Source: Pseudomonadota bacterium
Lineage (GTDB): Bacteria > Pseudomonadota > Alphaproteobacteria > Micavibrionales > Micavibrionaceae
Reading direction: 5' to 3'
Length of the DNA: 64,000 bases
Assembly (NCBI GenBank): GCA_029558635.1
Contig: JAKQEE010000258.1
Span: forward strand, 1-64,000
The stretch's first letter is position 1. The number at the start of each line of letters is the position of its first letter. Below are positions 1 through 64,000 of this stretch, in pieces. A model generated the notes under the pieces. It was not told the origin of the DNA and made no database searches. It was given only the letters and a program-made list of their open reading frames with translations. The translations under genes were made by a program, and so were the position numbers.

Positions 1-2679
1 GTTGATGAAACGATTGTCGACAATGCGGGATCGCAGACGGTCAATGGCACTTTGGATGTGAACTTCTTCGGCGACGGTCCGGGGACGACCAATCCTGTGG
101 CGGGCAGCTTTGCGGCGGGTGGATCGCTCAAGGGCGGTGCGTTGACATCGAATGGTGTGCCGGTTGTTGTTACCCTTGCGGGCGACACTTACACAGGTAA
201 AGCGGGGACGGTGACAATCTTTACGCTGACCATAGGTGATAACGGGTCTTATACGTACAAACAGTTCGGCCAGCTGGATCATGCCAATGCGTCCAATCCG
301 GATGATGTGATCTTGCTTAACTTCGGGTTTGTAGCGACCGATGCGGACGGCGACAGCGCCAACGGCACGGTGGTTGTATCGGTCCATGATGATGCGCCTG
401 TGGCGGTCAATGATGTGGCGACGCTGTCTCAGGCACCGGGATCGGTCTCGGGCAACGTGACCGGCAATGATGACGTGGGTGAAGACGAGCCGGGCTATGT
501 GGTGAAAGAGATCACGTTCGGAGCGAACACGGTTGCGGTTCCGACCAGTGGTACGATCACGGTTGCGGGAGCGCACGGGAATCTGACCATCAGCCACACG
601 GGTGCTTACACCTATACGGGTGCGAGCGTGGGCAATGATGTGTTCACGTACAAGATCGTGGATCAGGACGGGGACCCTGCAACGGCGACGTTGACGGTCA
701 CGGTGAGTGATATCGACGAACAGCCGAATGTTATCAATTCTGTCAAGAATATTGATGAAACGGATCTGGGTCCGATTGTTGTCAACGGTACGGTTTCTCC
801 TGATTATCATGGGGATGGGCCGGGGACTGTTACCCCGCTTGGGACTGGCAGTGTTGTCGTTTCCGGCAATGCCAAAGGTGGCGTTCTGGCTTCGAGCGGT
901 GTTCCAGTGGTGGTCACTCTTGTTGGTGATACCTATACGGGTAAGGCAGGATCGACGACGGTCTTTACGCTCAAGGTCAATGCGGACGGCACGTATAAAT
1001 TTACGTTGCTGGACAATCTCGACCACAGCATCACGACCAACCATGACGAAACGCTTTATATCACCTTTGGTGTGCGGGCGACCGACGCGGATGGCGATTA
1101 TGTCGATGGTACAATCAAGATCGGTATTGACGATGACGGTCCGAAGGCTGTTGACGATCATGCTTCGGTTCCTGCGAACCAGAACAGTGTGAGCGGCGAT
1201 GTCGATCTTAACGATACTATCGGCAAGGATTATACGGCTGACGGTGTTGCGTTCGTCAAGTACGGTGCTACGACCTATACGGTTCCTGTCGGCGGTACGG
1301 TTTCGATCACTGCGGCTTACGGTACGCTGGTTATCGGGTCGAACGGTCAATATACCTATACGGTGAAACCGGGTACGACTGGCGGTACGGAGACGTTCTT
1401 GTATACGCTTTGCGATACGGACCAAGATACGGCAACAGCCAATCTGGTGATTGATGTTGCTCCACGCTATCTGCCGCCCGAACCTCCGTGCGTTGAAGCA
1501 TGTAATGTTTGTGTTGTCGAAGATGGCCACGTTACGTTGCAAGTTTCGACCTCGGCTAACGGTGGAAACGGTAATGAAGTTATCACGCTCTCGATCTCCG
1601 GCTTTACGGCGGGATGGACGGTCAATACGGCTTCGAGCGGCGGGACCTATAATGCAGGTACCGGCATCTGGTCGATTACATTGCCTGCCGGCTCATCCTT
1701 CACGGGTGGCCCGACGGTTGCGCCTCCGGCCAATAGCGATGCCGATCTGTCGAGCCTGACGGTCAAGGCGGTTGTTTACGATCCGGATTCGGGTGAAAGT
1801 GCTACTGCAACCACTTCGATGAAAGTTGTTGTCGATGCGGCCGCGGATGCTCCGAACCTTACCGTTCATGACGTTTACGCAATTGATGCAACGACTGTCG
1901 CTCTTGATGTCGGTGTATCGCTCAAGGATACGGACGGGTCCGAGATCATCAAGGAAATCCGTATTGAAGGGTTGCCTGACGGTCTCTCGCTTAATCACGG
2001 CGTTTATGACGCTGTTGCTGGTCGCTGGATTCTGACTGAGGCTCAGTTGAACGGACTGCAGGTTATGACTCCCGACAACTATGAAGGGCAGTTCAATCTG
2101 TTGGTGACGGCTGTTTCTCAGGAAGTCAATCTCTCCGGTGAAGAATGCACCACCGGTAACAACATCGCCTATAATGCCGATGTTCTGACGGTTACTGTTT
2201 ATGATGGTCAGTGCACTTGCGAATGCCCTACCAACTCGGTCATCAATGTCACGATCACGAACACCAATACGGTCAGTTCGTCGAGCGAGGTGATTGTGAA
2301 CGGTGAGAGCAGCGTTACGTCGAGCTTTACGTCTTCGTCGAGCACCACGACTTATTCGTCTTCGACGGATAACAGCTCGTCCGGCACCAGCCATTTCGAG
2401 CCGATCGTGATTAACGACTTTAATGCTCATGAAGGCGATATTCTGGATCTTAGCTCTTTGGTTGAGGTCCAGGATGGCGTCACGGCCGCGATCCATGAGT
2501 TTGTCTTTGCCCGCACCGAAAATGGCAACACCATTATCAGTGTGGATTCTGATGGAACCGGATCGGCGCACAGCGTTCAGGATGTTGTTGTCCTTCAAGG
2601 GGTTACGGGTATTCAGGTTGAAGACATTGTTCGTATCACCACGCAGGATCAGAGCCAGAGCGGTCTTGGGACGGCATAA
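1..2679 (+). CDS. Large type I secreted repeat adhesin, C-terminal part (5' end outside window)
   Basis: The frame is open from base 1, so the ORF-track start at 52 (TTG) is artificial and the gene begins upstream. About 890 residues are visible. Two copies of a T1SS-143-like repeat (IDET...NGT...GDGPGT...TDADGD) alternate with cadherin/VCBS-like domains (AVNDVATLSQAPGSVSG...). A Ser/Thr-rich linker near residues 750-800 precedes a C-terminal domain (NDFNAHEGDILDLSSLVE...) that matches the VCA0849-type type I secretion target signal. Such proteins are exported unfolded in one step and act as surface adhesins or biofilm factors. The exporter genes lie immediately downstream. Oddly for this class it carries several cysteines (CVEACNVC, CTCEC). 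Family is confident; ligand is unknown. Confidence 0.88.
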   Translation, partial: VDETIVDNAGSQTVNGTLDVNFFGDGPGTTNPVAGSFAAGGSLKGGALTSNGVPVVVTLAGDTYTGKAGTVTIFTLTIGDNGSYTYKQFGQLDHANASNPDDVILLNFGFVATDADGDSANGTVVVSVHDDAPVAVNDVATLSQAPGSVSGNVTGNDDVGEDEPGYVVKEITFGANTVAVPTSGTITVAGAHGNLTISHTGAYTYTGASVGNDVFTYKIVDQDGDPATATLTVTVSDIDEQPNVINSVKNIDETDLGPIVVNGTVSPDYHGDGPGTVTPLGTGSVVVSGNAKGGVLASSGVPVVVTLVGDTYTGKAGSTTVFTLKVNADGTYKFTLLDNLDHSITTNHDETLYITFGVRATDADGDYVDGTIKIGIDDDGPKAVDDHASVPANQNSVSGDVDLNDTIGKDYTADGVAFVKYGATTYTVPVGGTVSITAAYGTLVIGSNGQYTYTVKPGTTGGTETFLYTLCDTDQDTATANLVIDVAPRYLPPEPPCVEACNVCVVEDGHVTLQVSTSANGGNGNEVITLSISGFTAGWTVNTASSGGTYNAGTGIWSITLPAGSSFTGGPTVAPPANSDADLSSLTVKAVVYDPDSGESATATTSMKVVVDAAADAPNLTVHDVYAIDATTVALDVGVSLKDTDGSEIIKEIRIEGLPDGLSLNHGVYDAVAGRWILTEAQLNGLQVMTPDNYEGQFNLLVTAVSQEVNLSGEECTTGNNIAYNADVLTVTVYDGQCTCECPTNSVINVTITNTNTVSSSSEVIVNGESSVTSSFTSSSSTTTYSSSTDNSSSGTSHFEPIVINDFNAHEGDILDLSSLVEVQDGVTAAIHEFVFARTENGNTIISVDSDGTGSAHSVQDVVVLQGVTGIQVEDIVRITTQDQSQSGLGTA

Positions 2680-2815
2680 TTAACGTAATAATACATGGCC
2701 GTGGCGGAAATCTTCGCCCCGGCAGTTCACAGTCTTGCATTTCAAGACAAAAACGATCATAACTGTTTCTGGAATTTCAATCCTTTAGGATGGCCCACAG
2801 GTCGAGGAGAAAAAG

Positions 2816-4387
2816 ATGGTTATCTCACACAGCAAATTTCTCACTGTATGCGCTTCTGCATTGATGGTGTTTTCAGTGGGCGTCGTACATGCGCAGGATA
2901 CCGCACAATCTATGGAAAGTGAAATGAAGGTGTCCCCGGACACTCTTCCCGTGCCGAACGATTCTTCTGCCGGTGCGCCAATTTATGAATCTGGCGTTGT
3001 TCCGGAAACAGCTCCCGCACCGGCTCCGGTGTTGGCTGCAACCAGCCCCGAAACTCCTGCTGTTTCTGCTGCGACCCAGATCGGGTCTTATAATCCGCGC
3101 TCTACCGGTACAGACCGGATCGTTACGCTGCGCGATGCCGTGGCTGTCGGCGTTTTGACCAATCCGGAAACAGAAACGGTTGAAAATAACCGCCGCGCCA
3201 CCGATGAAGAGCTGGAACAAGCCAAAGCCTTGTATCTGCCGTCGGTCGATATGCGTGCCGATACGGGCTATCAGAGCATTTATAGTGATCCTGACGGGGC
3301 TGTTTCCGGCCATTCCGATTTGTGGCGTTCACAAGCTTCTCTGACTTTGACCCAGTTGTTGTTCGACGGGTTTGAAACCCATTACGAGAACGAGCGCCAA
3401 CGTCACCGCGTTCGTTCCGCGTCGCACCGCGTTCGTGAAACGGCTGAATTTGTCGGTCTGGATATTGTCGAGGCCTATCTGGATGTGTTGCGTCAACGTG
3501 AATTGCTGGCGATTGCTCAGGAAAACCTCAATCAGCACCGTTCCATTATGTCCCAGATCGAAGACAGCACCGGCGCCGGTCGTTCGACGCAAGCTGATGT
3601 CGAGCAAACCAAAGCCCGTATTCAGGCTGCTGTGGCTCAGGAAGCTGCCGTTCGCCAATCCTTGCGCAATGCTGAGGCTTCTTACCTCCGCCGTGTAGGG
3701 GATATGCCGCAGACCAATCTGCAGCGTCCCGTTTCTCCTAATAATCTGCTTGAATCCAGTGTCGATGATGAAGTCAAACAGGTTTTGACACACAGCCCGA
3801 CGCTCGATATCAAAGAAGCCGATGTGAATGTGGCTGAGTCCGAAATGGAACAATCGAAAGCCACGCTTTATCCTCAACTTGACTTTCAGGCCGGTGCTTC
3901 TGTCGGTGAAAATCTCGACGGGGTTGAAGGCCGTACACAGGAAGCCTCCGCTTTGGTGATTGCCAACTGGAATCTTTACCGCGGTGGTGGCGATGAAGCC
4001 CGTATCCGTGAACATGTATACCGTCATGCACAGGCGAAGAGCGACCGCAACGCTTCTGCCCGCACGGTCGAACGCGATGTGCGCCAGACTTGGGCCAACA
4101 TGCTGGCTGCACGCGAGCGTGCCGAAGCTTTCCGCGGGCAGGCCGATGCCAATGCGATGGTTGTTCAGGCATACAAGGATCAGTTCAATCTGGATCGCCG
4201 GACGTTGCTTGACGTTCTCGACTCCCAGAATGAATGGTTTGTTTCCCGCAGCAATGCGATCAACAACGATTATCTCGAAATGTTCGCGGTCTATCGTTTG
4301 TTGGCTCTGCGCGGGGTGTTGCTGCCGTCTATGGGGGTTGCCTATCCCAAGGAAGTTAATCCATCCGACAAGAGCCGCCGCGGCTAA
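2816..4387 (+). CDS. TolC-family outer membrane channel of the type I secretion system
   Basis: A 523-residue protein with a clear signal peptide (residues 1-26, cleavage near VHA-QD), a proline/alanine-rich spacer to about residue 95, then the long alpha-helical coiled-coil repeats of the outer membrane efflux protein family (ATLYPQLDFQAGASVG and VIANWNLYRGGGDEARI are typical TolC motifs). It would form the trimeric exit duct for the adhesin encoded upstream. The ATG at 2816 is preceded by a good ribosome binding site (GAGGAG). Downstream come the ABC and HlyD components in the same orientation, so this is one secretion operon. The C-terminal half has the usual TolC length; the N-terminal Pro-rich extension is longer than in E. 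coli TolC. Confidence 0.9.
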   Translation: MVISHSKFLTVCASALMVFSVGVVHAQDTAQSMESEMKVSPDTLPVPNDSSAGAPIYESGVVPETAPAPAPVLAATSPETPAVSAATQIGSYNPRSTGTDRIVTLRDAVAVGVLTNPETETVENNRRATDEELEQAKALYLPSVDMRADTGYQSIYSDPDGAVSGHSDLWRSQASLTLTQLLFDGFETHYENERQRHRVRSASHRVRETAEFVGLDIVEAYLDVLRQRELLAIAQENLNQHRSIMSQIEDSTGAGRSTQADVEQTKARIQAAVAQEAAVRQSLRNAEASYLRRVGDMPQTNLQRPVSPNNLLESSVDDEVKQVLTHSPTLDIKEADVNVAESEMEQSKATLYPQLDFQAGASVGENLDGVEGRTQEASALVIANWNLYRGGGDEARIREHVYRHAQAKSDRNASARTVERDVRQTWANMLAARERAEAFRGQADANAMVVQAYKDQFNLDRRTLLDVLDSQNEWFVSRSNAINNDYLEMFAVYRLLALRGVLLPSMGVAYPKEVNPSDKSRRG

Positions 4388-4430
4388 TACAGACCCGTTG
4401 TCGGATCTTTTGTCCCTTGCTCTTGATCCT

Positions 4431-4453
4431 GCCCTCTCCGTTCTGGAGGGGGC
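4431..4453 (+). other. Intercistronic stem-loop between tolC-like and ABC genes
   Basis: GCCCTCTCC and GGAGGGGGC pair as a 9-bp stem (one G-T wobble) around a 5-nt loop, followed only by a short TTTA. It lies between the stop of the TolC-like gene and the start of the ABC gene. It could be a partial terminator or an mRNA-stabilising hairpin that sets different levels of exporter components. Confidence 0.45.
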
Positions 4454-4471
4454 TTTACCCGGGTATGAAGA

Positions 4472-6778
4472 ATGACTGATCCGCAAACGCCATCTCCCTT
4501 TTCGCAAGACCCCGCTGCTCCGGCTGAAAAAATCCAGCCTCCCGAACCTGCAGATCGCTGGCCAATTGAAGCTGATCGGATGTCTATTCATTACCCGTTG
4601 ATCGAATGTTTGCGCATTCTGGCCGGTCATTATGGTCGACGGACCAGCGAGAATGCCTTGACCGCCGGTTTACCCATTCCGCCGAGCGGGATTACGCCCG
4701 CGCTTTTCGAACGGGCGGCGCTTCGTGCCGATATGAATGCGCGAATTCTGGAACGTTCGCTTGAAGCTTTGGCCATTGCACCAAACCTGCCGTGCATTCT
4801 GGTTTTGGAACATAATCAGGCTTGTGTATTGTGGGAGGTGCGTTTCCCCAAAAAACATCCGCCGAGAAAGAACAAAGGGCAGGTTGCGGAAATCCATCCC
4901 GAAACGCAACTGGTGTTGCAGTTCCCCGAAAGTCCCGATGAACGTAAAGTTTTAAGGGTTTCCGAGCTGGCCAAAATTTATACCGGCTATTGTTTTTTTG
5001 TACGGCCTGTGGCGCGGGTCGATGATCGTGCGGGTCCGGCGGAGATTGATACAGCACGCGATTGGTTTTGGGGATCGCTCAAGGAAAACTGGGCGATTTA
5101 CCGCGAGGTCATTCTCGGCACGGTTATGATTAACTGTTTTGCGCTGGTCAGTACGCTTTACATCATGAATGTCTATGACCGCGTTATTCCAAACAGCGCG
5201 TATGAAACGCTGTGGGTTTTGTCATTGGGTGCGCTGATCGTTTATGTTTTCGATTTCATCATGAAGAATATGCGTTCCTATTTCCTTGATATCGCGGGAC
5301 GCAAGGCGGATGTTAAAATTTCGGCAAAGCTTTTCGAACAGTTGCTCGGCATGACTTTGACGGCGCGTCCTGCGAGCGCGGGGGTTTTGGCAGCCAATAT
5401 GCGCGAGTTCGAGACGATCCGCGATTTCTTTACATCGGCGACTATGGCCGCTCTTATTGATCTTCCGTTTGCATTGTTCTTTATCCTTATTATTGCGGTG
5501 ATTGCGGGGCCGCTTGCAATTATTCCGCTTGTGGCTATTCCGATTGTGATCGGGTGCGGATGGATTTTGCAAAAGCCGATGCAAAAAATCATTCGTCAGT
5601 CGATGCATGAAAGTGCGCTGAAAAATGCTTTGTTATTCGAGACGATCACGGGGTTAGAGACCATCAAGACGCAAGCTGCCGAAGGGCATATCCAGCGTCG
5701 TTGGGAGGAGCTTAGCGACAAGGGATCGCGTACCTCGGTCAAATCAAAACGCGTGGCGGCGTTTGCGCTCAATTTCTCGCTCTTTATCCAGCAATTCACA
5801 ACCGTGGGGATGGTGGTCGCGGGTGTCTATATGATCTCGGAAGCGATGCTGACTCAAGGGGCTTTGGTTGGTGCGGTGCTTCTGGTGGGGCGCGCTTTGG
5901 GGCCGCTCTCGCAAGTGGCCGGTTTGATGACGCGGTTCAATCAAAGCTATGAAGCGTTGCATCAGCTTGAGGATTTGATGCGCCGTCCGGTCGAACGTCC
6001 GGCGGGAAAACATTTTATTTCGATGCCGCGGATCGAAGGCAAAATCGAATTCCGCGATGTGGAATTCAAATATCCGGGGCAGACCTATCCGGCCTTGCAG
6101 GGGTTGAATCTATCGATTGAACCCGGAGAGCATATCGGAATTATTGGCGCTGTCGGGTCGGGTAAAACCACGCTCGCGCGGCTTTTGGTCAATTTGTATC
6201 AGCCAAGCAACGGGGCGGTCCTTCTTGACGGGACGGATGTGCGTCAGGTCGATCCTGGTGATTTGCGCCGTTCGATCGGGGCCGTTCAGCAAAGCCCCAA
6301 TCTGTTTTACGGGTCGGTTAGAGAGAATATCACGATGGGTCATGAAATGGCGCCGGACCGTGCAGTGGTGCGTGCGGCGGAGCTGGCCGGTGTCATGGAA
6401 TTTTTGCGAGATTCAGAAAAAGGTCTTGATACGCCTGTTGGGGAACGCGGCGAGGCGCTTTCCGGCGGGCAGCGTCAGGCAGTGGCGATTGCCCGATCCT
6501 TGCTTTATGATCCTCCAATTTTATTGCTCGACGAACCGACGGCGTCGATGGATCCGACATCCGAGAATAAACTCAAAGAGCGTCTCAAGGTGATGTCGCA
6601 GGGCAAAACAACCATTCTGATTACACATAAGGGCGCGATGCTCGAACTGGTGGATAAATTGTTGTTGCTGGATCGCGGGCGAGTTATAGCTTTCGGAGCA
6701 CGAGATGAAATTATCCGCCGTTTGCAGGCGCGGGAATTTGGCGGTGGTCGTCCTGCCGAGACGAGAAGTGGAGAGTAG
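4472..6778 (+). CDS. Type I secretion ABC transporter (permease/ATPase, LssB/LapB type)
   Basis: A 768-residue inner membrane exporter. An N-terminal degenerate C39-like domain (about residues 40-180, no obvious catalytic Cys-His pair) is followed by a six-helix ABC transporter membrane domain (about 200-480) and a nucleotide-binding domain with Walker A GAVGSGKTT (about 558), signature LSGGQRQ (about 662) and Walker B ILLLDEPT (about 683). It would power export of the large adhesin upstream, working with the TolC-like and HlyD-like proteins on either side. The length and the C39-like domain fit exporters of large RTX/T1SS-143 adhesins. It ends 2 bases before the HlyD start codon, so the two are translationally linked. 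Confidence 0.92.
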   Translation: MTDPQTPSPFSQDPAAPAEKIQPPEPADRWPIEADRMSIHYPLIECLRILAGHYGRRTSENALTAGLPIPPSGITPALFERAALRADMNARILERSLEALAIAPNLPCILVLEHNQACVLWEVRFPKKHPPRKNKGQVAEIHPETQLVLQFPESPDERKVLRVSELAKIYTGYCFFVRPVARVDDRAGPAEIDTARDWFWGSLKENWAIYREVILGTVMINCFALVSTLYIMNVYDRVIPNSAYETLWVLSLGALIVYVFDFIMKNMRSYFLDIAGRKADVKISAKLFEQLLGMTLTARPASAGVLAANMREFETIRDFFTSATMAALIDLPFALFFILIIAVIAGPLAIIPLVAIPIVIGCGWILQKPMQKIIRQSMHESALKNALLFETITGLETIKTQAAEGHIQRRWEELSDKGSRTSVKSKRVAAFALNFSLFIQQFTTVGMVVAGVYMISEAMLTQGALVGAVLLVGRALGPLSQVAGLMTRFNQSYEALHQLEDLMRRPVERPAGKHFISMPRIEGKIEFRDVEFKYPGQTYPALQGLNLSIEPGEHIGIIGAVGSGKTTLARLLVNLYQPSNGAVLLDGTDVRQVDPGDLRRSIGAVQQSPNLFYGSVRENITMGHEMAPDRAVVRAAELAGVMEFLRDSEKGLDTPVGERGEALSGGQRQAVAIARSLLYDPPILLLDEPTASMDPTSENKLKERLKVMSQGKTTILITHKGAMLELVDKLLLLDRGRVIAFGARDEIIRRLQAREFGGGRPAETRSGE

Positions 6779-6780
6779 AA

Positions 6781-8139
6781 ATGTCCAAAGAGCTTCCCGA
6801 AGATCGCAAAAAATTATTGAAGGGGTCGATGGACCGTGCTGCAGCCCATGCCGACAAATATTTTATGACGGATGACGAGTTGCCGCTTCACAAGCATGTG
6901 ATTTTGGTGACGACATTTTTCTTTTTTGTCGTGTTTGTATTGTGGGCCAGTTTCGCCGATGTCAACGAGACGGCGCGCGGCGAGGGGCAGGTCATTCCGG
7001 CTGGTGAAGTGCAGGTGATCCAGAACCTTGAGGGCGGGATTGTCGAAGAATTTTTGCACAAGGAAGGCGAGACGGTCAAGAAAGACGAAGTTATTATGCG
7101 CCTTAAGGATGTCGGGGCGATGTCCGATCTCGGGTCAAATCAGGCGCGTTACTTGGGTTTGTTGGCGGCGGTCACGCGGTTGCAGGCTGAAGTTGATGGA
7201 AAGGATACGGTCGAGTTTCCCGAGAATGTTCAAAAATCCGCCCCGCAGAGTGTTCTGGAAGAGCTGAATGCGTTCAAGGCCAATAGGGCCAAGTTGCAAG
7301 GCCAGCTTGATGTTCTTGATCAGCAACTTTCGCAGCGCAGACAGGAGATCAGCGAGTTGACGACGAAATCCCGTGATTTAAGCTCGGTTATTGCTTTGTC
7401 GCGGCAGGAAAAAAGTATGATCGAGCCGTTGGTGGCCAAGGGGTCGGCTCCGAAGATTGAACTGATCCAGTTGGAACGCGGAATTAAGGAAAAGCAAACG
7501 GAACTGAATGGTGTTCTGGAGGCTATTCCCCGCGCCAAGGCAGCGATGGCCGAGGCCGAGGCGAGGATCGCCGAGATGAAAAAAAGTGCGATTGCGGATG
7601 CACAAACGGATCTTGCGGCCAAAACAATTGAGATGAATACGGTCAAGGAGACGCTTGGCGCTCTGGAAGATAAAAAGGATCGCACGGAAATCCGCTCTCC
7701 GGTGAATGGCACAATCAAGGATTATAAAGTCAATACGGTGGGCGGCGTTGTGCGTCCGGGAGACCCGATTGCCGAGATCGTTCCGGTCGATGACAATTTG
7801 TTGGTTGAGGTTAAAATCAAACCGTCGGATATTGCGCGCCTTCGTCCCGATATGGAGGCCATGGTCAAAATCACCGCCTATGATTTTACGGTTTATGGCG
7901 GACTTAAGGGTAAGGTGGTGGATATATCTCCCGATACCATCAAAAACGACAAGGGGGAGAGTTTTTACCGCATCTTGGTGCGGACCGAGAAAAATGCGCT
8001 GTACAGGGACGGCAAGCCCCTGCCGATTATTCCCGGTATGATTGCAACGGTTGATATCGTGACCGGATATAAAACTGTGATGGAATATCTGATGAAGCCG
8101 GTTCTCAAAACCGTGCAGAATTCGTTGAACGAGAAATAG
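6781..8139 (+). CDS. HlyD-family type I secretion periplasmic adaptor
   Basis: A 452-residue membrane fusion protein: cytosolic N-terminus, one transmembrane helix at about residues 41-58 (VILVTTFFFFVVFVLWASF), a biotinyl-lipoyl-like half motif (NLEGGIVEEFLHKEGETVKK), a long coiled-coil hairpin (about 120-300), the second lipoyl half (IRSPVNGTIKDYKVNTVGG) and a beta-barrel/C-terminal region. It bridges the ABC exporter and the TolC-like channel. The start is 2 nt after the ABC stop, with GGAGAG as ribosome binding site. Length and domain order are normal for the family. Confidence 0.92.
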   Translation: MSKELPEDRKKLLKGSMDRAAAHADKYFMTDDELPLHKHVILVTTFFFFVVFVLWASFADVNETARGEGQVIPAGEVQVIQNLEGGIVEEFLHKEGETVKKDEVIMRLKDVGAMSDLGSNQARYLGLLAAVTRLQAEVDGKDTVEFPENVQKSAPQSVLEELNAFKANRAKLQGQLDVLDQQLSQRRQEISELTTKSRDLSSVIALSRQEKSMIEPLVAKGSAPKIELIQLERGIKEKQTELNGVLEAIPRAKAAMAEAEARIAEMKKSAIADAQTDLAAKTIEMNTVKETLGALEDKKDRTEIRSPVNGTIKDYKVNTVGGVVRPGDPIAEIVPVDDNLLVEVKIKPSDIARLRPDMEAMVKITAYDFTVYGGLKGKVVDISPDTIKNDKGESFYRILVRTEKNALYRDGKPLPIIPGMIATVDIVTGYKTVMEYLMKPVLKTVQNSLNEK

Positions 8140-8147
8140 GGTTTGTC

Positions 8148-9053
8148 ATGTCTGTTGATATGGGGTCCTCCGGATTTGCGGTGATCGACGTTGGGTCGAA
8201 TTCCGTGCGGATGGTGATCTATGATATTTCAAAGTCCCCGCCAGAACAGGTTTTCAATGAAAAGGTTTATTGTGCCATGGGGCGCGATCTCGGTACGACG
8301 GGTAAGCTCAGTCCTGATGGAGCCGAAGCGTCTTATGATGCGATTCATACCTATCTGACAGTCGCCAAGGAACATAAGGTTGAGTATGTGAGGGCTGTGG
8401 GAACTGCGGCGCTTCGGGATGCAACGGATGGTCCGGATTTTGTCCGGAAAGTCGATCAAAAAATGGGTCTTAAAATCGAGGTTCTAACCGGTGAGGAAGA
8501 GGCGCGTTATGCCGCTGCCGGTGTTCTAGCTCTTGATCCCGAGGCTAACGGCGTTGTGGCCGATTTCGGTGGTGGGTCGCTGGAGCTGGCTTTGGTTGGT
8601 AACGGACGGATTATCGAGACGGTCAGCTTGCCGCTCGGGGCCTTCAGGATTAAGTCAATGGGAGAGAATGCGGAAGAGCAGATCGAAAAATCTCTGTCAT
8701 TTTATCATGATAAATTCGGAAACCAGAATGCGGTTTATGCGATCGGAGGGTCGTGGCGGGCGTTGGCTAAGGCACATATGATCCGGCACGGGTTAAAACA
8801 GGATGCGCAGGGTTACGCCATTCCCGGCAGTTCATTGGTGGCGTTTTGCAAGGTGGTCGAGGTATCTCCTATCGAAACGCTTGAAGAAAAATACCAGTTG
8901 GAGGGGCATCGGGCCAGTTTGGCTCCGGTTGCGGCCAAAATGCTCAGGCTCTTGGTTGAAACTTTGAATCCGGCTATATTCGTGACATCTGAAGCAGGGG
9001 TTCGTGACGGTCTGGTCTATGAATTTCTTTCTTCTTCATCAAAAGAGGCTTAA
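8148..9053 (+). CDS. Ppx/GppA-family phosphatase-like protein
   Basis: A 301-residue protein of the exopolyphosphatase/guanosine pentaphosphatase family with the ASKHA phosphate-binding motifs AVIDVGSNSVRM (about residues 12-23) and VVADFGGGSLEL (about 135-146), plus the conserved TGEEEARYAAAG. Family members hydrolyse polyphosphate or pppGpp. It is short (no C-terminal HD-like domain), matching the short alphaproteobacterial forms. It starts 8 nt after the HlyD stop, so it may be cotranscribed with the secretion genes, though a functional link is not evident. Whether it acts on polyphosphate or pppGpp cannot be decided from sequence. Confidence 0.85.
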   Translation: MSVDMGSSGFAVIDVGSNSVRMVIYDISKSPPEQVFNEKVYCAMGRDLGTTGKLSPDGAEASYDAIHTYLTVAKEHKVEYVRAVGTAALRDATDGPDFVRKVDQKMGLKIEVLTGEEEARYAAAGVLALDPEANGVVADFGGGSLELALVGNGRIIETVSLPLGAFRIKSMGENAEEQIEKSLSFYHDKFGNQNAVYAIGGSWRALAKAHMIRHGLKQDAQGYAIPGSSLVAFCKVVEVSPIETLEEKYQLEGHRASLAPVAAKMLRLLVETLNPAIFVTSEAGVRDGLVYEFLSSSSKEA

Positions 9054-9062
9054 ACTGGCATT

Positions 9063-9950
9063 ATGAGCGATATTGAAACCCATCAGGACAGCGAGCCTAC
9101 CGAAGTTTTCGATCTTGACGATCTTCCTTATGACGAGGAAGATGAGGATGGTGATGGTGACGGCAGTTCCGGCAAAGGGGGCGGGGGAAAATCTCCCAAA
9201 CGTTACCGCGTTATTGTTGAGCCGTTTCTGGAGTTCGCTGACGACCCTACTTTGTCCCCTGAAGAAAATGCCGAACGTAAGCTGAGATTATTAGCGACTG
9301 CGCCGATGAGCATTCTGGTTCCCGGGGCATCGTCTTTTGCGTCGGAAAACGATCTGTCGCGCAAAATTTTTATGGTTGATATCGGTCAGGCCAACGGTGA
9401 GGCTACGGCCAGCGACATGGCCGATCCGAACTTTGTCGACAAGCGCGATGCGCTCCAGCGCCAGCGCAGGACCCTGTTTGGTTTGCCGCATCCGTCACTG
9501 GTTTTAAGTGGCAGCATTGCTCTGGCTAGTGTGATGGCGACGGCTTTTGCCGGATTTGCGGCAAGTGTGGCAGGCAAAAAACCCGGAGAAAAAATATCCA
9601 AGAAGGGCAAGGGGGCTGAAAGCAAGAAAGCCAAATTGCTTGATTTTTCCCTCGACAAAGAGTCAGCTTTTTCTGCCAAGGATGATCCTTACAAGAGCTA
9701 TAAAATTGCGGATGAAATCGGAGCGCATCTTGGTGTTCTGGAACATGCGACCATTGAGACCGTCACCGAGATGGTCGAGGTCAAGCGTACGGCACTGAGT
9801 TTTGACAGCCTGTCTTCCTATTTTGATTATTTGGCGGAGATGGCCAAAGCTCCGGTTCTGAAGGTAGATTTGAAGGACGGAAAGGGCGGTGCGGCCGAGC
9901 AGAGCGATGCGCCTATCTCACCGTGGCATGAGTATTCGCCGATCAAGTAA
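9063..9950 (+). CDS. Unknown protein with acidic N-terminus and one hydrophobic segment
   Basis: I do not recognise this 295-residue protein. The first 60 residues are acidic and Gly/Ser-rich (DLDDLPYDEEDEDGDGDG); a hydrophobic stretch at about 142-168 (LVLSGSIALASVMATAFAGFAA) could be a membrane helix and is followed by a Lys-rich segment (GKKPGEKISKKGKG). The remainder looks soluble and helical. It starts 9 nt after the Ppx-like gene and ends just before a strong bidirectional terminator, so it is the last gene of the plus-strand unit. No signal peptide is visible. Confidence 0.7.
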   Translation: MSDIETHQDSEPTEVFDLDDLPYDEEDEDGDGDGSSGKGGGGKSPKRYRVIVEPFLEFADDPTLSPEENAERKLRLLATAPMSILVPGASSFASENDLSRKIFMVDIGQANGEATASDMADPNFVDKRDALQRQRRTLFGLPHPSLVLSGSIALASVMATAFAGFAASVAGKKPGEKISKKGKGAESKKAKLLDFSLDKESAFSAKDDPYKSYKIADEIGAHLGVLEHATIETVTEMVEVKRTALSFDSLSSYFDYLAEMAKAPVLKVDLKDGKGGAAEQSDAPISPWHEYSPIK

Positions 9951-9962
9951 ATACAGGATGTA

Positions 9963-9988
9963 AAAAACCCGCCTGATGGCGGGTTTTT
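9963..9988. terminator. Bidirectional intrinsic terminator
   Basis: AAAAACCCGCC-TGAT-GGCGGGTTTTT is a perfect 11-bp hairpin with an A-tract on one side and a T-tract on the other. It sits between the convergent unknown gene (plus) and rpsA (minus) and should stop transcription from both. Confidence 0.92.
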
Positions 9989-10005
9989 CGTTATCATATT
10001 TCAGA

Positions 10006-11790
10006 TTATTCTTCAGAAGCTTCGGCTTCGTCTGATTTTTTCTTCGATGTTTTTTTCTTCGGAGCAGCTTCCTCTGCAGGGGCAGCAGATTTGCTGTCTT
10101 TCAGAGCGGCACCCAAAATGTCACCGAGCGATGCACCGGATTCGGTTGAACCGAATTCAGCCATGGCTGCTTTGTCCTCATCAATCTCGCGTTGTTTGAT
10201 CGACAGGGTGAGGTGATGTTTCTTGGAGTCGACGCCGGTGATTTTGGCGTCGACTTTTTCGCCGACTGCGAAGCGGTCAGGACGTTGTTCGGAACGCTCG
10301 CGAGAGAGGTCAGCACGTTTGATCGTGCCTTTAACCGTTTCATTGATCGAGACTTCGATGCCTTTGTCGTTGACCTCGGTTACGGTACAGGTAACTACCT
10401 GACCTTTGGCGAGACCGGACATGGCACCAGCCATCTTGTCTTCGGTGAGTTGCTTGATGCCCAGAGCTATGCGCTCTTTGTCGGCGTCGATGTCGAGGAT
10501 CTTGACCTTGACAGAGTCACCTTTTTTGTAGGCTTTCAGAGCATCTTCGGTTGCATCTTCCCACGATACGTCGGAGAGGTGAACCATCCCGTCGATATCG
10601 CCAGGCATACCAACAAACAAGCCGAATTCGGTGATGTTGCGGATTTCTCCTTCCATCTCTTGTCCGACTTTGTGAGCGGCTGCGAACGCACCCCACGGAT
10701 TGTCCTGGGTTTGTTTCATACCCAAGGAAATGCGGCGTTTGTCCATGTCGATGTCGAGAACTTCAACGTCGACCATTTGATCGGCAGATACGATCTTGTT
10801 CGGATGAACGTTTTTCTTGGTCCAAGACATTTCGGATACGTGAACGAGGCCTTCGATACCGGGTTCGAGCTCAACAAATGCACCGTAATCGGTGATGTTG
10901 GTGATTTTACCAGATGTGCGCAGACCCTTGGTGTATTTGGCACTGACTTCCGCCCATGGGTCGGATTCGAGTTGCTTCATACCCAGAGAAATACGCTGGT
11001 TGTCTTCGTTGTAACGAATGATCTGGACTTCGATGGTTTGACCGACCGAGAGAACTTCGGAGGGATGGTTGACACGTTTCCAAGAAATATCGGTGACGTG
11101 TAACAGGCCATCCACACCGCCCAAGTCGATGAACGCACCGTAATCGGTGATGTTCTTGACGATACCTTGAACGATCGAGCCTTCGCGGAGTTGACCCATC
11201 AATTCTGAACGGGCTTCTTCGCGGCTTTCCTCGAGGATCGCACGACGGGAGACAACGATGTTGCCGCGGGCGCGGTCCATTTTCAGGATCATGAACGGTT
11301 GCGGCGTTCCCATCAGCGGAGAAATGTCGCGGACCGGACGGATGTCCACTTGAGAGCCGGGCAAGAAGGCCACAGCACCACCCAGATCAACGGTGAAGCC
11401 ACCTTTGACGCGGGAGAAGATGACACCGGTGACGCGTTCTTTTGCTTCACAGGCGCGTTCGAGGACGACCCAGACTTCTTCGCGGCGAGCTTTTTCGCGC
11501 GAGAGAACAGTGTACCCTTCACGGTCTTCCATCCGTTCGACGAAGACTTCAACGCTGTCGCCAATGCGGATTTCGGGGTCTTGTCCGGGCATACCGAATT
11601 CGCGTTTGGCGATCCGGCCTTCGGATTTCAGGCCAACGTCAACGATGACGGTGTCGCTCGTAATCGAGACGATCCGGCCATTTACAACTTGTCCTGAGAA
11701 TTTTGCCTGAGGTTGGAGAGTTTCATTCAACAGAGCGGCGAAGTCAGGCGACTCCTCACGGTCTTGGATATTAGAGGCTACGTTTGCCAT
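10006..11790 (-). CDS. rpsA: 30S ribosomal protein S1
   Basis: A 594-residue protein with six S1 RNA-binding domains (for example GSIVQGIVKNITDYGAFIDL and GLRTSGKITNITDYGAFVEL); the first two are the divergent ribosome-binding domains. S1 recruits mRNA with weak Shine-Dalgarno sequences to the 30S subunit. The C-terminal tail is Lys/Glu/Ala-rich (APKKKTSKKKSDEAEASEE). It lies downstream of cmk on the same strand, the widespread cmk-rpsA order. The 140-nt gap to cmk probably carries its own promoter. Normal length. Confidence 0.97.
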   Translation of the reverse strand: MANVASNIQDREESPDFAALLNETLQPQAKFSGQVVNGRIVSITSDTVIVDVGLKSEGRIAKREFGMPGQDPEIRIGDSVEVFVERMEDREGYTVLSREKARREEVWVVLERACEAKERVTGVIFSRVKGGFTVDLGGAVAFLPGSQVDIRPVRDISPLMGTPQPFMILKMDRARGNIVVSRRAILEESREEARSELMGQLREGSIVQGIVKNITDYGAFIDLGGVDGLLHVTDISWKRVNHPSEVLSVGQTIEVQIIRYNEDNQRISLGMKQLESDPWAEVSAKYTKGLRTSGKITNITDYGAFVELEPGIEGLVHVSEMSWTKKNVHPNKIVSADQMVDVEVLDIDMDKRRISLGMKQTQDNPWGAFAAAHKVGQEMEGEIRNITEFGLFVGMPGDIDGMVHLSDVSWEDATEDALKAYKKGDSVKVKILDIDADKERIALGIKQLTEDKMAGAMSGLAKGQVVTCTVTEVNDKGIEVSINETVKGTIKRADLSRERSEQRPDRFAVGEKVDAKITGVDSKKHHLTLSIKQREIDEDKAAMAEFGSTESGASLGDILGAALKDSKSAAPAEEAAPKKKTSKKKSDEAEASEE

Positions 11791-11932
11791 AGTTTAAGTT
11801 TCCTTTTCGGAAGTAAAATATGCCAGCAGGGTAGAGGATAAGGGCCGGAAACCAGCGCTTTCGTACCAAACAGGCAGGCGGACTCTTAAGGCAAAATGGC
11901 CGTAAGATCAAGAGAAAATAGGGGTTTTGTGG

Positions 11933-12607
11933 TTAAACCAGTTTTTCGCGAACGATTTGGCAGGCTTTTTCAAAGGCCTGATCCGCATCCATCTCGGTCG
12001 TGTCGAGGATAATAGCGTCATCGGCCGGTTTCAGGGGGGCGGCACTACGGTTAGAATCCCTTGCGTCACGGTCCTTCATTTCCTGTAAAACTGTGGCGTA
12101 ATCCGCTTCGATACCGCGGGCGTTGAGTTCTTTGGTGCGGCGGTCGGCGCGGATTTCTGCCGAGGCGGTCACAAAAAACTTTACATCGGCGGTGGGGCAG
12201 ACAATTGTACCGATATCTCGACCATCCAAAATGGACCCCGCCCATGGTCTCAGGTGGGGTTTGTGCGGCGGCCTTGTGGCGTAGAGGTGTTGAATATCAA
12301 GCAAAACATCCCGAACTTCAGGGAATTTTGAAGATCTGGACGTGGCGTCGGCCACGGTGTCGTTGCGTAAGGCCTCGTCTTCCAGCATTTCCCAGCTTAG
12401 ATTGTCGCGGACAAAAGTCGCGGCGGCGATGGCAGCTTGCTTGTCATCCGGGCTTCTCCCCTGATCGAGAATATGTTTGGCCACGGCACGGTAAAGCGCG
12501 CCCGTATCCATGTGGGACAGGTGGAACTGAAGGGCGAGGCGGCGGGCGATTGTTCCTTTTCCGCTGGCCGATGGACCGTCAATGGCGATGGTAATAAATT
12601 GCGACAT
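11933..12607 (-). CDS. cmk: Cytidylate kinase
   Basis: A 224-residue P-loop kinase with GPSASGKGT at residues 10-18, the DTGALYRAVA nucleotide-binding segment and DGRDIGTIVCP. It phosphorylates CMP/dCMP to the diphosphates. It lies upstream of rpsA as usual. Normally aroA lies directly upstream of cmk; here an opposite-strand S11 peptidase gene separates them. Confidence 0.95.
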   Translation of the reverse strand: MSQFITIAIDGPSASGKGTIARRLALQFHLSHMDTGALYRAVAKHILDQGRSPDDKQAAIAAATFVRDNLSWEMLEDEALRNDTVADATSRSSKFPEVRDVLLDIQHLYATRPPHKPHLRPWAGSILDGRDIGTIVCPTADVKFFVTASAEIRADRRTKELNARGIEADYATVLQEMKDRDARDSNRSAAPLKPADDAIILDTTEMDADQAFEKACQIVREKLV

Positions 12608-12762
12608 GCCCTGTTTTAGGAAATAGTCATAGTCAATGCAATCTATACTTACGAAATATTATTGTTTTTCAATGGGTTCTTTATTAAATTCTTATATAAA
12701 TTTTCATAAATATATTGTATGATGGCTGTGTTCATGAAAAGGGCCGAAAGGGATGGGCATTT

Positions 12763-13686
12763 ATGAGCCGAAGTAAGAGAAGGTCGGGATTCAGGGAAAA
12801 CGGGGCGGATGTCAGCCGGATCGCCGCACAGGTAGCCTATTCTCCCGATGGATCTTTTTCCCTCCATCCTTTGGATGGTCACGTCAAGGGGATCAGCGAT
12901 CCTGTTCCTACGGCATCTCTGGCCAAAATGATGACAACCTATCTGGTGTTCGACGCTTTGCGTGACGGGAGATTGAAACCGGAGCAGAGAATTTCTATTC
13001 CGAAAGAAGTTTACAAGTTCAAGGATAGCGGTTTTTCTGTTCTTCCTAAGGGTACTAAAGATGTGACGGTTGAAGAAGCGCTGGTCGGTATGACTCTTCA
13101 GTCCAACAATTATCTTACATATGCTCTGGCGAAACAGGTGGGTGGGACAGAAGCTAATTTTGTCGAGATGATGAATAATAAAGCGCAGGCCCTCGACCTT
13201 GATCGCACCAAATTTTATAGTGCGACGGGACTTCCAGTTATCAAAGGCGGGAAGCGATACGATTCCATGTCAACGCTTGAGGAGTTGAGCCGTCTTCAAG
13301 TTCATCTTTACAACGACTTTCCCGAGTACAAAGAAATACTCGGACGGGATGAGGCGTTTGTGAATGGCATGCAATTGGGGATTGGACGGAATAATCCGGT
13401 TTTACATGGTTTGGGAGGCGATGTTCACAAGACGGGTACCTTGAAATGCAATGGGTCCAGAGGTAAACGCTATTCGGATATTACCAGTTATGACACCAAT
13501 CAGGACGGCAAAATTGATCAAGTCACCGGTGTGATGTGTGCGGCGTCTCCTGAAGGACGGAATTCTGTTTTGAAATCTCTGAAAGAGCAACTTGAAATGA
13601 CCAAGCCTACTGCGTCTTTGCTTCCGGTTTCGGATCGAGATGTTACTCGCCCAGAGTTGCTCCCAAGTCCGTCATCAGCTCTATAA
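12763..13686 (+). CDS. S11-family D-Ala-D-Ala carboxypeptidase-like protein without signal peptide
   Basis: A 307-residue penicillin-binding-type serine peptidase with all three motifs: SLAK (SxxK, about residue 52), SNN (SxN, about 114) and HKTGT (KTG, about 223). The family trims the terminal D-Ala of peptidoglycan stem peptides in the periplasm. I place the start at ATG 12763 rather than 12715 because of the AAAGGGA upstream. No signal peptide can be found with either start, or in the other frames upstream, which is odd for a periplasmic enzyme. The 3' end overlaps the convergent aroA 3' end by 44 bases. It splits the usual aroA-cmk pair, which suggests an insertion. Family assignment is good; activity and localisation are uncertain. 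Confidence 0.8.
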   Translation: MSRSKRRSGFRENGADVSRIAAQVAYSPDGSFSLHPLDGHVKGISDPVPTASLAKMMTTYLVFDALRDGRLKPEQRISIPKEVYKFKDSGFSVLPKGTKDVTVEEALVGMTLQSNNYLTYALAKQVGGTEANFVEMMNNKAQALDLDRTKFYSATGLPVIKGGKRYDSMSTLEELSRLQVHLYNDFPEYKEILGRDEAFVNGMQLGIGRNNPVLHGLGGDVHKTGTLKCNGSRGKRYSDITSYDTNQDGKIDQVTGVMCAASPEGRNSVLKSLKEQLEMTKPTASLLPVSDRDVTRPELLPSPSSAL

Positions 13687-15010
13687 AATTCGGGAAGCTG
13701 GTTTTAATCGGGCTGGCATCGTCGATGCTCACAGGTTCCTGTGTGGCCGTTCCCAAGACCAGAAAGCTCATAGCAATGCGGTGATCGAGTGCGGTTTCGA
13801 TTAAGGCACCACCTTTTGGCGGTTTGCCTGTGCCGTGAATGGTCAGCCAGTCTTCGCCCATTTCCAGTTCAACACCGCAAGCTTTCAATCCGGTGGCCAT
13901 CATCAACAGGCGGTCGCTTTCCTTGACGCGAAGTTCTGCGAGGCCCGTCATGCGCGTTGTGCCTTCGGCGCAGGATGCGGCGACGGCCAAAATAGGGAAT
14001 TCGTCAATCATGCTGGGGACGCGGGATTCCGGTACGTCTATTCCCTTGAGCGGAGAGTCGGCCATGATCATCAAGTTGGCAATCGGTTCGCCCGCTTCGG
14101 TTTTGCGGTTTTCAAAAATGATACTTGCACCCATTTCAACGAGTGTGTCGTATAGTCCGGTACGGCGCGGGTTGATGCCCACTCGCGGTAAAGTAATTTG
14201 AGATCCCTGATTGATCAGGGCGGCGACAACCGCGAAGGCTGCGGAGCTTGGGTCAGCAGGGACATCAACGGCACAGCCTATCATACGCTGGCCTCCGGCG
14301 ATTGAGATGGCGTCAGAGCTGTCATCGGTTTTTTCTACGGTCACATTCACACCGAAAGCGCGTAGCATATTTTCCGAGTGGTCGCGGGTGGGGTGATCTT
14401 CGATGACAGTGGTTGTGCCGTTTGCATTCAGTCCTGCCAACATAATGGCTGATTTGACCTGAGCCGAGGCGACGGGTAATTTATAGGTAATCGCTTTTGC
14501 TTGGTTCGTGCCGCGCATGGTGAGCGGCAATTTTCCGCCTGCGCGTCCCAGAAAGGTTGCCCCCATTTGTTCAAGCGGGGTGATGACGCGTCCCATCGGG
14601 CGTTTTACCAAAGATTTGTCGCCGGTAAAGCAGGCGGAAATCGGATGCCCAGCAACGATACCCATCAGCAAGCGGGTCGAGGTTCCGGAATTGCCCATAT
14701 CAAGAATTTGATCCGGTTCGGTGAGGTTGCCCAAACCTTGACCGAAACAGCGCCACAGGCCATCATCGCCTTTGGAAATTTTTGCGCCCATAGCGCGCAT
14801 CGCCCCGGCAGTGTTGAACACATCTTCGCCTTCAAGAAGGCCCGAGATCATCGTCTCGCCTTCGGCCAGTGCGCCAAACATCAAGGCGCGATGCGACATG
14901 GATTTGTCCCCCGGAATGCGGGCCGTACCGTTTAACGGACCGGATTTTCGCGCGGTCAGGGATTTGGTGTAAAGATCGGATGAGTCTTGTGCGAGTTCAA
15001 GTTTTGTCAT
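13643..15010 (-). CDS. aroA: 3-phosphoshikimate 1-carboxyvinyltransferase (EPSP synthase)
   Basis: A 455-residue enzyme of the shikimate pathway, transferring enolpyruvyl from PEP to shikimate 3-phosphate. Diagnostic segments are RIPGDKSMSHRALM (about residues 31-44), LDMGNSGTSTRLLMG (about 102-116) and the late RVKESDRL and DHRIAMSF motifs. The DNSGTxxR variant and length fit the alphaproteobacterial type. Its 3' end overlaps the convergent S11 peptidase gene. Confidence 0.96.
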   Translation of the reverse strand: MTKLELAQDSSDLYTKSLTARKSGPLNGTARIPGDKSMSHRALMFGALAEGETMISGLLEGEDVFNTAGAMRAMGAKISKGDDGLWRCFGQGLGNLTEPDQILDMGNSGTSTRLLMGIVAGHPISACFTGDKSLVKRPMGRVITPLEQMGATFLGRAGGKLPLTMRGTNQAKAITYKLPVASAQVKSAIMLAGLNANGTTTVIEDHPTRDHSENMLRAFGVNVTVEKTDDSSDAISIAGGQRMIGCAVDVPADPSSAAFAVVAALINQGSQITLPRVGINPRRTGLYDTLVEMGASIIFENRKTEAGEPIANLMIMADSPLKGIDVPESRVPSMIDEFPILAVAASCAEGTTRMTGLAELRVKESDRLLMMATGLKACGVELEMGEDWLTIHGTGKPPKGGALIETALDHRIAMSFLVLGTATQEPVSIDDASPIKTSFPNFIELMTDLGATLGE

Positions 15011-15036
15011 GTCTCCGTTTATAGCGGAGGATGAGG

Positions 15037-15522
15037 TCAGTTACAATCGCGACCGCGTGCCGTTTCCACGCAAGGAGCTTGTTTTTCCTGTTCTTCCTTT
15101 ATTTTGGCAATAATTCCGCGTGGATCGATGACCTGTTCGGGAGAGATTCCGCCGTCTTTCTTCAGGAAGGTTGCGAAATAGGTGAAGCGTGCCTTGCATC
15201 TTTCGACTTCTTCGTGTGGAGCGTTTTTGATGCAGTTTTCAATGTTTCTGATGTAATTTTTTCCTGCCAAATAACCTGTTGGCCCCAGACTTCCTTTTCT
15301 AGGCTGGTCGAAAAGCGTGGTGCGGGCGGCATCTTTGCCGTCGGTACATTCCAGCACGTATTTCGGGGCGGAACTGGTCGAAAATTCGAGCAAGAACGGG
15401 ATTTTGATTGGGGTTACGAGTTCTTGTGTCGTGCAGCTATCGGCGTCAAACTTTATTGTGGCACAACCGGATAATCCTGCGGCCAGAATAAAGGGAGTTG
15501 CTAGGGTTCTAAGTTTGAGCAT
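15037..15522 (-). CDS. Putative lipoprotein of unknown function
   Basis: A 161-residue protein with a lipoprotein signal (MLKLRTLATPFILAAGLSGC; lipobox LSGC, Cys at residue 20). The mature part contains several cysteines and no domain I recognise. It ends 27 bp upstream of aroA on the same strand and may be cotranscribed with it. Envelope localisation is well supported; function is unknown. Confidence 0.75.
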   Translation of the reverse strand: MLKLRTLATPFILAAGLSGCATIKFDADSCTTQELVTPIKIPFLLEFSTSSAPKYVLECTDGKDAARTTLFDQPRKGSLGPTGYLAGKNYIRNIENCIKNAPHEEVERCKARFTYFATFLKKDGGISPEQVIDPRGIIAKIKEEQEKQAPCVETARGRDCN

Positions 15523-15558
15523 GACGGGGAGTTTACCCCTATTTAATAATTATGTCAA

Positions 15559-16146
15559 TTAATATATTGTGGGCCGGATTCCGCCAGTTTGAGGAAAGTG
15601 TCTTTGGATAAAGGACGCAATATTTTCCTCTTCGGGGAGGATTATCAGAAAATCGGGGTCTTTTGTATTTTGTTCAGTCAGTCTTGTTAGGGCATCAAAT
15701 GTCTGTGGTGGGAGAGCAATACACCCTCCGGATGATCTCATCTTTTCAGGGTTGTGGCTGTTGAACAGTTTTGTTCTTTCCGCGCCCGCAGAGGGGTGGA
15801 CGAGATAGACGTCTGATCCGTGTCTGAAATATTCGAAACTATTTTTGTCGGGAATGTGCTGCAGAATAAAAATTCCGGACCGAGTGACGGAAGTATCCTT
15901 TGTCACGTCATCGCCCTTCACGCTTCCCGATATTGCGGGGGATGTTAGATAGACCTTCCCATCCCGAATGAATTTCAACGTTCCCGTTTTTTCGTTCATT
16001 ACGAGAAAGTTTTTTATGTTGCGGGATACCATGGCAGAAATAGCCTGATCTTCGATTGTTTCGATCACAGGTATTTTTTCAACTGCATGGCTTGCTGAAG
16101 TGGCAGACAGGAAAAGACCGATAATGGATGCACGGAGCAATTTCAT
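15559..16146 (-). CDS. YkuD-type L,D-transpeptidase-like exported protein
   Basis: A 195-residue protein with a signal peptide (MKLLRASIIGLFLSATSASHA). The core resembles the L,D-transpeptidase fold: an N-terminal strand region, GIFILQHIPDK, DVYLVHPSA, and a Cys-containing signature HNPEKMRSSGGCIALPP at about residues 130-146. The family signature is [S/T]HGC; here the residue before GC is Gly instead of His, a variation also tolerated in some family members (SSGC in YcbB). It would crosslink or modify peptidoglycan in the periplasm. Family call is moderate because of the altered motif. Confidence 0.65.
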   Translation of the reverse strand: MKLLRASIIGLFLSATSASHAVEKIPVIETIEDQAISAMVSRNIKNFLVMNEKTGTLKFIRDGKVYLTSPAISGSVKGDDVTKDTSVTRSGIFILQHIPDKNSFEYFRHGSDVYLVHPSAGAERTKLFNSHNPEKMRSSGGCIALPPQTFDALTRLTEQNTKDPDFLIILPEEENIASFIQRHFPQTGGIRPTIY

Positions 16147-16192
16147 GTCATTTATTTACATAAATATTACGGCATTGTCAATTTATTTCATG

Positions 16193-16222
16193 AAAAAAAC
16201 CAGCCCGAGAAAGGCTGGTTTT
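16193..16222 (-). terminator. Intrinsic terminator of the exported repeat protein gene
   Basis: Read on the minus strand, AACCAGCC-TTTCTCG-GGCTGG is followed by a run of seven T. It lies just beyond the stop of the gene at 16244-17200. Confidence 0.88.
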
Positions 16223-16243
16223 GATTTGGCAGATATTAGTCTG

Positions 16244-17200
16244 TTATTTGGGCAGATAGTCTCTATCGCATTTCAGCTTGCCATTCTCGATGTATGCAAC
16301 TCCAGTACAAGGAACGCGTTCTGAAGAAACACTAGCTGCCGGAGTTGCGGTCGCTGGAGCCGGAGTATCGACAACACGGGGGGCGGCGACATTTACAACG
16401 GTGAAAGAAGTTCTCAAGCCTGTGAGGAACGGGTCTTGGTTTTCGGGGGCTTTTTTCACCTCTACGCGTGCTGCATTCATTGCAACTCCCAAACCATCTT
16501 GATCTTCCGTTTCCCATTCTTTGAGAACGGTATAACGCTCTAGCCCACCTGAGCTGTACATTGCGCCGCGGCGTCCGTTTCTTTCGTTACGTGCGACACA
16601 TTCTTTGTATTCTTGGCTGTTTCTGTCCAGTTTTTTGGTTCCGATACCGAATTGGAAAGCACCAGCGCCTACGGCGGAAAGTCCCAAGCTGTAGGTACGG
16701 CTATCACCCGCGATCAAGCACTGGTCGATGATCTGAGTTTCGACAATATTTGTGCTGCCAAGCGGGGTTGCCTGTTTGGCTTCTTTGTAATTCGTAACCG
16801 GAGCGTAAACGGTGCTGTTTTGAATGGCACCGTTTTCGATGACCGCGCTTGAGTCGGACGTGGCTTTATTTGTGTTGGTGATGTCGGCGTTAAGGCTGGC
16901 TTGTCCACCTTCCGAGTAGGAGCCTGAATTGGAATATGATCCAGAAACAGGATTTGCAATCAGGGTTGGGCTGGCTGTTGCGTTTGCAACCGGGTTTGCA
17001 ATCTGGGTCGGGTTGGCTGTTGCGCTTGCAACCGGAGCTGCGGTCAGGTTGTTCTCGTTGCCGGAGGTAAAGTTAATTGTTTGCGATGGTTGTGTGGGCT
17101 GTGTGCAAGGCGTCAAGCTGTATTGATTGCAGGCAAATGCGCCGTTTGCAGCCATCACCAATGCACCTGTGGCAACGGTATTTCTCAAAATATTAGACAT
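16244..17200 (-). CDS. Exported protein with NPxxIANPV repeats, unknown function
   Basis: A 318-residue protein. I chose the ATG at 17200 because it follows AAGGAGG at good spacing, rather than the GTG one codon earlier. An N-terminal signal peptide (MSNILRNTVATGALVMAANGAFA) leads into a low-complexity region with repeats such as NPTQIANPVANATASPTLIANPV (about residues 55-85). The C-terminal half is more ordered, with several cysteines (DQCLIAGDS, VPCTGVAYIENGKLKCD). It has its own terminator and faces away from the next gene. No known domain is recognised; it is probably a periplasmic or surface structural protein. Confidence 0.7.
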   Translation of the reverse strand: MSNILRNTVATGALVMAANGAFACNQYSLTPCTQPTQPSQTINFTSGNENNLTAAPVASATANPTQIANPVANATASPTLIANPVSGSYSNSGSYSEGGQASLNADITNTNKATSDSSAVIENGAIQNSTVYAPVTNYKEAKQATPLGSTNIVETQIIDQCLIAGDSRTYSLGLSAVGAGAFQFGIGTKKLDRNSQEYKECVARNERNGRRGAMYSSGGLERYTVLKEWETEDQDGLGVAMNAARVEVKKAPENQDPFLTGLRTSFTVVNVAAPRVVDTPAPATATPAASVSSERVPCTGVAYIENGKLKCDRDYLPK

Positions 17201-17371
17201 CACACGTCCTCCTTAAAATAGGGACCAAAAAGTTGGAATTCGGAATGGGAGGAAAAGTACGCCTTTTTGGTCGTTTATGTCAAGATTATTTTTCAGAATA
17301 TTTTATTTGCATCTTTTTGCCGGAATATGGTATTCCCTACGATCAGCAAAAAAAGAATGCCGAGGTGTGAG

Positions 17372-18997
17372 ATGGCGACCACTGTTTTGGGCCGAGATCA
17401 GCTAGTTCAAGATCGAGATCAGCTAGTTCAAGATTTGGAAATGTCAGGTGGTGAACCTGTCCGCAAGTCCGGTGGCGGGCTTTTAGGACGTATTGCCAAA
17501 GTCAGCTCTTTCTTACGCAGCCAAGTTACGGAAGTCATTCGTCATCCAGAAACCATTAAACCCAAGGCGCGTGCTCTGGGAGCCGCGGTCAAGGAACATA
17601 TCCGCAAAGAAAAATATTGGATGATTGCCAGTGCCGGTGTCGGTATTGCGGCCAGTACGATGGCGTCGGGATTTATCGGTGTGGCCGGAGCTGGGATTCT
17701 TGCGACCAGCTTTGCAACCAACATGTTCCGCTATTACAAGGAAAACGCTCAGGCACGCTATACGTATGAGCACACCGCCGGAGATTATGCCGGACAATAT
17801 CATTCCATGCCTGGACTTTTCTTGCGGAGCGTTGTCAAAGACAATGTCAAGTTTCTCGGGAGCGGAAAATTCTGGGGGCGGCTGCTGACCAGCACGGCTA
17901 TTTCTTCCGCGACCTTCGGACTGATGCATGGGTTTTCTTTTGGTGTTGATACGCCAAGCGCATTGGCTAACGTAGCGCCTAAACCTGATCTCCATTCCCA
18001 TTTTGCAGCAGCAGCGCAGGCTGCGCCTGTAGAACAAGCGGCTCCTGTGGCGGCTCCTGCTCCAGCATCCGGTTCTGCTTCCATGGATATTAATGATAAG
18101 ATTATGGCGAATGTTGATGCCTATAACTCACATGGGAAAGTTTTGACAACAGATGGTTATACTGTTTCTCCAAGTACAGTGAGCCTTACCGAACAAATCA
18201 ACGATGTCTATCACAATTATTGGGGGCATGGTGGTTTCAAGGCCGATCCCGAAGTGGCTCTCCGTGCAATGAAGGATTTGGCGGAGAATGCCGGAACGGC
18301 AAAGGGCCGCGCCATTGCACAGGAATTTGTCGATCAATGGACAGGAAAACACCCGATGAATGTATCTCCGGTTCAGGTTGTTGAGCAACGTATGGCTGAA
18401 GCTGCAGCCAAAAAAGCTGCACAGGCGACCGAGTTGGCAGGGAACGTTGCGGTGCAGAAAGCCTCGGCCATGCAGGAGGCATTCCATCAGATGGATATGG
18501 AGAATGCTCAAGCTTTACAAGAGGAAAGTACGAATCTTCAAAAGGATTTGGCTGTTCAGGAGGTCTTGAAAGAGTCTCAGGCTGAAGAGATTGCCAGAAG
18601 TATGGCTGAAGAAGAGGCAAGACAGGCAGTCCCCGCCGAGTCAGTTTTGTCCAGTAAAGATATTGTTCCGGTTACGGGAAAATGCATTGACCGTTTGAAA
18701 GAAGGGTTCCGTATGGTTCTCAACTGCAGGACCAATGTTCCCGAGTATATCGCGCGTTGGTCGGGTCGAGTGGATGTCGAGGCGCCTCTTTGTAACAGAA
18801 TAGATCCGGTTATTAAGGCGGATGAGTTTGTATGCCTTGACGGAGAGCCGTACTTTAAAAGGTTCAATGCTGCTTCCGAGAATGTTCTCGGCTGGGTTGG
18901 TGACAAGATGCAGTGGCATGTCGGGCAAAAAGTGGAACAGGCGATGAATGCCTATGACAGTGCCTATGCGGCCCGTCAGGCTGCACCAACCCCGTAA
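17372..18997 (+). CDS. Unknown membrane protein with alanine/glutamine-rich helical C-terminal part
   Basis: A 541-residue protein. ATG 17372 is chosen over 17267 because GAGGTGTGAG precedes it and the upstream codons look non-coding. Two hydrophobic zones (about residues 82-115, MIASAGVGIAASTMASGFIGVAGAGILA, and about 175-195) suggest membrane anchoring. The central and C-terminal region is Ala/Glu/Gln-rich and probably helical (KKAAQATELAGNVAVQKASAMQ), ending in a Cys-containing domain. An exact 21-bp tandem duplication near the start encodes RDQLVQD twice. I do not recognise the family. Confidence 0.7.
   Translation: MATTVLGRDQLVQDRDQLVQDLEMSGGEPVRKSGGGLLGRIAKVSSFLRSQVTEVIRHPETIKPKARALGAAVKEHIRKEKYWMIASAGVGIAASTMASGFIGVAGAGILATSFATNMFRYYKENAQARYTYEHTAGDYAGQYHSMPGLFLRSVVKDNVKFLGSGKFWGRLLTSTAISSATFGLMHGFSFGVDTPSALANVAPKPDLHSHFAAAAQAAPVEQAAPVAAPAPASGSASMDINDKIMANVDAYNSHGKVLTTDGYTVSPSTVSLTEQINDVYHNYWGHGGFKADPEVALRAMKDLAENAGTAKGRAIAQEFVDQWTGKHPMNVSPVQVVEQRMAEAAAKKAAQATELAGNVAVQKASAMQEAFHQMDMENAQALQEESTNLQKDLAVQEVLKESQAEEIARSMAEEEARQAVPAESVLSSKDIVPVTGKCIDRLKEGFRMVLNCRTNVPEYIARWSGRVDVEAPLCNRIDPVIKADEFVCLDGEPYFKRFNAASENVLGWVGDKMQWHVGQKVEQAMNAYDSAYAARQAAPTP
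17393..17434 (+). repeat. Exact 21-bp tandem repeat, two copies, in-frame
   Basis: Bases 17393-17413 are repeated exactly at 17414-17434, each encoding RDQLVQD. The length is a multiple of three, so copy-number change would keep the frame. Confidence 0.95.
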
Positions 18998-19015
18998 TAC
19001 TTAAATTTCTTGACT

Positions 19016-19068
19016 TATCGTAGCGAAACTGGGCATATGTGCGCCAAGAGTTTGCGATAGCTTTTTTT
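19016..19068 (+). terminator. Probable terminator after the unknown membrane protein gene
   Basis: TATCG...AAACT pairs with AGTTT...CGATA in an interrupted stem, followed by GC and seven T. It is consistent with termination of the gene ending at 18997 and leaves about 170 bp as leader of the helicase gene, in which I see no further element. Confidence 0.6.
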
Positions 19069-19240
19069 CCGCACCGGACATCTTAATTTATAAGTCCTGA
19101 TTTGATCCTTTGAAAAGGTCATGCCGTGTTGAACGAGAGCCAGCCTCAATAACGCAAAACTATAAGGGCTGACCCATGAACTCCGGCATTTCGTCGCTGT
19201 GACGCTTTGCCAACACGGACATAGATAATAAGGATTTATA

Positions 19241-20965
19241 ATGACCGGATTTACCCCCTTCGGCCTAGCCGAGCCTATTTTGAACAGACTTGAGACCATC
19301 GAGTTTTTCGAACCTACCCCCATTCAACGCCAAGCCATTCCTCTTGCACTCGAAGGAAAGGATATTCTCGGGACCGCGCAAACAGGAACCGGAAAAACGG
19401 CAGCGTTCGGCTTGCCATTGGTTCAGCATTTGATGAACAACCCACATTCTTGTGCGCTGGTGATGACTCCAACCCGCGAGCTGGCGGTACAGGTGATGAC
19501 CCAGATCAAATCCTTTATTCCGGATGGAACGAAGATTCACGCTGCTTTGTTGATTGGCGGCGAGGCGATGTTCAAACAGCTTAAACAGCTTCAAGGCAAG
19601 CCGCGCTTGATTATCGGAACACCCGGACGGATCAACGACCATCTGGAACGTGATACGCTGCGTCTTTCCAAGGCCGATTTTTTGGTGCTGGACGAGGCCG
19701 ATCGCATGCTCGATATGGGATTTGGCGTTCAGCTTGAGGCCATTGCCAAATATCTGCCCGAACAACGTCAGACCTTGATGTTCTCGGCCACGGTGCCAAA
19801 CAATATCATGAAGTTGGCTTCGAAATATCTCAATGACCCTGCCCGCGTGGAAACGCATCAGGCGCACAAGGCCGCTCCGAAGATCAAGCAAGAGCTGATT
19901 CACGTCAATGACGATGCCAAGCATGACCAGTTGGTTAAATTGCTGGACGAGCGTTCGGGGCAAATCATCGTGTTTGTGAAAACCAAACACGGAGCAGACC
20001 GTTTGGCGCGCAAGCTGGCCAAAGACAATCATTCGGCTGATGCCATTCATGGCGATTTGCGTCAGGGGCAGCGTGACCGCGTCCTTCGCACGTTCCGCAA
20101 GAACGATGTGCGGATTTTGGTTGCGACCGATGTGGCGGCTCGTGGCCTTGATATTCCGTTCCTTGAAACGGTTATCAATTACGATTTGCCGCAAAATCCG
20201 GAAGACTACATTCACCGCATCGGCCGCACAGGGCGCAACGGCGAAGAAGGCGAAGCAATTTGCCTGATCTCCGGCCATGATCGTTCCAAATGGGTGCTGA
20301 TTGATCGCTTGATGAATCCGAAACCCAAGGAAGAACGTCGCGAGCGTTCTGCAAACGGCGAGGGCAAAAAGCGTCATGAAGGCGGTCGCAACGGGTCCGG
20401 TGACAAGAAGTTCGGCGGTAAAAAGTTCGGTGAGAAATCCGACTGGAAATCAAGCTTCAAAAAGAAGGATGACCGCAAAGCTTTCGGTTCTGACAAGCCT
20501 CGCGTTCCTGTCCGCTTTGAATCGCATGACGATCCAGAACTGGCACAAGCCAAGGCCGAATTCTTTGAGAAAAAAATGGGCGAGAAAAAACCTTTCGAGA
20601 AAAAGCCGTTTGGTAAGAAACCTTTTGGCGGTAAATCCGGCGACAGATCGGAAGGCGGATTCAAGAAGGAAGGTGGCTTCAAAAAAGAAGGCGGCTTCAA
20701 GAAAGAGGGCGGCTTCAAGAAAGAGGGATCGCGTAAAGAATGGGGCGACAAAGACGGAGCAGCTAAGAAACCTTTCTCTCGTGATGGTGCCAAACCATTC
20801 TCCAAAGATGGTGCAAAATCCGGCGAACGTCGTGAGGGCGGTTTCAGGAAAGAAGGTGGATTCAAGAAGGAAGGCGGGTTTAAATCCGGTGGTTTTAAAT
20901 CCAAAGGCTCTCCCAAATCCGGCGGATTCAAAAAAGATGGTCCGCGCCGTTCACACACCGCTTAA
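19241..20965 (+). CDS. DEAD-box ATP-dependent RNA helicase (RhlE-like)
   Basis: A 574-residue helicase: Q motif region (PTPIQRQAIPLAL), motif I AQTGTGKT (about residue 46), motif II VLDEADRM (about 150), motif III SAT, and HRIGRTGR (about 325). The RecA-like core ends near residue 370. The rest is a highly basic tail with repeated GGFKKEGGFKKEG and KPFGKKPFG units, typical of RNA-chaperone tails. It remodels RNA, for example in ribosome assembly or mRNA decay at low temperature. ATG 19241 has AAGGA upstream. A strong terminator follows. Confidence 0.93.
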   Translation: MTGFTPFGLAEPILNRLETIEFFEPTPIQRQAIPLALEGKDILGTAQTGTGKTAAFGLPLVQHLMNNPHSCALVMTPTRELAVQVMTQIKSFIPDGTKIHAALLIGGEAMFKQLKQLQGKPRLIIGTPGRINDHLERDTLRLSKADFLVLDEADRMLDMGFGVQLEAIAKYLPEQRQTLMFSATVPNNIMKLASKYLNDPARVETHQAHKAAPKIKQELIHVNDDAKHDQLVKLLDERSGQIIVFVKTKHGADRLARKLAKDNHSADAIHGDLRQGQRDRVLRTFRKNDVRILVATDVAARGLDIPFLETVINYDLPQNPEDYIHRIGRTGRNGEEGEAICLISGHDRSKWVLIDRLMNPKPKEERRERSANGEGKKRHEGGRNGSGDKKFGGKKFGEKSDWKSSFKKKDDRKAFGSDKPRVPVRFESHDDPELAQAKAEFFEKKMGEKKPFEKKPFGKKPFGGKSGDRSEGGFKKEGGFKKEGGFKKEGGFKKEGSRKEWGDKDGAAKKPFSRDGAKPFSKDGAKSGERREGGFRKEGGFKKEGGFKSGGFKSKGSPKSGGFKKDGPRRSHTA

Positions 20966-20986
20966 TTTATTTTTATAGAGATAAAG

Positions 20987-21011
20987 AAAAGGAGCCGAGA
21001 GGCTCCTTTTT
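20987..21011. terminator. Bidirectional intrinsic terminator
   Basis: AAAAGGAGCC-GAGA-GGCTCCTTTTT is a perfect hairpin with A and T flanks between the convergent helicase and fabG genes. Confidence 0.92.
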
Positions 21012-21033
21012 GTTTTCAAGTAAGGATGGCTGA

Positions 21034-21771
21034 TTAAATCATTGCCATGCCGCCATTCACATGAATGGTCGCACCAGTAACGTATCCGGCTTCGTCGGAG
21101 GCAAGGTAAGTCACCGCGGCGGCGATGTCGTTCGCGGTTCCCATTTTTCCGGCCGGAATGGTGCTCGAGATTTTTGCCTTTTGATCGTCAGTCAAAACTT
21201 CGGTCATTGAGGTCGCGATAAAGCCCGGGGCAACGCAATTGACGGTGATGCCGCGGCTTGCGATTTCTTGTGCCATTGCTTTCGACCATCCGATCATGCC
21301 GGCTTTGCTTGCTACGTAGTTGCACTGGCCCGGGTTGCCCATCACGCCCACGACCGAGGCAATATTGATGATGCGACCCGCGCGGCGTTTCATCATACCG
21401 CGCTGGACGGCTTTGGCGAGTTTGAATGTTGCTGTCAAATTGACGTTGATGACGTCATTCCATTCTTCGTCTTTCATGCGCATTGAGAGGTTGTCGCGCG
21501 TCAGGCCTGCGTTGTTGACCAGAATGTCGATCTGGCCCATGGCGGCTTCGGCATCGGCTGCCAATTTATCAACTGCTTCGAGGTCCGAAAGATCGGCAGG
21601 GAGGACGTGGACGCGCTCTTTCAGATCGGTGGCGAGCGCATTCAGTTTATCGACGTTGCGGCCAGAGATGCCAACGGTCGCGCCTTGCGCGTGCAGGGCG
21701 CGGGCAATCGCTTCGCCGATGCCGCCGGTTGCGCCTGTGACTAAAGCTGTTTTTCCAGTGAGATTGAACAT
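21034..21771 (-). CDS. fabG: 3-oxoacyl-[acyl-carrier-protein] reductase
   Basis: A 245-residue short-chain dehydrogenase with TGATGGIGEAIA (NADPH binding, residues 13-24), NNAGLT, catalytic Ser (NIASVVG), YVASKAGM (Tyr-x3-Lys, about 152-156) and the FabG-like C-terminus. It reduces beta-ketoacyl-ACP in fatty acid synthesis. It lies 19 bp downstream of fabD on the same strand. The usual next gene, acpP, is absent here: the unit ends at a terminator. Confidence 0.95.
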   Translation of the reverse strand: MFNLTGKTALVTGATGGIGEAIARALHAQGATVGISGRNVDKLNALATDLKERVHVLPADLSDLEAVDKLAADAEAAMGQIDILVNNAGLTRDNLSMRMKDEEWNDVINVNLTATFKLAKAVQRGMMKRRAGRIINIASVVGVMGNPGQCNYVASKAGMIGWSKAMAQEIASRGITVNCVAPGFIATSMTEVLTDDQKAKISSTIPAGKMGTANDIAAAVTYLASDEAGYVTGATIHVNGGMAMI

Positions 21772-21789
21772 TTTGTTTTCCTTTTCTTC

Positions 21790-22743
21790 TTATTTCAGTT
21801 TTTCAATGAGGGCGTCGATTTGTTCCGGTGTACCGACGCTTTCGCAGGCGACATCTTTTTCGATGCGTTTGACGAGGCCGGAGAGGACTTTGCCTGCGCC
21901 CAGTTCGATCATTTCAGTGACGCCTTGCTCTTTCATCCATGTGACAGATTCTCTCCAACGGACCATGCCAGTCACTTGTTCAACCAGCAATTTGCGAATG
22001 AGGTTCGGGTCGGTTGTGGCTTTGGCTGTGACGTTGGCAACCAGCGGAACAATTGGTGGTGCGATGACTGTGTCAGCCAATGCCTTTTCCATTGCATCGG
22101 CAGCGGGTTGCATCAGGCGGCAATGGAACGGGGCGCTCACAGGAAGCTGTACGGCACGTTTGGCGCCTTTTGCAGTAGCCAACTCCATAGCGATGGCCAC
22201 GGCGCCAGCGTGACCCGACACCACGATTTGACCTGGCGAGTTATCGTTGGCGGAGGCAACCATTTCGCCATTTTCGGTTTTGGTGTTGGCCTCGCGGGTG
22301 ATGGCTTCGACGTCGGGGAGGTCAAGGCCCAAAATAGCGGCCATCGCGCCAACTCCTACAGGGACGGCTTTTTGCATGCTTTGTCCGCGCAGTTTTAAAA
22401 GTTTGGCGGTAGTGTGGATTTCCAGCGACATGGCAGCAGTCAGGGCCGAATATTCACCCAGCGAATGGCCTGCGACAAAGTTGGATACTTCATGGAGGTT
22501 GATGTTTCCCTGTCCGACCAGCGTTCTGACCACGGCCATCGAGACAGCCATCAGGGCGGGTTGAGTGTTTTCGGTGAGGTTCAGATCCTGTTCCGATCCT
22601 TCGGTCATCAGTTTGAAGAGGTTTTGGTCCAAGGCATCGTCCACCATTTCGAACACTTCACGGGCTTCAAAGAAGGCTTCGGCCAGATCCTTGCCCATTC
22701 CGATGAATTGGGACCCTTGGCCCGGAAATATAAATGCGCGCAT
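21790..22743 (-). CDS. fabD: Malonyl-CoA:ACP transacylase
   Basis: A 317-residue acyltransferase. I start at ATG 22743 (MRAFIFPGQGSQ), preceded by GGAGCG at good spacing, rather than at 22776. The catalytic Ser lies in GHSLGEYSA (about residue 92-100), with later His (PFHCRLM). It loads malonyl groups on ACP for fatty acid elongation. It forms a two-gene operon with fabG. Confidence 0.95.
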   Translation of the reverse strand: MRAFIFPGQGSQFIGMGKDLAEAFFEAREVFEMVDDALDQNLFKLMTEGSEQDLNLTENTQPALMAVSMAVVRTLVGQGNINLHEVSNFVAGHSLGEYSALTAAMSLEIHTTAKLLKLRGQSMQKAVPVGVGAMAAILGLDLPDVEAITREANTKTENGEMVASANDNSPGQIVVSGHAGAVAIAMELATAKGAKRAVQLPVSAPFHCRLMQPAADAMEKALADTVIAPPIVPLVANVTAKATTDPNLIRKLLVEQVTGMVRWRESVTWMKEQGVTEMIELGAGKVLSGLVKRIEKDVACESVGTPEQIDALIEKLK

Positions 22744-23132
22744 GGTGATTCGCTCCAAACTCGTAAATTTCGTCAATATGGCCGGATTAGGCGGAATTTT
22801 GCGGTTTTAGTCAACCTTAAAAGGGGTCTAAAAAATCCAATCCCCAGAAGGACTTACTGTTGCGCAACATACAAAACGGTGCGTTTTTTATGTTGCCCCT
22901 TTACAACTATCCCAAAATAAACTAGTATCAAATTACTCAGGATTGCGATTTCTTGAAATAAAAAATCCCCCAGCAGGTGGCAATACCATGCAAGGAGGGA
23001 TGGATCCTGAGTAGGGAGACGTGCCTTAAGTGTTAAGTGCTTAATAAATATAATAACAGTGGGACGAGTGCGGTAGCGTTTCATGCGGGTGTTAATGCCA
23101 TATGTAGACATTAAAAAAGCATGGAGGTTACA
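22744..23132. other. Intergenic region, 389 bp, with one strong inverted repeat
   Basis: Between the divergent fabD and a small unknown gene. It contains the near-perfect 15-bp inverted repeat listed separately, a TATAAT hexamer at 23049-23054 without a convincing -35 partner, and the short repeat TTAAGTG twice (23026-23038). No RNA gene or ORF is supported here. Confidence 0.6.
22864..22896. repeat. 15-bp inverted repeat with one mismatch and 3-nt loop
   Basis: GCAACATA-C-AAAACG pairs with CGTTTT-T-TATGTTGC around GTG. There is no T-tract beyond the stem on either strand, so it does not look like a normal terminator. It could be an operator, a small RNA hairpin or a mobile miniature element remnant. 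Confidence 0.75.
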
Positions 23133-23444
23133 ATGAGTTGTTCTATTATTCACCAATCTGTCCGATCTATCCTTGAAGAAGGAAGTACCGCTTACACGAC
23201 GGTTGTCGAAACTGGCGGCGCTCCCAATGTCGACTATGCCGGTTATTGCTGCCATGTGGCTTTGAACAGGCTTCGGCAGACGCTTAACCATCCGGATCTA
23301 ACGGCTGAGCAGCTGGAGGGGCTTCTTCGACGGGCTGCCCGGAAGTACGATTCAAGTGGAGAAGACGAGCGTCGAGAGTGGTCTTCGATGATGGCCCGTT
23401 ATCTGACCAAGCATGTCAACGCCAACTCTCATTCGGTCGTGTAG
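23133..23444 (+). CDS. Small protein of unknown function
   Basis: A 103-residue protein. ATG 23133 is chosen because GGAGGTTACA lies immediately upstream; the earlier in-frame ATG at 23121 overlaps that ribosome binding site. It is hydrophilic and likely helical (LTAEQLEGLLRRAARKYDSSGEDERREW), with two adjacent cysteines (GYCCHVAL). No signal peptide and no known domain. It stands alone between fabD (divergent) and ilvA (about 100 bp downstream). Confidence 0.65.
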   Translation: MSCSIIHQSVRSILEEGSTAYTTVVETGGAPNVDYAGYCCHVALNRLRQTLNHPDLTAEQLEGLLRRAARKYDSSGEDERREWSSMMARYLTKHVNANSHSVV

Positions 23445-23540
23445 TCCGTTTTTACTCCTTTTAGGGGGGGGTTATGATGCTTCCTCCTGTTGTGAATCTC
23501 CCTTGCGCGGGGTTTTGAAAACAGGTTAAGTGTTTTCCCT

Positions 23541-25076
23541 ATGGAAGCTCAAAATTTTGACCGTCTTTTTACCGAAATTCTTCAAGCGCGGACCCGTGTT
23601 TATCGTGCGGGGTCGGTGACGCCGTTGCAGCGTATTGCGCTGCCCGAGATCGAAGCTGAAATTTTCGTTAAACGCGAGGACATCTCGCCGATTAACGCCT
23701 ACAAATGGCGCGGTGCCTACAATTGTACGGCTGTTCTGACCGAAGGGAAAGATGTAGGTACCGTTGTTGCGGCTTCGGCCGGGAACCATGCACAAGGTGT
23801 GGCGTTGGCTGCGCGGATGCTCGGGATCGAGGCTAAGATTTTTATGCCGATGTCCACGCCGATGATGAAACAGCGCGCTGTCAAGCTGCATGGTCAGGAG
23901 CATGTCGAGATCGTTCTGGTGGGAGATACATACGATCAGGCGTCGGATGCCGCCAAGGATTATGCTGCAAAAAACAATGTTCCTTATGTTCATCCATTTG
24001 ACGATCTTTATACGATTGCTGGTCAAGCGACGATTGCGGATGAACTGGTTTTGTCCGGTGAAGGACCATTTGATTATGTTTTTCTGCAAATCGGCGGTGG
24101 CGGAATGGCGGCCGGAGTTTCAAGCTGGTTGAAACTCCATCATCCGAATACCAAAATCATCGGTGTCGAAGGAATCGGGCAAGCCTGTATGAGCGCGTCG
24201 CTCAAGCATGGAGAGCCGGTTACGCTCCATGAAGTCGATACGTTTTGCGACGGAACAGCCGTTAAGCGTCCGGGGGCTTTGACGTTCCAGATTTGCAGCA
24301 AGACACTCGATGGTACAGTCGAAGTCACGAATGAGGAAGTATGCGCGGCGATCCAGAAATTCTGGGATGCCAAGCGTGTTATTCCTGAACCTGCCGGAGC
24401 CATGGGGCTTGCGGGGTTGGTCAAATTTGCATCCGAGAATAAAGATGCTATTCGCGGAAAAAAATTATTGTGCATTCTGTGCGGGGCCAATATGGATTTC
24501 GGCAAGCTTGCGCTTATTTCTGCGCAATCGGCTATCGGTGCCAATCGTCGCCGTTATTTGCGTTTCCATCTCAGCGAAAAAGGCGGCAGTCTGCTCGGGT
24601 TGCTCGACCGGATTTTTACGGACGTCAATGTCACCGAATTCCAGTACGGAAAAATTTCCGATACGGACGGGTATCCGATTATTGCGTTTGAAGCCATGCC
24701 GCAAAAGATCGAAGAGTTGCAGGAAAATCTGCATAAGGAAAAGATCGAGTTTCAGGATGTGACGGAAGATCCCGATGTGCGGTACCGCGTCATCAATTAC
24801 AATCCGTCGCTGTTTCGTCATCCGGTGTTGTTACACGTTCATTTCCCCGAGCGGAAAGGCGCGTTGCGCGAATTTATGCGTCAGGTTTCGACCATCGCCA
24901 ATGTTTGTTATTTCAATTATGCATATACCGGTGAAACGATCGGGCGTGCGTTGATGGGGTTTGAGTTTGAAAAACCCGAAGATCATGCGCGGTTTTACGA
25001 GATCATTTCCCAGTCTCCGGTGGAATGCCGTGCCGTTCCCGATGAGGTGGCCAGGCGGATGCTGGCGGCGGCTTGA
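23541..25076 (+). CDS. ilvA: Threonine ammonia-lyase, biosynthetic
   Basis: A 511-residue PLP enzyme converting threonine to 2-oxobutyrate for isoleucine synthesis. The PLP lysine is in AYKWRGAYN (about residue 55), with the glycine loop IGGGGMAAG near residue 187. The C-terminal third (about 330-511) carries two ACT-like regulatory domains (SEKGGSLLGLLDRIF and HFPERKGALREFM), so feedback inhibition by isoleucine is expected from the family. Normal length for the biosynthetic form. Confidence 0.95.
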   Translation: MEAQNFDRLFTEILQARTRVYRAGSVTPLQRIALPEIEAEIFVKREDISPINAYKWRGAYNCTAVLTEGKDVGTVVAASAGNHAQGVALAARMLGIEAKIFMPMSTPMMKQRAVKLHGQEHVEIVLVGDTYDQASDAAKDYAAKNNVPYVHPFDDLYTIAGQATIADELVLSGEGPFDYVFLQIGGGGMAAGVSSWLKLHHPNTKIIGVEGIGQACMSASLKHGEPVTLHEVDTFCDGTAVKRPGALTFQICSKTLDGTVEVTNEEVCAAIQKFWDAKRVIPEPAGAMGLAGLVKFASENKDAIRGKKLLCILCGANMDFGKLALISAQSAIGANRRRYLRFHLSEKGGSLLGLLDRIFTDVNVTEFQYGKISDTDGYPIIAFEAMPQKIEELQENLHKEKIEFQDVTEDPDVRYRVINYNPSLFRHPVLLHVHFPERKGALREFMRQVSTIANVCYFNYAYTGETIGRALMGFEFEKPEDHARFYEIISQSPVECRAVPDEVARRMLAAA

Positions 25077-25142
25077 TTTTAGAGAATTTTGTGCTTTCCC
25101 TGATCTCCGGCTTCTGTCATAATTCAAGGAGGAGATTTGATT

Positions 25143-25466
25143 ATGCGCGGGTTATTCGTTCTTTTGGGTGCTTTTGGTGTGATTTTGGTCGGAGGTCCCG
25201 CTTTTGCAGAGGGACAGCTGCTCAATTTATGGCCTAGCCAGCGGGCAACATATCAGGTGAATATGGATGCAAGGGCCGCCGAATATGAGGCGCGCGGTCA
25301 GGCTTATGTCGATCATCTTTATGCGACCCAAGGTGAGGAAGAGATGCCACCCGCGGACAATCTTCACATGGATGAGGCTGGTTCTGCCGATCAGGTTGTT
25401 GAACCCAAGGACGTGGATATGAACGAGGTTCAGTCCATCGTTTCCCGACAGACTTCAAGACAGTAA
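25143..25466 (+). CDS. Small exported protein of unknown function
   Basis: A 107-residue protein starting at ATG 25143 behind AAGGAGGAG, with a clear signal peptide (MRGLFVLLGAFGVILVGGPAFA). The mature part is about 85 residues, acidic, without cysteines or known motifs. It is convergent with the next small exported protein gene, whose stop lies 8 bp away. Confidence 0.7.
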   Translation: MRGLFVLLGAFGVILVGGPAFAEGQLLNLWPSQRATYQVNMDARAAEYEARGQAYVDHLYATQGEEEMPPADNLHMDEAGSADQVVEPKDVDMNEVQSIVSRQTSRQ

Positions 25467-25473
25467 GTTTTCT

Positions 25474-25863
25474 TTATTTGCAATCTGCATAGAGTTTTGT
25501 GAACCCCTCTTTGGTGGTGGTCTTGCGCAGCATGATGTCGCCGCTTAACCGTGTTTTGCAGGAGAAAAGCGGGATAATCGTTCGTAAGACCAATTCGACT
25601 TTATAGCCGTCATAGAAAGGACCGGTGGAACAGACTTGGGCGGCCTGGTCGGGTTCGAGACGGAAGGTTCCCTCGTGACGCTGGACCGTTCCCGTGGTGG
25701 TTTTGAACGGGGCGGTGCGAATCACGCCTATAATGCTCTGGTCCGACATATTGCGGAGCGTGGCACATTCTTCAAATGGCGAAACATCGCCAGCATAGGC
25801 GGAGAGCGGGGACAGCCCAAGGATTAGTGCAAATCCAAGAATGATAAAAGGGGAATTCTTCAT
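25474..25863 (-). CDS. Small exported protein with four cysteines
   Basis: A 129-residue protein with a signal peptide (MKNSPFIILGFALILGLSPLSAYA) and a mature domain with cysteines in ECATL, QVCST, FSCKT and ADCK, consistent with two disulfides in the periplasm. No known family is recognised. It lies between the FNR gene (same strand) and a convergent small gene. Confidence 0.7.
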   Translation of the reverse strand: MKNSPFIILGFALILGLSPLSAYAGDVSPFEECATLRNMSDQSIIGVIRTAPFKTTTGTVQRHEGTFRLEPDQAAQVCSTGPFYDGYKVELVLRTIIPLFSCKTRLSGDIMLRKTTTKEGFTKLYADCK

Positions 25864-25886
25864 TCCCCTTTTATAACATAAATTGG

Positions 25887-26903
25887 TTAAGAATTTGATG
25901 GAATACCCTTGGTAGTGGAATATTCGAAATGCTGCGCTTTGTCGGGGTTGCGGCGGGTCAGGATATGATGGGCGGCCTGGGCGGCTTCGGCAAATCCCGT
26001 CAAAATCAGGCGCAGTTTATGGGGGTAGATGGCCATGTCGCCCACGGCGTAAATCCCCGTTACGGATGTTTGGGCTGTTCCCTGATCGGTTTTGATCTGG
26101 TGGTGGTCGAGCACCAAACCCCACTCGGCGATAGGTCCCAACTCGGTAGCTAGTCCGAAAAAGGGTAGCAGAATATCAACGTCACGGCTTTGGGTGTTTC
26201 CATCCAGATCGGCGATTGTGATCGAGGTCAGTATGCCGTTTTCGCCATCCAGTTTTTCAAGCTGGGCAGGGGTGATGATTTCAACTTTTCCGGTTGCGGC
26301 CAGTTCATGGAGTTTTTCGAGGGAAGCGGCGCTGGCACGGAATTTGTCGCGGCGATGAACCACATAAATTTGCTGCGCGATGTCGGCTAGAGAGATCGCC
26401 CAGTCGACGGCTGAATCTCCGCCGCCTGCAATCATGATTTTCTTGCCTGAAAACCCGTTGCGGTTGCGGACGGCGTAGAAAATTGATGTGCCTTCATAGG
26501 TTTCGATGTTTTCCAGTGGCGGGCGGTTGGGGCCGAACGCTCCGGCGCCGCCTGCGATGATAATTGCTTTTGCTGCAATTAGGGTGTTTTTCGATGTTGT
26601 AAGGGTGAATGCGCCCTCTTGTCCGTTGATTTTAACGACTTGTTGGCCGAGGTGATAAACCGGACCAAACGGGGAGGCTTGAGCTTCGAGTTGCTCGATC
26701 AATTCGCCCGCCAAAATTGATGGTTCGGCCGGAATGTCATAGATCGGCTTTTCAGGGTAAAGGGCCGTGCATTGACCACCGATCTGGTCCAGTGAGTCGA
26801 TGACGTGGGCCTTGAGACCTGCCATACCGCACTGGAACACCGCAAATAGGCCTGCGGGGCCTGCGCCGATAATGGCAACATCGGTTTGAAATTCTTGATC
26901 CAT
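25887..26903 (-). CDS. Ferredoxin/flavodoxin--NADP(+) reductase, thioredoxin-reductase-like type
   Basis: A 338-residue flavoprotein with FAD motif AIIGAGPAGLFAVFQ (residues 10-24), DQIGGQCTALYPEKPIYDIP, and NADP motif MIAGGGDSAVDWA (about 155-168). It lacks the redox CxxC of true thioredoxin reductases, as expected for the YumC-type reductases. It transfers electrons between NADPH and ferredoxin or flavodoxin. Divergent from tsaE with only 35 bp between the start codons. Confidence 0.9.
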   Translation of the reverse strand: MDQEFQTDVAIIGAGPAGLFAVFQCGMAGLKAHVIDSLDQIGGQCTALYPEKPIYDIPAEPSILAGELIEQLEAQASPFGPVYHLGQQVVKINGQEGAFTLTTSKNTLIAAKAIIIAGGAGAFGPNRPPLENIETYEGTSIFYAVRNRNGFSGKKIMIAGGGDSAVDWAISLADIAQQIYVVHRRDKFRASAASLEKLHELAATGKVEIITPAQLEKLDGENGILTSITIADLDGNTQSRDVDILLPFFGLATELGPIAEWGLVLDHHQIKTDQGTAQTSVTGIYAVGDMAIYPHKLRLILTGFAEAAQAAHHILTRRNPDKAQHFEYSTTKGIPSNS

Positions 26904-26938
26904 AGGCTATACATACGGGAAGGAAGGGATACCCGCCA

Positions 26939-27346
26939 ATGGTTTTTTTGACCGAAGAGGAAACAATTCGCTTTGCTGCGGATTTTACGCGAAAGCTCAA
27001 GCCCCGAGATGTCGTTTTGCTGCGTGGCGATCTGGGGGCGGGCAAATCGGTTTTTGCGCGCTCTGTCATTCGGGCGCTTTCGGATAATCCTGAATTGGAG
27101 GTTCCCAGCCCAACTTTTACCCTTGTCCAGACCTATGATACTTCGGGTGGGGAAGTCTGGCATTTCGATTTATACCGGTTGAAAGATGCGGACGAAATTT
27201 TTGAGCTGGGGTGGGAAGATGCTCTGGCGGGTGGGATCGTTCTGGTCGAATGGCCAGAGAGGCTTGGTCCGTATGTTCCCGAAAATGCTCGGGAGGTTAA
27301 TATTACCATTCAGACGGATGGGGCGCGAGAGGTCGAGATAAGATGA
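26939..27346 (+). CDS. tsaE: tRNA threonylcarbamoyladenosine biosynthesis ATPase TsaE
   Basis: A 135-residue P-loop ATPase with LRGDLGAGKSVFAR (about residues 29-42), SPTFTLVQTY and HFDLYRL, all diagnostic of TsaE. It energises the TsaB-TsaD complex that makes t6A37 in tRNA. The stop overlaps the next start (ATGA), so it is coupled to the MurU-like gene. In many alphaproteobacteria an aminoglycoside-phosphotransferase-like kinase (AmgK) lies between or is fused; it is absent here. Confidence 0.94.
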   Translation: MVFLTEEETIRFAADFTRKLKPRDVVLLRGDLGAGKSVFARSVIRALSDNPELEVPSPTFTLVQTYDTSGGEVWHFDLYRLKDADEIFELGWEDALAGGIVLVEWPERLGPYVPENAREVNITIQTDGAREVEIR

Positions 27347-28050
27347 GTATTGATACGGCTTTTATATTGGCAGCGGGAAAGGGCACGCGGATGGCGCCTC
27401 TCACCGATATTGTTCCCAAGCCGCTGGTAAAGTTAAACGGACGAGCTTTGCTCGATTATGTGTTCGATCATTTGAAAGATGCCGGTGTTACCAAAGCGGT
27501 GGTGAATTCGCACCATCATGCAGGCGTTTTGCGGAAATATCTGGCGGGTGTTCAGGGAATTGAGATCATGGAAACGCATGAGCTTGTATTGCTTGAAACT
27601 GGAGGAGGGCTTCAAAATGCTGCGTCCTATCTGGGGGATGAGCCGTTCTTTATGATCAACGGTGATGCGTTCTGGACGGATGGGCCAAGCGGTTGCGCAT
27701 TGAAGAGGCTTGAAGATTTTTTTGATGACGAGCGGATGGATATTTTGTTGCTGCTTATTCCCGTCGAGCGGATGATTTTGACCGAAGGGGTCGGTGACTA
27801 TGATCTTTTGCCGGATGGACAAATTCGCCGTAACAAAGCAAAGGCCGGAACTCATATGTTTACGGGGATCCGGATTGTGCATCCACGTATTCTTAGTGGA
27901 ATGGAAGAGGGGATTTATTCCTTTCTCAAGCAAATGGATGCAGCTGAGCAAGCGGGGCGGCTCTACGGTTTGGTCCATGACGGGGAGTGGCACCATATCT
28001 CGACGCCTGATGATCTGAAAAGGGTTGGGAATGCTTGTAGGGATGCGTAG
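27343..28050 (+). CDS. MurU-like sugar-1-phosphate nucleotidyltransferase
   Basis: A 235-residue nucleotidyltransferase with LAAGKGTRMAPLT (residues 8-20) and VPKPLVKLNGR, followed by NGDAFW, the metal-binding Asp region. By context (next to tsaE) it corresponds to MurU, which makes UDP-MurNAc from MurNAc 1-phosphate in the peptidoglycan recycling shortcut. The partner kinase AmgK is not in the neighbourhood. Substrate is inferred from context only. Confidence 0.8.
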   Translation: MSIDTAFILAAGKGTRMAPLTDIVPKPLVKLNGRALLDYVFDHLKDAGVTKAVVNSHHHAGVLRKYLAGVQGIEIMETHELVLLETGGGLQNAASYLGDEPFFMINGDAFWTDGPSGCALKRLEDFFDDERMDILLLLIPVERMILTEGVGDYDLLPDGQIRRNKAKAGTHMFTGIRIVHPRILSGMEEGIYSFLKQMDAAEQAGRLYGLVHDGEWHHISTPDDLKRVGNACRDA

Positions 28051-28211
28051 GGTTGTTCAAAATGGGGGGTAGACCCTTCGCCAACCAGTATGATAAAACT
28101 GATGCATACGAAGTCATTTATTTAAAGAAATCAGATGGGAGTTTATTTTCCCATGGGCCATGCAGAAGTGTGTGGCAAGTAAACATATAAATCAGGAGTG
28201 AAATTTGAACC

Positions 28212-29108
28212 ATGACAAATGAAACATATACCGATGACGAATTGTTGCGACTGGTTTTTTCCCGGGGGGCCGTGTCCATATGGAATAATCAGAAAGGGCC
28301 GGTTTTCTGGTATGCTGCGGGGGTTCCGGGGCCGTTCTATGTGAACACAGAAAAGCTGATCGGGAAGGATGTCGCCGATAAATTGTTATCGGATATCAAC
28401 GGTATTCTCCAGAAGTCGGGAAGTGCCGCAGAAAAAGCAGAGGAATTAGATCATCTTGTTATGGGCGTTTACTCTTCTCATGAGGAGTTTCAGCGGATTG
28501 TAAAAAGTATGGTCAAGAAAGGTGAGGATTTCTCCTATGATTGCGTGTCCGGAGGGGAGAGAAGAGACTGGTTTTTCTCGATCCCGTTTTCCCATGAGGT
28601 GGGCAAGGACCATTTGTATATCTTTAAGGACATGACGGTTTTTCGTAGAAAATGTGAAGGGAGCGGTTCTCATGACGGTGTGAATGCCCTTCATATTGCC
28701 GACCTTATTAATAATGCGGCGAGCTACTTTGATAAATGGCTGCCGGCCGTGGCTAAAAACAACATGAATATTGTTGGTACAATTTCCGTTATCAATCGTG
28801 GCAACGTTGGAATGGACCGCTTAAGTGAGGCTGGCGTCAGAAGCTGCGCTTTGAAATGTATTAACGTCTCATTTTTCCTGGAATTGGCGCAGAAGAATCT
28901 GATATCTCAAAGTACATATGAAGAGATTCAGGCCTATTTCGATTCCAAAGAGGAATGGGCGAAGCGATATATTCTTTCGAACCCTGCTTTGTTCAATGTA
29001 AAAGAACTGGATGCCAAATCGAAAGAAAGGCTTGAGCAGTTTGTATCAAATGATCCGTGGAATCTTAAGGATTATGCTCCGGAGACTTTTGCGAAGCTTA
29101 AATTTTAA
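28212..29108 (+). CDS. Orotate phosphoribosyltransferase-like protein
   Basis: A 298-residue protein resembling PyrE-type phosphoribosyltransferases: GPVFWYAAGVPGPFYVNTE near residues 28-46, SGGERRDWFFSIPFSHEVGK near 115-134, and a region NALHIADLINNAASYFDKW (about 158-176) in the place of the PRPP-binding loop. The usual acidic pair of that loop is not obvious, so PRPP binding may be altered. The C-terminal about 80 residues are an additional helical region. It stands alone, not beside pyrimidine genes. The assignment rests on motif memory. Confidence 0.55.
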   Translation: MTNETYTDDELLRLVFSRGAVSIWNNQKGPVFWYAAGVPGPFYVNTEKLIGKDVADKLLSDINGILQKSGSAAEKAEELDHLVMGVYSSHEEFQRIVKSMVKKGEDFSYDCVSGGERRDWFFSIPFSHEVGKDHLYIFKDMTVFRRKCEGSGSHDGVNALHIADLINNAASYFDKWLPAVAKNNMNIVGTISVINRGNVGMDRLSEAGVRSCALKCINVSFFLELAQKNLISQSTYEEIQAYFDSKEEWAKRYILSNPALFNVKELDAKSKERLEQFVSNDPWNLKDYAPETFAKLKF

Positions 29109-29150
29109 GCGCTGTATATCTCTTCTGGTGGAATTGCCTAGCTTTTACTC

Positions 29151-29183
29151 ATTATAAAACCCCCATAAAAGGGGGCTTTATAA
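29151..29183. terminator. Bidirectional hairpin terminator next to tRNA-Thr
   Basis: ATTATAAA-A-CCCCC and GGGGG-C-TTTATAAT pair around ATAAAA. It lies between the OPRT-like gene (plus) and the tRNA 3' end (minus), suitable for ending both transcripts. Confidence 0.75.
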
Positions 29184-29258
29184 TGGTGCCGCTGAAGAGA
29201 TTTGAACTCCCGACCTTGTCATTACGAATGACCTGCTCTACCCCTGAGCTACAACGGC
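29184..29258 (-). tRNA. tRNA-Thr (anticodon CGT)
   Basis: The reverse complement folds into a full cloverleaf of 75 nt: acceptor GCCGTTG/CAGCGGC, D arm GCTC...GAGC, anticodon loop TTCGTAA (anticodon CGT, reading ACG), T arm GGGAG-TTCAAAT-CTCTT, discriminator A and encoded CCA. One G-A mismatch lies at the end of the anticodon stem. No integrase gene is beside it. Confidence 0.93.
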
Positions 29259-29373
29259 TTTTTAGAATTTCTGGGTCAAGTTCCTAATCGGTTTTAAAAA
29301 AGATTGCAAGTCTCTTACAATTTGTGTATCTTCTCCGTCATTGACATAACATTTATGAAAAAAGGTTAAAATT

Positions 29374-29574
29374 ATGGCAGGTGCAGATAATAGTCAGATC
29401 AAAGCTTTTCAAGAGTCGGCAGAGGGCGCTGAGCAGGTATGCCTTGTATGTGCGGATGCACAACCCTTGGGAGAAGTTGTGACTTTGGGGCGTGAAGACC
29501 AGTTTGAAGGAATTGGTCAAAATGATCATCGCTCTTCCATTCAAAGCCCTGCATTAGCGCCAATTCGTTGGTAG
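29374..29574 (+). CDS. Possible small protein, unknown
   Basis: A 66-codon ORF in an otherwise empty 420-bp stretch. The start has only a weak upstream AAAGGTT. The product is hydrophilic with two close cysteines (QVCLVCADAQ) and no known motif. The antisense ORFs in the same place look less protein-like. Coding status is uncertain. Confidence 0.35.
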   Translation: MAGADNSQIKAFQESAEGAEQVCLVCADAQPLGEVVTLGREDQFEGIGQNDHRSSIQSPALAPIRW

Positions 29575-29680
29575 TATAAGTTTGAAGATTCCCGTTTTTT
29601 ATGTTGGCGGGGTTTTCTCCTGTTCTTGTATTTGCTACACTTTCTTCGAATGATTCGTTTCCGAATATTTGGTGGGGAGT

Positions 29681-30775
29681 ATGGCGGAAAAGCGCAAAAT
29701 TAAAATGACACGAAAGGTCATGCCGGATGGTCGGTATGGCCTTTTTTTTCCGGCGGTGTTCATGTCGGATATGCATTTGGGGACTTTTGGGACACGGGCG
29801 AAGCGCCTGTGTTTGTTTTTGGACCTGATAGAAACCGACCGGCTTTATCTCGTCGGTGATATTGTCGGTGGGACCGAGATGGAGGCCAAGCGCAAATTCC
29901 AGTTTGGTGGAAGTTGGCACAAACAAGTCTTAGGCCATTTTTTGCGCAAGGCGCGCTGTGGAACAGAGGTAACTTATATTCCCGGCAATCATGATGCCGT
30001 GCCGCGCGGCCGTGAAATCGGGCGAGGGATTTGGCACCGGAAGCTCACGGGTAAAAGCCTGGTGGGCGTGCGGTTTGTCGAGCATGATCTTTATACCGAC
30101 CCGAATGGACGGCGGTTCAAGGTTCTGCATGGAGACGAGTTCGATGATATGGTCGGATTCTGGTATAAGGTCGGAGATTGGTTTATCGAGACTCTGCAGT
30201 CTTTCGACCATTTTCTTCACTCTTATTTTCCGCGGATGCGCGAACACTCGGTAGCGGCTGTCGTCAAGCGGGCGTTCAAGGGGGCCATTTCCACCTTGAT
30301 GGATGTCAAAAAGAAAATTCGTGATTATGCCGATCACGAGCATGTGGATGGCATTATCTATGGCCATTCGCATATCGGCGGATTCCAGAGAACGGCAGGC
30401 GGCAAAATTGCCATGAATGACGGATGTTGCACCGAGCATGTTCAGGCGCTGGTGCATGATGAAGATGGGACATGGGCGTTGCTCACGATGTTCAAGGACC
30501 GGTTTCTGGTGACTGAAGAAGACGGAACGAGCTATCCGGTTTTTTGGAGGGAATTGGGGTTGGAGGAGTCGATGGTATTTGGTCCGACAAAATATCAGGA
30601 TCAGTCGAGAAAGGATGCGTGTCGTGTTTTGAGTATTATCGAACGGGCCTGGCCTTCCAAGGAGAGAGTTCAGTCTCTTGAAGCACGTCGCAAGGCAAGG
30701 GTGCGTAAGGTCAGAATGTTTGTGGAAAGCAAGGAAATCTGCGATCTTTGTGATTTTCAAGGGGCTTATGCGTAA
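29681..30775 (+). CDS. LpxH-like metallophosphoesterase (first copy)
   Basis: A 364-residue calcineurin-fold phosphoesterase. ATG 29681 follows GGTGGGGAGT, so the track start at 29669 is rejected. Metal-binding motifs are in order: SDMHLGTFG (about residues 28-36), LVGDIVGG (about 58), IPGNHDA (about 101), LHGDEFDD (about 147) and YGHSHIGG (about 227). The family includes UDP-2,3-diacylglucosamine diphosphatases acting in lipid A synthesis. A related gene follows 156 bp downstream. The 100-residue C-terminal extension is Lys/Arg-rich and of unknown role. Confidence 0.8.
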   Translation: MAEKRKIKMTRKVMPDGRYGLFFPAVFMSDMHLGTFGTRAKRLCLFLDLIETDRLYLVGDIVGGTEMEAKRKFQFGGSWHKQVLGHFLRKARCGTEVTYIPGNHDAVPRGREIGRGIWHRKLTGKSLVGVRFVEHDLYTDPNGRRFKVLHGDEFDDMVGFWYKVGDWFIETLQSFDHFLHSYFPRMREHSVAAVVKRAFKGAISTLMDVKKKIRDYADHEHVDGIIYGHSHIGGFQRTAGGKIAMNDGCCTEHVQALVHDEDGTWALLTMFKDRFLVTEEDGTSYPVFWRELGLEESMVFGPTKYQDQSRKDACRVLSIIERAWPSKERVQSLEARRKARVRKVRMFVESKEICDLCDFQGAYA

Positions 30776-30931
30776 TAAAAACTTGAAGAGATCACAGCGC
30801 TTTGCTAGAAAGTTCGCGGAAGATCGGCGCGGGCGAAAATCTCGCCAACCCGGTCAGGGCCGAAAGGCAGCAGCCGTAACGAATTCTTTTCGGGTCGTGT
30901 CCGGTCTTCCACTTCTGAGTTCACTGTGTAA

Positions 30932-32092
30932 ATGGAGAGTAGTGTCGTGACGTCCTTTCGCCCCGTTCAATCTTTCCGGCCATGTTTGCACTTTAGAACT
31001 GTTGTTATTTCCGATACCCATTTAGGAAAAAAAGCTGCTTCGGCAGCTTTTCTTTTTGAGTTTTTGCAGAATATCTCCTGCGAACGGTTGTTGTTGAATG
31101 GAGATATTCTTGAAGGATGGGGAATGAAGCATAAAAAGCGTACCCCATTTCCCGAAATGCATGCAAGGTGTCTTGATGCTCTGAATGCCAGGGCCGAGAG
31201 TGGGGTTGAGGTTATCTATATTCGTGGAAACCACGATGAGGACTGGGCTAAATCCAAGAAAAAAATTTCCAACAGAACGATCACGTTTCGTGACAAGCAC
31301 CATCGGCATGAATGTCCCATAAGGTTCCAGAAATCATTCCAGCATACGGACGTGCAGGGCCGGAAATTTCTGGTTTTGCATGGAGATGTATTCGATGGTT
31401 TTATGAAGTCGACCAAAAAGAAAGTTATCGCCCAGTATGCCGATCGTGCCTATGAAGGGTTCGTCAATTTAAATGGTATTTTTCGGCAGGCAGTTCAGGA
31501 TATGACGGGAGCTCATGTCTCCCCTGCGGCGTTTCTTAAACGCAAGACTAAAAAAACTCTTGGAATTATTGATGGATTTGAAAAAGCTGTAACTTCGAAG
31601 AGGATGATAGAGAGGTTCGATGGCGTTATTTGCGGGCATATCCACCATGCGGAAATTACACCGAAAAAAGACATCTTGTACATGAATAGCGGGGATTGGG
31701 TTGAAGGATGTACTGCCTTGGCCGAAGATTTTGATGGGAACTGGCATATCGTTGATTGGGGTCGTGATAGAAATCAATATGGGATGAAACGCGTTCCTTC
31801 GATTTTTGACAAGAATCCATATGAATCCTACCGCGGTGTTACGATTCGGCAGTTGGGGCTTGCCCGCAAATTGTGGCCGGGAGCCGATTACGGTGAATTG
31901 ATGGGAGAAATGTGGGAGTGTCGTCGTAAACTTGAGCACCAGAACGAGCGTTTGGCCGAATTGTTTAAAGAGAAGGTCACCAACGACAACCTCAAGAAAG
32001 AGCAGAAAATTCGCCAGAAAATCGGGGCATTGGAGCAAAAAATCGAGGGAATTACAGAATTGTTGGCTCCGGTTCATGATCCGGTATCTTGA
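30932..32092 (+). CDS. LpxH-like metallophosphoesterase (second copy)
   Basis: A 386-residue paralog of the preceding gene, with SDTHLGKKA (about residues 29-37), LNGDILEGW (about 54), IRGNHDE (about 94), LHGDVFDG (about 150) and CGHIHHAEI (about 231). A C-terminal coiled coil (KKEQKIRQKIGALEQKIEGI) ends the protein. The start is ambiguous: ATG 30932 or GTG 30947, both behind weak ribosome binding sites. A terminator-shaped hairpin lies inside the first 45 codons, at 31030-31058, which is unusual. The substrate cannot be read from sequence. Confidence 0.8.
   Translation: MESSVVTSFRPVQSFRPCLHFRTVVISDTHLGKKAASAAFLFEFLQNISCERLLLNGDILEGWGMKHKKRTPFPEMHARCLDALNARAESGVEVIYIRGNHDEDWAKSKKKISNRTITFRDKHHRHECPIRFQKSFQHTDVQGRKFLVLHGDVFDGFMKSTKKKVIAQYADRAYEGFVNLNGIFRQAVQDMTGAHVSPAAFLKRKTKKTLGIIDGFEKAVTSKRMIERFDGVICGHIHHAEITPKKDILYMNSGDWVEGCTALAEDFDGNWHIVDWGRDRNQYGMKRVPSIFDKNPYESYRGVTIRQLGLARKLWPGADYGELMGEMWECRRKLEHQNERLAELFKEKVTNDNLKKEQKIRQKIGALEQKIEGITELLAPVHDPVS
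31030..31058 (+). terminator. Terminator-like UUCG hairpin inside a coding region
   Basis: AAAAGCTGC-TTCG-GCAGCTTTT forms a perfect 9-bp stem closed by a TTCG tetraloop and is followed by CTTTTT. It has every feature of an intrinsic terminator, yet lies near codons 33-42 of the second metallophosphoesterase, directly after its first metal motif. Confidence 0.65.
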
Positions 32093-32152
32093 GTGTTGAT
32101 ATTTCTCCGTTTTTAGTTGAAGGGCCTGTTTCTTCACTCTAGAGTCCTTCCT

Positions 32153-33829
32153 ATGTCTATACAGCAAGAAAATAACGCCTATCGTGTATTGGCGCGGAAA
32201 TACCGTCCCCAGAATTTCGATCAATTGATCGGGCAGGATGCGTTGGTGCGTACGTTGACCAATGCCATCAGTTCGGGGCGTGTGGCGCATGCGTTTATGC
32301 TGACCGGTGTGCGCGGGGTGGGGAAAACCACCACGGCGCGGATTATTGCCAAAGCATTGAATTATACCGGACCTGACGGCACGGCTGGTCCGACCACGGG
32401 ACCGACAGACGATTGCGAAATTTGCCGTGCGATTAGTGAAGACCGTCATCCCGATGTGATGGAAATGGACGCTGCGTCGCGCACAGGCGTTGATGATATT
32501 CGTGAGATTCTTGATGGGGTGCGGTATGCGCCGACGTCGGCGCGGTATAAAGTCTATATCATCGACGAAGTGCATATGCTTTCCAAAAACGCGTTTAATG
32601 CGCTTCTCAAAACTCTGGAAGAGCCGCCGCCCCATGTGAAATTCATTTTTGCAACGACCGAAATCCGCAAGGTTCCGGTAACGGTGCTTTCACGTTGCCA
32701 GCGTTTTGATTTGCGTCGTGTTGATGTCGAGACTTTGCAGTCTCATTACAAAAAAGTTTGTGATCTTGAAAAAGTTTCCGCTGAAGACGAAGCGGTTGCG
32801 ATGATTGCGCGCGCAGCGGATGGGTCGGTCCGGGATGGGCTGTCTATTCTCGATCAGGCGATGGCACTGAGTGAAGGGGCAATCACAGTGGATCGTGTGC
32901 GTTCAATGCTCGGTCTTGCCGACCGGACACGTTTGCTGGATCTGATGGAACATATCCTTGGTGGTAAGGGCGATGAGGCCCTGACAGTTATGGCTGATTT
33001 GTATCGTGCCGGAGCTGACCCTCAAACGGTCTTGCAGGACCTTCTCGATATTACCCATTTGATGAGCAAGTTCCTGACCATAAAATCTCCACCTGCGACG
33101 GTGGAGCCGAATATGGCGGGGGCGGAGCGGAACCGCGCGGCGGATATGGCTGCAAATACAGGAATTCCGGCTTTGACGCGCGTATGGCAAATTTTGCTGA
33201 AAGGTCTTGGTGAAATTCAACATTCCCCCAATCCGCAGGCCACTGCCGAAATGGTGATTATCCGTTTGATGTTTGCGGCTGATCTTCCCGATCCTGCCAC
33301 TGTTTTGAAACAGTTGAAAGACGGCACGATTGTGAGTGGCGGTGGTGCGCGTGCTGCGTCTGGTTCCGGTGGTGGCGGAGCGGTGGCGTCGATTGCGTCC
33401 GGTTCAGGGGTCAAGATGATGGCGCAGCCTGCTGTGGCGGCGCAGCCCGTCGCGGTGGCCAACAGCAATCTTGAGACTCTCGCCGATGTGGTGGGTCTCT
33501 TGGAACAGCACGGGGCGATGATTCTGGCGTCGCAAGTGGTTCACGGGGTCGAGCTGGTGAAGCTCGAGCCGTTGCGGATTGAGTATCATCCGGCGCCAGA
33601 GGCCGATCCGAAACTTGCGAGCGATTTGTCCAAAAAGCTTACGCAAATCACCGGACAGCGCTGGGTGGTGTCCATTTCGATGCGCGAGGGCCAGCCGACC
33701 TTGGCGCGCCAGCATGAGATGGCGTTGGCGGTAGAACGCACTGCTGTTATGGCCAACCCCGTGATTGCACGGTTTTTAAGTGTGTTTCCCAAGGCAGAGA
33801 TAATTTCGATTACCAATCAAGAGGATTAG
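32153..33829 (+). CDS. dnaX: DNA polymerase III subunit gamma/tau
   Basis: A 558-residue clamp-loader ATPase. I prefer ATG 32153 (MSIQQENNAYRVLARKYRP) over 32117. Walker A is GVRGVGKTTTAR (about residue 50), Walker B region IIDEVHML, sensor region VLSRCQRFDLR. The zinc-ligand region reads TDDCEICRAI, keeping only two of the four cysteines known from E. coli DnaX. The C-terminal part contains a Gly/Ala/Ser-rich linker and a tau-type domain. ybaB follows 3 bp downstream, the common dnaX-ybaB pair. Confidence 0.94.
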   Translation: MSIQQENNAYRVLARKYRPQNFDQLIGQDALVRTLTNAISSGRVAHAFMLTGVRGVGKTTTARIIAKALNYTGPDGTAGPTTGPTDDCEICRAISEDRHPDVMEMDAASRTGVDDIREILDGVRYAPTSARYKVYIIDEVHMLSKNAFNALLKTLEEPPPHVKFIFATTEIRKVPVTVLSRCQRFDLRRVDVETLQSHYKKVCDLEKVSAEDEAVAMIARAADGSVRDGLSILDQAMALSEGAITVDRVRSMLGLADRTRLLDLMEHILGGKGDEALTVMADLYRAGADPQTVLQDLLDITHLMSKFLTIKSPPATVEPNMAGAERNRAADMAANTGIPALTRVWQILLKGLGEIQHSPNPQATAEMVIIRLMFAADLPDPATVLKQLKDGTIVSGGGARAASGSGGGGAVASIASGSGVKMMAQPAVAAQPVAVANSNLETLADVVGLLEQHGAMILASQVVHGVELVKLEPLRIEYHPAPEADPKLASDLSKKLTQITGQRWVVSISMREGQPTLARQHEMALAVERTAVMANPVIARFLSVFPKAEIISITNQED

Positions 33830-33832
33830 ATC

Positions 33833-34165
33833 ATGTTCAATATGCAGCAGATGATGCAAAAGGCGCAGGCCGTTCAAAAGAAAATGGCGGCGTTACAGGA
33901 AGAGTTGAATGAGATGGAGGTCGACGGGCAATCCGGTGCGGGTCTTGTCAGGGTTACGATGACTTGCAAAGGGAATATGAAGGCGTTGACCATTGATCCG
34001 TCGTTGATTGATCCTGCGGAAAAAGAAGTTCTGGAAGATTTGATCAAGGCGGCGTGCAATGATGCGCGGAATAAAGCCGATCAGAAACTGGCCGATGAAA
34101 CGCAAAAGGCCATGGCTGATATGGGGCTTCCTCCAGGGCTTCTCGGCGGCGGGATGCCGTTCTGA
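33833..34165 (+). CDS. YbaB/EbfC-family nucleoid-associated protein
   Basis: A 110-residue small DNA-binding dimer: MFNMQQMMQKAQAVQKKMAALQ at the start and PPGLLGGGMPF at the end are typical. It binds DNA and helps organise the nucleoid. It follows dnaX with 3 bp spacing, and its stop overlaps the xth start (TGATG). Confidence 0.94.
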   Translation: MFNMQQMMQKAQAVQKKMAALQEELNEMEVDGQSGAGLVRVTMTCKGNMKALTIDPSLIDPAEKEVLEDLIKAACNDARNKADQKLADETQKAMADMGLPPGLLGGGMPF

Positions 34166-34956
34166 TGCGGTTGATGACATGGAATATAAATTCGGTCCGG
34201 TTGCGGGCCGAATTGGTTTTAAAGGCTGCGAGCGAGGCTCGCGCCGATGTCGTGTGTTTGCAGGAAACCAAAACCCCCGATGAATTTTTTCCGCATGAGG
34301 TGTTTGATGCGGCAGGGTTCAAATATCGCCATATTCACGGGATGAAATCTTATAATGGCGTTGCTATCCTGTCTAAATTGCCGTTTCAGGAAGTTGCCGT
34401 TCATCACCGTGTCGGACGTGAGGATTGCCGCCATATTGCGGTGAAGCTGGATGGCGTTGAGTTGCATGATATTTACATTCCGGCGGGTGGAGATGTTCCT
34501 GACCCCACGCTCAATGACAAGTTTGCGCATAAGCTGGGGTTTGTTGATGAGTTGGCGGCATGGTTCCCGAGACACTACAAATCCACTTCGAAACTGATCG
34601 CGGTCGGGGATTTTAATATCGCGCCGCTTCCCAACGATGTGTGGTCGCATAAGCAGTTATTGAATGTTGTATCGCATACGTCGGTTGAGGTCGAGAAACT
34701 GGAACGGTTTCAGAAAAGTTTGAATTGGGTTGATGTGGGGCGGCATTTCGTGCCAGAAGACGAAAAACTTTATACATGGTGGTCGTACCGCAATCGCGAC
34801 TGGAAGGTTTCCAATCGTGGACGGCGGCTCGATCACGTGTGGGTGACGCAGCCGCTTCAATCTTCACTGAAATCGCACGAAGTTTTGACCCATGCGCGGG
34901 ATTGGGAGAAAACCAGCGATCATGTGCCGGTTGCGGTTGAGTTCATTTCATTCTGA
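34165..34956 (+). CDS. xth: Exodeoxyribonuclease III
   Basis: A 263-residue AP endonuclease/3'-5' exonuclease: TWNINSVRLR (residues 4-13), LQETK (about 34), DIYIPAGGD, GDFNIAP (about 150) and the C-terminal SDHVPV. It repairs abasic sites. It overlaps ybaB by one base at the start, and its 3' end overlaps the convergent MFS gene by 37 bases. Confidence 0.94.
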   Translation: MRLMTWNINSVRLRAELVLKAASEARADVVCLQETKTPDEFFPHEVFDAAGFKYRHIHGMKSYNGVAILSKLPFQEVAVHHRVGREDCRHIAVKLDGVELHDIYIPAGGDVPDPTLNDKFAHKLGFVDELAAWFPRHYKSTSKLIAVGDFNIAPLPNDVWSHKQLLNVVSHTSVEVEKLERFQKSLNWVDVGRHFVPEDEKLYTWWSYRNRDWKVSNRGRRLDHVWVTQPLQSSLKSHEVLTHARDWEKTSDHVPVAVEFISF

Positions 34957-36146
34957 GCTTTTTGCCGTTTGTGATTGCGTTCAATCAGAATGTATGACCA
35001 TGCGCCCAATGCGGCGATCAGTGCCGCGTGCGCGAGCAGACCGTTACCAATGCCGTATTCGTCAGTGGCCCAGCCGATGACCTGACTCATTGGGATAAAA
35101 CCCAACGAGACCGAGACGCTGGCTGTTGAAAGAATAGTGGCGCGTTCGGCGGAACCGGCCAGGTTGTTGACGGCTTCTTGTGCACGCGGCATCCCAAATC
35201 CGAAGACAAAGGCTTCGTAGGTGAGGCAGGCAAGACCAAACCATGTGGTGGAAACCCCCGCGCCAATTAAGGCCAGAACAAGGGATGCCAGCAGGATGTA
35301 GAGGGCTTTGCGGCCATAAAGGGAGGGAAAAATTTTATGGCCGATATGCCCGCATATGCCGCCTAGCAGCATGACGCCCGAGAGAATCCAGCCATTATAG
35401 AATTCTGGCAGGTTCATGGCTTCGGTATAAGGTTGGATTGCCCACATGCAGATTTTAGTCGTGGCGAAGGCTAGAGTCATCAACATAATCAGGCCCGCAA
35501 TTTCCTTATGCCCGTGCGTGACGTATTTGAATGTTCGCCACATATCGGCTAGAGGGTTTCCTTCGACTGTTTTTTTATGGCGGGGCGGCTCAATGAAAGC
35601 GAAGCCGAGCAAGGTTGTTGCTATGACCACGACAATTTCCATTTGCATGGGCAGGTAGGGGGAAATTGTATATAGGTAACCACCAATTACACAAGCTGCA
35701 GCACAGGAATAAAACATTACGGCGAAACGGAATCCTTCGCGTTTTCTGAATTCCTGTTCGCGTCCTGCGGCCAACAAAGAATCATACAAAAGGGCTGAGT
35801 TGGCTCCGCTCATCAGGGATGTTCCGATGCCGATTACACCTTGAGAAATTATAGCACTCCAAAACCCTGTGGCTTCGAGCAGGCAAATGAAGCCGATTGC
35901 AAACATGAAACCTCCGGCAGTCAAGGTCTTTTTGCGTCCCCACTGATCGGCGATCCAGCCAGTGGGAACATCGAGGAGCACCATCACCGCAGCAAAAACC
36001 GATTCCCCGATCAGAAAATCCTGGAAAGTCAGCCCTAATTGATCGTGGTAATAGGGGACGATGATCGGGAGTGCAAAAACAGCATTGATCCCGATCGTGA
36101 ACAGGTTCAAAAGCCATATATTGCGATTGCATTGCGCGTTTTCCAT
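34920..36146 (-). CDS. Major facilitator superfamily transporter
   Basis: A 408-residue protein with about 12 hydrophobic helices. The MFS motif A between helices 2 and 3 reads GWIADQWGRKKTL (about residues 62-74). Overall it looks like a drug-efflux or small-molecule exporter type; the substrate cannot be inferred. It heads toward xth, overlapping its 3' end, and lies directly downstream of a GNAT gene on the same strand (5 bp gap), with which it is likely cotranscribed. Confidence 0.85.
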   Translation of the reverse strand: MENAQCNRNIWLLNLFTIGINAVFALPIIVPYYHDQLGLTFQDFLIGESVFAAVMVLLDVPTGWIADQWGRKKTLTAGGFMFAIGFICLLEATGFWSAIISQGVIGIGTSLMSGANSALLYDSLLAAGREQEFRKREGFRFAVMFYSCAAACVIGGYLYTISPYLPMQMEIVVVIATTLLGFAFIEPPRHKKTVEGNPLADMWRTFKYVTHGHKEIAGLIMLMTLAFATTKICMWAIQPYTEAMNLPEFYNGWILSGVMLLGGICGHIGHKIFPSLYGRKALYILLASLVLALIGAGVSTTWFGLACLTYEAFVFGFGMPRAQEAVNNLAGSAERATILSTASVSVSLGFIPMSQVIGWATDEYGIGNGLLAHAALIAALGAWSYILIERNHKRQKAQNEMNSTATGT

Positions 36147-36151
36147 TTTTA

Positions 36152-36655
36152 CTACCGTATAATTTTTTCGTATTTAAGAGAAATATCTTTTTCTCCGTTC
36201 CCGAAAATATATTCTATTTCACCGATAGGAATAAACCCGCACCGAAGAATTACTGACTTGCTTGCGTTGTTGTTTCTGCGATGTCCGATCCCCATGTGGG
36301 AGATGGATTTATCGGCAAGCGCATAATCAAGACAAAAATTGACCAATTGCAAGGCAAAGTTATTCCCGCGATAGCGTGGATTCACGTACAGCATTCCAAT
36401 TTCACGTTCGTGATCTTTCATTTCGCCGAAATGGAAGTTTCCTGCGAAGCCAACCGGCAATTCTTTGTTGTAGAGCATGAACAGAGCGTTTTTCGGGTTT
36501 GACAGCTCCGAAATCCATCTTTCGTCCGGTCTGCTTTTGGCCTGATCTGCCGATTCCAGAAAACATTCGGGGTTGTGCGTGACCATTTCAATCCGCATGG
36601 CGCGGAAGAGTTTCCAATCGTCTTTTTCAAGTTTCCTGATATATATGTTTTTCAT
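36152..36655 (-). CDS. GNAT-family N-acetyltransferase (a)
   Basis: A 167-residue acetyltransferase with the GNAT core: strand LFMLYNKELPVGFAGNFHF, EIGMLYVNPRYRGNNFALQLVNF (acetyl-CoA loop variant RGNNFA) and a late GHRRNNNASKSVILRCGFIP. It is one of three GNAT genes in a row on this strand, with 2 bp between this and the next one, so they form an operon that also includes the MFS gene downstream. Substrate unknown. Confidence 0.82.
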   Translation of the reverse strand: MKNIYIRKLEKDDWKLFRAMRIEMVTHNPECFLESADQAKSRPDERWISELSNPKNALFMLYNKELPVGFAGNFHFGEMKDHEREIGMLYVNPRYRGNNFALQLVNFCLDYALADKSISHMGIGHRRNNNASKSVILRCGFIPIGEIEYIFGNGEKDISLKYEKIIR

Positions 36656-36657
36656 TT

Positions 36658-37221
36658 TTATTTCTCTGTTTTAGATATGCTGTACCAATAAACATCCAGT
36701 TTTTCACCGGTCAGGTGGCTGGTATGCGCTTTGGGTTCGGTTTTGTTATGCGTTAGCCCCAGCCGTTCCATCAAATTGCGGCTGCGGATGTTGCCTTCGT
36801 AGTAGGCCATTTCAACCCTTTCGATTCCGGCTGTGTTAAACGCAAAATCAATGATGCGGGTCATGACCTCGAACGCTATGCCTTTTCCTTCGTAGGATTT
36901 TGTCATCCAATAACCGCTATGGACTGTGCTGAAATTTTCGTCTTCGCCATCCAGACCGCTTGACATGATGTAGTCTCCGGTTTTTTTGTCGAGGGCGATC
37001 AGGCCCAAAAGAGGGCTATTTTCGCTTTGAAGTTTTAGCCATTCTTCCAGACCTTCGCGCGACATACCGTGATCGTCTGTCCAGCTCATCCAGCGGCGAA
37101 GATCGGTTTCGCGGTCTTCCTTGGCTTTTTGAATCATGTCCGCGTCTTCCATGGTCGGTTGGCGAATGATGGTTCGTTCCGTTTTCAGCGGTAGAAGTTT
37201 TACAATTTCCTGTTTGCGCAT
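36658..37221 (-). CDS. GNAT-family N-acetyltransferase (b), RimJ/RimL type
   Basis: A 187-residue acetyltransferase with the RimJ-like beginning LKTERTIIRQPTMEDADMIQ, GYWMTKSYEGKGIAFEVMTRIIDFAF (acetyl-CoA binding) and RNLMERLGLTHN. Such enzymes acetylate protein N-termini or small amines. It is the middle gene of three tandem GNAT genes with very short gaps. Confidence 0.87.
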   Translation of the reverse strand: MRKQEIVKLLPLKTERTIIRQPTMEDADMIQKAKEDRETDLRRWMSWTDDHGMSREGLEEWLKLQSENSPLLGLIALDKKTGDYIMSSGLDGEDENFSTVHSGYWMTKSYEGKGIAFEVMTRIIDFAFNTAGIERVEMAYYEGNIRSRNLMERLGLTHNKTEPKAHTSHLTGEKLDVYWYSISKTEK

Positions 37222-37234
37222 TTTATGCCTCTCC

Positions 37235-37699
37235 TTATGTTTCTCTGATCAGGCGGACGGTTTTTTTGCCTTGTTCGTTTTCTAGAAACCCGAGTTGTCT
37301 ATAGAGGGACAGGGCGTTTGCATTGTCTTCCTCTGCTCCAATCCGGATGGCGTTTGCGGTGAATTTTTCCCGTGCTTCTTTCATAATGGCGAGCATCAGG
37401 ATTTCACCAACCCTTTGTCTGCGGAATTCTTCGGCGACGAATAAGTTCTGGATGTAGAAATTTGTCTGGCCCATGTGGAATTCGTACATGACGAAACCCG
37501 CGACGTAACCTGCCAGCACGCCTTCCGCTGTTTCGGCGACCATAACCGTCACGGGAGCATTATCCATGCACACCATGCGGTCGAAGTCTTTGCGGGTCAG
37601 GGCATGGGCGTCCCCGTGGGCGCGGCAGATGCCCGCGACCAGTGTTTTAAGTTTTGCCCAATCTCCGCTTCTTGCTGCGCGTATTCTGACGGCAAGCAT
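37235..37699 (-). CDS. GNAT-family N-acetyltransferase (c)
   Basis: A 154-residue acetyltransferase: IRAARSGDWAKLKTLVAGI, then IQNLFVAEEFRRQRVGEILMLAIM (acetyl-CoA loop RRQRVG) and NALSLYRQLGF. It is the first gene of the minus-strand GNAT-GNAT-GNAT-MFS unit. The three copies differ strongly from one another, so they are not recent duplicates. Confidence 0.87.
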   Translation of the reverse strand: MLAVRIRAARSGDWAKLKTLVAGICRAHGDAHALTRKDFDRMVCMDNAPVTVMVAETAEGVLAGYVAGFVMYEFHMGQTNFYIQNLFVAEEFRRQRVGEILMLAIMKEAREKFTANAIRIGAEEDNANALSLYRQLGFLENEQGKKTVRLIRET

Positions 37700-38018
37700 T
37701 TTAGTCTCCTTTCTTTGGGGAAAGGACTGACAGGGGGAGTCTTCTTTTTTTGGAGATTTCCGAACTGCCAGCCTTTCCGGTTTTCGGGGCTGACAGTTCT
37801 TTTTGAACCTAGCCCAACCTTAGTGCAAAGCCGCCAAATACCTTGGTTTCAAGGCGATAAGCAAGCGCGCCGTCCATATTAATGGACGGATTCCAAGCGG
37901 TCGGTTGGTGGTTCGAAAGAATTATCATGCGTTCAGGAGATCATGAAATCATACTGCTTTGCAACATGTTTTTTAAAATCTTTGCGAAATGACCGGATTT
38001 CCTCTATAAACCCGCGCT
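37700..38018. other. Intergenic region, 319 bp, between divergent GNAT and rimO genes
   Basis: It contains a long imperfect hairpin at 37763-37805 (GAACTG-C-CAGCC pairing with GGCTG-A-CAGTTC, followed by TTTTT on the plus strand) and an 8-bp perfect hairpin at 37870-37889 (CCGTCCAT/ATGGACGG). Promoters for both genes must lie here, but I cannot assign them with confidence. Confidence 0.6.
37763..37805 (+). terminator. Terminator-shaped hairpin upstream of rimO
   Basis: An 11-bp stem with one mismatch is followed by five T. No plus-strand gene ends nearby, so it could be a leader attenuator for rimO transcription or a block against antisense transcription. Confidence 0.5.
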
Positions 38019-39362
38019 ATGTCTATAAATACAAAAAAGCTTTCTTCCCCCAAAGTCGGGGTTGTGTCCTTGGGATGCCCCAAGGCTCTGGTTGATTCCG
38101 AACGGATCATGACGCAACTCCGGAGCGAGGGGTATCAATTCACCGACACGCACCAGAATGCCGATGTTGTTATCGTCAACACTTGCGGGTTTCTGGATTC
38201 GGCTAAGGAAGAGTCGCTCGCGTCTATCGGTCAGGCGATGAAAGACAATGGCCGTGTGATTGTCACGGGGTGTATGGGGGCCGAGCCTGAACAAATTACG
38301 GCAAAATATCCGAATATTCTCGCGGTCACGGGACCACATCAATATGAACAGGTGGTCGAGGCTGTGCATGACGCTGTGCCGCCTGCACATGATCCGTTTG
38401 TCGATTTGGTGCCTGAGGGTGGTCTTAAACTTACGCCGCGCCATTATGCCTATCTCAAAATTTCCGAAGGGTGCAACAACCGCTGTACGTTTTGTATTAT
38501 TCCCCATTTGCGCGGTGACTTGGTGTCCCGCCCCATTCATCATGTGATGTTCGAGGCGGAAAAGCTCGTGAATGCGGGGGTCAAAGAGCTTTTGGTGATC
38601 TCGCAAGATACCAGTGCATACGGGATTGACACTAAATATGCCGAGTATCCGTGGAAAGGCGCGCGACGCAAGACAAAGTTTCTGGATTTGTGTGAAGCGC
38701 TCGGGGATTTGGGTGTGTGGGTTCGTCTCCATTACGTCTATCCTTATCCGCATGTCGATGAAGTGATCCCGTTGATGGCCGAGGGCAAGATTCTTCCTTA
38801 TCTCGATATCCCATTCCAGCATGCCAGTCCGAAGGTTCTGAAAGCCATGCGACGGCCCGGTAATCAGGAGAAAACTTTGGAGCGGATCAAGGCGTGGCGC
38901 GATATTTGCCCGGACCTGACTTTGCGTTCGACCTTTATCGTTGGTTTTCCAGGTGAGACAGAAGAAGATTTCGAAGAGCTTCTGGAATGGATGCAGGAAG
39001 CGCAGATTGATCGCGCGGGCGCATTTAAATACGAGAATGTCGAAGGGGCCCCATCGCGCGAGCTTGACGGTCATGTGCCTGAAGAGGTGAAACAGGAGCG
39101 TTACGAGCGGTTTATGGAGATCCAGCGCCAGATTTCCGAGGACAAATTGCAGGCCAAAATCGGTCAAACCATTTCCGTGATGATCGACGAGACGGATGGC
39201 GAAGGCGGTGCGGATGCGCGGTCGATGGGCGATGCACCGGAGATTGACGGGAAAGTGTTGCTCCGTGATGCACAGGGCGTCAAGGCGGGGGACGTTGTTA
39301 AGGTAACGGTGGAGGATGCGGATGATTACGACCTTTACGCTTGTCTCTCCTCCGACACGTGA
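38019..39362 (+). CDS. rimO: Ribosomal protein S12 methylthiotransferase RimO
   Basis: A 447-residue radical SAM enzyme: N-terminal UPF0004 domain with [15 protein letters not shown] and [13 protein letters not shown], radical SAM motif [11 protein letters not shown] (about residues 152-162), and a C-terminal TRAM domain. It adds a methylthio group to Asp in ribosomal protein S12. Length is normal. A small gene overlaps its 3' end by 41 bases. Confidence 0.95.
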
Positions 39363-39657
39363 GGATGTGCTTGGTCAAATTCGTGACGATTTAAAATTTC
39401 TACAAGAGAATGTAGGGAGAGATGGAATCTATACTCTACAAAAGTTGGCGGATATGATTAATCGCATTATGGGGACGAAGTGGGATGCCCATTATGTAGG
39501 ACGGTTTATCAGGGGAGAGGCTAAGGCCGAGAAACCTGCATTTTATAAGTTATGTAAGCTGCAAAGGGGAATACTCGAAGAACGGCAGAAGATTGAGATG
39601 GCTTATTCAAGAATGTTCAGGTGGCCATCTCAGGAGAATGTCCCTTCCAAGAATTAA
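39322..39657 (+). CDS. Small protein of unknown function overlapping rimO
   Basis: A 111-residue protein. I choose ATG 39322, six bases after GGAGG, over ATG 39316. Central residues [33 protein letters not shown] resemble a helix-turn-helix, which would fit a small DNA-binding protein, but this is weak. It overlaps rimO at its start and the convergent ATP12 gene at its end (41 bases). Confidence 0.6.
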
Positions 39658-40348
39658 GAAATATTTTGCAGTCTTCAATTTCCGATTTTAGTTGTTTTCT
39701 CTTCTTTTCCTGATCTGGGCTGAGGCCGTAGGCGTCTGCCAGATAAATTGTATCCTTGATCAAATCCTCGACCAAAGTGGCGTGAAAGATTTCATCGTTG
39801 GTAAATGCTTTTTCCAGGAATGCAAGGCCGAGGAATAGAGAGCCTGTCGCAGATACAATCCGGTACAGGCAGGCAAAAGCCAGATCATCCAGTTTGTTAA
39901 CGTAGGTGGTAATTGCTCCTCGAAGGTTTTCCGGTTGGGAGAGGGCCGCAAGGCCTGATGTTGTCAGCGGCTTTGTTCCATAGAGGCTTTTGATCCATTC
40001 GAGAACGGGCTGCCATGCATCCATTTGAGCAGTGGCGTAGATCTCCGGTTCGTCCGTGAAGTAGCAAATCAGGTCGGTGTCGATATAGTCCAGAATTTCG
40101 TTTTGCAACTTGGCGCGGTTTGGCGTAACGCGGTCGATGACGGTCATCATCATCTGTGTGACCGGCATTGTGTCGGGAAGGATCGTTTCTTTTTGGTCTT
40201 TCCATTCGTTTCTGGCTATTGTCGCAAGATTCTGGGTTGGGAAGATCAGATCGGATTTTTCCGGCGTTTTGACTTGTTTTCCATCTAGATGAAGGTTCCA
40301 TCCATGATCTGTGGGAGACGTGGTCACAAGGGAATAGAACTTCTTCAT
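39617..40348 (-). CDS. ATP12-family F1-ATPase assembly chaperone
   Basis: A 243-residue protein; ATG 40348 (MKKFYSLV) is preferred to the longer track form. Diagnostic segments are HLDGKQVKTPEKSDLIFPTQNLATIARNEW, DTDLICYFTDEPEIYATAQ, and SLFLGLAFLEKAFTNDEIF. ATP12 helps assemble the alpha subunit into F1-ATPase and is a hallmark of alphaproteobacteria and mitochondria. It is the last gene of the rarA-crcB-rluC operon. Confidence 0.9.
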   Translation of the reverse strand: MKKFYSLVTTSPTDHGWNLHLDGKQVKTPEKSDLIFPTQNLATIARNEWKDQKETILPDTMPVTQMMMTVIDRVTPNRAKLQNEILDYIDTDLICYFTDEPEIYATAQMDAWQPVLEWIKSLYGTKPLTTSGLAALSQPENLRGAITTYVNKLDDLAFACLYRIVSATGSLFLGLAFLEKAFTNDEIFHATLVEDLIKDTIYLADAYGLSPDQEKKRKQLKSEIEDCKIFLNSWKGHSPEMAT

Positions 40349-40352
40349 TCTT

Positions 40353-41120
40353 TTACAGGCTATATTTGGTGATGTTCGCACAAAGCGTTTCAAGGTTGTC
40401 TTTATCGGTTTCGGACGTCACGATTTCGGAGAAAATCTGGCTGGTGAAGCTTTGCATTGTGAAACGGTTTGTGGATGGCAGGGATTTGCAATTTGTGCCG
40501 TCACGAGATATAACAAGGTTCTGCAAGGCTGTGTTGGTTTTTGTTCCCGGGGTAAAGAATCCTGAAACTTTTGTGCGCCCCATCTCAAGAGAAAATTTGT
40601 TTTCCTTGTCAAAGCGGAAAGAGAGTTCAGGGGGGGTGCCGATTTGTTTCATATCGATTGTAATAGAAAGAGGCAGAATGCCGTAATGTCCGGTAATGGA
40701 CATGTGCGATTGGTTATCATCCTTGGTTGGGAATATTTTGATCAGAGAGGCGAAAAATGTCTGGTTGGTATAGATTCCCTTTTCAATTTCCAGATCGGTG
40801 ATATCCAACCCGCCGATTTGATGCCGTTTCAAAAGCAGATCAAAGAAGTTGAATGAAAATTTGACGTTTTTGGCTTTAATGTCACCCTGTCCCATGGCAT
40901 TGGTTGTGTAGAGATCTTCGATGTCGACGCTGAATTGCGGGAAGACATTGAACGCGTTCAGGACGCCAAATGTTGTCTGGCCCTTCAAGGCTCCGCTGAA
41001 GGCGCTTTCCAAGCCCTGTTTGTGCGCGTTGCTTGTTCCGGCCAGCATATTCAAAGCGCCGATCGTCAAGCCAATCAGGATAATGAGGGTCAAAAGAATT
41101 CTGATGATCCAGGTTTTCAT
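40353..41120 (-). CDS. Membrane-anchored AsmA-like protein of unknown function
   Basis: A 255-residue protein with one N-terminal membrane anchor (residues 5-27, IIRILLTLIILIGLTIGALNML) and a beta-rich periplasmic part with segments (DIKAKNVKFSFNFFDLL, IGGLDITDLEIEKGIY) reminiscent of AsmA/TamB-like proteins. Its ATG overlaps the rluC-like stop (ATGA), so it belongs to the same operon. In many relatives a HAD hydrolase gene occupies this place. Family call is tentative. Confidence 0.6.
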   Translation of the reverse strand: MKTWIIRILLTLIILIGLTIGALNMLAGTSNAHKQGLESAFSGALKGQTTFGVLNAFNVFPQFSVDIEDLYTTNAMGQGDIKAKNVKFSFNFFDLLLKRHQIGGLDITDLEIEKGIYTNQTFFASLIKIFPTKDDNQSHMSITGHYGILPLSITIDMKQIGTPPELSFRFDKENKFSLEMGRTKVSGFFTPGTKTNTALQNLVISRDGTNCKSLPSTNRFTMQSFTSQIFSEIVTSETDKDNLETLCANITKYSL

Positions 41121-42133
41121 TTGTCTTTCTTCTCCGGTTTCAAATCTTTCGGGATTATATCAGCAAACGGGTCGTCGTCATAGGCAGCATTGAACCCTAG
41201 CTTTTTCCATGTCACTTCCAGTTCCGACGGCAGCGGGGCGCTGACATCCATAATTTCCCGTGTTTTCGGATGACGGAACATCAGGCGGGCCGCGTGAAGG
41301 TGTAGGCGGCCGTCGAGATCGAATTCTTCGATGATATGACCTTTGCAATCATATTTTTCATCTCCGAGAATGGGGCATCCCAGTACGTCCGCTGTGTGGA
41401 TGCGGATCTGGTGCATGCGCCCCGTGCGCGGCCAGAAGGCGACGAAAGCGGCGTGGTTATCTTTTGTACGTTCAATGACGCGGTACATGGTTTTCGAGGC
41501 TTTGCCTTCATTTTCATCAATGACCATGGCTTCCTTGCGTTTGCCGGTCCCTTTGGCGATGGCGCCGACAATCTCACCCTTGTCCTTTGCTGGGGCTGGG
41601 GAAACGACAGCCCAGTAGATTTTCTTGATATCCCGGTTCACAAAAATATCGCCCATCTCGCGCGTGGCTGACAAGGATCTGCCGCAGACCAGAATGCCGG
41701 ATGTGTCACGGTCAAGGCGGTGGACAAGGCGCGGCTGAACGCCTTTGAGGTTTCTGAGTTCAGCCAACATACCGTCAATATGGCGTGTAATGTTGGGTCC
41801 TCCTTGTACTGCGAGGCCATAGGGTTTGTTGAGGATCAGAAGCTGTCCGTCATCGAAGAGTGTGATGGAGTCCAGAAACTCTCTGTCCCCCTTTTGTGCG
41901 CGGAAAGTGAGTTTTTCGGTCTTTTGTTCTGCAGGGGGAAGGCGGACATCCTGCCCTACCTCAAGGCGTGTTTCGGCCTTGGCGCGTTTACCGTCCACAC
42001 GGACCTGTCCGGTCCGCAACATTTTCTGGATCAGCGCGTAGGGGGTCTTGGGGAGTTTCTTTTTCAACCAACGATCAAGGCGTTGGCCATCCGCGTCCTC
42101 TTCGACTTTCAGGTGGGTGATTTCATGGTTCAT
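41117..42133 (-). CDS. RluC/RluD-type ribosomal large subunit pseudouridine synthase
   Basis: A 338-residue protein: N-terminal S4 RNA-binding domain (GQRLDRWLKKKLPKTPYALIQKMLRTGQVRVDGKR) and an RluA-family catalytic domain with VHRLDRDTSGILVCGR, whose Asp is the catalytic residue (about residue 145). Converts specific uridines in 23S rRNA to pseudouridine. Operon overlaps of 4 bp on both sides. The exact uridine target cannot be read from sequence; by context it matches the alphaproteobacterial RluC. Confidence 0.9.
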   Translation of the reverse strand: MNHEITHLKVEEDADGQRLDRWLKKKLPKTPYALIQKMLRTGQVRVDGKRAKAETRLEVGQDVRLPPAEQKTEKLTFRAQKGDREFLDSITLFDDGQLLILNKPYGLAVQGGPNITRHIDGMLAELRNLKGVQPRLVHRLDRDTSGILVCGRSLSATREMGDIFVNRDIKKIYWAVVSPAPAKDKGEIVGAIAKGTGKRKEAMVIDENEGKASKTMYRVIERTKDNHAAFVAFWPRTGRMHQIRIHTADVLGCPILGDEKYDCKGHIIEEFDLDGRLHLHAARLMFRHPKTREIMDVSAPLPSELEVTWKKLGFNAAYDDDPFADIIPKDLKPEKKDK

Positions 42134-42513
42134 GCCACAAACTGCCTGATAATCCAGAGTCCGGCCACTGTACCGCTGACAGAAAGAATAAAAGAAGACA
42201 AGACGTAGAAGAGCGCGTGGTAATAGGCTCCTTTTTCAAAGAGCAATACCGTGTCGAGAGAAAAGGACGAAAAGGTTGTGAAGCCGCCCAAAATTCCAAC
42301 CACGAGGAAGAGGCGTATTTCCTGAGACCAACTGGCGAAATGGGCGAAGCATCCAGTCAATAACCCGATGAAGATCGAACCGATGATGTTGACGGTCAAT
42401 GTCCCGTAGGGGAAGTCGGTCCCAAGCCACTTTAGTGATGCCATGTTGACGCCATGTCGTGCCATAGCGCCCAACGCACCGCCGAAACCCACGATCAGAA
42501 AATGGAGAATCAT
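42130..42513 (-). CDS. crcB: Fluoride channel CrcB/Fluc
   Basis: A 127-residue protein with four hydrophobic helices, starting at ATG 42513 (MILHFLIVGFGGALGAMARHG), which overlaps the rarA stop (ATGA). GGALGAMARH, NIIGSIFIGLLTG and GGFTTFSSFS are the family signatures. It expels fluoride as a dual-topology dimer. No crcB riboswitch is expected because it is embedded within an operon. Confidence 0.93.
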   Translation of the reverse strand: MILHFLIVGFGGALGAMARHGVNMASLKWLGTDFPYGTLTVNIIGSIFIGLLTGCFAHFASWSQEIRLFLVVGILGGFTTFSSFSLDTVLLFEKGAYYHALFYVLSSFILSVSGTVAGLWIIRQFVA

Positions 42514-43832
42514 GACCGGTTGTTCCTTTCTTGTCTCAGCTTTTCCCAATAAACGAGGCGTTTATTGATTTCGCGTTCGAAGCCGCGTTCGGGAGGTGTA
42601 TAGAATTCTGTGCGATCCAATTCGTCAGGAAAATAATTTTGTCCCGAAAAGGCTTCTGTGGTGTCGTGATCGTATTCGTATCCGGTTCCGTAGCCTTGCT
42701 GTTTCATCAATTTGGTCGGGGCGTTTAAAATATGTTTGGGCGGCATCAGCGAGCCGTAATCAGATGCGGAGCGCTTGGCGGCTTTATAAGCCATATAGTT
42801 GGCATTCGATTTCGGGGCGGTGGCCAAATAGATCAGGGCTTCGGAGAGGGCAAGTTCGCCTTCGGGGCTTCCGAGCCTTTCATAGATTTCCCATGCGGCT
42901 AAGGTGATGGGCATGGCTTGCGGGTCGGCAAGGCCGACATCTTCGACGGCCATCCTTACCATACGCCGCGCGATATAGCGCGGGTCTTCGCCGCCGTCGA
43001 GCATTCTCGAAAACCAATAGAGTGCGGCCTGAACATCCGATCCACGCACCGATTTGTGAAGTGCGGAGATCAAATTATAATGTGCGTCTTCGCCTTTATC
43101 GTAGAGAGGGGCGCGTTTCTGGACGAGCGCAAAGAGGCTGGATTGATTAAGAGTTTTGCTCTCTGGTGTCTGGGCAAAAATCTGGTCGGTCAAGGTGAGG
43201 ATGTAGCGCCCGTCGCCGTCGGCCAGAGCCTTGAGCGCGGTGCGGGCCTGATCGTCGAGCGGTAGGGTGCGGTCTGCATGATTTTCGGCACGTCCAAGGA
43301 GTTTCTCGAGTGCTGCATCGTCTAGGCGCTTCAACACCAACACTTGTGCGCGGGACAAAAGTGCTGCGTTGAGTTCAAATGATGGATTTTCGGTGGTGGC
43401 GCCAATCAGCGTGATTATACCGTTTTCAACAACGGGTAAGAATGCATCTTGTTGCGATTTGTTGAAGCGGTGAATTTCATCAACAAAAAGGAGCGTGCCG
43501 CGGCCTTGGGATTTTCTGATTTTGGCTTGCTCGAACACTTTCTTAAGATCGGCCACGCCTGAAAAAATAGCCGAGATCTGTTCGAAATGTAGATCAGTGT
43601 GATGGGCCAGAATGCGAGCCAAGGTTGTTTTTCCGCAGCCGGGAGGTCCCCAGAAAATCAGGGATGGAATGCGGCCCGATTTGATAATGCGTGTCAAGGG
43701 AGCATCAACGCCTACGAGATGATCCTGCCCCACGACATCTTCGATGCTTTGTGGACGCAAAATATCGGCCAACGGACGGGTTGTGTCGTCCGTCAGGTCG
43801 GTAAGGTCGGGGATGGGGAACAGGTCCGGCAT
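42510..43832 (-). CDS. rarA: Replication-associated recombination protein A
   Basis: A 440-residue AAA+ ATPase (MgsA/RarA): PLADILRPQSIEDVVGQDHLVG, Walker A WGPPGCGKTTLA (about residue 60-71), Walker B LFVDEIHRFNKSQQD, and the C-terminal MgsA domain ending with RKHILNAPTKLMK-like text. It acts at stalled replication forks. First gene of the rarA-crcB-rluC-AsmA-ATP12 unit. Confidence 0.94.
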   Translation of the reverse strand: MPDLFPIPDLTDLTDDTTRPLADILRPQSIEDVVGQDHLVGVDAPLTRIIKSGRIPSLIFWGPPGCGKTTLARILAHHTDLHFEQISAIFSGVADLKKVFEQAKIRKSQGRGTLLFVDEIHRFNKSQQDAFLPVVENGIITLIGATTENPSFELNAALLSRAQVLVLKRLDDAALEKLLGRAENHADRTLPLDDQARTALKALADGDGRYILTLTDQIFAQTPESKTLNQSSLFALVQKRAPLYDKGEDAHYNLISALHKSVRGSDVQAALYWFSRMLDGGEDPRYIARRMVRMAVEDVGLADPQAMPITLAAWEIYERLGSPEGELALSEALIYLATAPKSNANYMAYKAAKRSASDYGSLMPPKHILNAPTKLMKQQGYGTGYEYDHDTTEAFSGQNYFPDELDRTEFYTPPERGFEREINKRLVYWEKLRQERNNRS

Positions 43833-43880
43833 AGGCGCAGATTAGCGGGAAACGCGCCAAATTTCCAGATGAACTTGGGC

Positions 43881-45296
43881 CTATCTGACAACCAAATCCC
43901 GTTCTTGACCGTTCGAGAGGATACGGAAGGTCCAGCCTTGGGGAGCCTTGCGCTTTATGGCTTTCAGGGCGTCTTCAACACTGGTGACTTTCAGGCCGTT
44001 AATTTCAAGGAGAATATCCCCTTTTTGCAGGAATTGCCGCGCTGGAGAATTTGGCAGGATGCCACCTACGACGACCCCTTGTTCCGGTGCGATTTTCAGA
44101 CCCAGCTCAATGCCCACGGCCGGATTCAAATTCATGATGGTGGCCCCAAGCAGGGGGGAACGTTCCTTGATGGTTTGCGTATTGCGTTCAGGTACATCCG
44201 GTGGGGCGATGGATTTCATGTGAAGTGTTCTGGTTTCACCCTTGTTCCAGACTTCGATGCCAGACGTATCGCCTAACGCGGTCATAGCCAGACGGAAGCG
44301 CATTTCGGCGGCGTCACGGACTTTGTGTCCATTCACAGAAATTACCACGTCACCGACTTTCAATCCGGCGTCCTTGGCAGGGCTGGCCTCGTGGAGAGCG
44401 GAGATCAAAGCTCCCGAGGGGTGGGATAATCCTAAAGACGTTGCGATATCCGCCGTCACGTTCTGGGCAGATATGCCAACCCATGGCCGCCTGATTTGTC
44501 CCGATTCCGAAATTTGTCCGGATTTGTAGGCCGCGAGAATACTGGCAACCATTTCCGAGGGGATGGAAAATCCGATTCCCAAAGATCCACCGTCGCGTGA
44601 GTAGATGGCAGAGTTGATGCCAACAACGCCGCCGTCGGTCGAGATCAGCGGGCCGCCGGAATTGCCGGGGTTGATCGCGGCATCCGTCTGGATAAAGAAA
44701 TTTAAGTCGTTGATCGAGAGGGAAGAGCGGGCGAGTGCCGAGACAATGCCGGAGGTTACGGTTTGTCCGACGCCAAATGGGTTGCCGATAGCCAGAACCA
44801 GATCGCCAACTTCGAGGGTTTCCGATGGCTGGAGTTTTGCGGTCGGGAGCTTTTCGTTCGAGTCGATGTGAAGAAGGGCAAGGTCTGACGCTTCGTCTTT
44901 CAAAAGAATTTTGGCTGGAAATTCGCGGCCATCGGTCAGGGCAATGGTGATTTCGCTTGCATCCTTGACGACGTGGGCGTTGGTGATCACCAAACCGTCT
45001 TCTTCAATGATAACTCCCGATCCCAGAGATTGTTCAAGGCGTTTCTGGGGGACGGAAAATCCGCCACCAAAAAATTGTGAAAAGAGCGGGTCATTCGCGA
45101 AGGGAGAAATGCGCTGGGTTACAACACGCTTGGTGTAGATATTGACGACGGCGGGCGATATTTTTTTGACAAGCGGGGCAAAGGAGAGTTTGACTGTTTC
45201 ACGGGTTTCAGGGATGACGTCAATATTCTGTGCATAAAGCACAGGAGAGGACAAAAGAGTCAGCAGAAAAAAAGCCAGCGGGAATTTGTGCGTCAT
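43881..45296 (-). CDS. DegP/HtrA-family (Do) periplasmic serine protease
   Basis: A 471-residue protease with a signal peptide (residues 1-22), trypsin-like domain with His in VITNAHVV (about 108), Asp in SDLALLHID (about 138) and Ser in NPGNSGGPLIS (about 216), and two PDZ domains (about 275-365 and 380-465). It degrades or refolds damaged envelope proteins. It is upstream of rarA on the same strand, separated by 48 bp. Confidence 0.94.
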   Translation of the reverse strand: MTHKFPLAFFLLTLLSSPVLYAQNIDVIPETRETVKLSFAPLVKKISPAVVNIYTKRVVTQRISPFANDPLFSQFFGGGFSVPQKRLEQSLGSGVIIEEDGLVITNAHVVKDASEITIALTDGREFPAKILLKDEASDLALLHIDSNEKLPTAKLQPSETLEVGDLVLAIGNPFGVGQTVTSGIVSALARSSLSINDLNFFIQTDAAINPGNSGGPLISTDGGVVGINSAIYSRDGGSLGIGFSIPSEMVASILAAYKSGQISESGQIRRPWVGISAQNVTADIATSLGLSHPSGALISALHEASPAKDAGLKVGDVVISVNGHKVRDAAEMRFRLAMTALGDTSGIEVWNKGETRTLHMKSIAPPDVPERNTQTIKERSPLLGATIMNLNPAVGIELGLKIAPEQGVVVGGILPNSPARQFLQKGDILLEINGLKVTSVEDALKAIKRKAPQGWTFRILSNGQERDLVVR

Positions 45297-45336
45297 TTCT
45301 CACCTCTGGTAAAAAATGGCAGTTTTCATGGAAATA

Positions 45337-45891
45337 TCAAGAGCTGCCAAACAATATCTTGTGGGCCATATCCTCGCTGAGCATTCCCATGATCGACATG
45401 GCGGTTCCCAGCATCCAGTTGATTTTCAGGATGTGGGTAATGAAATAGGCCTGATATGCGCAGATCAGCAAAACAAAAAAGATAAACAGGTTGAACATTT
45501 CCTTAAATTCATAAAATCCTGCGTAAACCAGAAGATAAAAAGGAAGATTGATGGCAAAAGACGAAACGTTCATCCAGTTGAAGGCATTTATGTAGGCATA
45601 GAATACGTCCCTTTTTTCCAGCGCCCACATCGCGACGTAACTTGCGCTGAAGAATGCCGATGCGCTGATCAGGAACAAAAGTGCGAAAGAGCCGAACAGC
45701 CACGTATAAGATTTGTCGGTAAATTCGGGATTGATGTGGGCGATTTCGGCCGTCGGGATCAGGATCAGAAAAGGAATCAGGAAGGACGAGAGGGTTGCCT
45801 GTTTGGTGTTTTCAAAGCGCGTTGTTCCGATCTTCATAAAGAGGGGTATTTCAAGACACCCCCACAATGCCGATTTGACGCTTTGTCCCAT
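45337..45891 (-). CDS. Multi-pass inner membrane protein, unknown (Yip1-like)
   Basis: A 184-residue protein with about five hydrophobic helices (for example SFLIPFLILIPTAEIA, WLFGSFALLFLISASAFFSASYVAMWAL, FNLFIFFVLLICAYQAYFI). The arrangement recalls the Yip1/DUF-type small membrane proteins common in alphaproteobacteria. No catalytic motif is visible. It lies between degP and the S24 regulator on the same strand with short gaps. Confidence 0.65.
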   Translation of the reverse strand: MGQSVKSALWGCLEIPLFMKIGTTRFENTKQATLSSFLIPFLILIPTAEIAHINPEFTDKSYTWLFGSFALLFLISASAFFSASYVAMWALEKRDVFYAYINAFNWMNVSSFAINLPFYLLVYAGFYEFKEMFNLFIFFVLLICAYQAYFITHILKINWMLGTAMSIMGMLSEDMAHKILFGSS

Positions 45892-45905
45892 TTCGTATTT
45901 TGTCC

Positions 45906-46547
45906 CTATTGGCTGACCCAGATAATCCGTGCAATCCAGCTGATCTCTCTGGTTTCGAAGCTGCGGTTCTCATGGTCGGGGTTTAAAGATCTGAGTTCGA
46001 TTTTTCCGGCCGTCTGGCGCAGCAGTTCTTTAGCCATGACTTCACCCGCAGATGTTTTGACCACCACTCGGTCACCGCGGCGGATGGCCGCATCGGGCGA
46101 TACAATCAGGCGGTCGCCTGATCGGAACAATGGCATCATGGAATCGCCAGCGACTTCGAGAGCGTAGTATTTTACGTTGCCCTGCTCGGGATAGGGGAAG
46201 TGGATGTGGTCCCAGCCTTCGCCAGTCGGATATCCCGCGTCGTCGAAATATCCTTCCTTGCCGGCCTGTGCATATCCGATCACGGGAATCTTCGGTTTGG
46301 CGACTGCGGAACCTTTTTCATCGCTGATCAATGCCACGAAATCAACCATCTGTGCACCTGTGGCATCGAGAATGCGGGCGACGCTTTCTGTCGAGGGCCA
46401 ACGGGGTTTGCCGTCGGGTCCGGTGCGCTTGCTGCGGTTGAAGGCTGTCGGGTCCAATCCGGCTTTCTTCGCGAGACCCGATGTCGAGTAGCCGCAAGAT
46501 TGCGCGAGACGGTCAATAGCCAGCCAGATGGTTTCGTGGGTTAACAT
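45906..46547 (-). CDS. LexA-like S24 peptidase-type transcriptional regulator
   Basis: A 213-residue regulator: N-terminal helix-turn-helix (SGLAKKAGLDPTAFNRSKR, about residues 23-41), a short linker, and a C-terminal S24 domain with an Ala-Gly cleavage-type site (YAQAGKEG, about 91), the nucleophile in GDSMMP (about 138) and the general base in VMAKEL (about 174). Proteins of this type are widespread on alphaproteobacterial chromosomes, often without a phage nearby; it may thus be a host gene. Its start faces the phage-like cassette, with a 168-bp shared regulatory region. It is a good candidate to control the cassette. Self-cleavage has to be inferred. Confidence 0.85.
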   Translation of the reverse strand: MLTHETIWLAIDRLAQSCGYSTSGLAKKAGLDPTAFNRSKRTGPDGKPRWPSTESVARILDATGAQMVDFVALISDEKGSAVAKPKIPVIGYAQAGKEGYFDDAGYPTGEGWDHIHFPYPEQGNVKYYALEVAGDSMMPLFRSGDRLIVSPDAAIRRGDRVVVKTSAGEVMAKELLRQTAGKIELRSLNPDHENRSFETREISWIARIIWVSQ

Positions 46548-46573
46548 AGGTCGATTATCTCATAAGTCTTTAA

Positions 46574-46587
46574 TCCTAGATATAGGA
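46574..46587. promoter_or_regulatory. Short palindrome upstream of the S24 regulator
   Basis: TCCTA-GATA-TAGGA is a symmetric site about 27 bp before the S24 start codon and 20 bp upstream of the cassette promoter. It could be an operator for the regulator itself. Confidence 0.4.
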
Positions 46588-46606
46588 AAATAATCTTAAA
46601 AACTTC

Positions 46607-46635
46607 TTGACAAAGGGAGAAAACGCTGCCATAAA
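46607..46635 (+). promoter_or_regulatory. Sigma70-like promoter of the phage-like cassette
   Basis: TTGACA at 46607-46612, a 17-nt spacer, then CATAAA at 46630-46635. The -35 matches the consensus fully; the -10 matches four of six positions. It points to the cassette. Confidence 0.6.
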
Positions 46636-46638
46636 CGA

Positions 46639-46653
46639 GAACATAAAGGGAAC
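46639..46653. promoter_or_regulatory. Candidate LexA (SOS) box, GAAC-N7-GAAC
   Basis: GAAC-ATAAAGG-GAAC fits the alphaproteobacterial LexA operator (GTTCN7GTTC on the other strand). It starts 3 bases downstream of the -10 and so covers the expected transcription start. Eight fixed bases arise by chance roughly twice in a window of this size, but rarely at such a position. Confidence 0.55.
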
Positions 46654-46715
46654 AATTGTGTCTTGAGCGTAGTTGATCCCGAGAAAACAATCTTTCTATT
46701 GGGGTTATCTGATTA

Positions 46716-47108
46716 ATGTCTTGTCCGTCTGCCTGTCACGAGGTGTCTCGCGACACTATGGTTCCTTTTGCCTCTGCCGAGGCTGCGTGGTTTTGGTTTG
46801 TGCAATCGCAAATGGCCCGTGCCGAAGGAGCCAAGATCGTGGCGGGTGCGGGTCTGTATCCGCGCCCTTGCGAACCGGTCGATATTTGCCGCGAAGTCGA
46901 GCGTCTCTATCGCGGACGGCGATTGGTGATCGACCATATCAAAGTCATGAGGCATTACGGTATGCGGATGATGTCGCCCGATCCGCGTCGTCCGAAGGAA
47001 GCGCGCGCCCATCATGTGTGGGTCGGGGCCATGAAGCGTCTGGAGGATGCTCTGGTTTTAAAGGGGATTGTCGATTCCAGTTTGTCATGGCGGGCGAACT
47101 GTGTCTGA
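46716..47108 (+). CDS. Unknown protein, first gene of the cassette
   Basis: A 130-residue protein (or 116 if ATG 46758 is used; both have weak ribosome binding sites). It is basic and mostly helical, with AAWFWFVQSQMARAEG and PCEPVDICREVERLYRGRRL, and resembles uncharacterised proteins I associate with alphaproteobacterial chromosomes. As the first gene after the SOS-box promoter it may be a regulator, but nothing in the sequence proves DNA binding. It may also be a host gene cotranscribed with the cassette. Confidence 0.65.
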   Translation: MSCPSACHEVSRDTMVPFASAEAAWFWFVQSQMARAEGAKIVAGAGLYPRPCEPVDICREVERLYRGRRLVIDHIKVMRHYGMRMMSPDPRRPKEARAHHVWVGAMKRLEDALVLKGIVDSSLSWRANCV

Positions 47109-47472
47109 AAAGGGTGATGTGGCGTTGGTCGTCTTTAGCGACCAGACAGATTTATGGTGGCTGAAATTCCTGCGGCGCGGGTTTCGTCACTGTTTTGTGG
47201 TGATCCGGATTAATGATCGCTGGATTGCGATTGATCCGATGGTGCATTTTTTAGAGATTTCTCTTCCTGATTTGCCGGAGGATTTTGATCTGGCGGGGTG
47301 GTTCCAGGGTAGTGGAATGAAGGTTGTGGAAACACAGATATTGTTTCCTGAACGGCGGATGTACCCGCCGTTTTTTTTATCGTGTGTCGAGGTTGTCAAG
47401 CGGGTTCTGGGTCTTCACCAGCCTTTCATTCTGACGCCTGCGCAATTGTATAAATTTTTAAACAAGAATTAG
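47101..47472 (+). CDS. Unknown protein with possible permuted papain-like Cys/His pair
   Basis: A 123-residue protein; the GTG at 47101 is preferred to the track start at 47068 and overlaps the previous gene by 8 bases. The order His (RHCFVVIR, about residue 30) then Cys (LSCVEVVKRVLG, about 99), followed by LTPAQLYKFL, is like circularly permuted NlpC/P60 or papain-type enzymes. Function, perhaps peptidoglycan or protein cleavage, is a guess. It is in the run of cassette genes with a 12-bp gap to the next. Confidence 0.6.
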   Translation: MSEKGDVALVVFSDQTDLWWLKFLRRGFRHCFVVIRINDRWIAIDPMVHFLEISLPDLPEDFDLAGWFQGSGMKVVETQILFPERRMYPPFFLSCVEVVKRVLGLHQPFILTPAQLYKFLNKN

Positions 47473-47484
47473 AGGAGAGTTCAT

Positions 47485-47736
47485 ATGGGTTCTTTAGTCT
47501 CAAAGCCGAAAGCGCCTAAGACAACCACAGTTGTCGTTAGCAAACCAGCAGTTACGACCACAAATAGTTCAAGTTCTACGACGACGGAGCCCGATCCGGT
47601 TGAAGTGGCCAGAGAGCGTGCCGAAAACGTTCTGCGTCGTAACCGCGGCGTGTGGGGGAATGTGTTGACCGGGTTTCGCGGCATTCTTTCGACCGGTGAC
47701 GGTGTGCCTCAACGCAAGACTTTGCTGGGAGAGTAA
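47485..47736 (+). CDS. Small phage protein upstream of portal
   Basis: An 83-residue protein with a Thr/Ser/Pro-rich N-terminal half and a conserved-looking end RRNRGVWGNVLTGFRGIL...RKTLLGE. Small proteins ending in KTLLG directly before the portal gene recur in podophages with this gene order. Role unknown; perhaps a head or connector accessory protein. Good ribosome binding site AGAGGAGAG. Confidence 0.7.
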   Translation: MGSLVSKPKAPKTTTVVVSKPAVTTTNSSSSTTTEPDPVEVARERAENVLRRNRGVWGNVLTGFRGILSTGDGVPQRKTLLGE

Positions 47737-47739
47737 GAG

Positions 47740-49230
47740 ATGATGGATAGTAAAAAAATGGATGTTCCCGAAATTATTGTCGGGCGTTTTGACGCAGCGC
47801 GGGCGCGACGGTCTAATTGGGAAGGGTTGTGGCAGGATTGTTACGATTATGCGCTTCCCTATCGTGGCGATTTTTCCGGATATTTTTCCGGTGGATCACG
47901 GCGCGGGGAAACCCTGTTTGATGCGACGGCGCCTGATGCTGTTGATCAATTGGCTTCGCTATTGCTTGGCTATTTAACGCCGCCTTTTACCCCATGGTTT
48001 GCGATCAAGGCTGGAACGGATTTATCCGATGAAGAAGCGGAAAAACTGGCTCCGCTGCTTGATAAAACGACGCGGACGATGCAGGCGCATTTTGACCAGT
48101 CGAATTTTCTGGTTGAGATTCACCAGTGTTTTCTCGATCTGGTCGTTGCGGGGACGGCATCTCTGGCGTTTGAAGAGGCTGGGGTGGGTGAAGCATCAGC
48201 ATTCCGTTTTGCGGCATTGCCTCTTAAGGATGTCTATTTTGAGGAAGGGAATCAGGGTGGACTTGATATTGTTTACCGCGTTTTGTCACTGAGTGATTCG
48301 AAAATTCTTTCAAGATACGCGCTTGAAGAATTACCGACCGATGTTCTGCATGGCAGCCGTGATGACCCGGACAGGAAGTTCAGGGTTATCGAGGCCGTGT
48401 TTCCGCTGGAAACAGAAGGCGGCTACGGTTTGGTGGTCTTTATGGACGAAAGCGGTGAGGTTCTGGTGACCGAGCGTCTTAGTCATTCGCCCTTTATTAA
48501 TTTCCGGTGGATGAAGACGCCCGGTGAGATTTACGGTCGTTCTCCGGTGATGAAATCCTTACCTGATATTAAAACAGCCAACAAAGTGGTCGAACTGATT
48601 TTAAAAAATGCGTCGATTGCGGTCACAGGCATTTGGCAGGCCGATGATGACGGAGTGGTCAATCCGGCCAATATCGAATTGGTTCCAGGGGCGATTATTC
48701 CGAAGGCGGTCGGGTCTAAGGGTTTGACACCGCTCGAGATGCCTGCGCGGTTTGATGTCTCGCAACTGGTTCTGGAGGATTTGCGCGGGCGCATCCGTCA
48801 TGCGCTGTTGGCCGACCGTTTGCCGTCACTTGGCGGAAAAAATGCGACGGCGACCGAGATTGTCGAGCGGTCTGGCGAGATGGCGTTGCTTCTTGGGGCG
48901 ACGTTCGGGCGATTGCAGGTCGAATTCTTGCATCCGCTGATTACGCGGGCTTACCAGATTTTGCGTCGTCGCGGAGTTGTTCCCGATTTGCCGCTCGATG
49001 GGCGGACGCTTGCCATCGAATATAGATCGCCGTTGGCGCGGGCGCAGGCGGGGCAGCACGTCCAGACGATGATGGGGTGGCTGAATACTGCCGGATCATT
49101 GGGTGCGGATGCCGTGTCCAGAATCGACCGTGGGGCTGTTCTTGATTATCTCGCCCGAGTCCTCGGTGTTCCTGCATCTTTTTTAATTCCAACAAAATCC
49201 GAAATTTCAACATTTGAAGGAGAAAAATAA
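47740..49230 (+). CDS. Portal (head-to-tail connector) protein, podovirus type
   Basis: A 496-residue protein of the bacteriophage head-to-tail connecting family. Typical segments are RRSNWEGLWQDCYDYALPYR near residue 18, GETLFDATAPDAVDQLAS, GYLTPPFTPWFAI, TPGEIYGRSPVMKSLPDIKTANK (about 265) and LGGKNATATEIVERSGEM (about 365). It forms the dodecameric vertex through which DNA enters and leaves the capsid. Length matches the T7-like connector. Its stop overlaps the scaffold start (TAATG). Confidence 0.9.
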   Translation: MMDSKKMDVPEIIVGRFDAARARRSNWEGLWQDCYDYALPYRGDFSGYFSGGSRRGETLFDATAPDAVDQLASLLLGYLTPPFTPWFAIKAGTDLSDEEAEKLAPLLDKTTRTMQAHFDQSNFLVEIHQCFLDLVVAGTASLAFEEAGVGEASAFRFAALPLKDVYFEEGNQGGLDIVYRVLSLSDSKILSRYALEELPTDVLHGSRDDPDRKFRVIEAVFPLETEGGYGLVVFMDESGEVLVTERLSHSPFINFRWMKTPGEIYGRSPVMKSLPDIKTANKVVELILKNASIAVTGIWQADDDGVVNPANIELVPGAIIPKAVGSKGLTPLEMPARFDVSQLVLEDLRGRIRHALLADRLPSLGGKNATATEIVERSGEMALLLGATFGRLQVEFLHPLITRAYQILRRRGVVPDLPLDGRTLAIEYRSPLARAQAGQHVQTMMGWLNTAGSLGADAVSRIDRGAVLDYLARVLGVPASFLIPTKSEISTFEGEK

Positions 49231-49949
49231 TGACTGATACTTATCTGACTGCCGAGCTCGAAAATGCTGGTGCTGCGGATCGTCCGCAAAATGTTCCAGC
49301 AAAATTTTGGGATGCTGAAAAGAAAGAAATCCGCATTGATGCGCTGCTGGGCTCCTATGCTGCTCTGGAAAAGAAATTGTCGGGTATGGTTCCTGAAACC
49401 GATCGTGGGAGGATGCTCAAATTGATAGGTGTTCCGGATACTCCTGAAGGGTATCAGGTCAATCTGCCTTGTGATTATCTTGAGGTTGATCCTGATCTTA
49501 ATGCCCGTCTGCATGGTAAAGGATTTACACCGGAACAGGTGCAGGAAGTTTATGATCTGGCCGCCGAGAAGCTGGTTCCGATGATTTTGCAAATGGCGGC
49601 AGAGTTTCAGGCTGAACGCGAGATCGAACGTTTGGTCGAATCTTTCGGCGGTGTTGAAAAATGGCGTGACATCTCCAAACAATTGCAAGAATATGGCGTG
49701 CGCTCTTTGCCTCTGCAGGCGTTCGAAGGGATGGCGTGTTCCTATGACGGGGTGATGGCGCTTTACAAGATGATGCAAAGCGAGTCCGGTTCTTCTGTGA
49801 AAATTCGTGGCGAGAGTTCTCCATCGGATCCGATGGATGAAAAGTCCCTGCGCAAGATGATGCAGGACCCTAGGTACTGGCGTGATCGCAATTCCGCCTT
49901 TATCGAGAAGGTGACGAAGGGTTTTGAGCGTTTGTATGGAGGTAAGTAA
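49230..49949 (+). CDS. Capsid assembly scaffolding-like protein
   Basis: A 239-residue acidic, mostly helical protein between portal and capsid genes, the conserved place of the scaffold. Segments DTPEGYQVNLP and KGFTPEQVQEVYDLAAEKLVPMI recall phage scaffold proteins; the final KSLRKMMQDPRYWRDRNSAFIEKVTKGFERLY is a basic capsid-binding type C-terminus. It would guide capsid assembly and leave the prohead. Its stop is immediately followed by the opposite-strand PilZ gene. Confidence 0.78.
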   Translation: MTDTYLTAELENAGAADRPQNVPAKFWDAEKKEIRIDALLGSYAALEKKLSGMVPETDRGRMLKLIGVPDTPEGYQVNLPCDYLEVDPDLNARLHGKGFTPEQVQEVYDLAAEKLVPMILQMAAEFQAEREIERLVESFGGVEKWRDISKQLQEYGVRSLPLQAFEGMACSYDGVMALYKMMQSESGSSVKIRGESSPSDPMDEKSLRKMMQDPRYWRDRNSAFIEKVTKGFERLYGGK

Positions 49950-50348
49950 TTATGCTTGCGATCCGGCGAATTCGCGGGCGTTGAAATCGTCGATGACGTT
50001 CTGGAACGTTTTTCGGATGTCGCCGGTCAGCGGTTCGAATTGGAGCGAATAGCTTTCGGCCATTTTGCGGACGACTTTGGCGCGGTGTTTGACGTGGACC
50101 AGATGGTCGCGGAGGTGGAATTTCATCTCGACGTCCATTTCCTGTCCGACGCCCAGAGGACGCGGGTCACCGAACACTTTAACTCCGCCCGGACTCCAGT
50201 CGAGGATCGGGTGGGCTTTGCCGTCAATAAAGCCGATGCATTGGTCGCAGGATCGGCGCGGATGTGCGCGGCGGGATGTGAATCCGTTGCTACCATCGTC
50301 CGAGAGTGTTTTTTTGATTCCAATTGCTGACATAATGTTTTGCAGCAT
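49950..50348 (-). CDS. PilZ-domain protein inside the virion cassette
   Basis: A 132-residue protein with the two c-di-GMP-binding signatures of PilZ: RRAHPRRSC (RxxxR, about residues 26-34) and DWSPGGVKV (D/NxSxxG, about 49-57). The start at 50348 has AGGAG at good spacing. It is encoded opposite to all cassette genes and exactly abuts the scaffold stop codon. PilZ proteins are rare inside phage morphogenesis operons; this one could link particle production to c-di-GMP or be a host gene that moved in. Both signature motifs look intact. Confidence 0.85.
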   Translation of the reverse strand: MLQNIMSAIGIKKTLSDDGSNGFTSRRAHPRRSCDQCIGFIDGKAHPILDWSPGGVKVFGDPRPLGVGQEMDVEMKFHLRDHLVHVKHRAKVVRKMAESYSLQFEPLTGDIRKTFQNVIDDFNAREFAGSQA

Positions 50349-50658
50349 ACAGATGCTCCTGTGTTCGTCCAGTAAAAGTTATTTGTATTCGTTCAGTTAC
50401 TTATAGACACACAGTTACGGAAACGCTTCCTCACATTTCCGTAATTACCAACCGTCTCTAATATAGGGGTATTGTAAAAAAATTACAAGTTTTCGATGCG
50501 TTCAGACTGTCGCACCCTTGTGGGCAGGCGGTCTGGATCGTCGCAGAGAACGAAGAGCCTTATCTTCGCCTGCACTTTACATGGTTCCGAATTGGCCGGA
50601 CTCCGACAACCAAACGGGATTTTTTCCTTTTAAACCAACAAATTAACAAGGAGTAACC
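50349..50658. other. Regulatory interval between PilZ and capsid genes, 310 bp
   Basis: No ORF is supported. It holds a 9-bp inverted repeat at 50415-50444, a TTGTAA-N5-TTACAA palindrome at 50472-50488, a possible hairpin near 50500 (CAGAC...GTCTG), and the capsid ribosome binding site AAGGAG before 50659. Since PilZ and capsid genes diverge here, both promoters must be in this interval. Confidence 0.65.
50415..50444. promoter_or_regulatory. 9-bp inverted repeat, candidate operator
   Basis: TTACGGAAA and TTTCCGTAA are exact inverted copies separated by 12 bases, about 67 bp upstream of the PilZ start. The spacing of about two helical turns between arm centres would suit a dimeric regulator. 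Confidence 0.55.
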
Positions 50659-51489
50659 ATGAGTACCGAACTCAACAAGGCGTTCGTCAAGCAGTTCGAA
50701 CGCGAAGTCCATGAAGCCTATCAGCGTCAGGGGTCCAAACTGCGCGGTGCGGTCCGTACAATTAACAATGTGAAAGGTTCAAGTGTTGTCTTCCAGAAAG
50801 TCGGCAAAGGAACTGCGTCCACCAAGTCCACCCACGGTATGGTTCCGGTGATGAATCTGTCCTATGCCTCGGTCGAATGTGCGTTGCAGGATTATTATGC
50901 CGGTGACTGGGTCGACAAATTCGATGAACTGAAAATCAACCATGATGAGCGTCAGGTGATTGCCAATGCTGGTGCCTATGCGCTGGGCCGCAAAACCGAC
51001 GAGTTGATTATTACAGCTTTGGCGACTGCATCAACCTATAGCATTGCCGATAGTAATACTGGCATGACTCTCGACAAGCTTTTGGGAGCATTTGAATTGC
51101 TGGGGGCGGCCAATGTGCCGGATGATGGCGGGCGTTTCGCTGTGATCGGTTGGAAGCAATGGAGTGAAATGCTCAAGATCCCTGAATTCGCTAGCAGTGA
51201 ATTCGTTGGTCCTGACGAGCTTCCCTATAAAGACACGCAGGCCAAGAAATGGCTCGGCACCACCTGGATTCCTCATTCGGGTTTGCCGATTAACGGTAGT
51301 GATATTCGTTCCTGTTTCTGGTTCCACCGTACCGCCATCGGTCATGCATCTGGTTCCGATGTCCAAACTGATGTCAGCTGGCATGGCGACCGTGCAGCGC
51401 ACTTCGTCAACAATATGATGAGCCAAGGCGCTTCCCTGATTGATCAGGAAGGTGTGGTTATCGTCAATTGTGACGAGACGCCTGACTAG
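50659..51489 (+). CDS. Major capsid protein
   Basis: A 276-residue protein in the capsid position after portal and scaffold. It starts with STELNKAFVKQFEREVHEAYQRQGSKLRG and has VVFQKVGKG and DKFDELKINHDERQVIANAGAYALGRKTDELI, features of the podovirus capsid family with HK97-like fold. Strong ribosome binding site (AAGGAG). It has its own upstream regulatory interval and is followed by a stem-loop, so it can be made in excess over neighbours. Confidence 0.85.
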   Translation: MSTELNKAFVKQFEREVHEAYQRQGSKLRGAVRTINNVKGSSVVFQKVGKGTASTKSTHGMVPVMNLSYASVECALQDYYAGDWVDKFDELKINHDERQVIANAGAYALGRKTDELIITALATASTYSIADSNTGMTLDKLLGAFELLGAANVPDDGGRFAVIGWKQWSEMLKIPEFASSEFVGPDELPYKDTQAKKWLGTTWIPHSGLPINGSDIRSCFWFHRTAIGHASGSDVQTDVSWHGDRAAHFVNNMMSQGASLIDQEGVVIVNCDETPD

Positions 51490-51511
51490 ATTTTCTTCGG
51501 ATTATAGCGGG

Positions 51512-51540
51512 AATGGCGGCGGGTGATGCCGCCATTTTCG
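51512..51540 (+). terminator. Stem-loop terminator/attenuator after the capsid gene
   Basis: AATGGCGGC-GGGTGAT-GCCGCCATT forms a perfect 9-bp stem with TT following. It is likely to reduce transcription into downstream tail genes. Confidence 0.65.
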
Positions 51541-51595
51541 TCTCAAAATCCTTTGAAACTCATTTTCTCAAAATTTATTTTATAGGAGTTTAAGT

Positions 51596-51838
51596 ATGTC
51601 TTTACAAAGCAAGGACCTCAGTGTGCTGGCCTATGCCAACAAATTCACTCTGTGGCATTACACGACGTTCGATTCGTCGGTTGTCACCACGGGTTATTTC
51701 AACAACGCGGCGTCGATGCTGCGCGTTAACGATCTGATTATCGTGAATATAGATACGGATGGCACACCGTCTACGGTGTTTTATATCGTCACTGCCAACA
51801 CGGGCTCGTCCGTGACGATAGCGGCCTTTACCGCCTGA
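51596..51838 (+). CDS. Small virion-associated protein, possible capsid decoration protein
   Basis: An 80-residue beta-rich protein (KFTLWHYTTFDSSVVTTGYFNNAASMLRVNDLIIVN) placed between capsid and tail tubular genes. Small proteins here are often capsid decoration or head fibre proteins in related phages. It has AGGAG before its ATG and is flanked on both sides by stem-loops, as if expressed together with the capsid. Confidence 0.6.
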   Translation: MSLQSKDLSVLAYANKFTLWHYTTFDSSVVTTGYFNNAASMLRVNDLIIVNIDTDGTPSTVFYIVTANTGSSVTIAAFTA

Positions 51839-51888
51839 TCCCTCGCCCTTTGGTCAGGGGGGGCCGCTTTGATGGTCCGTACCGATGG

Positions 51889-51922
51889 GAGGTGGCCCAA
51901 GCTTTCGGGTCACCTCTTTTTT
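51889..51922 (+). terminator. Intrinsic terminator in the head/tail interval
   Basis: GAGGTGGCCC pairs with GGGTCACCTC (one mismatch) around 8 bases and is followed by six T, giving a strong terminator shape. Confidence 0.85.
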
Positions 51923-51930
51923 AAGATTTG

Positions 51931-51963
51931 TTCCAATTAAAAACTGGAAATTTTTAATTGGAA
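51931..51963. repeat. 13-bp perfect inverted repeat
   Basis: TTCCAATTAAAAA and TTTTTAATTGGAA around CTGGAAA. AT-rich and directly behind the terminator. Confidence 0.85.
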
Positions 51964-52018
51964 GTCCTCAGATGCCGGACAAGCTTCGGGCAAAGCCCGC
52001 CTCGCCTTGCTCGGTGCA

Positions 52019-52055
52019 ATTTTGAATAAGAATTAGAGAGGTTCTTATTCAAAAT
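52019..52055. repeat. 14-bp perfect inverted repeat before the tail genes
   Basis: ATTTTGAATAAGAA and TTCTTATTCAAAAT around TTAGAGAGG. It ends 27 bases before the tail tubular A start, so a folded transcript could affect translation of that gene. Confidence 0.85.
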
Positions 52056-52081
52056 CACAATTTTTTTGAAAGGTTTTTATC

Positions 52082-52651
52082 ATGGCTTTGTCCGATATTG
52101 GTTTATGTTCGCGTGCGCTGGTCAAAATCGGTGCGCATCCGATTGCGTCCTTCTCGGACGGTACGGCCTCCTCTGAGATTGCGGGGCTTTTGTATGATTC
52201 CGTTCGTGATGCGGTTTTATCTTCCTATGGGTGGAGTTTTGCTACCGGACAGGTCACGCTGACACGGCTTACAACTGCGCCAGCGGCTGACTATCAATAT
52301 GCGTATCAATTGCCCAATGATTTCCTGCGTGCGATTTCCGCCGGATATCCTGCGCGCGGGAGGGGGCTTTCCTACCGTATTCAAGGAAGACAGCTTCATA
52401 TCAATGCCGAAGAGGTGTTGCTCACCTATATTTACCGTCCGGTTGAGGAAACATTTCCGCCCTATTTTGACATGGCGTTGATTGCGCGTCTGGCGGCTGA
52501 GTTTTGTATTCCATTGACTGAAAATGTATCGCGGTCTGAAGTTTTATCCAAACTTGCCGAACAGGAATTTACCCGTGCGCGCCAGATCGACGCGCAGCAG
52601 GATAGTCCAAACCGGATCGAGAGTTTTTCCTTAATTGATGCGAGGGAGTAA
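52082..52651 (+). CDS. Tail tubular protein A-like (T7 gp11-like)
   Basis: A 189-residue protein: MALSDIGLCSRALVKIGAHPI, VRDAVLSSYGWSFATGQVTL and ISAGYPARGRGLSYRIQGRQLHINAEEVLLTYIYRP are typical of the gp11-like tail gatekeeper family. It sits under the portal and starts the short tail. The GTG start of the next gene follows 2 bases after its stop. Confidence 0.85.
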   Translation: MALSDIGLCSRALVKIGAHPIASFSDGTASSEIAGLLYDSVRDAVLSSYGWSFATGQVTLTRLTTAPAADYQYAYQLPNDFLRAISAGYPARGRGLSYRIQGRQLHINAEEVLLTYIYRPVEETFPPYFDMALIARLAAEFCIPLTENVSRSEVLSKLAEQEFTRARQIDAQQDSPNRIESFSLIDARE

Positions 52652-52653
52652 TC

Positions 52654-54549
52654 GTGAAAACCATTCAGATCAAAACAACGTTTACGGCCGGTGAAGTGTC
52701 TTCGGATCTGCTCGGGCGTGGGGATTTGCGTGCTTATGAGAACGGGGCGCTGAAACTCCGTAACGTCTTTATCCAGCCGACAGGAGGGATAAAGCGTCGT
52801 TCTGGGCTGCGGTATATTGATACGGCTGCCGGTGCGGGGCGTCTGATTTCGTTCGAGTTTAATACCGAGCAGACTTATTTGTTGGTTTTAACCGATCTCC
52901 AGATTGCGGTTTATGCGAATGGAGTGTTGCAAACAATGCTGGTTTCGCCATGGGCAGAAGCGGATCTGGCACAACTTGCCTGGACGCAATCAGCTGATAC
53001 GCTTCTTCTGGTCCATCCTGACTATCCGCCCAAGAAACTGACGCGTAGCGGTGGTGGAGTATGGGCGTTGGTCGACTGGGTGTTCTATTCCGAGACTAAT
53101 CGTATTCACCAGCCAATGTATAAGTTTGCGGATAGCGCCATTACCGTTACGCCGAGTGGAACCGGCGGGACCATTACATTGACGGCGTCTGCCTCAGTAT
53201 TCGAGGCCGGTCATGCGGGGACACGCTTGCGGGTTGGAAATAAGGAAGTTCAGGTCACTTCGGTTGATTCACCAACAGTTGTTACGGTTTCAGTTAAAGA
53301 AACTCTAGGTTCTACGTCGGCGACGGTGGATTGGGAAGAGCAGTCTTTTTCCCCCGTGCACGGTTATCCGGTGACTGTGGCGTTCCATCAGGATCGTTTG
53401 GTGATCGGCGGTTCGCAGGATTTGCCGAACCGATTGTGGTTTTCTCAATCGGGCGATTTGTTCAATTTCGATTTGGGGACAGGACTGGATGCCGAGGCGA
53501 TCGAGTTTGGGATTTTTTCGGATCAGGTCAATGCCATTCGCGGTGTGTTTTCGGGGAGACATCTGCAAGTATTTACAAGTGGTGCGGAATGGATGGTCAC
53601 GGGTGATCCGCTCACTCCGTCTACCGTCCAGATTAAACGCCAGACGCGGGTCGGGTCGCGGGTTGATCGCTATATTGCGCCTTTGGATGTTGACGGGGCA
53701 ACGTTGTTTGTGGCGCGTAACGGTCAGGAGCTTCGCGAGTTTGTTTATACAGATGTCGAGCAAGCTTATCAGTCAACCGATCTGGCACTCTTGTCGAAAC
53801 ATATTATTACCACGCCTGCTGATCAGGATTTTGATCAAAAGCGGCGCTTGTTGTTTCTGGTTCGTGAGGACGGGAAATTTGCAACGCTCACGGTGTTCCG
53901 AGCCGAGGAGGTGGCGGCATGGACTCTCCATGAGACGGCGGGCTCGATGCTCTCCGTCTGTGTTGCGGGTGATGTCGTCTATTTTCTAATCAACCGTGAC
54001 GGGGCTTACCTGATTGAGCAGATCGATGACGATCTTCATCTTGATTCTGCGTTAGCCGGAGAGAGCGGGACGCCTGCCAATGAGTGGAGTGGGCTTGGAC
54101 ATCTGGAAGGGAAAACCGTATCTGTCGTGGCCGATGGTCGTGTGCAGGCCGCTGAAATCGTAAGCAGTGGAGTGGTGACGCTTGATGGTGCGTATAGCAC
54201 TGTCCAGATCGGGTTGCCTTATACCCATTTGATCGAGCCTTTGCCTCCTGCCAATACGACAGATATCGGAGCCGCGCGGGCGGTCCGTCTGGTCGAGGCC
54301 ACGTTCCGTCTTAAAGAGACGGCGGCGTTACAACTCAATGTCGGGCGCGGGTTAAAAGATGTTTCGCTTCGTCAGTTGGGTGATGATGAAATTCTCGATG
54401 CGCCCGCGCCGCTTGTGTCGGGCGATATCCGCGTTCAGGCCTATGGATGGTCTTATGATACCAGCAAGCCTCTGTGGGTGATTGAACAGAGTTTGCCGTT
54501 ACCGTTTGCACTGTTGTCGGTGCAAATGAGTGTGATGGCTAATAGTTAG
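52654..54549 (+). CDS. Tail tubular protein B-like / tail nozzle protein
   Basis: A 631-residue protein with GTG start. The beginning TTFTAGEVSSDLLGRGDLRAYENGALKLRNVFIQPTGG matches a widespread phage family found after gp11-like genes (F(T)AGE...GR.D...Y..G....N....P.GG). It is mostly beta-structured. By position it corresponds to the nozzle (gp12-like). It is somewhat shorter than T7 gp12 (about 790 residues). Confidence 0.75.
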   Translation: MKTIQIKTTFTAGEVSSDLLGRGDLRAYENGALKLRNVFIQPTGGIKRRSGLRYIDTAAGAGRLISFEFNTEQTYLLVLTDLQIAVYANGVLQTMLVSPWAEADLAQLAWTQSADTLLLVHPDYPPKKLTRSGGGVWALVDWVFYSETNRIHQPMYKFADSAITVTPSGTGGTITLTASASVFEAGHAGTRLRVGNKEVQVTSVDSPTVVTVSVKETLGSTSATVDWEEQSFSPVHGYPVTVAFHQDRLVIGGSQDLPNRLWFSQSGDLFNFDLGTGLDAEAIEFGIFSDQVNAIRGVFSGRHLQVFTSGAEWMVTGDPLTPSTVQIKRQTRVGSRVDRYIAPLDVDGATLFVARNGQELREFVYTDVEQAYQSTDLALLSKHIITTPADQDFDQKRRLLFLVREDGKFATLTVFRAEEVAAWTLHETAGSMLSVCVAGDVVYFLINRDGAYLIEQIDDDLHLDSALAGESGTPANEWSGLGHLEGKTVSVVADGRVQAAEIVSSGVVTLDGAYSTVQIGLPYTHLIEPLPPANTTDIGAARAVRLVEATFRLKETAALQLNVGRGLKDVSLRQLGDDEILDAPAPLVSGDIRVQAYGWSYDTSKPLWVIEQSLPLPFALLSVQMSVMANS

Positions 54550-54570
54550 AAATTTCAAAAGGAGACGAAT

Positions 54571-55008
54571 ATGGGGACATTAACTTCGGTTTTGACGCCG
54601 ATTTTGAGTATTGGCAGTGCCTTAAGCGGTGCGCAGCGCGTGTCACAAGACAATCGCGAGAATGATTTGAGGCTTCGGCAATATGAGCAGAATGCGGCGC
54701 TTCATAAAAAGCAGAATTTGTTTGATTTGCAAAATGCCGAAACCGAACGGAGAACTAAATTAAAAAAACTGATCTCGGCACAACGCGCCCAGTTTGGCAG
54801 CGGTGGCATTCGCTCTGGCGCAGGTTCAAGTGAGGCTGTTCTGGAAGGACTGTTTTCGGATTCGGACATTGAACGTCAACAAGGCGAAGGTGATGTGGCG
54901 CTGGCCAACCAAAAAATCAATCAAGGGATTACGCAGCAGCGTCAACTCAATCTTTTGCAAAAAGAGCAGTTGCGCCAGAAAACCATTTTGAACACCCTGC
55001 TTAGCTAA
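54571..55008 (+). CDS. Internal virion protein, T7 gp14-like
   Basis: A 145-residue protein: a small hydrophobic start (LTSVLTPILSIGSALSGA), a long Gln/Lys-rich coiled coil, and the conserved-looking AQFGSGGIRSGAGSSEAVLEG. This pattern matches the gp14 family of core/ejection proteins. No counterparts of the very large ejection proteins gp15 and gp16 follow it. Good AAGGAG site. Confidence 0.7.
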   Translation: MGTLTSVLTPILSIGSALSGAQRVSQDNRENDLRLRQYEQNAALHKKQNLFDLQNAETERRTKLKKLISAQRAQFGSGGIRSGAGSSEAVLEGLFSDSDIERQQGEGDVALANQKINQGITQQRQLNLLQKEQLRQKTILNTLLS

Positions 55009-55032
55009 TCCGCTTTTAAAAGGAATAAATTT

Positions 55033-57054
55033 ATGACCGAGCATATTAGAATGCCCGATGTGGTGCCGCTTGTGCGCTATCTGGCGAATGGCACGCAGAG
55101 CGTCTTTGAATATCCGTTTCCGATCTTTGCAAGTGAAGATCTGAAGGTTTTGTTTGATGGGGCGGAACAAATATCAGGATTTACGATTGATGGAGCCGGT
55201 GCAACTGCCGGCGGAACTGTAACGTTCGATGTTGCTCCTATTTCGGATGTTGTCGTGACGTTGGAACGGCGGATGGCGTTTGAACGGCTCACCGATTTTG
55301 TCGAAGGTGGCAATTTTGCGGCTGCGGCCATTAATGCCGAGCTTGATTTTCTGGTGGCGGGTCTTCAACAGGTTTCGCGTGACCAGATTCCGATGTTACG
55401 TTTCGATGAGGGGGAAGCGCCTTCGGTGACGTCTTTGCCTGCGCGGGATGTGCGGGCGGGGAAGGCACTCGGGTTTGACGGCAATGGCGACCCTGTGGCG
55501 GTGTCTTTAGCGGGCAGTATGGCTGCTCCTGATTTCACGGCTGTGGGGAATGGTGCGGTGACGCGCACTAACCATGACAAATTTTCCGATTTTGTATCGG
55601 TCAAGGATTTCGGCGCTGTGGGTGACGGTCTGACCGATGATACTTTGGCCTTTCAGCAGGCTTTGGCGGCGCACGATCATGTCTTTGTACCCAGTGGTGT
55701 TTACATTGTTACAGGGACGATTGCAGTCGGCGATGGGCAATCCTTGGCGGGGGCTGGTGATTCGTCAGAAATCAAAACATCGTCTTCGATTGTACTTGTT
55801 CACCTGACCGGTTCTTATGCGCGCTTGGCGACTCTGAAATTGTTCGGCGGGGATGTCGGGATCAAGCTTTCGGGGCTGTCTGGGCCGTGCGTTCAGAATG
55901 CGGTGGTGGACGTGTCAACATGGCAGGCACAGACGGGAATTTTGCTTGATGGCGGGTCTGATACAGGCAAGCCCTGTTACTGGAACAATTTTGTGCGGGT
56001 GTTGGTGGCTCAACCGTTTGTGAATGGCATTCACTTGAAACGAAGCGGAGCAGGGGATACGCCCAATGCCAACCGCTTTATGCAATGCCGTGTTTATTCT
56101 CTGGGGGCTACGACTTCGGGAAGCGGGATTTACATCGAAGAAGGGTCGTTCAACAACAGCTTTACCGATACGGAAGTCAATGTGAACGGAACGGCGCAGG
56201 CTTGTGTCAGATGTGGTGCTGGATCAAATAAGACGATTTTTGTGAATCTGTATTGTGAATCATCTAATTCAGTTCCAAATGTAAAACTTGATGCTGGATC
56301 AATCGAGACGGCTATTTACAATCTCTTGTCGGCTAGTGATGGTGCAGCGATTTGGGATTTGTCGGGTGGGCAGTATACGGCGTTCAATGCGGGGTATCCT
56401 TATAAAAACCGTTTGCAGAAAACGACTTGTACCGACCTAACGTCAACTTTGCAGCGCTATGATACTGAGTATATCGACGCAAGCGGGACGGTGACACTTG
56501 ATTTATCGCACTCTATCCATCTGGTGTCGTCTTATGGTGGCGCGTTGACGGTGCAGTTGCCCAATGCCGCCGATGCGGCGGCGGCGATGATGATGGTCAA
56601 GAAAATCGACACATCAAAAAACATTATCACCGTAACGGAATCAGGCGGAACAGGGCCGGATGATCGTTCCTATTATCTGGGCGGAGAAAACGATTTCGTG
56701 ATGATGATGTCGAACGGGGCGGAATGGTTTGTGATTTCAACCAACCGTTCGGCGGGGAATACACGCTATTACGACGGGTCGGGGACATATGATATCGACA
56801 TGGCGGTGGATGTGTATTTGTTGTCTTCCTATGGCGGGGTTTTGACGGCGAGGTTGCCGCCAGCCAATGCACCGGAAGCGATCGGGCGGATGGTCACAAT
56901 CAAGAAAACTGACGTATCGGCCAATCCTGTCATGGTTTCCGAGTTGGGTGGTTCGGGTCCGGACCAGTATACCCAATCGTTGACCTCACAATTTCAGTCG
57001 ATCACGGTCGTGTCCGATGGCGGGCATTGGTATATTGTCAGCCGCTTTTCTTAG
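55033..57054 (+). CDS. Tailspike with pectate-lyase-type beta-helix
   Basis: A 673-residue receptor-binding protein. N-terminal virion-binding domain of the T7 tail fibre type (VRYLANGTQSVFEYPFPIFASEDLKVLFDG, residues 11-40), linker, then a beta-helix starting SVKDFGAVGDGLTDDTLAFQQAL (about 190), which is the pectate-lyase-3 signature, and finally two tandem modules of about 95 residues (VSSYGGALTVQLP... and LSSYGGVLTARLP...), each with IxxTxxGGxGPD and a Trp-containing end. It likely recognises and may depolymerise surface polysaccharide of the target cell. Confidence 0.87.
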   Translation: MTEHIRMPDVVPLVRYLANGTQSVFEYPFPIFASEDLKVLFDGAEQISGFTIDGAGATAGGTVTFDVAPISDVVVTLERRMAFERLTDFVEGGNFAAAAINAELDFLVAGLQQVSRDQIPMLRFDEGEAPSVTSLPARDVRAGKALGFDGNGDPVAVSLAGSMAAPDFTAVGNGAVTRTNHDKFSDFVSVKDFGAVGDGLTDDTLAFQQALAAHDHVFVPSGVYIVTGTIAVGDGQSLAGAGDSSEIKTSSSIVLVHLTGSYARLATLKLFGGDVGIKLSGLSGPCVQNAVVDVSTWQAQTGILLDGGSDTGKPCYWNNFVRVLVAQPFVNGIHLKRSGAGDTPNANRFMQCRVYSLGATTSGSGIYIEEGSFNNSFTDTEVNVNGTAQACVRCGAGSNKTIFVNLYCESSNSVPNVKLDAGSIETAIYNLLSASDGAAIWDLSGGQYTAFNAGYPYKNRLQKTTCTDLTSTLQRYDTEYIDASGTVTLDLSHSIHLVSSYGGALTVQLPNAADAAAAMMMVKKIDTSKNIITVTESGGTGPDDRSYYLGGENDFVMMMSNGAEWFVISTNRSAGNTRYYDGSGTYDIDMAVDVYLLSSYGGVLTARLPPANAPEAIGRMVTIKKTDVSANPVMVSELGGSGPDQYTQSLTSQFQSITVVSDGGHWYIVSRFS

Positions 57055-57109
57055 ATTTTTGGTTTTTTTCCGACTCAAAACTCGTTGAAAAGATGAACAG
57101 GGGAATGTT

Positions 57110-57439
57110 TTGAAATCTATTACAATTGAAGAGACCACGCGGGCGCAGGTGGCGGAATTCCTGCCGCGCGCTATATCCAAGGCTTTGCAGTCTTACCACG
57201 AATTTATGGAAGGGACCGCGTTTGGTGAGGAAGCTAAAGAGTTTTCCGATGCGCATAAGGCGGCGAAAGTCGCCATTTCGCATATCGAGCTTTTGATCAA
57301 GCTTGCGAAATGGGCTGACCTGCCGGATGCGGCGATTGAAAGCAAAGGGGAGTTGGATGAATTCTCGAATCTTATGAATCGCGCTGAAGGTGATGTCAAA
57401 GATTATTACGCCCACAGGGTTGAAGGTGATGACGAATAA
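57110..57439 (+). CDS. Possible small terminase subunit
   Basis: A 109-residue acidic helical protein (TTG start behind CAGGGGAATG). It is directly before the large terminase gene, where T7-like phages encode the small subunit (gp18). I cannot see a clear DNA-binding motif. The role is inferred from place and size only. Confidence 0.5.
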   Translation: MKSITIEETTRAQVAEFLPRAISKALQSYHEFMEGTAFGEEAKEFSDAHKAAKVAISHIELLIKLAKWADLPDAAIESKGELDEFSNLMNRAEGDVKDYYAHRVEGDDE

Positions 57440-57441
57440 AA

Positions 57442-58923
57442 ATGGTTTCAAGAGACTGTGGATTTCCGCTTTTCGTGGCGCTGTGGAACAGGGTACAAGG
57501 CCTGTCGACCCCGGCGGTGCATTTCGTGATCGCGGCGTTTTTAGAGACGAGTTGGGAGCGCGGGGACAGGCGGCTGTTGCTGATGGCATTCCGTGCGTGC
57601 GGGAAATCGACACTTGTTGGTCTGTTTTGCGTTTGGCTTTTGTTAAAGTCACCTGACGTTCGGATACTGGTTTTATCTGCCGATCTGCCGCTGGCCAAAA
57701 AGATGGTGCGAAATGCCAAGCGGATACTGGAAAAGCATCCACTCACACGGCATTTGAAACCTGCAGCGCTTGATCAGTGGGCAAGTGACCGGTTTACGGT
57801 GAACCGCGAGACAGAACTTCGCGACCCGTCGATGCTGGCCAAGGGGATTATGAGCAACCTGACGGGGACACGTGCTGATGTGGTGATCTGTGATGATGTC
57901 GAGGTGCCTAAAACTAGCGATACGTCCGGGAAACGCGCATTTCTGCGCGAGAGGTTGTTGGAACTGGATTATATTCTGACACCCGATGGAACGCAGTTAT
58001 ATGTCGGGACGCCGCATTGTTTCCACTCGATTTATGCGGAGAAACCTTTGGGCGAATATGGGGAGGCCCAGATTTTTCTCGAAGGTTTTTTGCGGATGGT
58101 GTTGCCTGTTTTAAACGCGCGGGGTGAGAGTGTGTGGCCCGAACGGTTTCCATTGGAGAAAATCCGTGCGATTGAAAAACGCACGGGTCCTGCGCATTTC
58201 AAAAGCCAGATGATGTGCGAGATTTTCAATATTGCGGACGGGTATTTTTCGGCTGACCAGCTTGGGATTTATCAAAAGATTATTGATTATCGCGAGGCGA
58301 ACGGGCGGCCTGTGCTTGAAATTGGCGGGCGGAAGATGGTGTCTGTTTCGGCGTGGTGGGACCCGTCTTTCGGTAAAGACGGTGGTGACCGCAGTATATT
58401 GGCGATTGTCTATACTGATGAGGACGGGGAATATTTCCTTCATCATCTGGAGCAAATCAAAACCGATGCGAAGAGTAAGGACGATGAAGCTACGCAGCAA
58501 TGTAAACAAGTGGCAGAGTTGGCAGCGCGGTTTTATTTGCCGTCTATAGCTCTTGAAACCAACGGGATTGGCAAGTTTCTGCCAGGAATTTTGCGTCGGG
58601 AGCTGGCGGCGATGAGATTGACTTGCGCGGTGTGTGAGATCACGTCGAACAAGCCTAAGGCTGTGCGTATTCTGGAATCTCTGGATGCGGTGATGGCGGC
58701 ACGGGCGCTCCATATTCACGGATCGGTTCTCAGGACGCCGTTTTTATCCGAGCTTGAGGATTGGCGGCCCACGGGCAATCGGGGACATGACGATTGTCTG
58801 GATGCGGTGGCAGGAGCGATTTCGTTAGAGCCGGTGCGGATCAAACGTGTGATGACGGGTAGAGGAGCTGCATCATGGCGCGGGGTGCAGCCGCATACGG
58901 CGCAAAGTGAGTTTGAGGTTTAG
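57442..58923 (+). CDS. Terminase large subunit
   Basis: A 493-residue packaging motor. The ATPase domain has Walker A FRACGKST (residues 50-57) and Walker B VVICDDVE (about 147). The nuclease domain has acidic residues in WWDPSFGKDGGDRS (about 305-318), LETNGIGKF (about 372) and RGHDDCLDAV (about 450). All catalytic positions look intact, which argues for a working motor. Starts 2 bases after the previous gene. Confidence 0.9.
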   Translation: MVSRDCGFPLFVALWNRVQGLSTPAVHFVIAAFLETSWERGDRRLLLMAFRACGKSTLVGLFCVWLLLKSPDVRILVLSADLPLAKKMVRNAKRILEKHPLTRHLKPAALDQWASDRFTVNRETELRDPSMLAKGIMSNLTGTRADVVICDDVEVPKTSDTSGKRAFLRERLLELDYILTPDGTQLYVGTPHCFHSIYAEKPLGEYGEAQIFLEGFLRMVLPVLNARGESVWPERFPLEKIRAIEKRTGPAHFKSQMMCEIFNIADGYFSADQLGIYQKIIDYREANGRPVLEIGGRKMVSVSAWWDPSFGKDGGDRSILAIVYTDEDGEYFLHHLEQIKTDAKSKDDEATQQCKQVAELAARFYLPSIALETNGIGKFLPGILRRELAAMRLTCAVCEITSNKPKAVRILESLDAVMAARALHIHGSVLRTPFLSELEDWRPTGNRGHDDCLDAVAGAISLEPVRIKRVMTGRGAASWRGVQPHTAQSEFEV

Positions 58924-58934
58924 GAAACAATAAA

Positions 58935-59180
58935 ATGACTGATTTTTTGGATGCGTTCGGGTGGTGGATTGCGGTGATCGAATTGCCTGTGTTGTCGGCC
59001 TTGTTCTGGATGATCCAGCATTTAAGAGACGATCTTGCCAACCACAGGCTGGAGGTCGCAAAGAATTATGCGCAGGTGCAGGATTTGCGGTTGCTGGAAA
59101 ACCGTATCACGTCGCATTTGCTGCGGATCGAAGCCAAGCTCGATGTTACGGCGCTTAAAGCCGAGAAAAATTCCCAATAG
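58935..59180 (+). CDS. Small membrane protein with coiled coil (Rz-like or accessory lysis protein)
   Basis: An 81-residue protein with one hydrophobic helix (about residues 8-27, FGWWIAVIELPVLSALFWMI) followed by a charged helical stretch up to the end. This topology is like Rz-type spanins or holin helpers. It lies just before the SleB hydrolase and holin genes in the lysis part. Confidence 0.6.
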   Translation: MTDFLDAFGWWIAVIELPVLSALFWMIQHLRDDLANHRLEVAKNYAQVQDLRLLENRITSHLLRIEAKLDVTALKAEKNSQ

Positions 59181-59192
59181 AAAGGATTAATC

Positions 59193-59675
59193 ATGGATAA
59201 ACCGAAATTGACACCGGTGCCCAAAGAGGCAGCGGACGAGAACGCACGTGAATTTTATAAGGAAATGGAAGTTGATATTCTGGCGCGGACCATTTGGGGC
59301 GAGGCCCGCGGTGAAGGGAAGACAGGGATGGAGGCCGTGGCGATGGTTATTCTCAACCGTGCGACAGTAGCGCAGGCGCGCGGCGGGTACTGGTGGGGGA
59401 ATTCTGTAATCGAGGTTTGTCAAAAACCTTATCAGTTTTCCTGTTGGAACAAGGAAGATCCGAATTACCGGAAGCTGATTTCAGTGAATGACAGTGATGT
59501 TTATTTTGCAACGGCACAGCGTGTGGCTCGGCGGGCCTTGCTTGGGTTTCTAAAGGATTCGACTTACGGGGCAACGCATTATCATGCGCGTCATGCCTCG
59601 CCGTCATGGACCAAGGGGCAGCGTCCGTGTGCGGTGATTGGTCGTCACATTTTCTATCATCTGGCGGAGGGATAG
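59193..59675 (+). CDS. SleB-type cell wall hydrolase (endolysin)
   Basis: A 160-residue hydrolase_2 (SleB/CwlJ-like) enzyme with ARTIWGEARGEGKTGMEAVAMVILNR (about residues 30-55; Glu is the probable catalytic residue) and PYQFSCWN. It cuts peptidoglycan glycan strands. There is no signal peptide, so it needs the holin for access to the wall. The same family occurs in gene transfer agent lysis sets. Confidence 0.87.
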   Translation: MDKPKLTPVPKEAADENAREFYKEMEVDILARTIWGEARGEGKTGMEAVAMVILNRATVAQARGGYWWGNSVIEVCQKPYQFSCWNKEDPNYRKLISVNDSDVYFATAQRVARRALLGFLKDSTYGATHYHARHASPSWTKGQRPCAVIGRHIFYHLAEG

Positions 59676-59678
59676 CAC

Positions 59679-60242
59679 ATGGCGTTGCCTGTTTTGGCGC
59701 AAATCGGCATTCCGGTTCTGGTTAAGGGGCTGGCGGAGGGGTTGGCGCAGCTTAAATCCCCCGTGGCGCAAGGGGCTTCAGCTGCTCTTGCGGAGTTGGG
59801 GGATGCGTTTGGCAATGGTCTGGTGTCTCCAGAACAGATGGCCGAACTCAACCGCCATCTTGAAAAAGTTCAGGAGATTGAAGCGTCCGAGCGACAAAAT
59901 TCGATCCAGCAGATCAATGAAAGTCTCAGGGCCGAAGTTGCGTCGAGTGACCCTTATGTGCGACGGATGCGGCCGACCTTCGGTTATATCATCGCGACAA
60001 CGTGGGGTGCGCAGATGTTTGCCTTAGCCTATATCATTGTGTTTGAAACGTCGCAGGCGGCGCTTGTGATTGATGCGATGGAAAAGCTTGGCACGATCTG
60101 GGCGGTCGGTTTGTCGGTCCTCGGGATTTATGTGTACAAACGTAGTGAGGAAAAGAAGTTGTCGTCGCCTGTACTTCAAGCCAAGGAGGAAATTGTTGCT
60201 CCTGCCGCACCTCCGGTTAAACAACCAAAATATAATGAATAG
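59679..60242 (+). CDS. Holin, 3-TM family known for gene-transfer-agent release
   Basis: A 187-residue protein with an N-terminal amphipathic region, a coiled coil ending in LRAEVASSDPYVRRMRPTFGYIIATTWGAQM (about residues 85-115), and about two to three hydrophobic helices thereafter. The SDPYVRRMRPTF signature is that of the 'holin of 3TMs, for gene-transfer release' family (PF11351). It would permeabilise the inner membrane for the SleB enzyme and cell lysis. Last gene of the cassette. Confidence 0.85.
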   Translation: MALPVLAQIGIPVLVKGLAEGLAQLKSPVAQGASAALAELGDAFGNGLVSPEQMAELNRHLEKVQEIEASERQNSIQQINESLRAEVASSDPYVRRMRPTFGYIIATTWGAQMFALAYIIVFETSQAALVIDAMEKLGTIWAVGLSVLGIYVYKRSEEKKLSSPVLQAKEEIVAPAAPPVKQPKYNE

Positions 60243-60348
60243 AGATACTTAACCTTGCTTCGTAGAAAACAGGCTTTATATATGGTAGAATGAAAGAAAA
60301 ATATAAAAACCATGCGTGTCTGAGTTCATGATGTCAGGGAGGCGTGAG

Positions 60349-61617
60349 ATGGGTACCAAATATCTGGCTGGGCTTAAGGCCAAAGCTGACGATTCTGGCG
60401 AGTTTCATCATATGGGGCATGCGCCGCATCCGGTGATCGGCATGACGCGCGAGTTTTTCCGGATGGAGGCATCCGGCGGGATTGTGCTGGTCATTGCGGC
60501 GGTTCTGGCGATGATTGTTGCTAATTCTCCTTTGTATTCCCTTTACGATTTTGTCCTTAACGATGTGAATTTTACCATCGGGTTTGTCGGGCCTGAAAAT
60601 GGCGGGCCGTTCCTTGATAAATCGGTTTTGCACTGGATCAATGACGGGCTGATGGCCATTTTCTTTTTTCTGGTCGGGCTTGAGATTAAGCGAGAAGCTT
60701 TGCGCGGAGAGTTGTCATCGCGGGATAAGGCGTTGCTTCCGGTTGTTATGGCGATTGGGGGGGCGACGCTTCCGGCATTTATTTATTACATGATTAATAA
60801 AGATGGAGGAATTGTCTCCGGCTGGGCTGTTCCGTCGGCGACAGACATTGCCTTTTCTCTGGGAATATTGGCTTTGCTGGGGTCGCGAGCGCCATTGCCG
60901 CTTAAAATTATGCTGACAGCCATTGCGATTGCCGATGATTTGATGGCGGTGTTGATTATTGCCATTTTTTATTCGGGCGAGATGGCTATAACGCCATTGA
61001 TCGTTTCCGGCCTTGCGGTTCTGGGGTTGATCGTTTTGAATCAGCAACGAATCGTGCGGACCGCACCTTATATCCTGATCGGGTTTGTATTGTGGGTTGC
61101 CCTTTTAAAATCGGGGTTGCATCCGACGATTGGCGGGGTGCTGACGGCTTTGGCCATTCCGCTGACGTGTCCGAAACGTCCGTGGTTGACTCCGATTGAA
61201 ACTCTGGAACATGCGCTTCACCCGTGGGTGGCGTTCCTGATTTTGCCGCTTTTTGCTTTTGCCAATGCGGGGATTTCTTTCGAGGGGATGAGTTTTGGCA
61301 GTTTGTTCGAGCCTGTGACGCTCGGGATTATTGCGGGGTTGTTTATTGGCAAGCAGCTCGGTGTTTTTCTGCCGTTTCTGCTGGCGGTTAAGATTGGATG
61401 TTGTCATATACCCAAGAATACCAACTGGATGCAGGTATACGGGATGGCTGTTTTGTGCGGGGTCGGGTTTACGATGTCGCTGTTTATCGGCGAGTTGGCT
61501 TTTGCCGATCATGATACCCAGACCGCGGTGAGGCTCGGGGTTATGGCGGGGTCGCTTCTGTCCGCCGTAGTCGGCTATCTGGTGATCTTTTGGGCCGCAC
61601 CAAGGCGCGGGGTCTGA
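60349..61617 (+). CDS. nhaA: Na+/H+ antiporter NhaA
   Basis: A 422-residue antiporter with about 12 helices; ATG 60349 follows AGGGAGG at ideal spacing, so the earlier track start is rejected. NDGLMAIFFFLVGLEIKRE (about residues 95-113) and VPSATDIAFSLGILALLG (about 160) and AIADDLMAVLIIA, with the two transport aspartates, are the family hallmarks. It exports Na+ in exchange for H+. It marks the right border of host genes after the cassette. Confidence 0.95.
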   Translation: MGTKYLAGLKAKADDSGEFHHMGHAPHPVIGMTREFFRMEASGGIVLVIAAVLAMIVANSPLYSLYDFVLNDVNFTIGFVGPENGGPFLDKSVLHWINDGLMAIFFFLVGLEIKREALRGELSSRDKALLPVVMAIGGATLPAFIYYMINKDGGIVSGWAVPSATDIAFSLGILALLGSRAPLPLKIMLTAIAIADDLMAVLIIAIFYSGEMAITPLIVSGLAVLGLIVLNQQRIVRTAPYILIGFVLWVALLKSGLHPTIGGVLTALAIPLTCPKRPWLTPIETLEHALHPWVAFLILPLFAFANAGISFEGMSFGSLFEPVTLGIIAGLFIGKQLGVFLPFLLAVKIGCCHIPKNTNWMQVYGMAVLCGVGFTMSLFIGELAFADHDTQTAVRLGVMAGSLLSAVVGYLVIFWAAPRRGV

Positions 61618-61695
61618 AACTTTGCGATAAAAGTCGTTGCAATTCTTTCTTATTCGTGGTCTGCTTGCAGCATGGTATTGACGTTTGCACCCATT

Positions 61696-61776
61696 ATGAC
61701 GATTAAAGCCGCTTGTATCCAAGCGGCTGCGGGTGTATGCGCGGCTGCCGCAGCAGCGGCGGGTCTGCCCGCATAA
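61696..61776. other. Hairpin-rich sequence after nhaA
   Basis: AGCCGCTTG-TATC-CAAGCGGCT (61707-61728) is a perfect 9-bp hairpin, followed by GC-rich inverted sequences (GCGGGT...CCCGC). No T-tract follows. A 26-codon alanine-rich frame runs through it, without ribosome binding site. Confidence 0.55.
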
Positions 61777-61837
61777 ATTTTCGACTTTCCCCCTTATTTT
61801 TCACTAAATATCAACCCCAAACCCCGATAATCAGGGT

Positions 61838-63106
61838 GTGAGCATGTATACCGATCCTTCCCACCTACAGGCAGGCCTTATTTTGAATTCTCCGTTTTCC
61901 AGTGAACCTTCTCCGTTCTTCAATGAAATCATGGACAGTTTTCCGCTGGCCAAAAAAGTTTACCGCAACCATTTCAAAACGATGGGGGTCAACCGTGCGG
62001 CTGACTTGCTCCGTCACGGTAAATCGAAAGAAGGCTGCATTTCTCTTGCCCAAGGAGAGGGCACGATTGCCACACCGGAATTTATCTGCCGTGCCGTGAC
62101 CAAAGCTCTTGAGGACGGGAAAACATTCTATGGAATGGGGAACGGGTTGCCGGAGCTTCGTCAGGAAATCTCAACCTATTATTCGCGTGTTTACAACGTT
62201 ACAATTCCCACCAACCGCATTGCCGTGACCAGTTCGGGGACCAATGCCGTTCATTATGCTCTTCTTTCCATTCTGGAAGAGGGGGATGAGGTTCTGGCTG
62301 TGACACCGATCTGGAAAAACCTGATCGGGATTACCGAGCTGGCTGGCGGGGTGATCCGCGAGTTTCCAATGGTACAACAAGACGGGGAATGGACGCTTGA
62401 TCTGGACCGGATGTTTGCCGCTTGTACGCCTTCGACCAAGGCTATGCTGATTGTGACACCCAACAATCCGACGGGGTGGACAATGTCGTCGGTCGATATC
62501 CGGCGTGTCATGGAGTTTTGCCGTGAGCGCGGAATCTGGGTGATTGCTGATGAAGTGTACGGGCGGTGCCTGCATCAGGGAGATCGTGCGCCGAGTTTTC
62601 TGGATCATGCGGAAGAGTCGGATCGGCTTTATGTCGTCAACAGTTTCTCGAAGACGTGGGCGATGACCGGATGGCGGCTCGGGTGGCTGGTCGGACCAGC
62701 CGATGCGGAAGAGAAAATACGCGACATTATTCTTTACGAGACGATGGGGACGCCGACTTTTACCCAGTACGGGGCGATTGAAGCTTTGCGTCACGGGGAA
62801 GATTTTCTCGGTTCGCAGAAGGATTTGTGGGTCCAAAATCTTGACATCATTATGGACCGTTTGCCCCGTATGAAGGGCGTTACAATGGTCAAGCCGACGG
62901 CGGCTTTTTATGCCTTTTTTCAGATCGAAGGGTGCGATTCCTATGAATTGGCCCGCGAGCTGATCGACGAGGCCGGCGTGTCCTTGTGCCCCGGGGCAGC
63001 GTTTGGCAAGGGATTTGGCGATCATTTGCGGCTGTGCTTTGCCGTTTCGCCTGAAATTTTGACCGAAGCCCTTGATCGTCTGGAAAATCACTTGAAAAAA
63101 CTGTAG
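61838..63106 (+). CDS. PLP-dependent class I/II aminotransferase
   Basis: A 422-residue fold-type I aminotransferase with VTPNNPTGW (about residue 208), ADEVYGRCLH (about 237) and the PLP lysine in NSFSKTWAMTGWRLGW (about 270). Overall like aspartate/aromatic or alanine-type aminotransferases; the amino acid specificity cannot be read. GTG at 61838 or ATG at 61844 may be the start; neither has a strong ribosome binding site. Confidence 0.88.
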   Translation: MSMYTDPSHLQAGLILNSPFSSEPSPFFNEIMDSFPLAKKVYRNHFKTMGVNRAADLLRHGKSKEGCISLAQGEGTIATPEFICRAVTKALEDGKTFYGMGNGLPELRQEISTYYSRVYNVTIPTNRIAVTSSGTNAVHYALLSILEEGDEVLAVTPIWKNLIGITELAGGVIREFPMVQQDGEWTLDLDRMFAACTPSTKAMLIVTPNNPTGWTMSSVDIRRVMEFCRERGIWVIADEVYGRCLHQGDRAPSFLDHAEESDRLYVVNSFSKTWAMTGWRLGWLVGPADAEEKIRDIILYETMGTPTFTQYGAIEALRHGEDFLGSQKDLWVQNLDIIMDRLPRMKGVTMVKPTAAFYAFFQIEGCDSYELARELIDEAGVSLCPGAAFGKGFGDHLRLCFAVSPEILTEALDRLENHLKKL

Positions 63107-63146
63107 AGGTATGTTTACTATATATGACAAATAGAAAGAGGGAAAA

Positions 63147-63449
63147 GTGGCCAATATTCTTGTGACGCAGTTTACCCGTTCGCTTGGGTTAATGTCTCCG
63201 GTTGTTTTCTCAGATGTTCCTGCGGCGGTTGATTATATCGTCAAGCACGCGCGGCGAAACGCCGAGATCAACGAGGAAAACAAGGCGCGTCCCATCGGTC
63301 AGAAGCATGGACAAACCGGAATCGAGCTTTTTGCCACATCCGCAGAGCCTGGCAAATATAAAGATTCTTTGGGACTTGATCGTAAAAAAATTGATCCGGC
63401 TGTTCATCGGAAAATTTCCGAAGGCGTCCGTGCGGCGTTGGCGCTTTAA
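63147..63449 (+). CDS. Small protein of unknown function
   Basis: A 100-residue hydrophilic protein with GTG start behind AGAGGG. Segments SPVVFSDVPAAVDYIVKHARRNAEINEENKARPIGQKHG and YKDSLGLDRKKIDPAVHRKI are not from a family I know. It is convergent with folA, with a 4-base overlap at the ends. Confidence 0.6.
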   Translation: MANILVTQFTRSLGLMSPVVFSDVPAAVDYIVKHARRNAEINEENKARPIGQKHGQTGIELFATSAEPGKYKDSLGLDRKKIDPAVHRKISEGVRAALAL

Positions 63450-63952
63450 GTTTCTTTTTCCAGTGTTATAAAACTGTAAGACCAGTTTTCATCCGATGAG
63501 CTGGTCTTTTCCATTTCCTGCCAATCCGCTTTGTTCCATGCAGGGAACCATGCATCGGCACCTTCAATGATGGCGTGGACTTGTGTCAGATATATCCGTT
63601 CGACAAGTGGTGCGGCCTGTTCGTAAATGCTGGCGCCGCCAATAATCATGATCTCCTGATCGGGATTGTCGCTGCGCGCTTTTTCAATGGCGTCGTCCAG
63701 CGAGGTGCAGGGAATGATATCGTCGCGGTCCAGCGGATTGCGGCTTATAATATAATTCGGGCGGTTCGGCAGAGGTTTGCCAATGCGCGAAAGGATCGAG
63801 TCAAACGTCTTCCGCCCCATAATAACCGGTTTGCCGGTGGTCAGCGCTTTGAAATGTTTCAAATCTTCGGAGATATGCCACGGCAGGTCGTTGCCGCGCC
63901 CAATGGCGCGGTTTTCATCCATGGCGACAATGAGAGAGAGTTTTCCTGTCAT
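63446..63952 (-). CDS. folA: Dihydrofolate reductase
   Basis: A 168-residue enzyme: LIVAMDENRAIGRGNDLPWHISEDLKHFKALT (residues 6-37), PVIMGRKTFDSI and IIGGASIYEQAAPLVERIYLT are diagnostic. It reduces dihydrofolate to tetrahydrofolate with NADPH. Start codon ATG 63952; the promoter is at the window end. Confidence 0.95.
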   Translation of the reverse strand: MTGKLSLIVAMDENRAIGRGNDLPWHISEDLKHFKALTTGKPVIMGRKTFDSILSRIGKPLPNRPNYIISRNPLDRDDIIPCTSLDDAIEKARSDNPDQEIMIIGGASIYEQAAPLVERIYLTQVHAIIEGADAWFPAWNKADWQEMEKTSSSDENWSYSFITLEKET

Positions 63953-64000
63953 GAGAGCAAGCTAGCCTTTCGCATCCTTTCCGTCTAGCGTTTTTGGCAG

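Follow-up and report, generated by a model that had tools for sequence, protein, structure and literature searches.

A predicted LexA box at the promoter of a podovirus-type virion and lysis cassette, conserved through the order Micavibrionales

Introduction

Does a cassette of phage-like virion and lysis genes in an alphaproteobacterial genome answer to DNA damage through its own promoter? That LexA governs phage-like genes is well established, and the alphaproteobacterial LexA consensus GTTCN7GTTC has been documented for Caulobacter (PMC12700426). The cassette considered here lies in a 64-kb stretch of DNA (hereafter, the window), which is part of a metagenome-assembled genome from the order Micavibrionales. 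A first-pass annotation had placed the motif GAAC-ATAAAGG-GAAC over the likely start of a TTGACA-N17-CATAAA promoter, and both elements are present at 46607-46653 as described. It had also equated GAACN7GAAC with the alphaproteobacterial LexA operator, which agrees with the direct repeat of the published consensus (PMC12700426) and with the presence of the motif at repair genes. Our analysis favors, with a probability of roughly 0.87, the reading that positions 46639-46653 constitute a working LexA operator repressing the cassette promoter, with a RogA/CI-like repressor as a second lock.

Results

The box is shared with repair genes

In the window sequence, the predicted LexA box begins 3 bp 3' of the -10 element and overlaps the core promoter and the start, as predicted from the promoter sequence (Table 1). 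The bare GAACN7GAAC pattern occurs 3 times in the window against 2.48 expected, and the 3.65-Mb genome holds 130 exact copies, compared with 110 of the reversed control. Given a count so near to expectation in the window, the pattern is common and by itself uninformative, and the other two window sites (22579 and 28323) look like chance matches. For a region of about 170 bp, the first-pass annotation had put the chance of a match at around half a percent, close to our computed expectation of ~0.007 for both strands. The form with an AT-rich spacer, GAACAWANNRRGAAC, has just six exact matches in the organism's own 3.65-Mb genome. Besides the cassette site, these comprise a pair in the dinB promoter, a site at the 3' end of nth, and another pair ahead of a small gene.

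Across seven well-assembled relatives, such sites were found before recA, dinB, uvrA and the gene for a radical-SAM protein, and also beside radA (gene names at these sites were assigned from the relatives' sequences). Of 31 recA upstream regions, 19 contain GAACN7GAAC, for the most part at a distance of about 115 bp (-109 to -133) and in a single orientation, with no match to the control pattern. A matrix built from the recA, dinB and uvrA boxes only ranks the window site at the top of the 64 kb, with a margin of about 9 bits (20.1 bits versus 11.4 for the runner-up). This score difference, together with the occurrence of the motif at dinB in the genome itself and at recA, dinB and uvrA in the relatives, leads us to read the site as a LexA box.

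The genome encodes one LexA. No GAACN7GAAC was found upstream of its own lexA, so that the customary autoregulation may be lacking; lexA (L010:3080-3877) sits in a trp operon, with the gene order trpG-trpD-trpC-lexA. Its own recA likewise has no exact box upstream and features only a one-mismatch version near the recA start (C68:18595-18609). A second recA in the assembly (C213:7995-8777) fits the estimated contamination of 5.9%.

A virion and lysis cassette among household genes

Table 1. Features of the cassette and its control region in the window.
Feature	Position	Strand	Support or remark
S24 (LexA/CI-like) repressor, 213 aa, RogA-like	45906-46547	-	PF00717 E 2.6e-22; CI-like PHROGs
Putative repressor operator TAGGAAAATAATCTTA	46583-46598	not assigned	degenerate on one side; order consensus GGA-N6-TCC
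Promoter TTGACA-N17-CATAAA	46607-46635	+	-35 at 46607-46612; -10 at 46630-46635
LexA box (predicted) GAACATAAAGGGAAC	46639-46653	+	covers predicted transcription start
First cassette gene, 130 aa, all-helical	46716-47108	+	AF2 mean pLDDT 89
Second cassette gene, ~120 aa, start uncertain	47068-47472	+	conserved beside first gene
Small gene, 83 aa	47485-47736	+	
Portal, T7-type head-tail connector	47740-49230	+	PF12236 E 7.6e-132
Scaffold-like, T7 capsid assembly family	49230-49949	+	PF05396 E 1.2e-10
PilZ-domain protein	49950-50348	-	PF07238
Major capsid protein	50659-51489	+	PF19821 E 5.9e-82
Conserved 80-aa virion-region protein	51596-51838	+	phrog_18004
Tail tubular protein A-like	52082-52651	+	phrog_394 E 1.6e-47
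Tail tubular protein B-like	52654-54549	+	phrog_376 E 2.6e-154
Possible internal virion protein (weak)	54571-55008	+	phrog_418 E 0.008
Tail spike, pectate-lyase-like fold	55033-57054	+	PF12708 E 1.1e-12; tail PHROGs
Small protein encoded before terL; small terminase candidate by position	57110-57439	+	phrog_31793 (no function annotated)
Terminase large subunit, T7 type	57442-58923	+	NF033889 E 2e-125
Conserved 81-aa protein between terL and lysin gene	58935-59180	+	phrog_29007 (no function annotated)
SleB-like cell wall hydrolase (lysin)	59193-59675	+	PF07486 E 8.6e-20; endolysin PHROG
Three-TM holin	59679-60242	+	PF11351 GTA_holin_3TM E 7.2e-10

The gene content is that of a T7/podovirus-type set for virion formation and lysis, and a search within the cassette revealed neither an integrase nor a replication gene or polymerase. 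It is flanked by household genes, namely those for a DegP-like protease, a RarA-like ATPase, NhaA, an aminotransferase and DHFR, and NhaA is found downstream of the cassette in other genera and in a second family as well. The PilZ-domain (c-di-GMP type) gene, lodged on the opposite strand between the scaffold and capsid genes, is kept across the order. For the first cassette gene, there was no match in sequence families, phage records or fold searches; a GafY/GafZ-like activator was considered for it, and no sequence or fold match to one was recovered.

The box is conserved at a fixed position across the order

The regions 5' of the portal gene yielded 84 non-redundant orthologous promoters within Micavibrionales. 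The first-pass annotation had named conservation of the site wherever the cassette occurs as a check on its proposal, and the outcome bears it out: 75 of the 84 promoters (~90%) carry an exact sense-oriented GAACN7GAAC, and four more a box with one core mismatch. Nine promoters have no exact box, with five of these showing at least two core mismatches. By comparison, the 11 alternative orderings of these letters each match between 0 and 2 of the 84 promoters, and a scan of GAAC-Nk-GAAC over spacings up to 20 gave 75 matches at k = 7, with no other k exceeding 11. The geometry relative to the core promoter is similarly constrained, the distance from the start of TTGAC to the box being 31-32 bp in 64 instances; the -10 region is conserved as well. 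The box persists while the portal protein has diverged to ~55% identity across the order. Outside the order, the box is found in about a third of the S24-linked promoters, often in the opposite orientation; six loci from other orders feature a LexA-type box in the same intergenic region with reversed orientation, which suggests repeated gain.

A divergent repressor and a putative second operator

The first-pass annotation had missed a second conserved operator, the divergent S24 repressor and the apparently vertical, order-wide conservation of the cassette. In an alignment, the S24 protein from the window retains the Ala95-Gly96 cleavage site, Ser136 and Lys173. In E. coli LexA, the catalytic Ser119 and Lys156 are 37 residues apart, and Lys173 was assigned as the catalytic lysine of the window protein by this spacing. 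S24 homologues are widespread in the class, being commoner than the capsid gene and in part located elsewhere in the genome; the co-occurrence of the two has an odds ratio of 13.

A GGA-N6-TCC element lies directly 5' of the -35 element in 63 of the 84 promoters of the order, with no instance at spacings of 4, 5, 7 or 8, and its best match precedes the LexA box by 53-56 bp. Caulobacter RogA is a 213-aa HTH-S24 repressor of the GTA activators that binds inverted repeats of the form GGAA-N4-TTCC (PMC9632790). The order's GGA-N6-TCC has the same spacing as this repeat. An S24/HTH repressor and a repeat of the RogA type are found together at the target promoter, the window's own copy of the repeat being degenerate, and we infer that the window S24 repressor binds this element. 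In contrast to RogA, the window protein is not missing the catalytic residues. With such a RogA/CI-like S24 repressor encoded divergently, this genome probably senses damage twice over, through both LexA and the S24 repressor.

The divergent protein varies within the order. The Ser-Lys pair is missing at the aligned positions in 34 of the 54 scored proteins, and GAACN7GAAC, in either orientation, is kept in 32 of the 34 promoters concerned. In 16 cases, the S24 repressor is replaced by an HTH-orotate phosphoribosyltransferase fusion (best PDB match 4ohc, E 2.4e-68), with the exact box retained in 15 of these. The phosphoribosyltransferase of the fusion stands in place of the S24 autopeptidase domain; an example is encoded on the minus strand at L150:458-1393, and 16 further loci with it were noted. 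In one genome (G021), the divergent gene codes for a LysE-type transporter and the box is still present, and in some relatives the repressor has vanished while the LexA box remains. That the box outlasts loss or replacement of the repressor argues for LexA, rather than the neighboring gene product, as the protein that recognizes it.

Distribution, descent and selection

The portal gene was found in 106 of the 142 genomes of the order, including 84 of the 98 good ones, with the cassette almost always confined to a single locus in each genome. Between close pairs, dN/dS is mostly 0.02-0.12, pointing to purifying selection on the cassette. Portal distance tracks RecA distance (Mantel r 0.57, 0 of 2000 permutations, 44 genomes), which fits largely vertical descent, as judged by correlation with one marker gene. 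In the class sample, the capsid gene is present in 51 of 314 good genomes, some of which are 0.9-1.2 Mb in size, and most capsid-gene-bearing genomes share the same cassette gene order. The same cassette is found across Alphaproteobacteria at the loci L315-L346, which include genomes of 0.9-1.2 Mb.

Discussion

Alternative explanations

A GAACN7GAAC match arising by chance and having no regulatory role might seem admissible from the genome and window counts, which lie close to their control and expectation; it is refuted by the conservation of sequence, spacing and position in the 75 promoters, with a spacer like that of the repair genes, and we give it next to no weight. The box might instead be the operator of the divergent S24 repressor, with LexA playing no part and a prophage-like unit standing under its own CI-like protein only. 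Repressors of this kind usually bind their own divergent region, and the one encoded across the promoter could itself recognize the box. We nevertheless hold this to be very improbable: the motif is common to recA, dinB and uvrA; the box persists beside a LysE-like gene and beside regulators that retain just the HTH, with a swapped C-terminal half; and a separate palindrome with the published RogA operator spacing is conserved beside it.

A different objection grants LexA control and takes the cassette for a decaying or ordinary mobile prophage with the usual prophage induction. All cassette genes of known role are indeed phage genes, IMG/VR counts many of these loci as viral, and S24 repressors are common in prophages. 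Against this, the cassette is a single locus maintained order-wide, its portal diverges in step with RecA under strong purifying selection, and it sits without integrase or replication gene between household genes, with NhaA downstream across genera and in a second family, making the prophage explanation unlikely. The LexA operator favored here has its own points against it, namely the lexA without a box, the recA without an exact one, the nine promoters of the order without an exact box, and the presence of the box in only about a third of the S24-linked promoters outside the order.

Comparison with known particle systems

A set of virion and lysis genes lacking both integrase and replication genes, and single-copy conservation under purifying selection that appears vertical by one marker, are features of gene transfer agents (GTAs). 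RogA of Caulobacter crescentus (PMC9632790, PMC11150451) resembles the window repressor in being an S24/HTH protein of 213 aa, and CcGTA resembles the cassette as a domesticated phage cluster under a chromosomal repressor with GGAA-N4-TTCC repeats at the target promoter. RogA represses gafYZ rather than the structural cluster and is without key catalytic residues, unlike the window protein; nor do the passages considered here describe a LexA box, in contrast to this cassette. CcGTA is of the RcGTA type: the GTA_TIM marker (PF13547) is detected in the Caulobacter control and in 0 of the 142 genomes of the order, and a relationship to RcGTA-like GTAs (Rhodogtaviriformidae) was rejected on the absence of this marker. 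Production of RcGTA and of the Dinoroseobacter shibae GTA is tied to LexA, as proposed here, with the particle type differing (no GTA_TIM gene here); for the D. shibae cluster, a LexA site has been predicted in silico, a further likeness to this cassette. In Rhodobacter capsulatus, LexA is reported to repress cckA (Kuchinski 2016, as cited in PMC6473078), whereas here the predicted LexA box is on the cassette promoter itself and conserved order-wide.

The FpGTA of Faecalibacterium prausnitzii (PMC12946183) resembles the cassette as a GTA-like system with a podovirus-type particle that includes lysis genes; it differs in its unrelated host and its two operons (PMC12946183). The BaGTA of Bartonella is likewise an alphaproteobacterial domesticated phage cluster. 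It has terL adjoining the portal, together with a linked origin of replication that derives from phage (PMC3610622, PMC9662315), whereas in this cassette the portal comes first and terL is near the end. A relationship to BaGTA was rejected from the published gene order. Short podoviruses of Pelagibacter and Vibrio have a homologous capsid protein (PF19821; 31-47% identity among the isolate matches listed); these are phages of ~32-39 kb, and the first cassette gene has no match in phage records. We found no description of this podovirus-type cassette lineage of Alphaproteobacteria in the open literature searched, and only passing mentions of Micavibrio together with GTAs.

Proposed mechanism and significance

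In the undamaged cell, LexA bound over the promoter start would block the podovirus-type particle and lysis cassette, and the divergent RogA/CI-like repressor would provide the second lock at the GGAA-N4-TTCC-type operator 5' of the -35 element. Upon DNA damage, activated RecA would trigger LexA self-cleavage and open the first lock; the S24 repressor, having the cleavage site and the Ser-Lys pair, would probably open too in this genome. The particle genes would then be expressed, followed by the lysin and holin. The sequences show the site, the promoter, the second operator, the gene content, the conservation and the sharing of the motif with repair genes, and from these we infer LexA binding, repression, damage induction, particles and lysis; LexA repression of the cassette promoter predicts damage-induced particle production and lysis, such that cells probably make particles and burst upon DNA damage. 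The particle itself may transfer genes as a GTA, kill other cells or be a defective phage that is stably kept, with conservation, selection and the missing mobility genes favoring a host-serving role.

Throughout the order, the predicted LexA box holds a constant placement at the promoter start of a domesticated particle cassette. Such a box on the cassette promoter would link particle release to DNA damage directly, bypassing CckA or GafA, and makes it testable whether the particles serve recombination repair, as proposed for the Caulobacter GTAs. The finding also points to a repressor with an exchanged sensor half. More tentatively, and with somewhat less than even confidence, we suggest that the T7-type podovirus cassettes across the class could form an unrecognized domesticated lineage and act as GTAs under LexA and RogA-family control at their own promoter, releasing host DNA upon damage, and that in part of Micavibrionales the orotate phosphoribosyltransferase, in place of the damage-sensing half of the repressor, might bring in a signal from pyrimidine nucleotides, with damage still sensed through LexA.

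A further gene with LexA-type boxes

LexA-type boxes were also observed upstream of the gene for a small protein (111-125 aa, containing PTDQNNNPIPALRLKD) in two genomes of the genus (L013:3439-3485 and L167:1501), making this gene a candidate new SOS gene.
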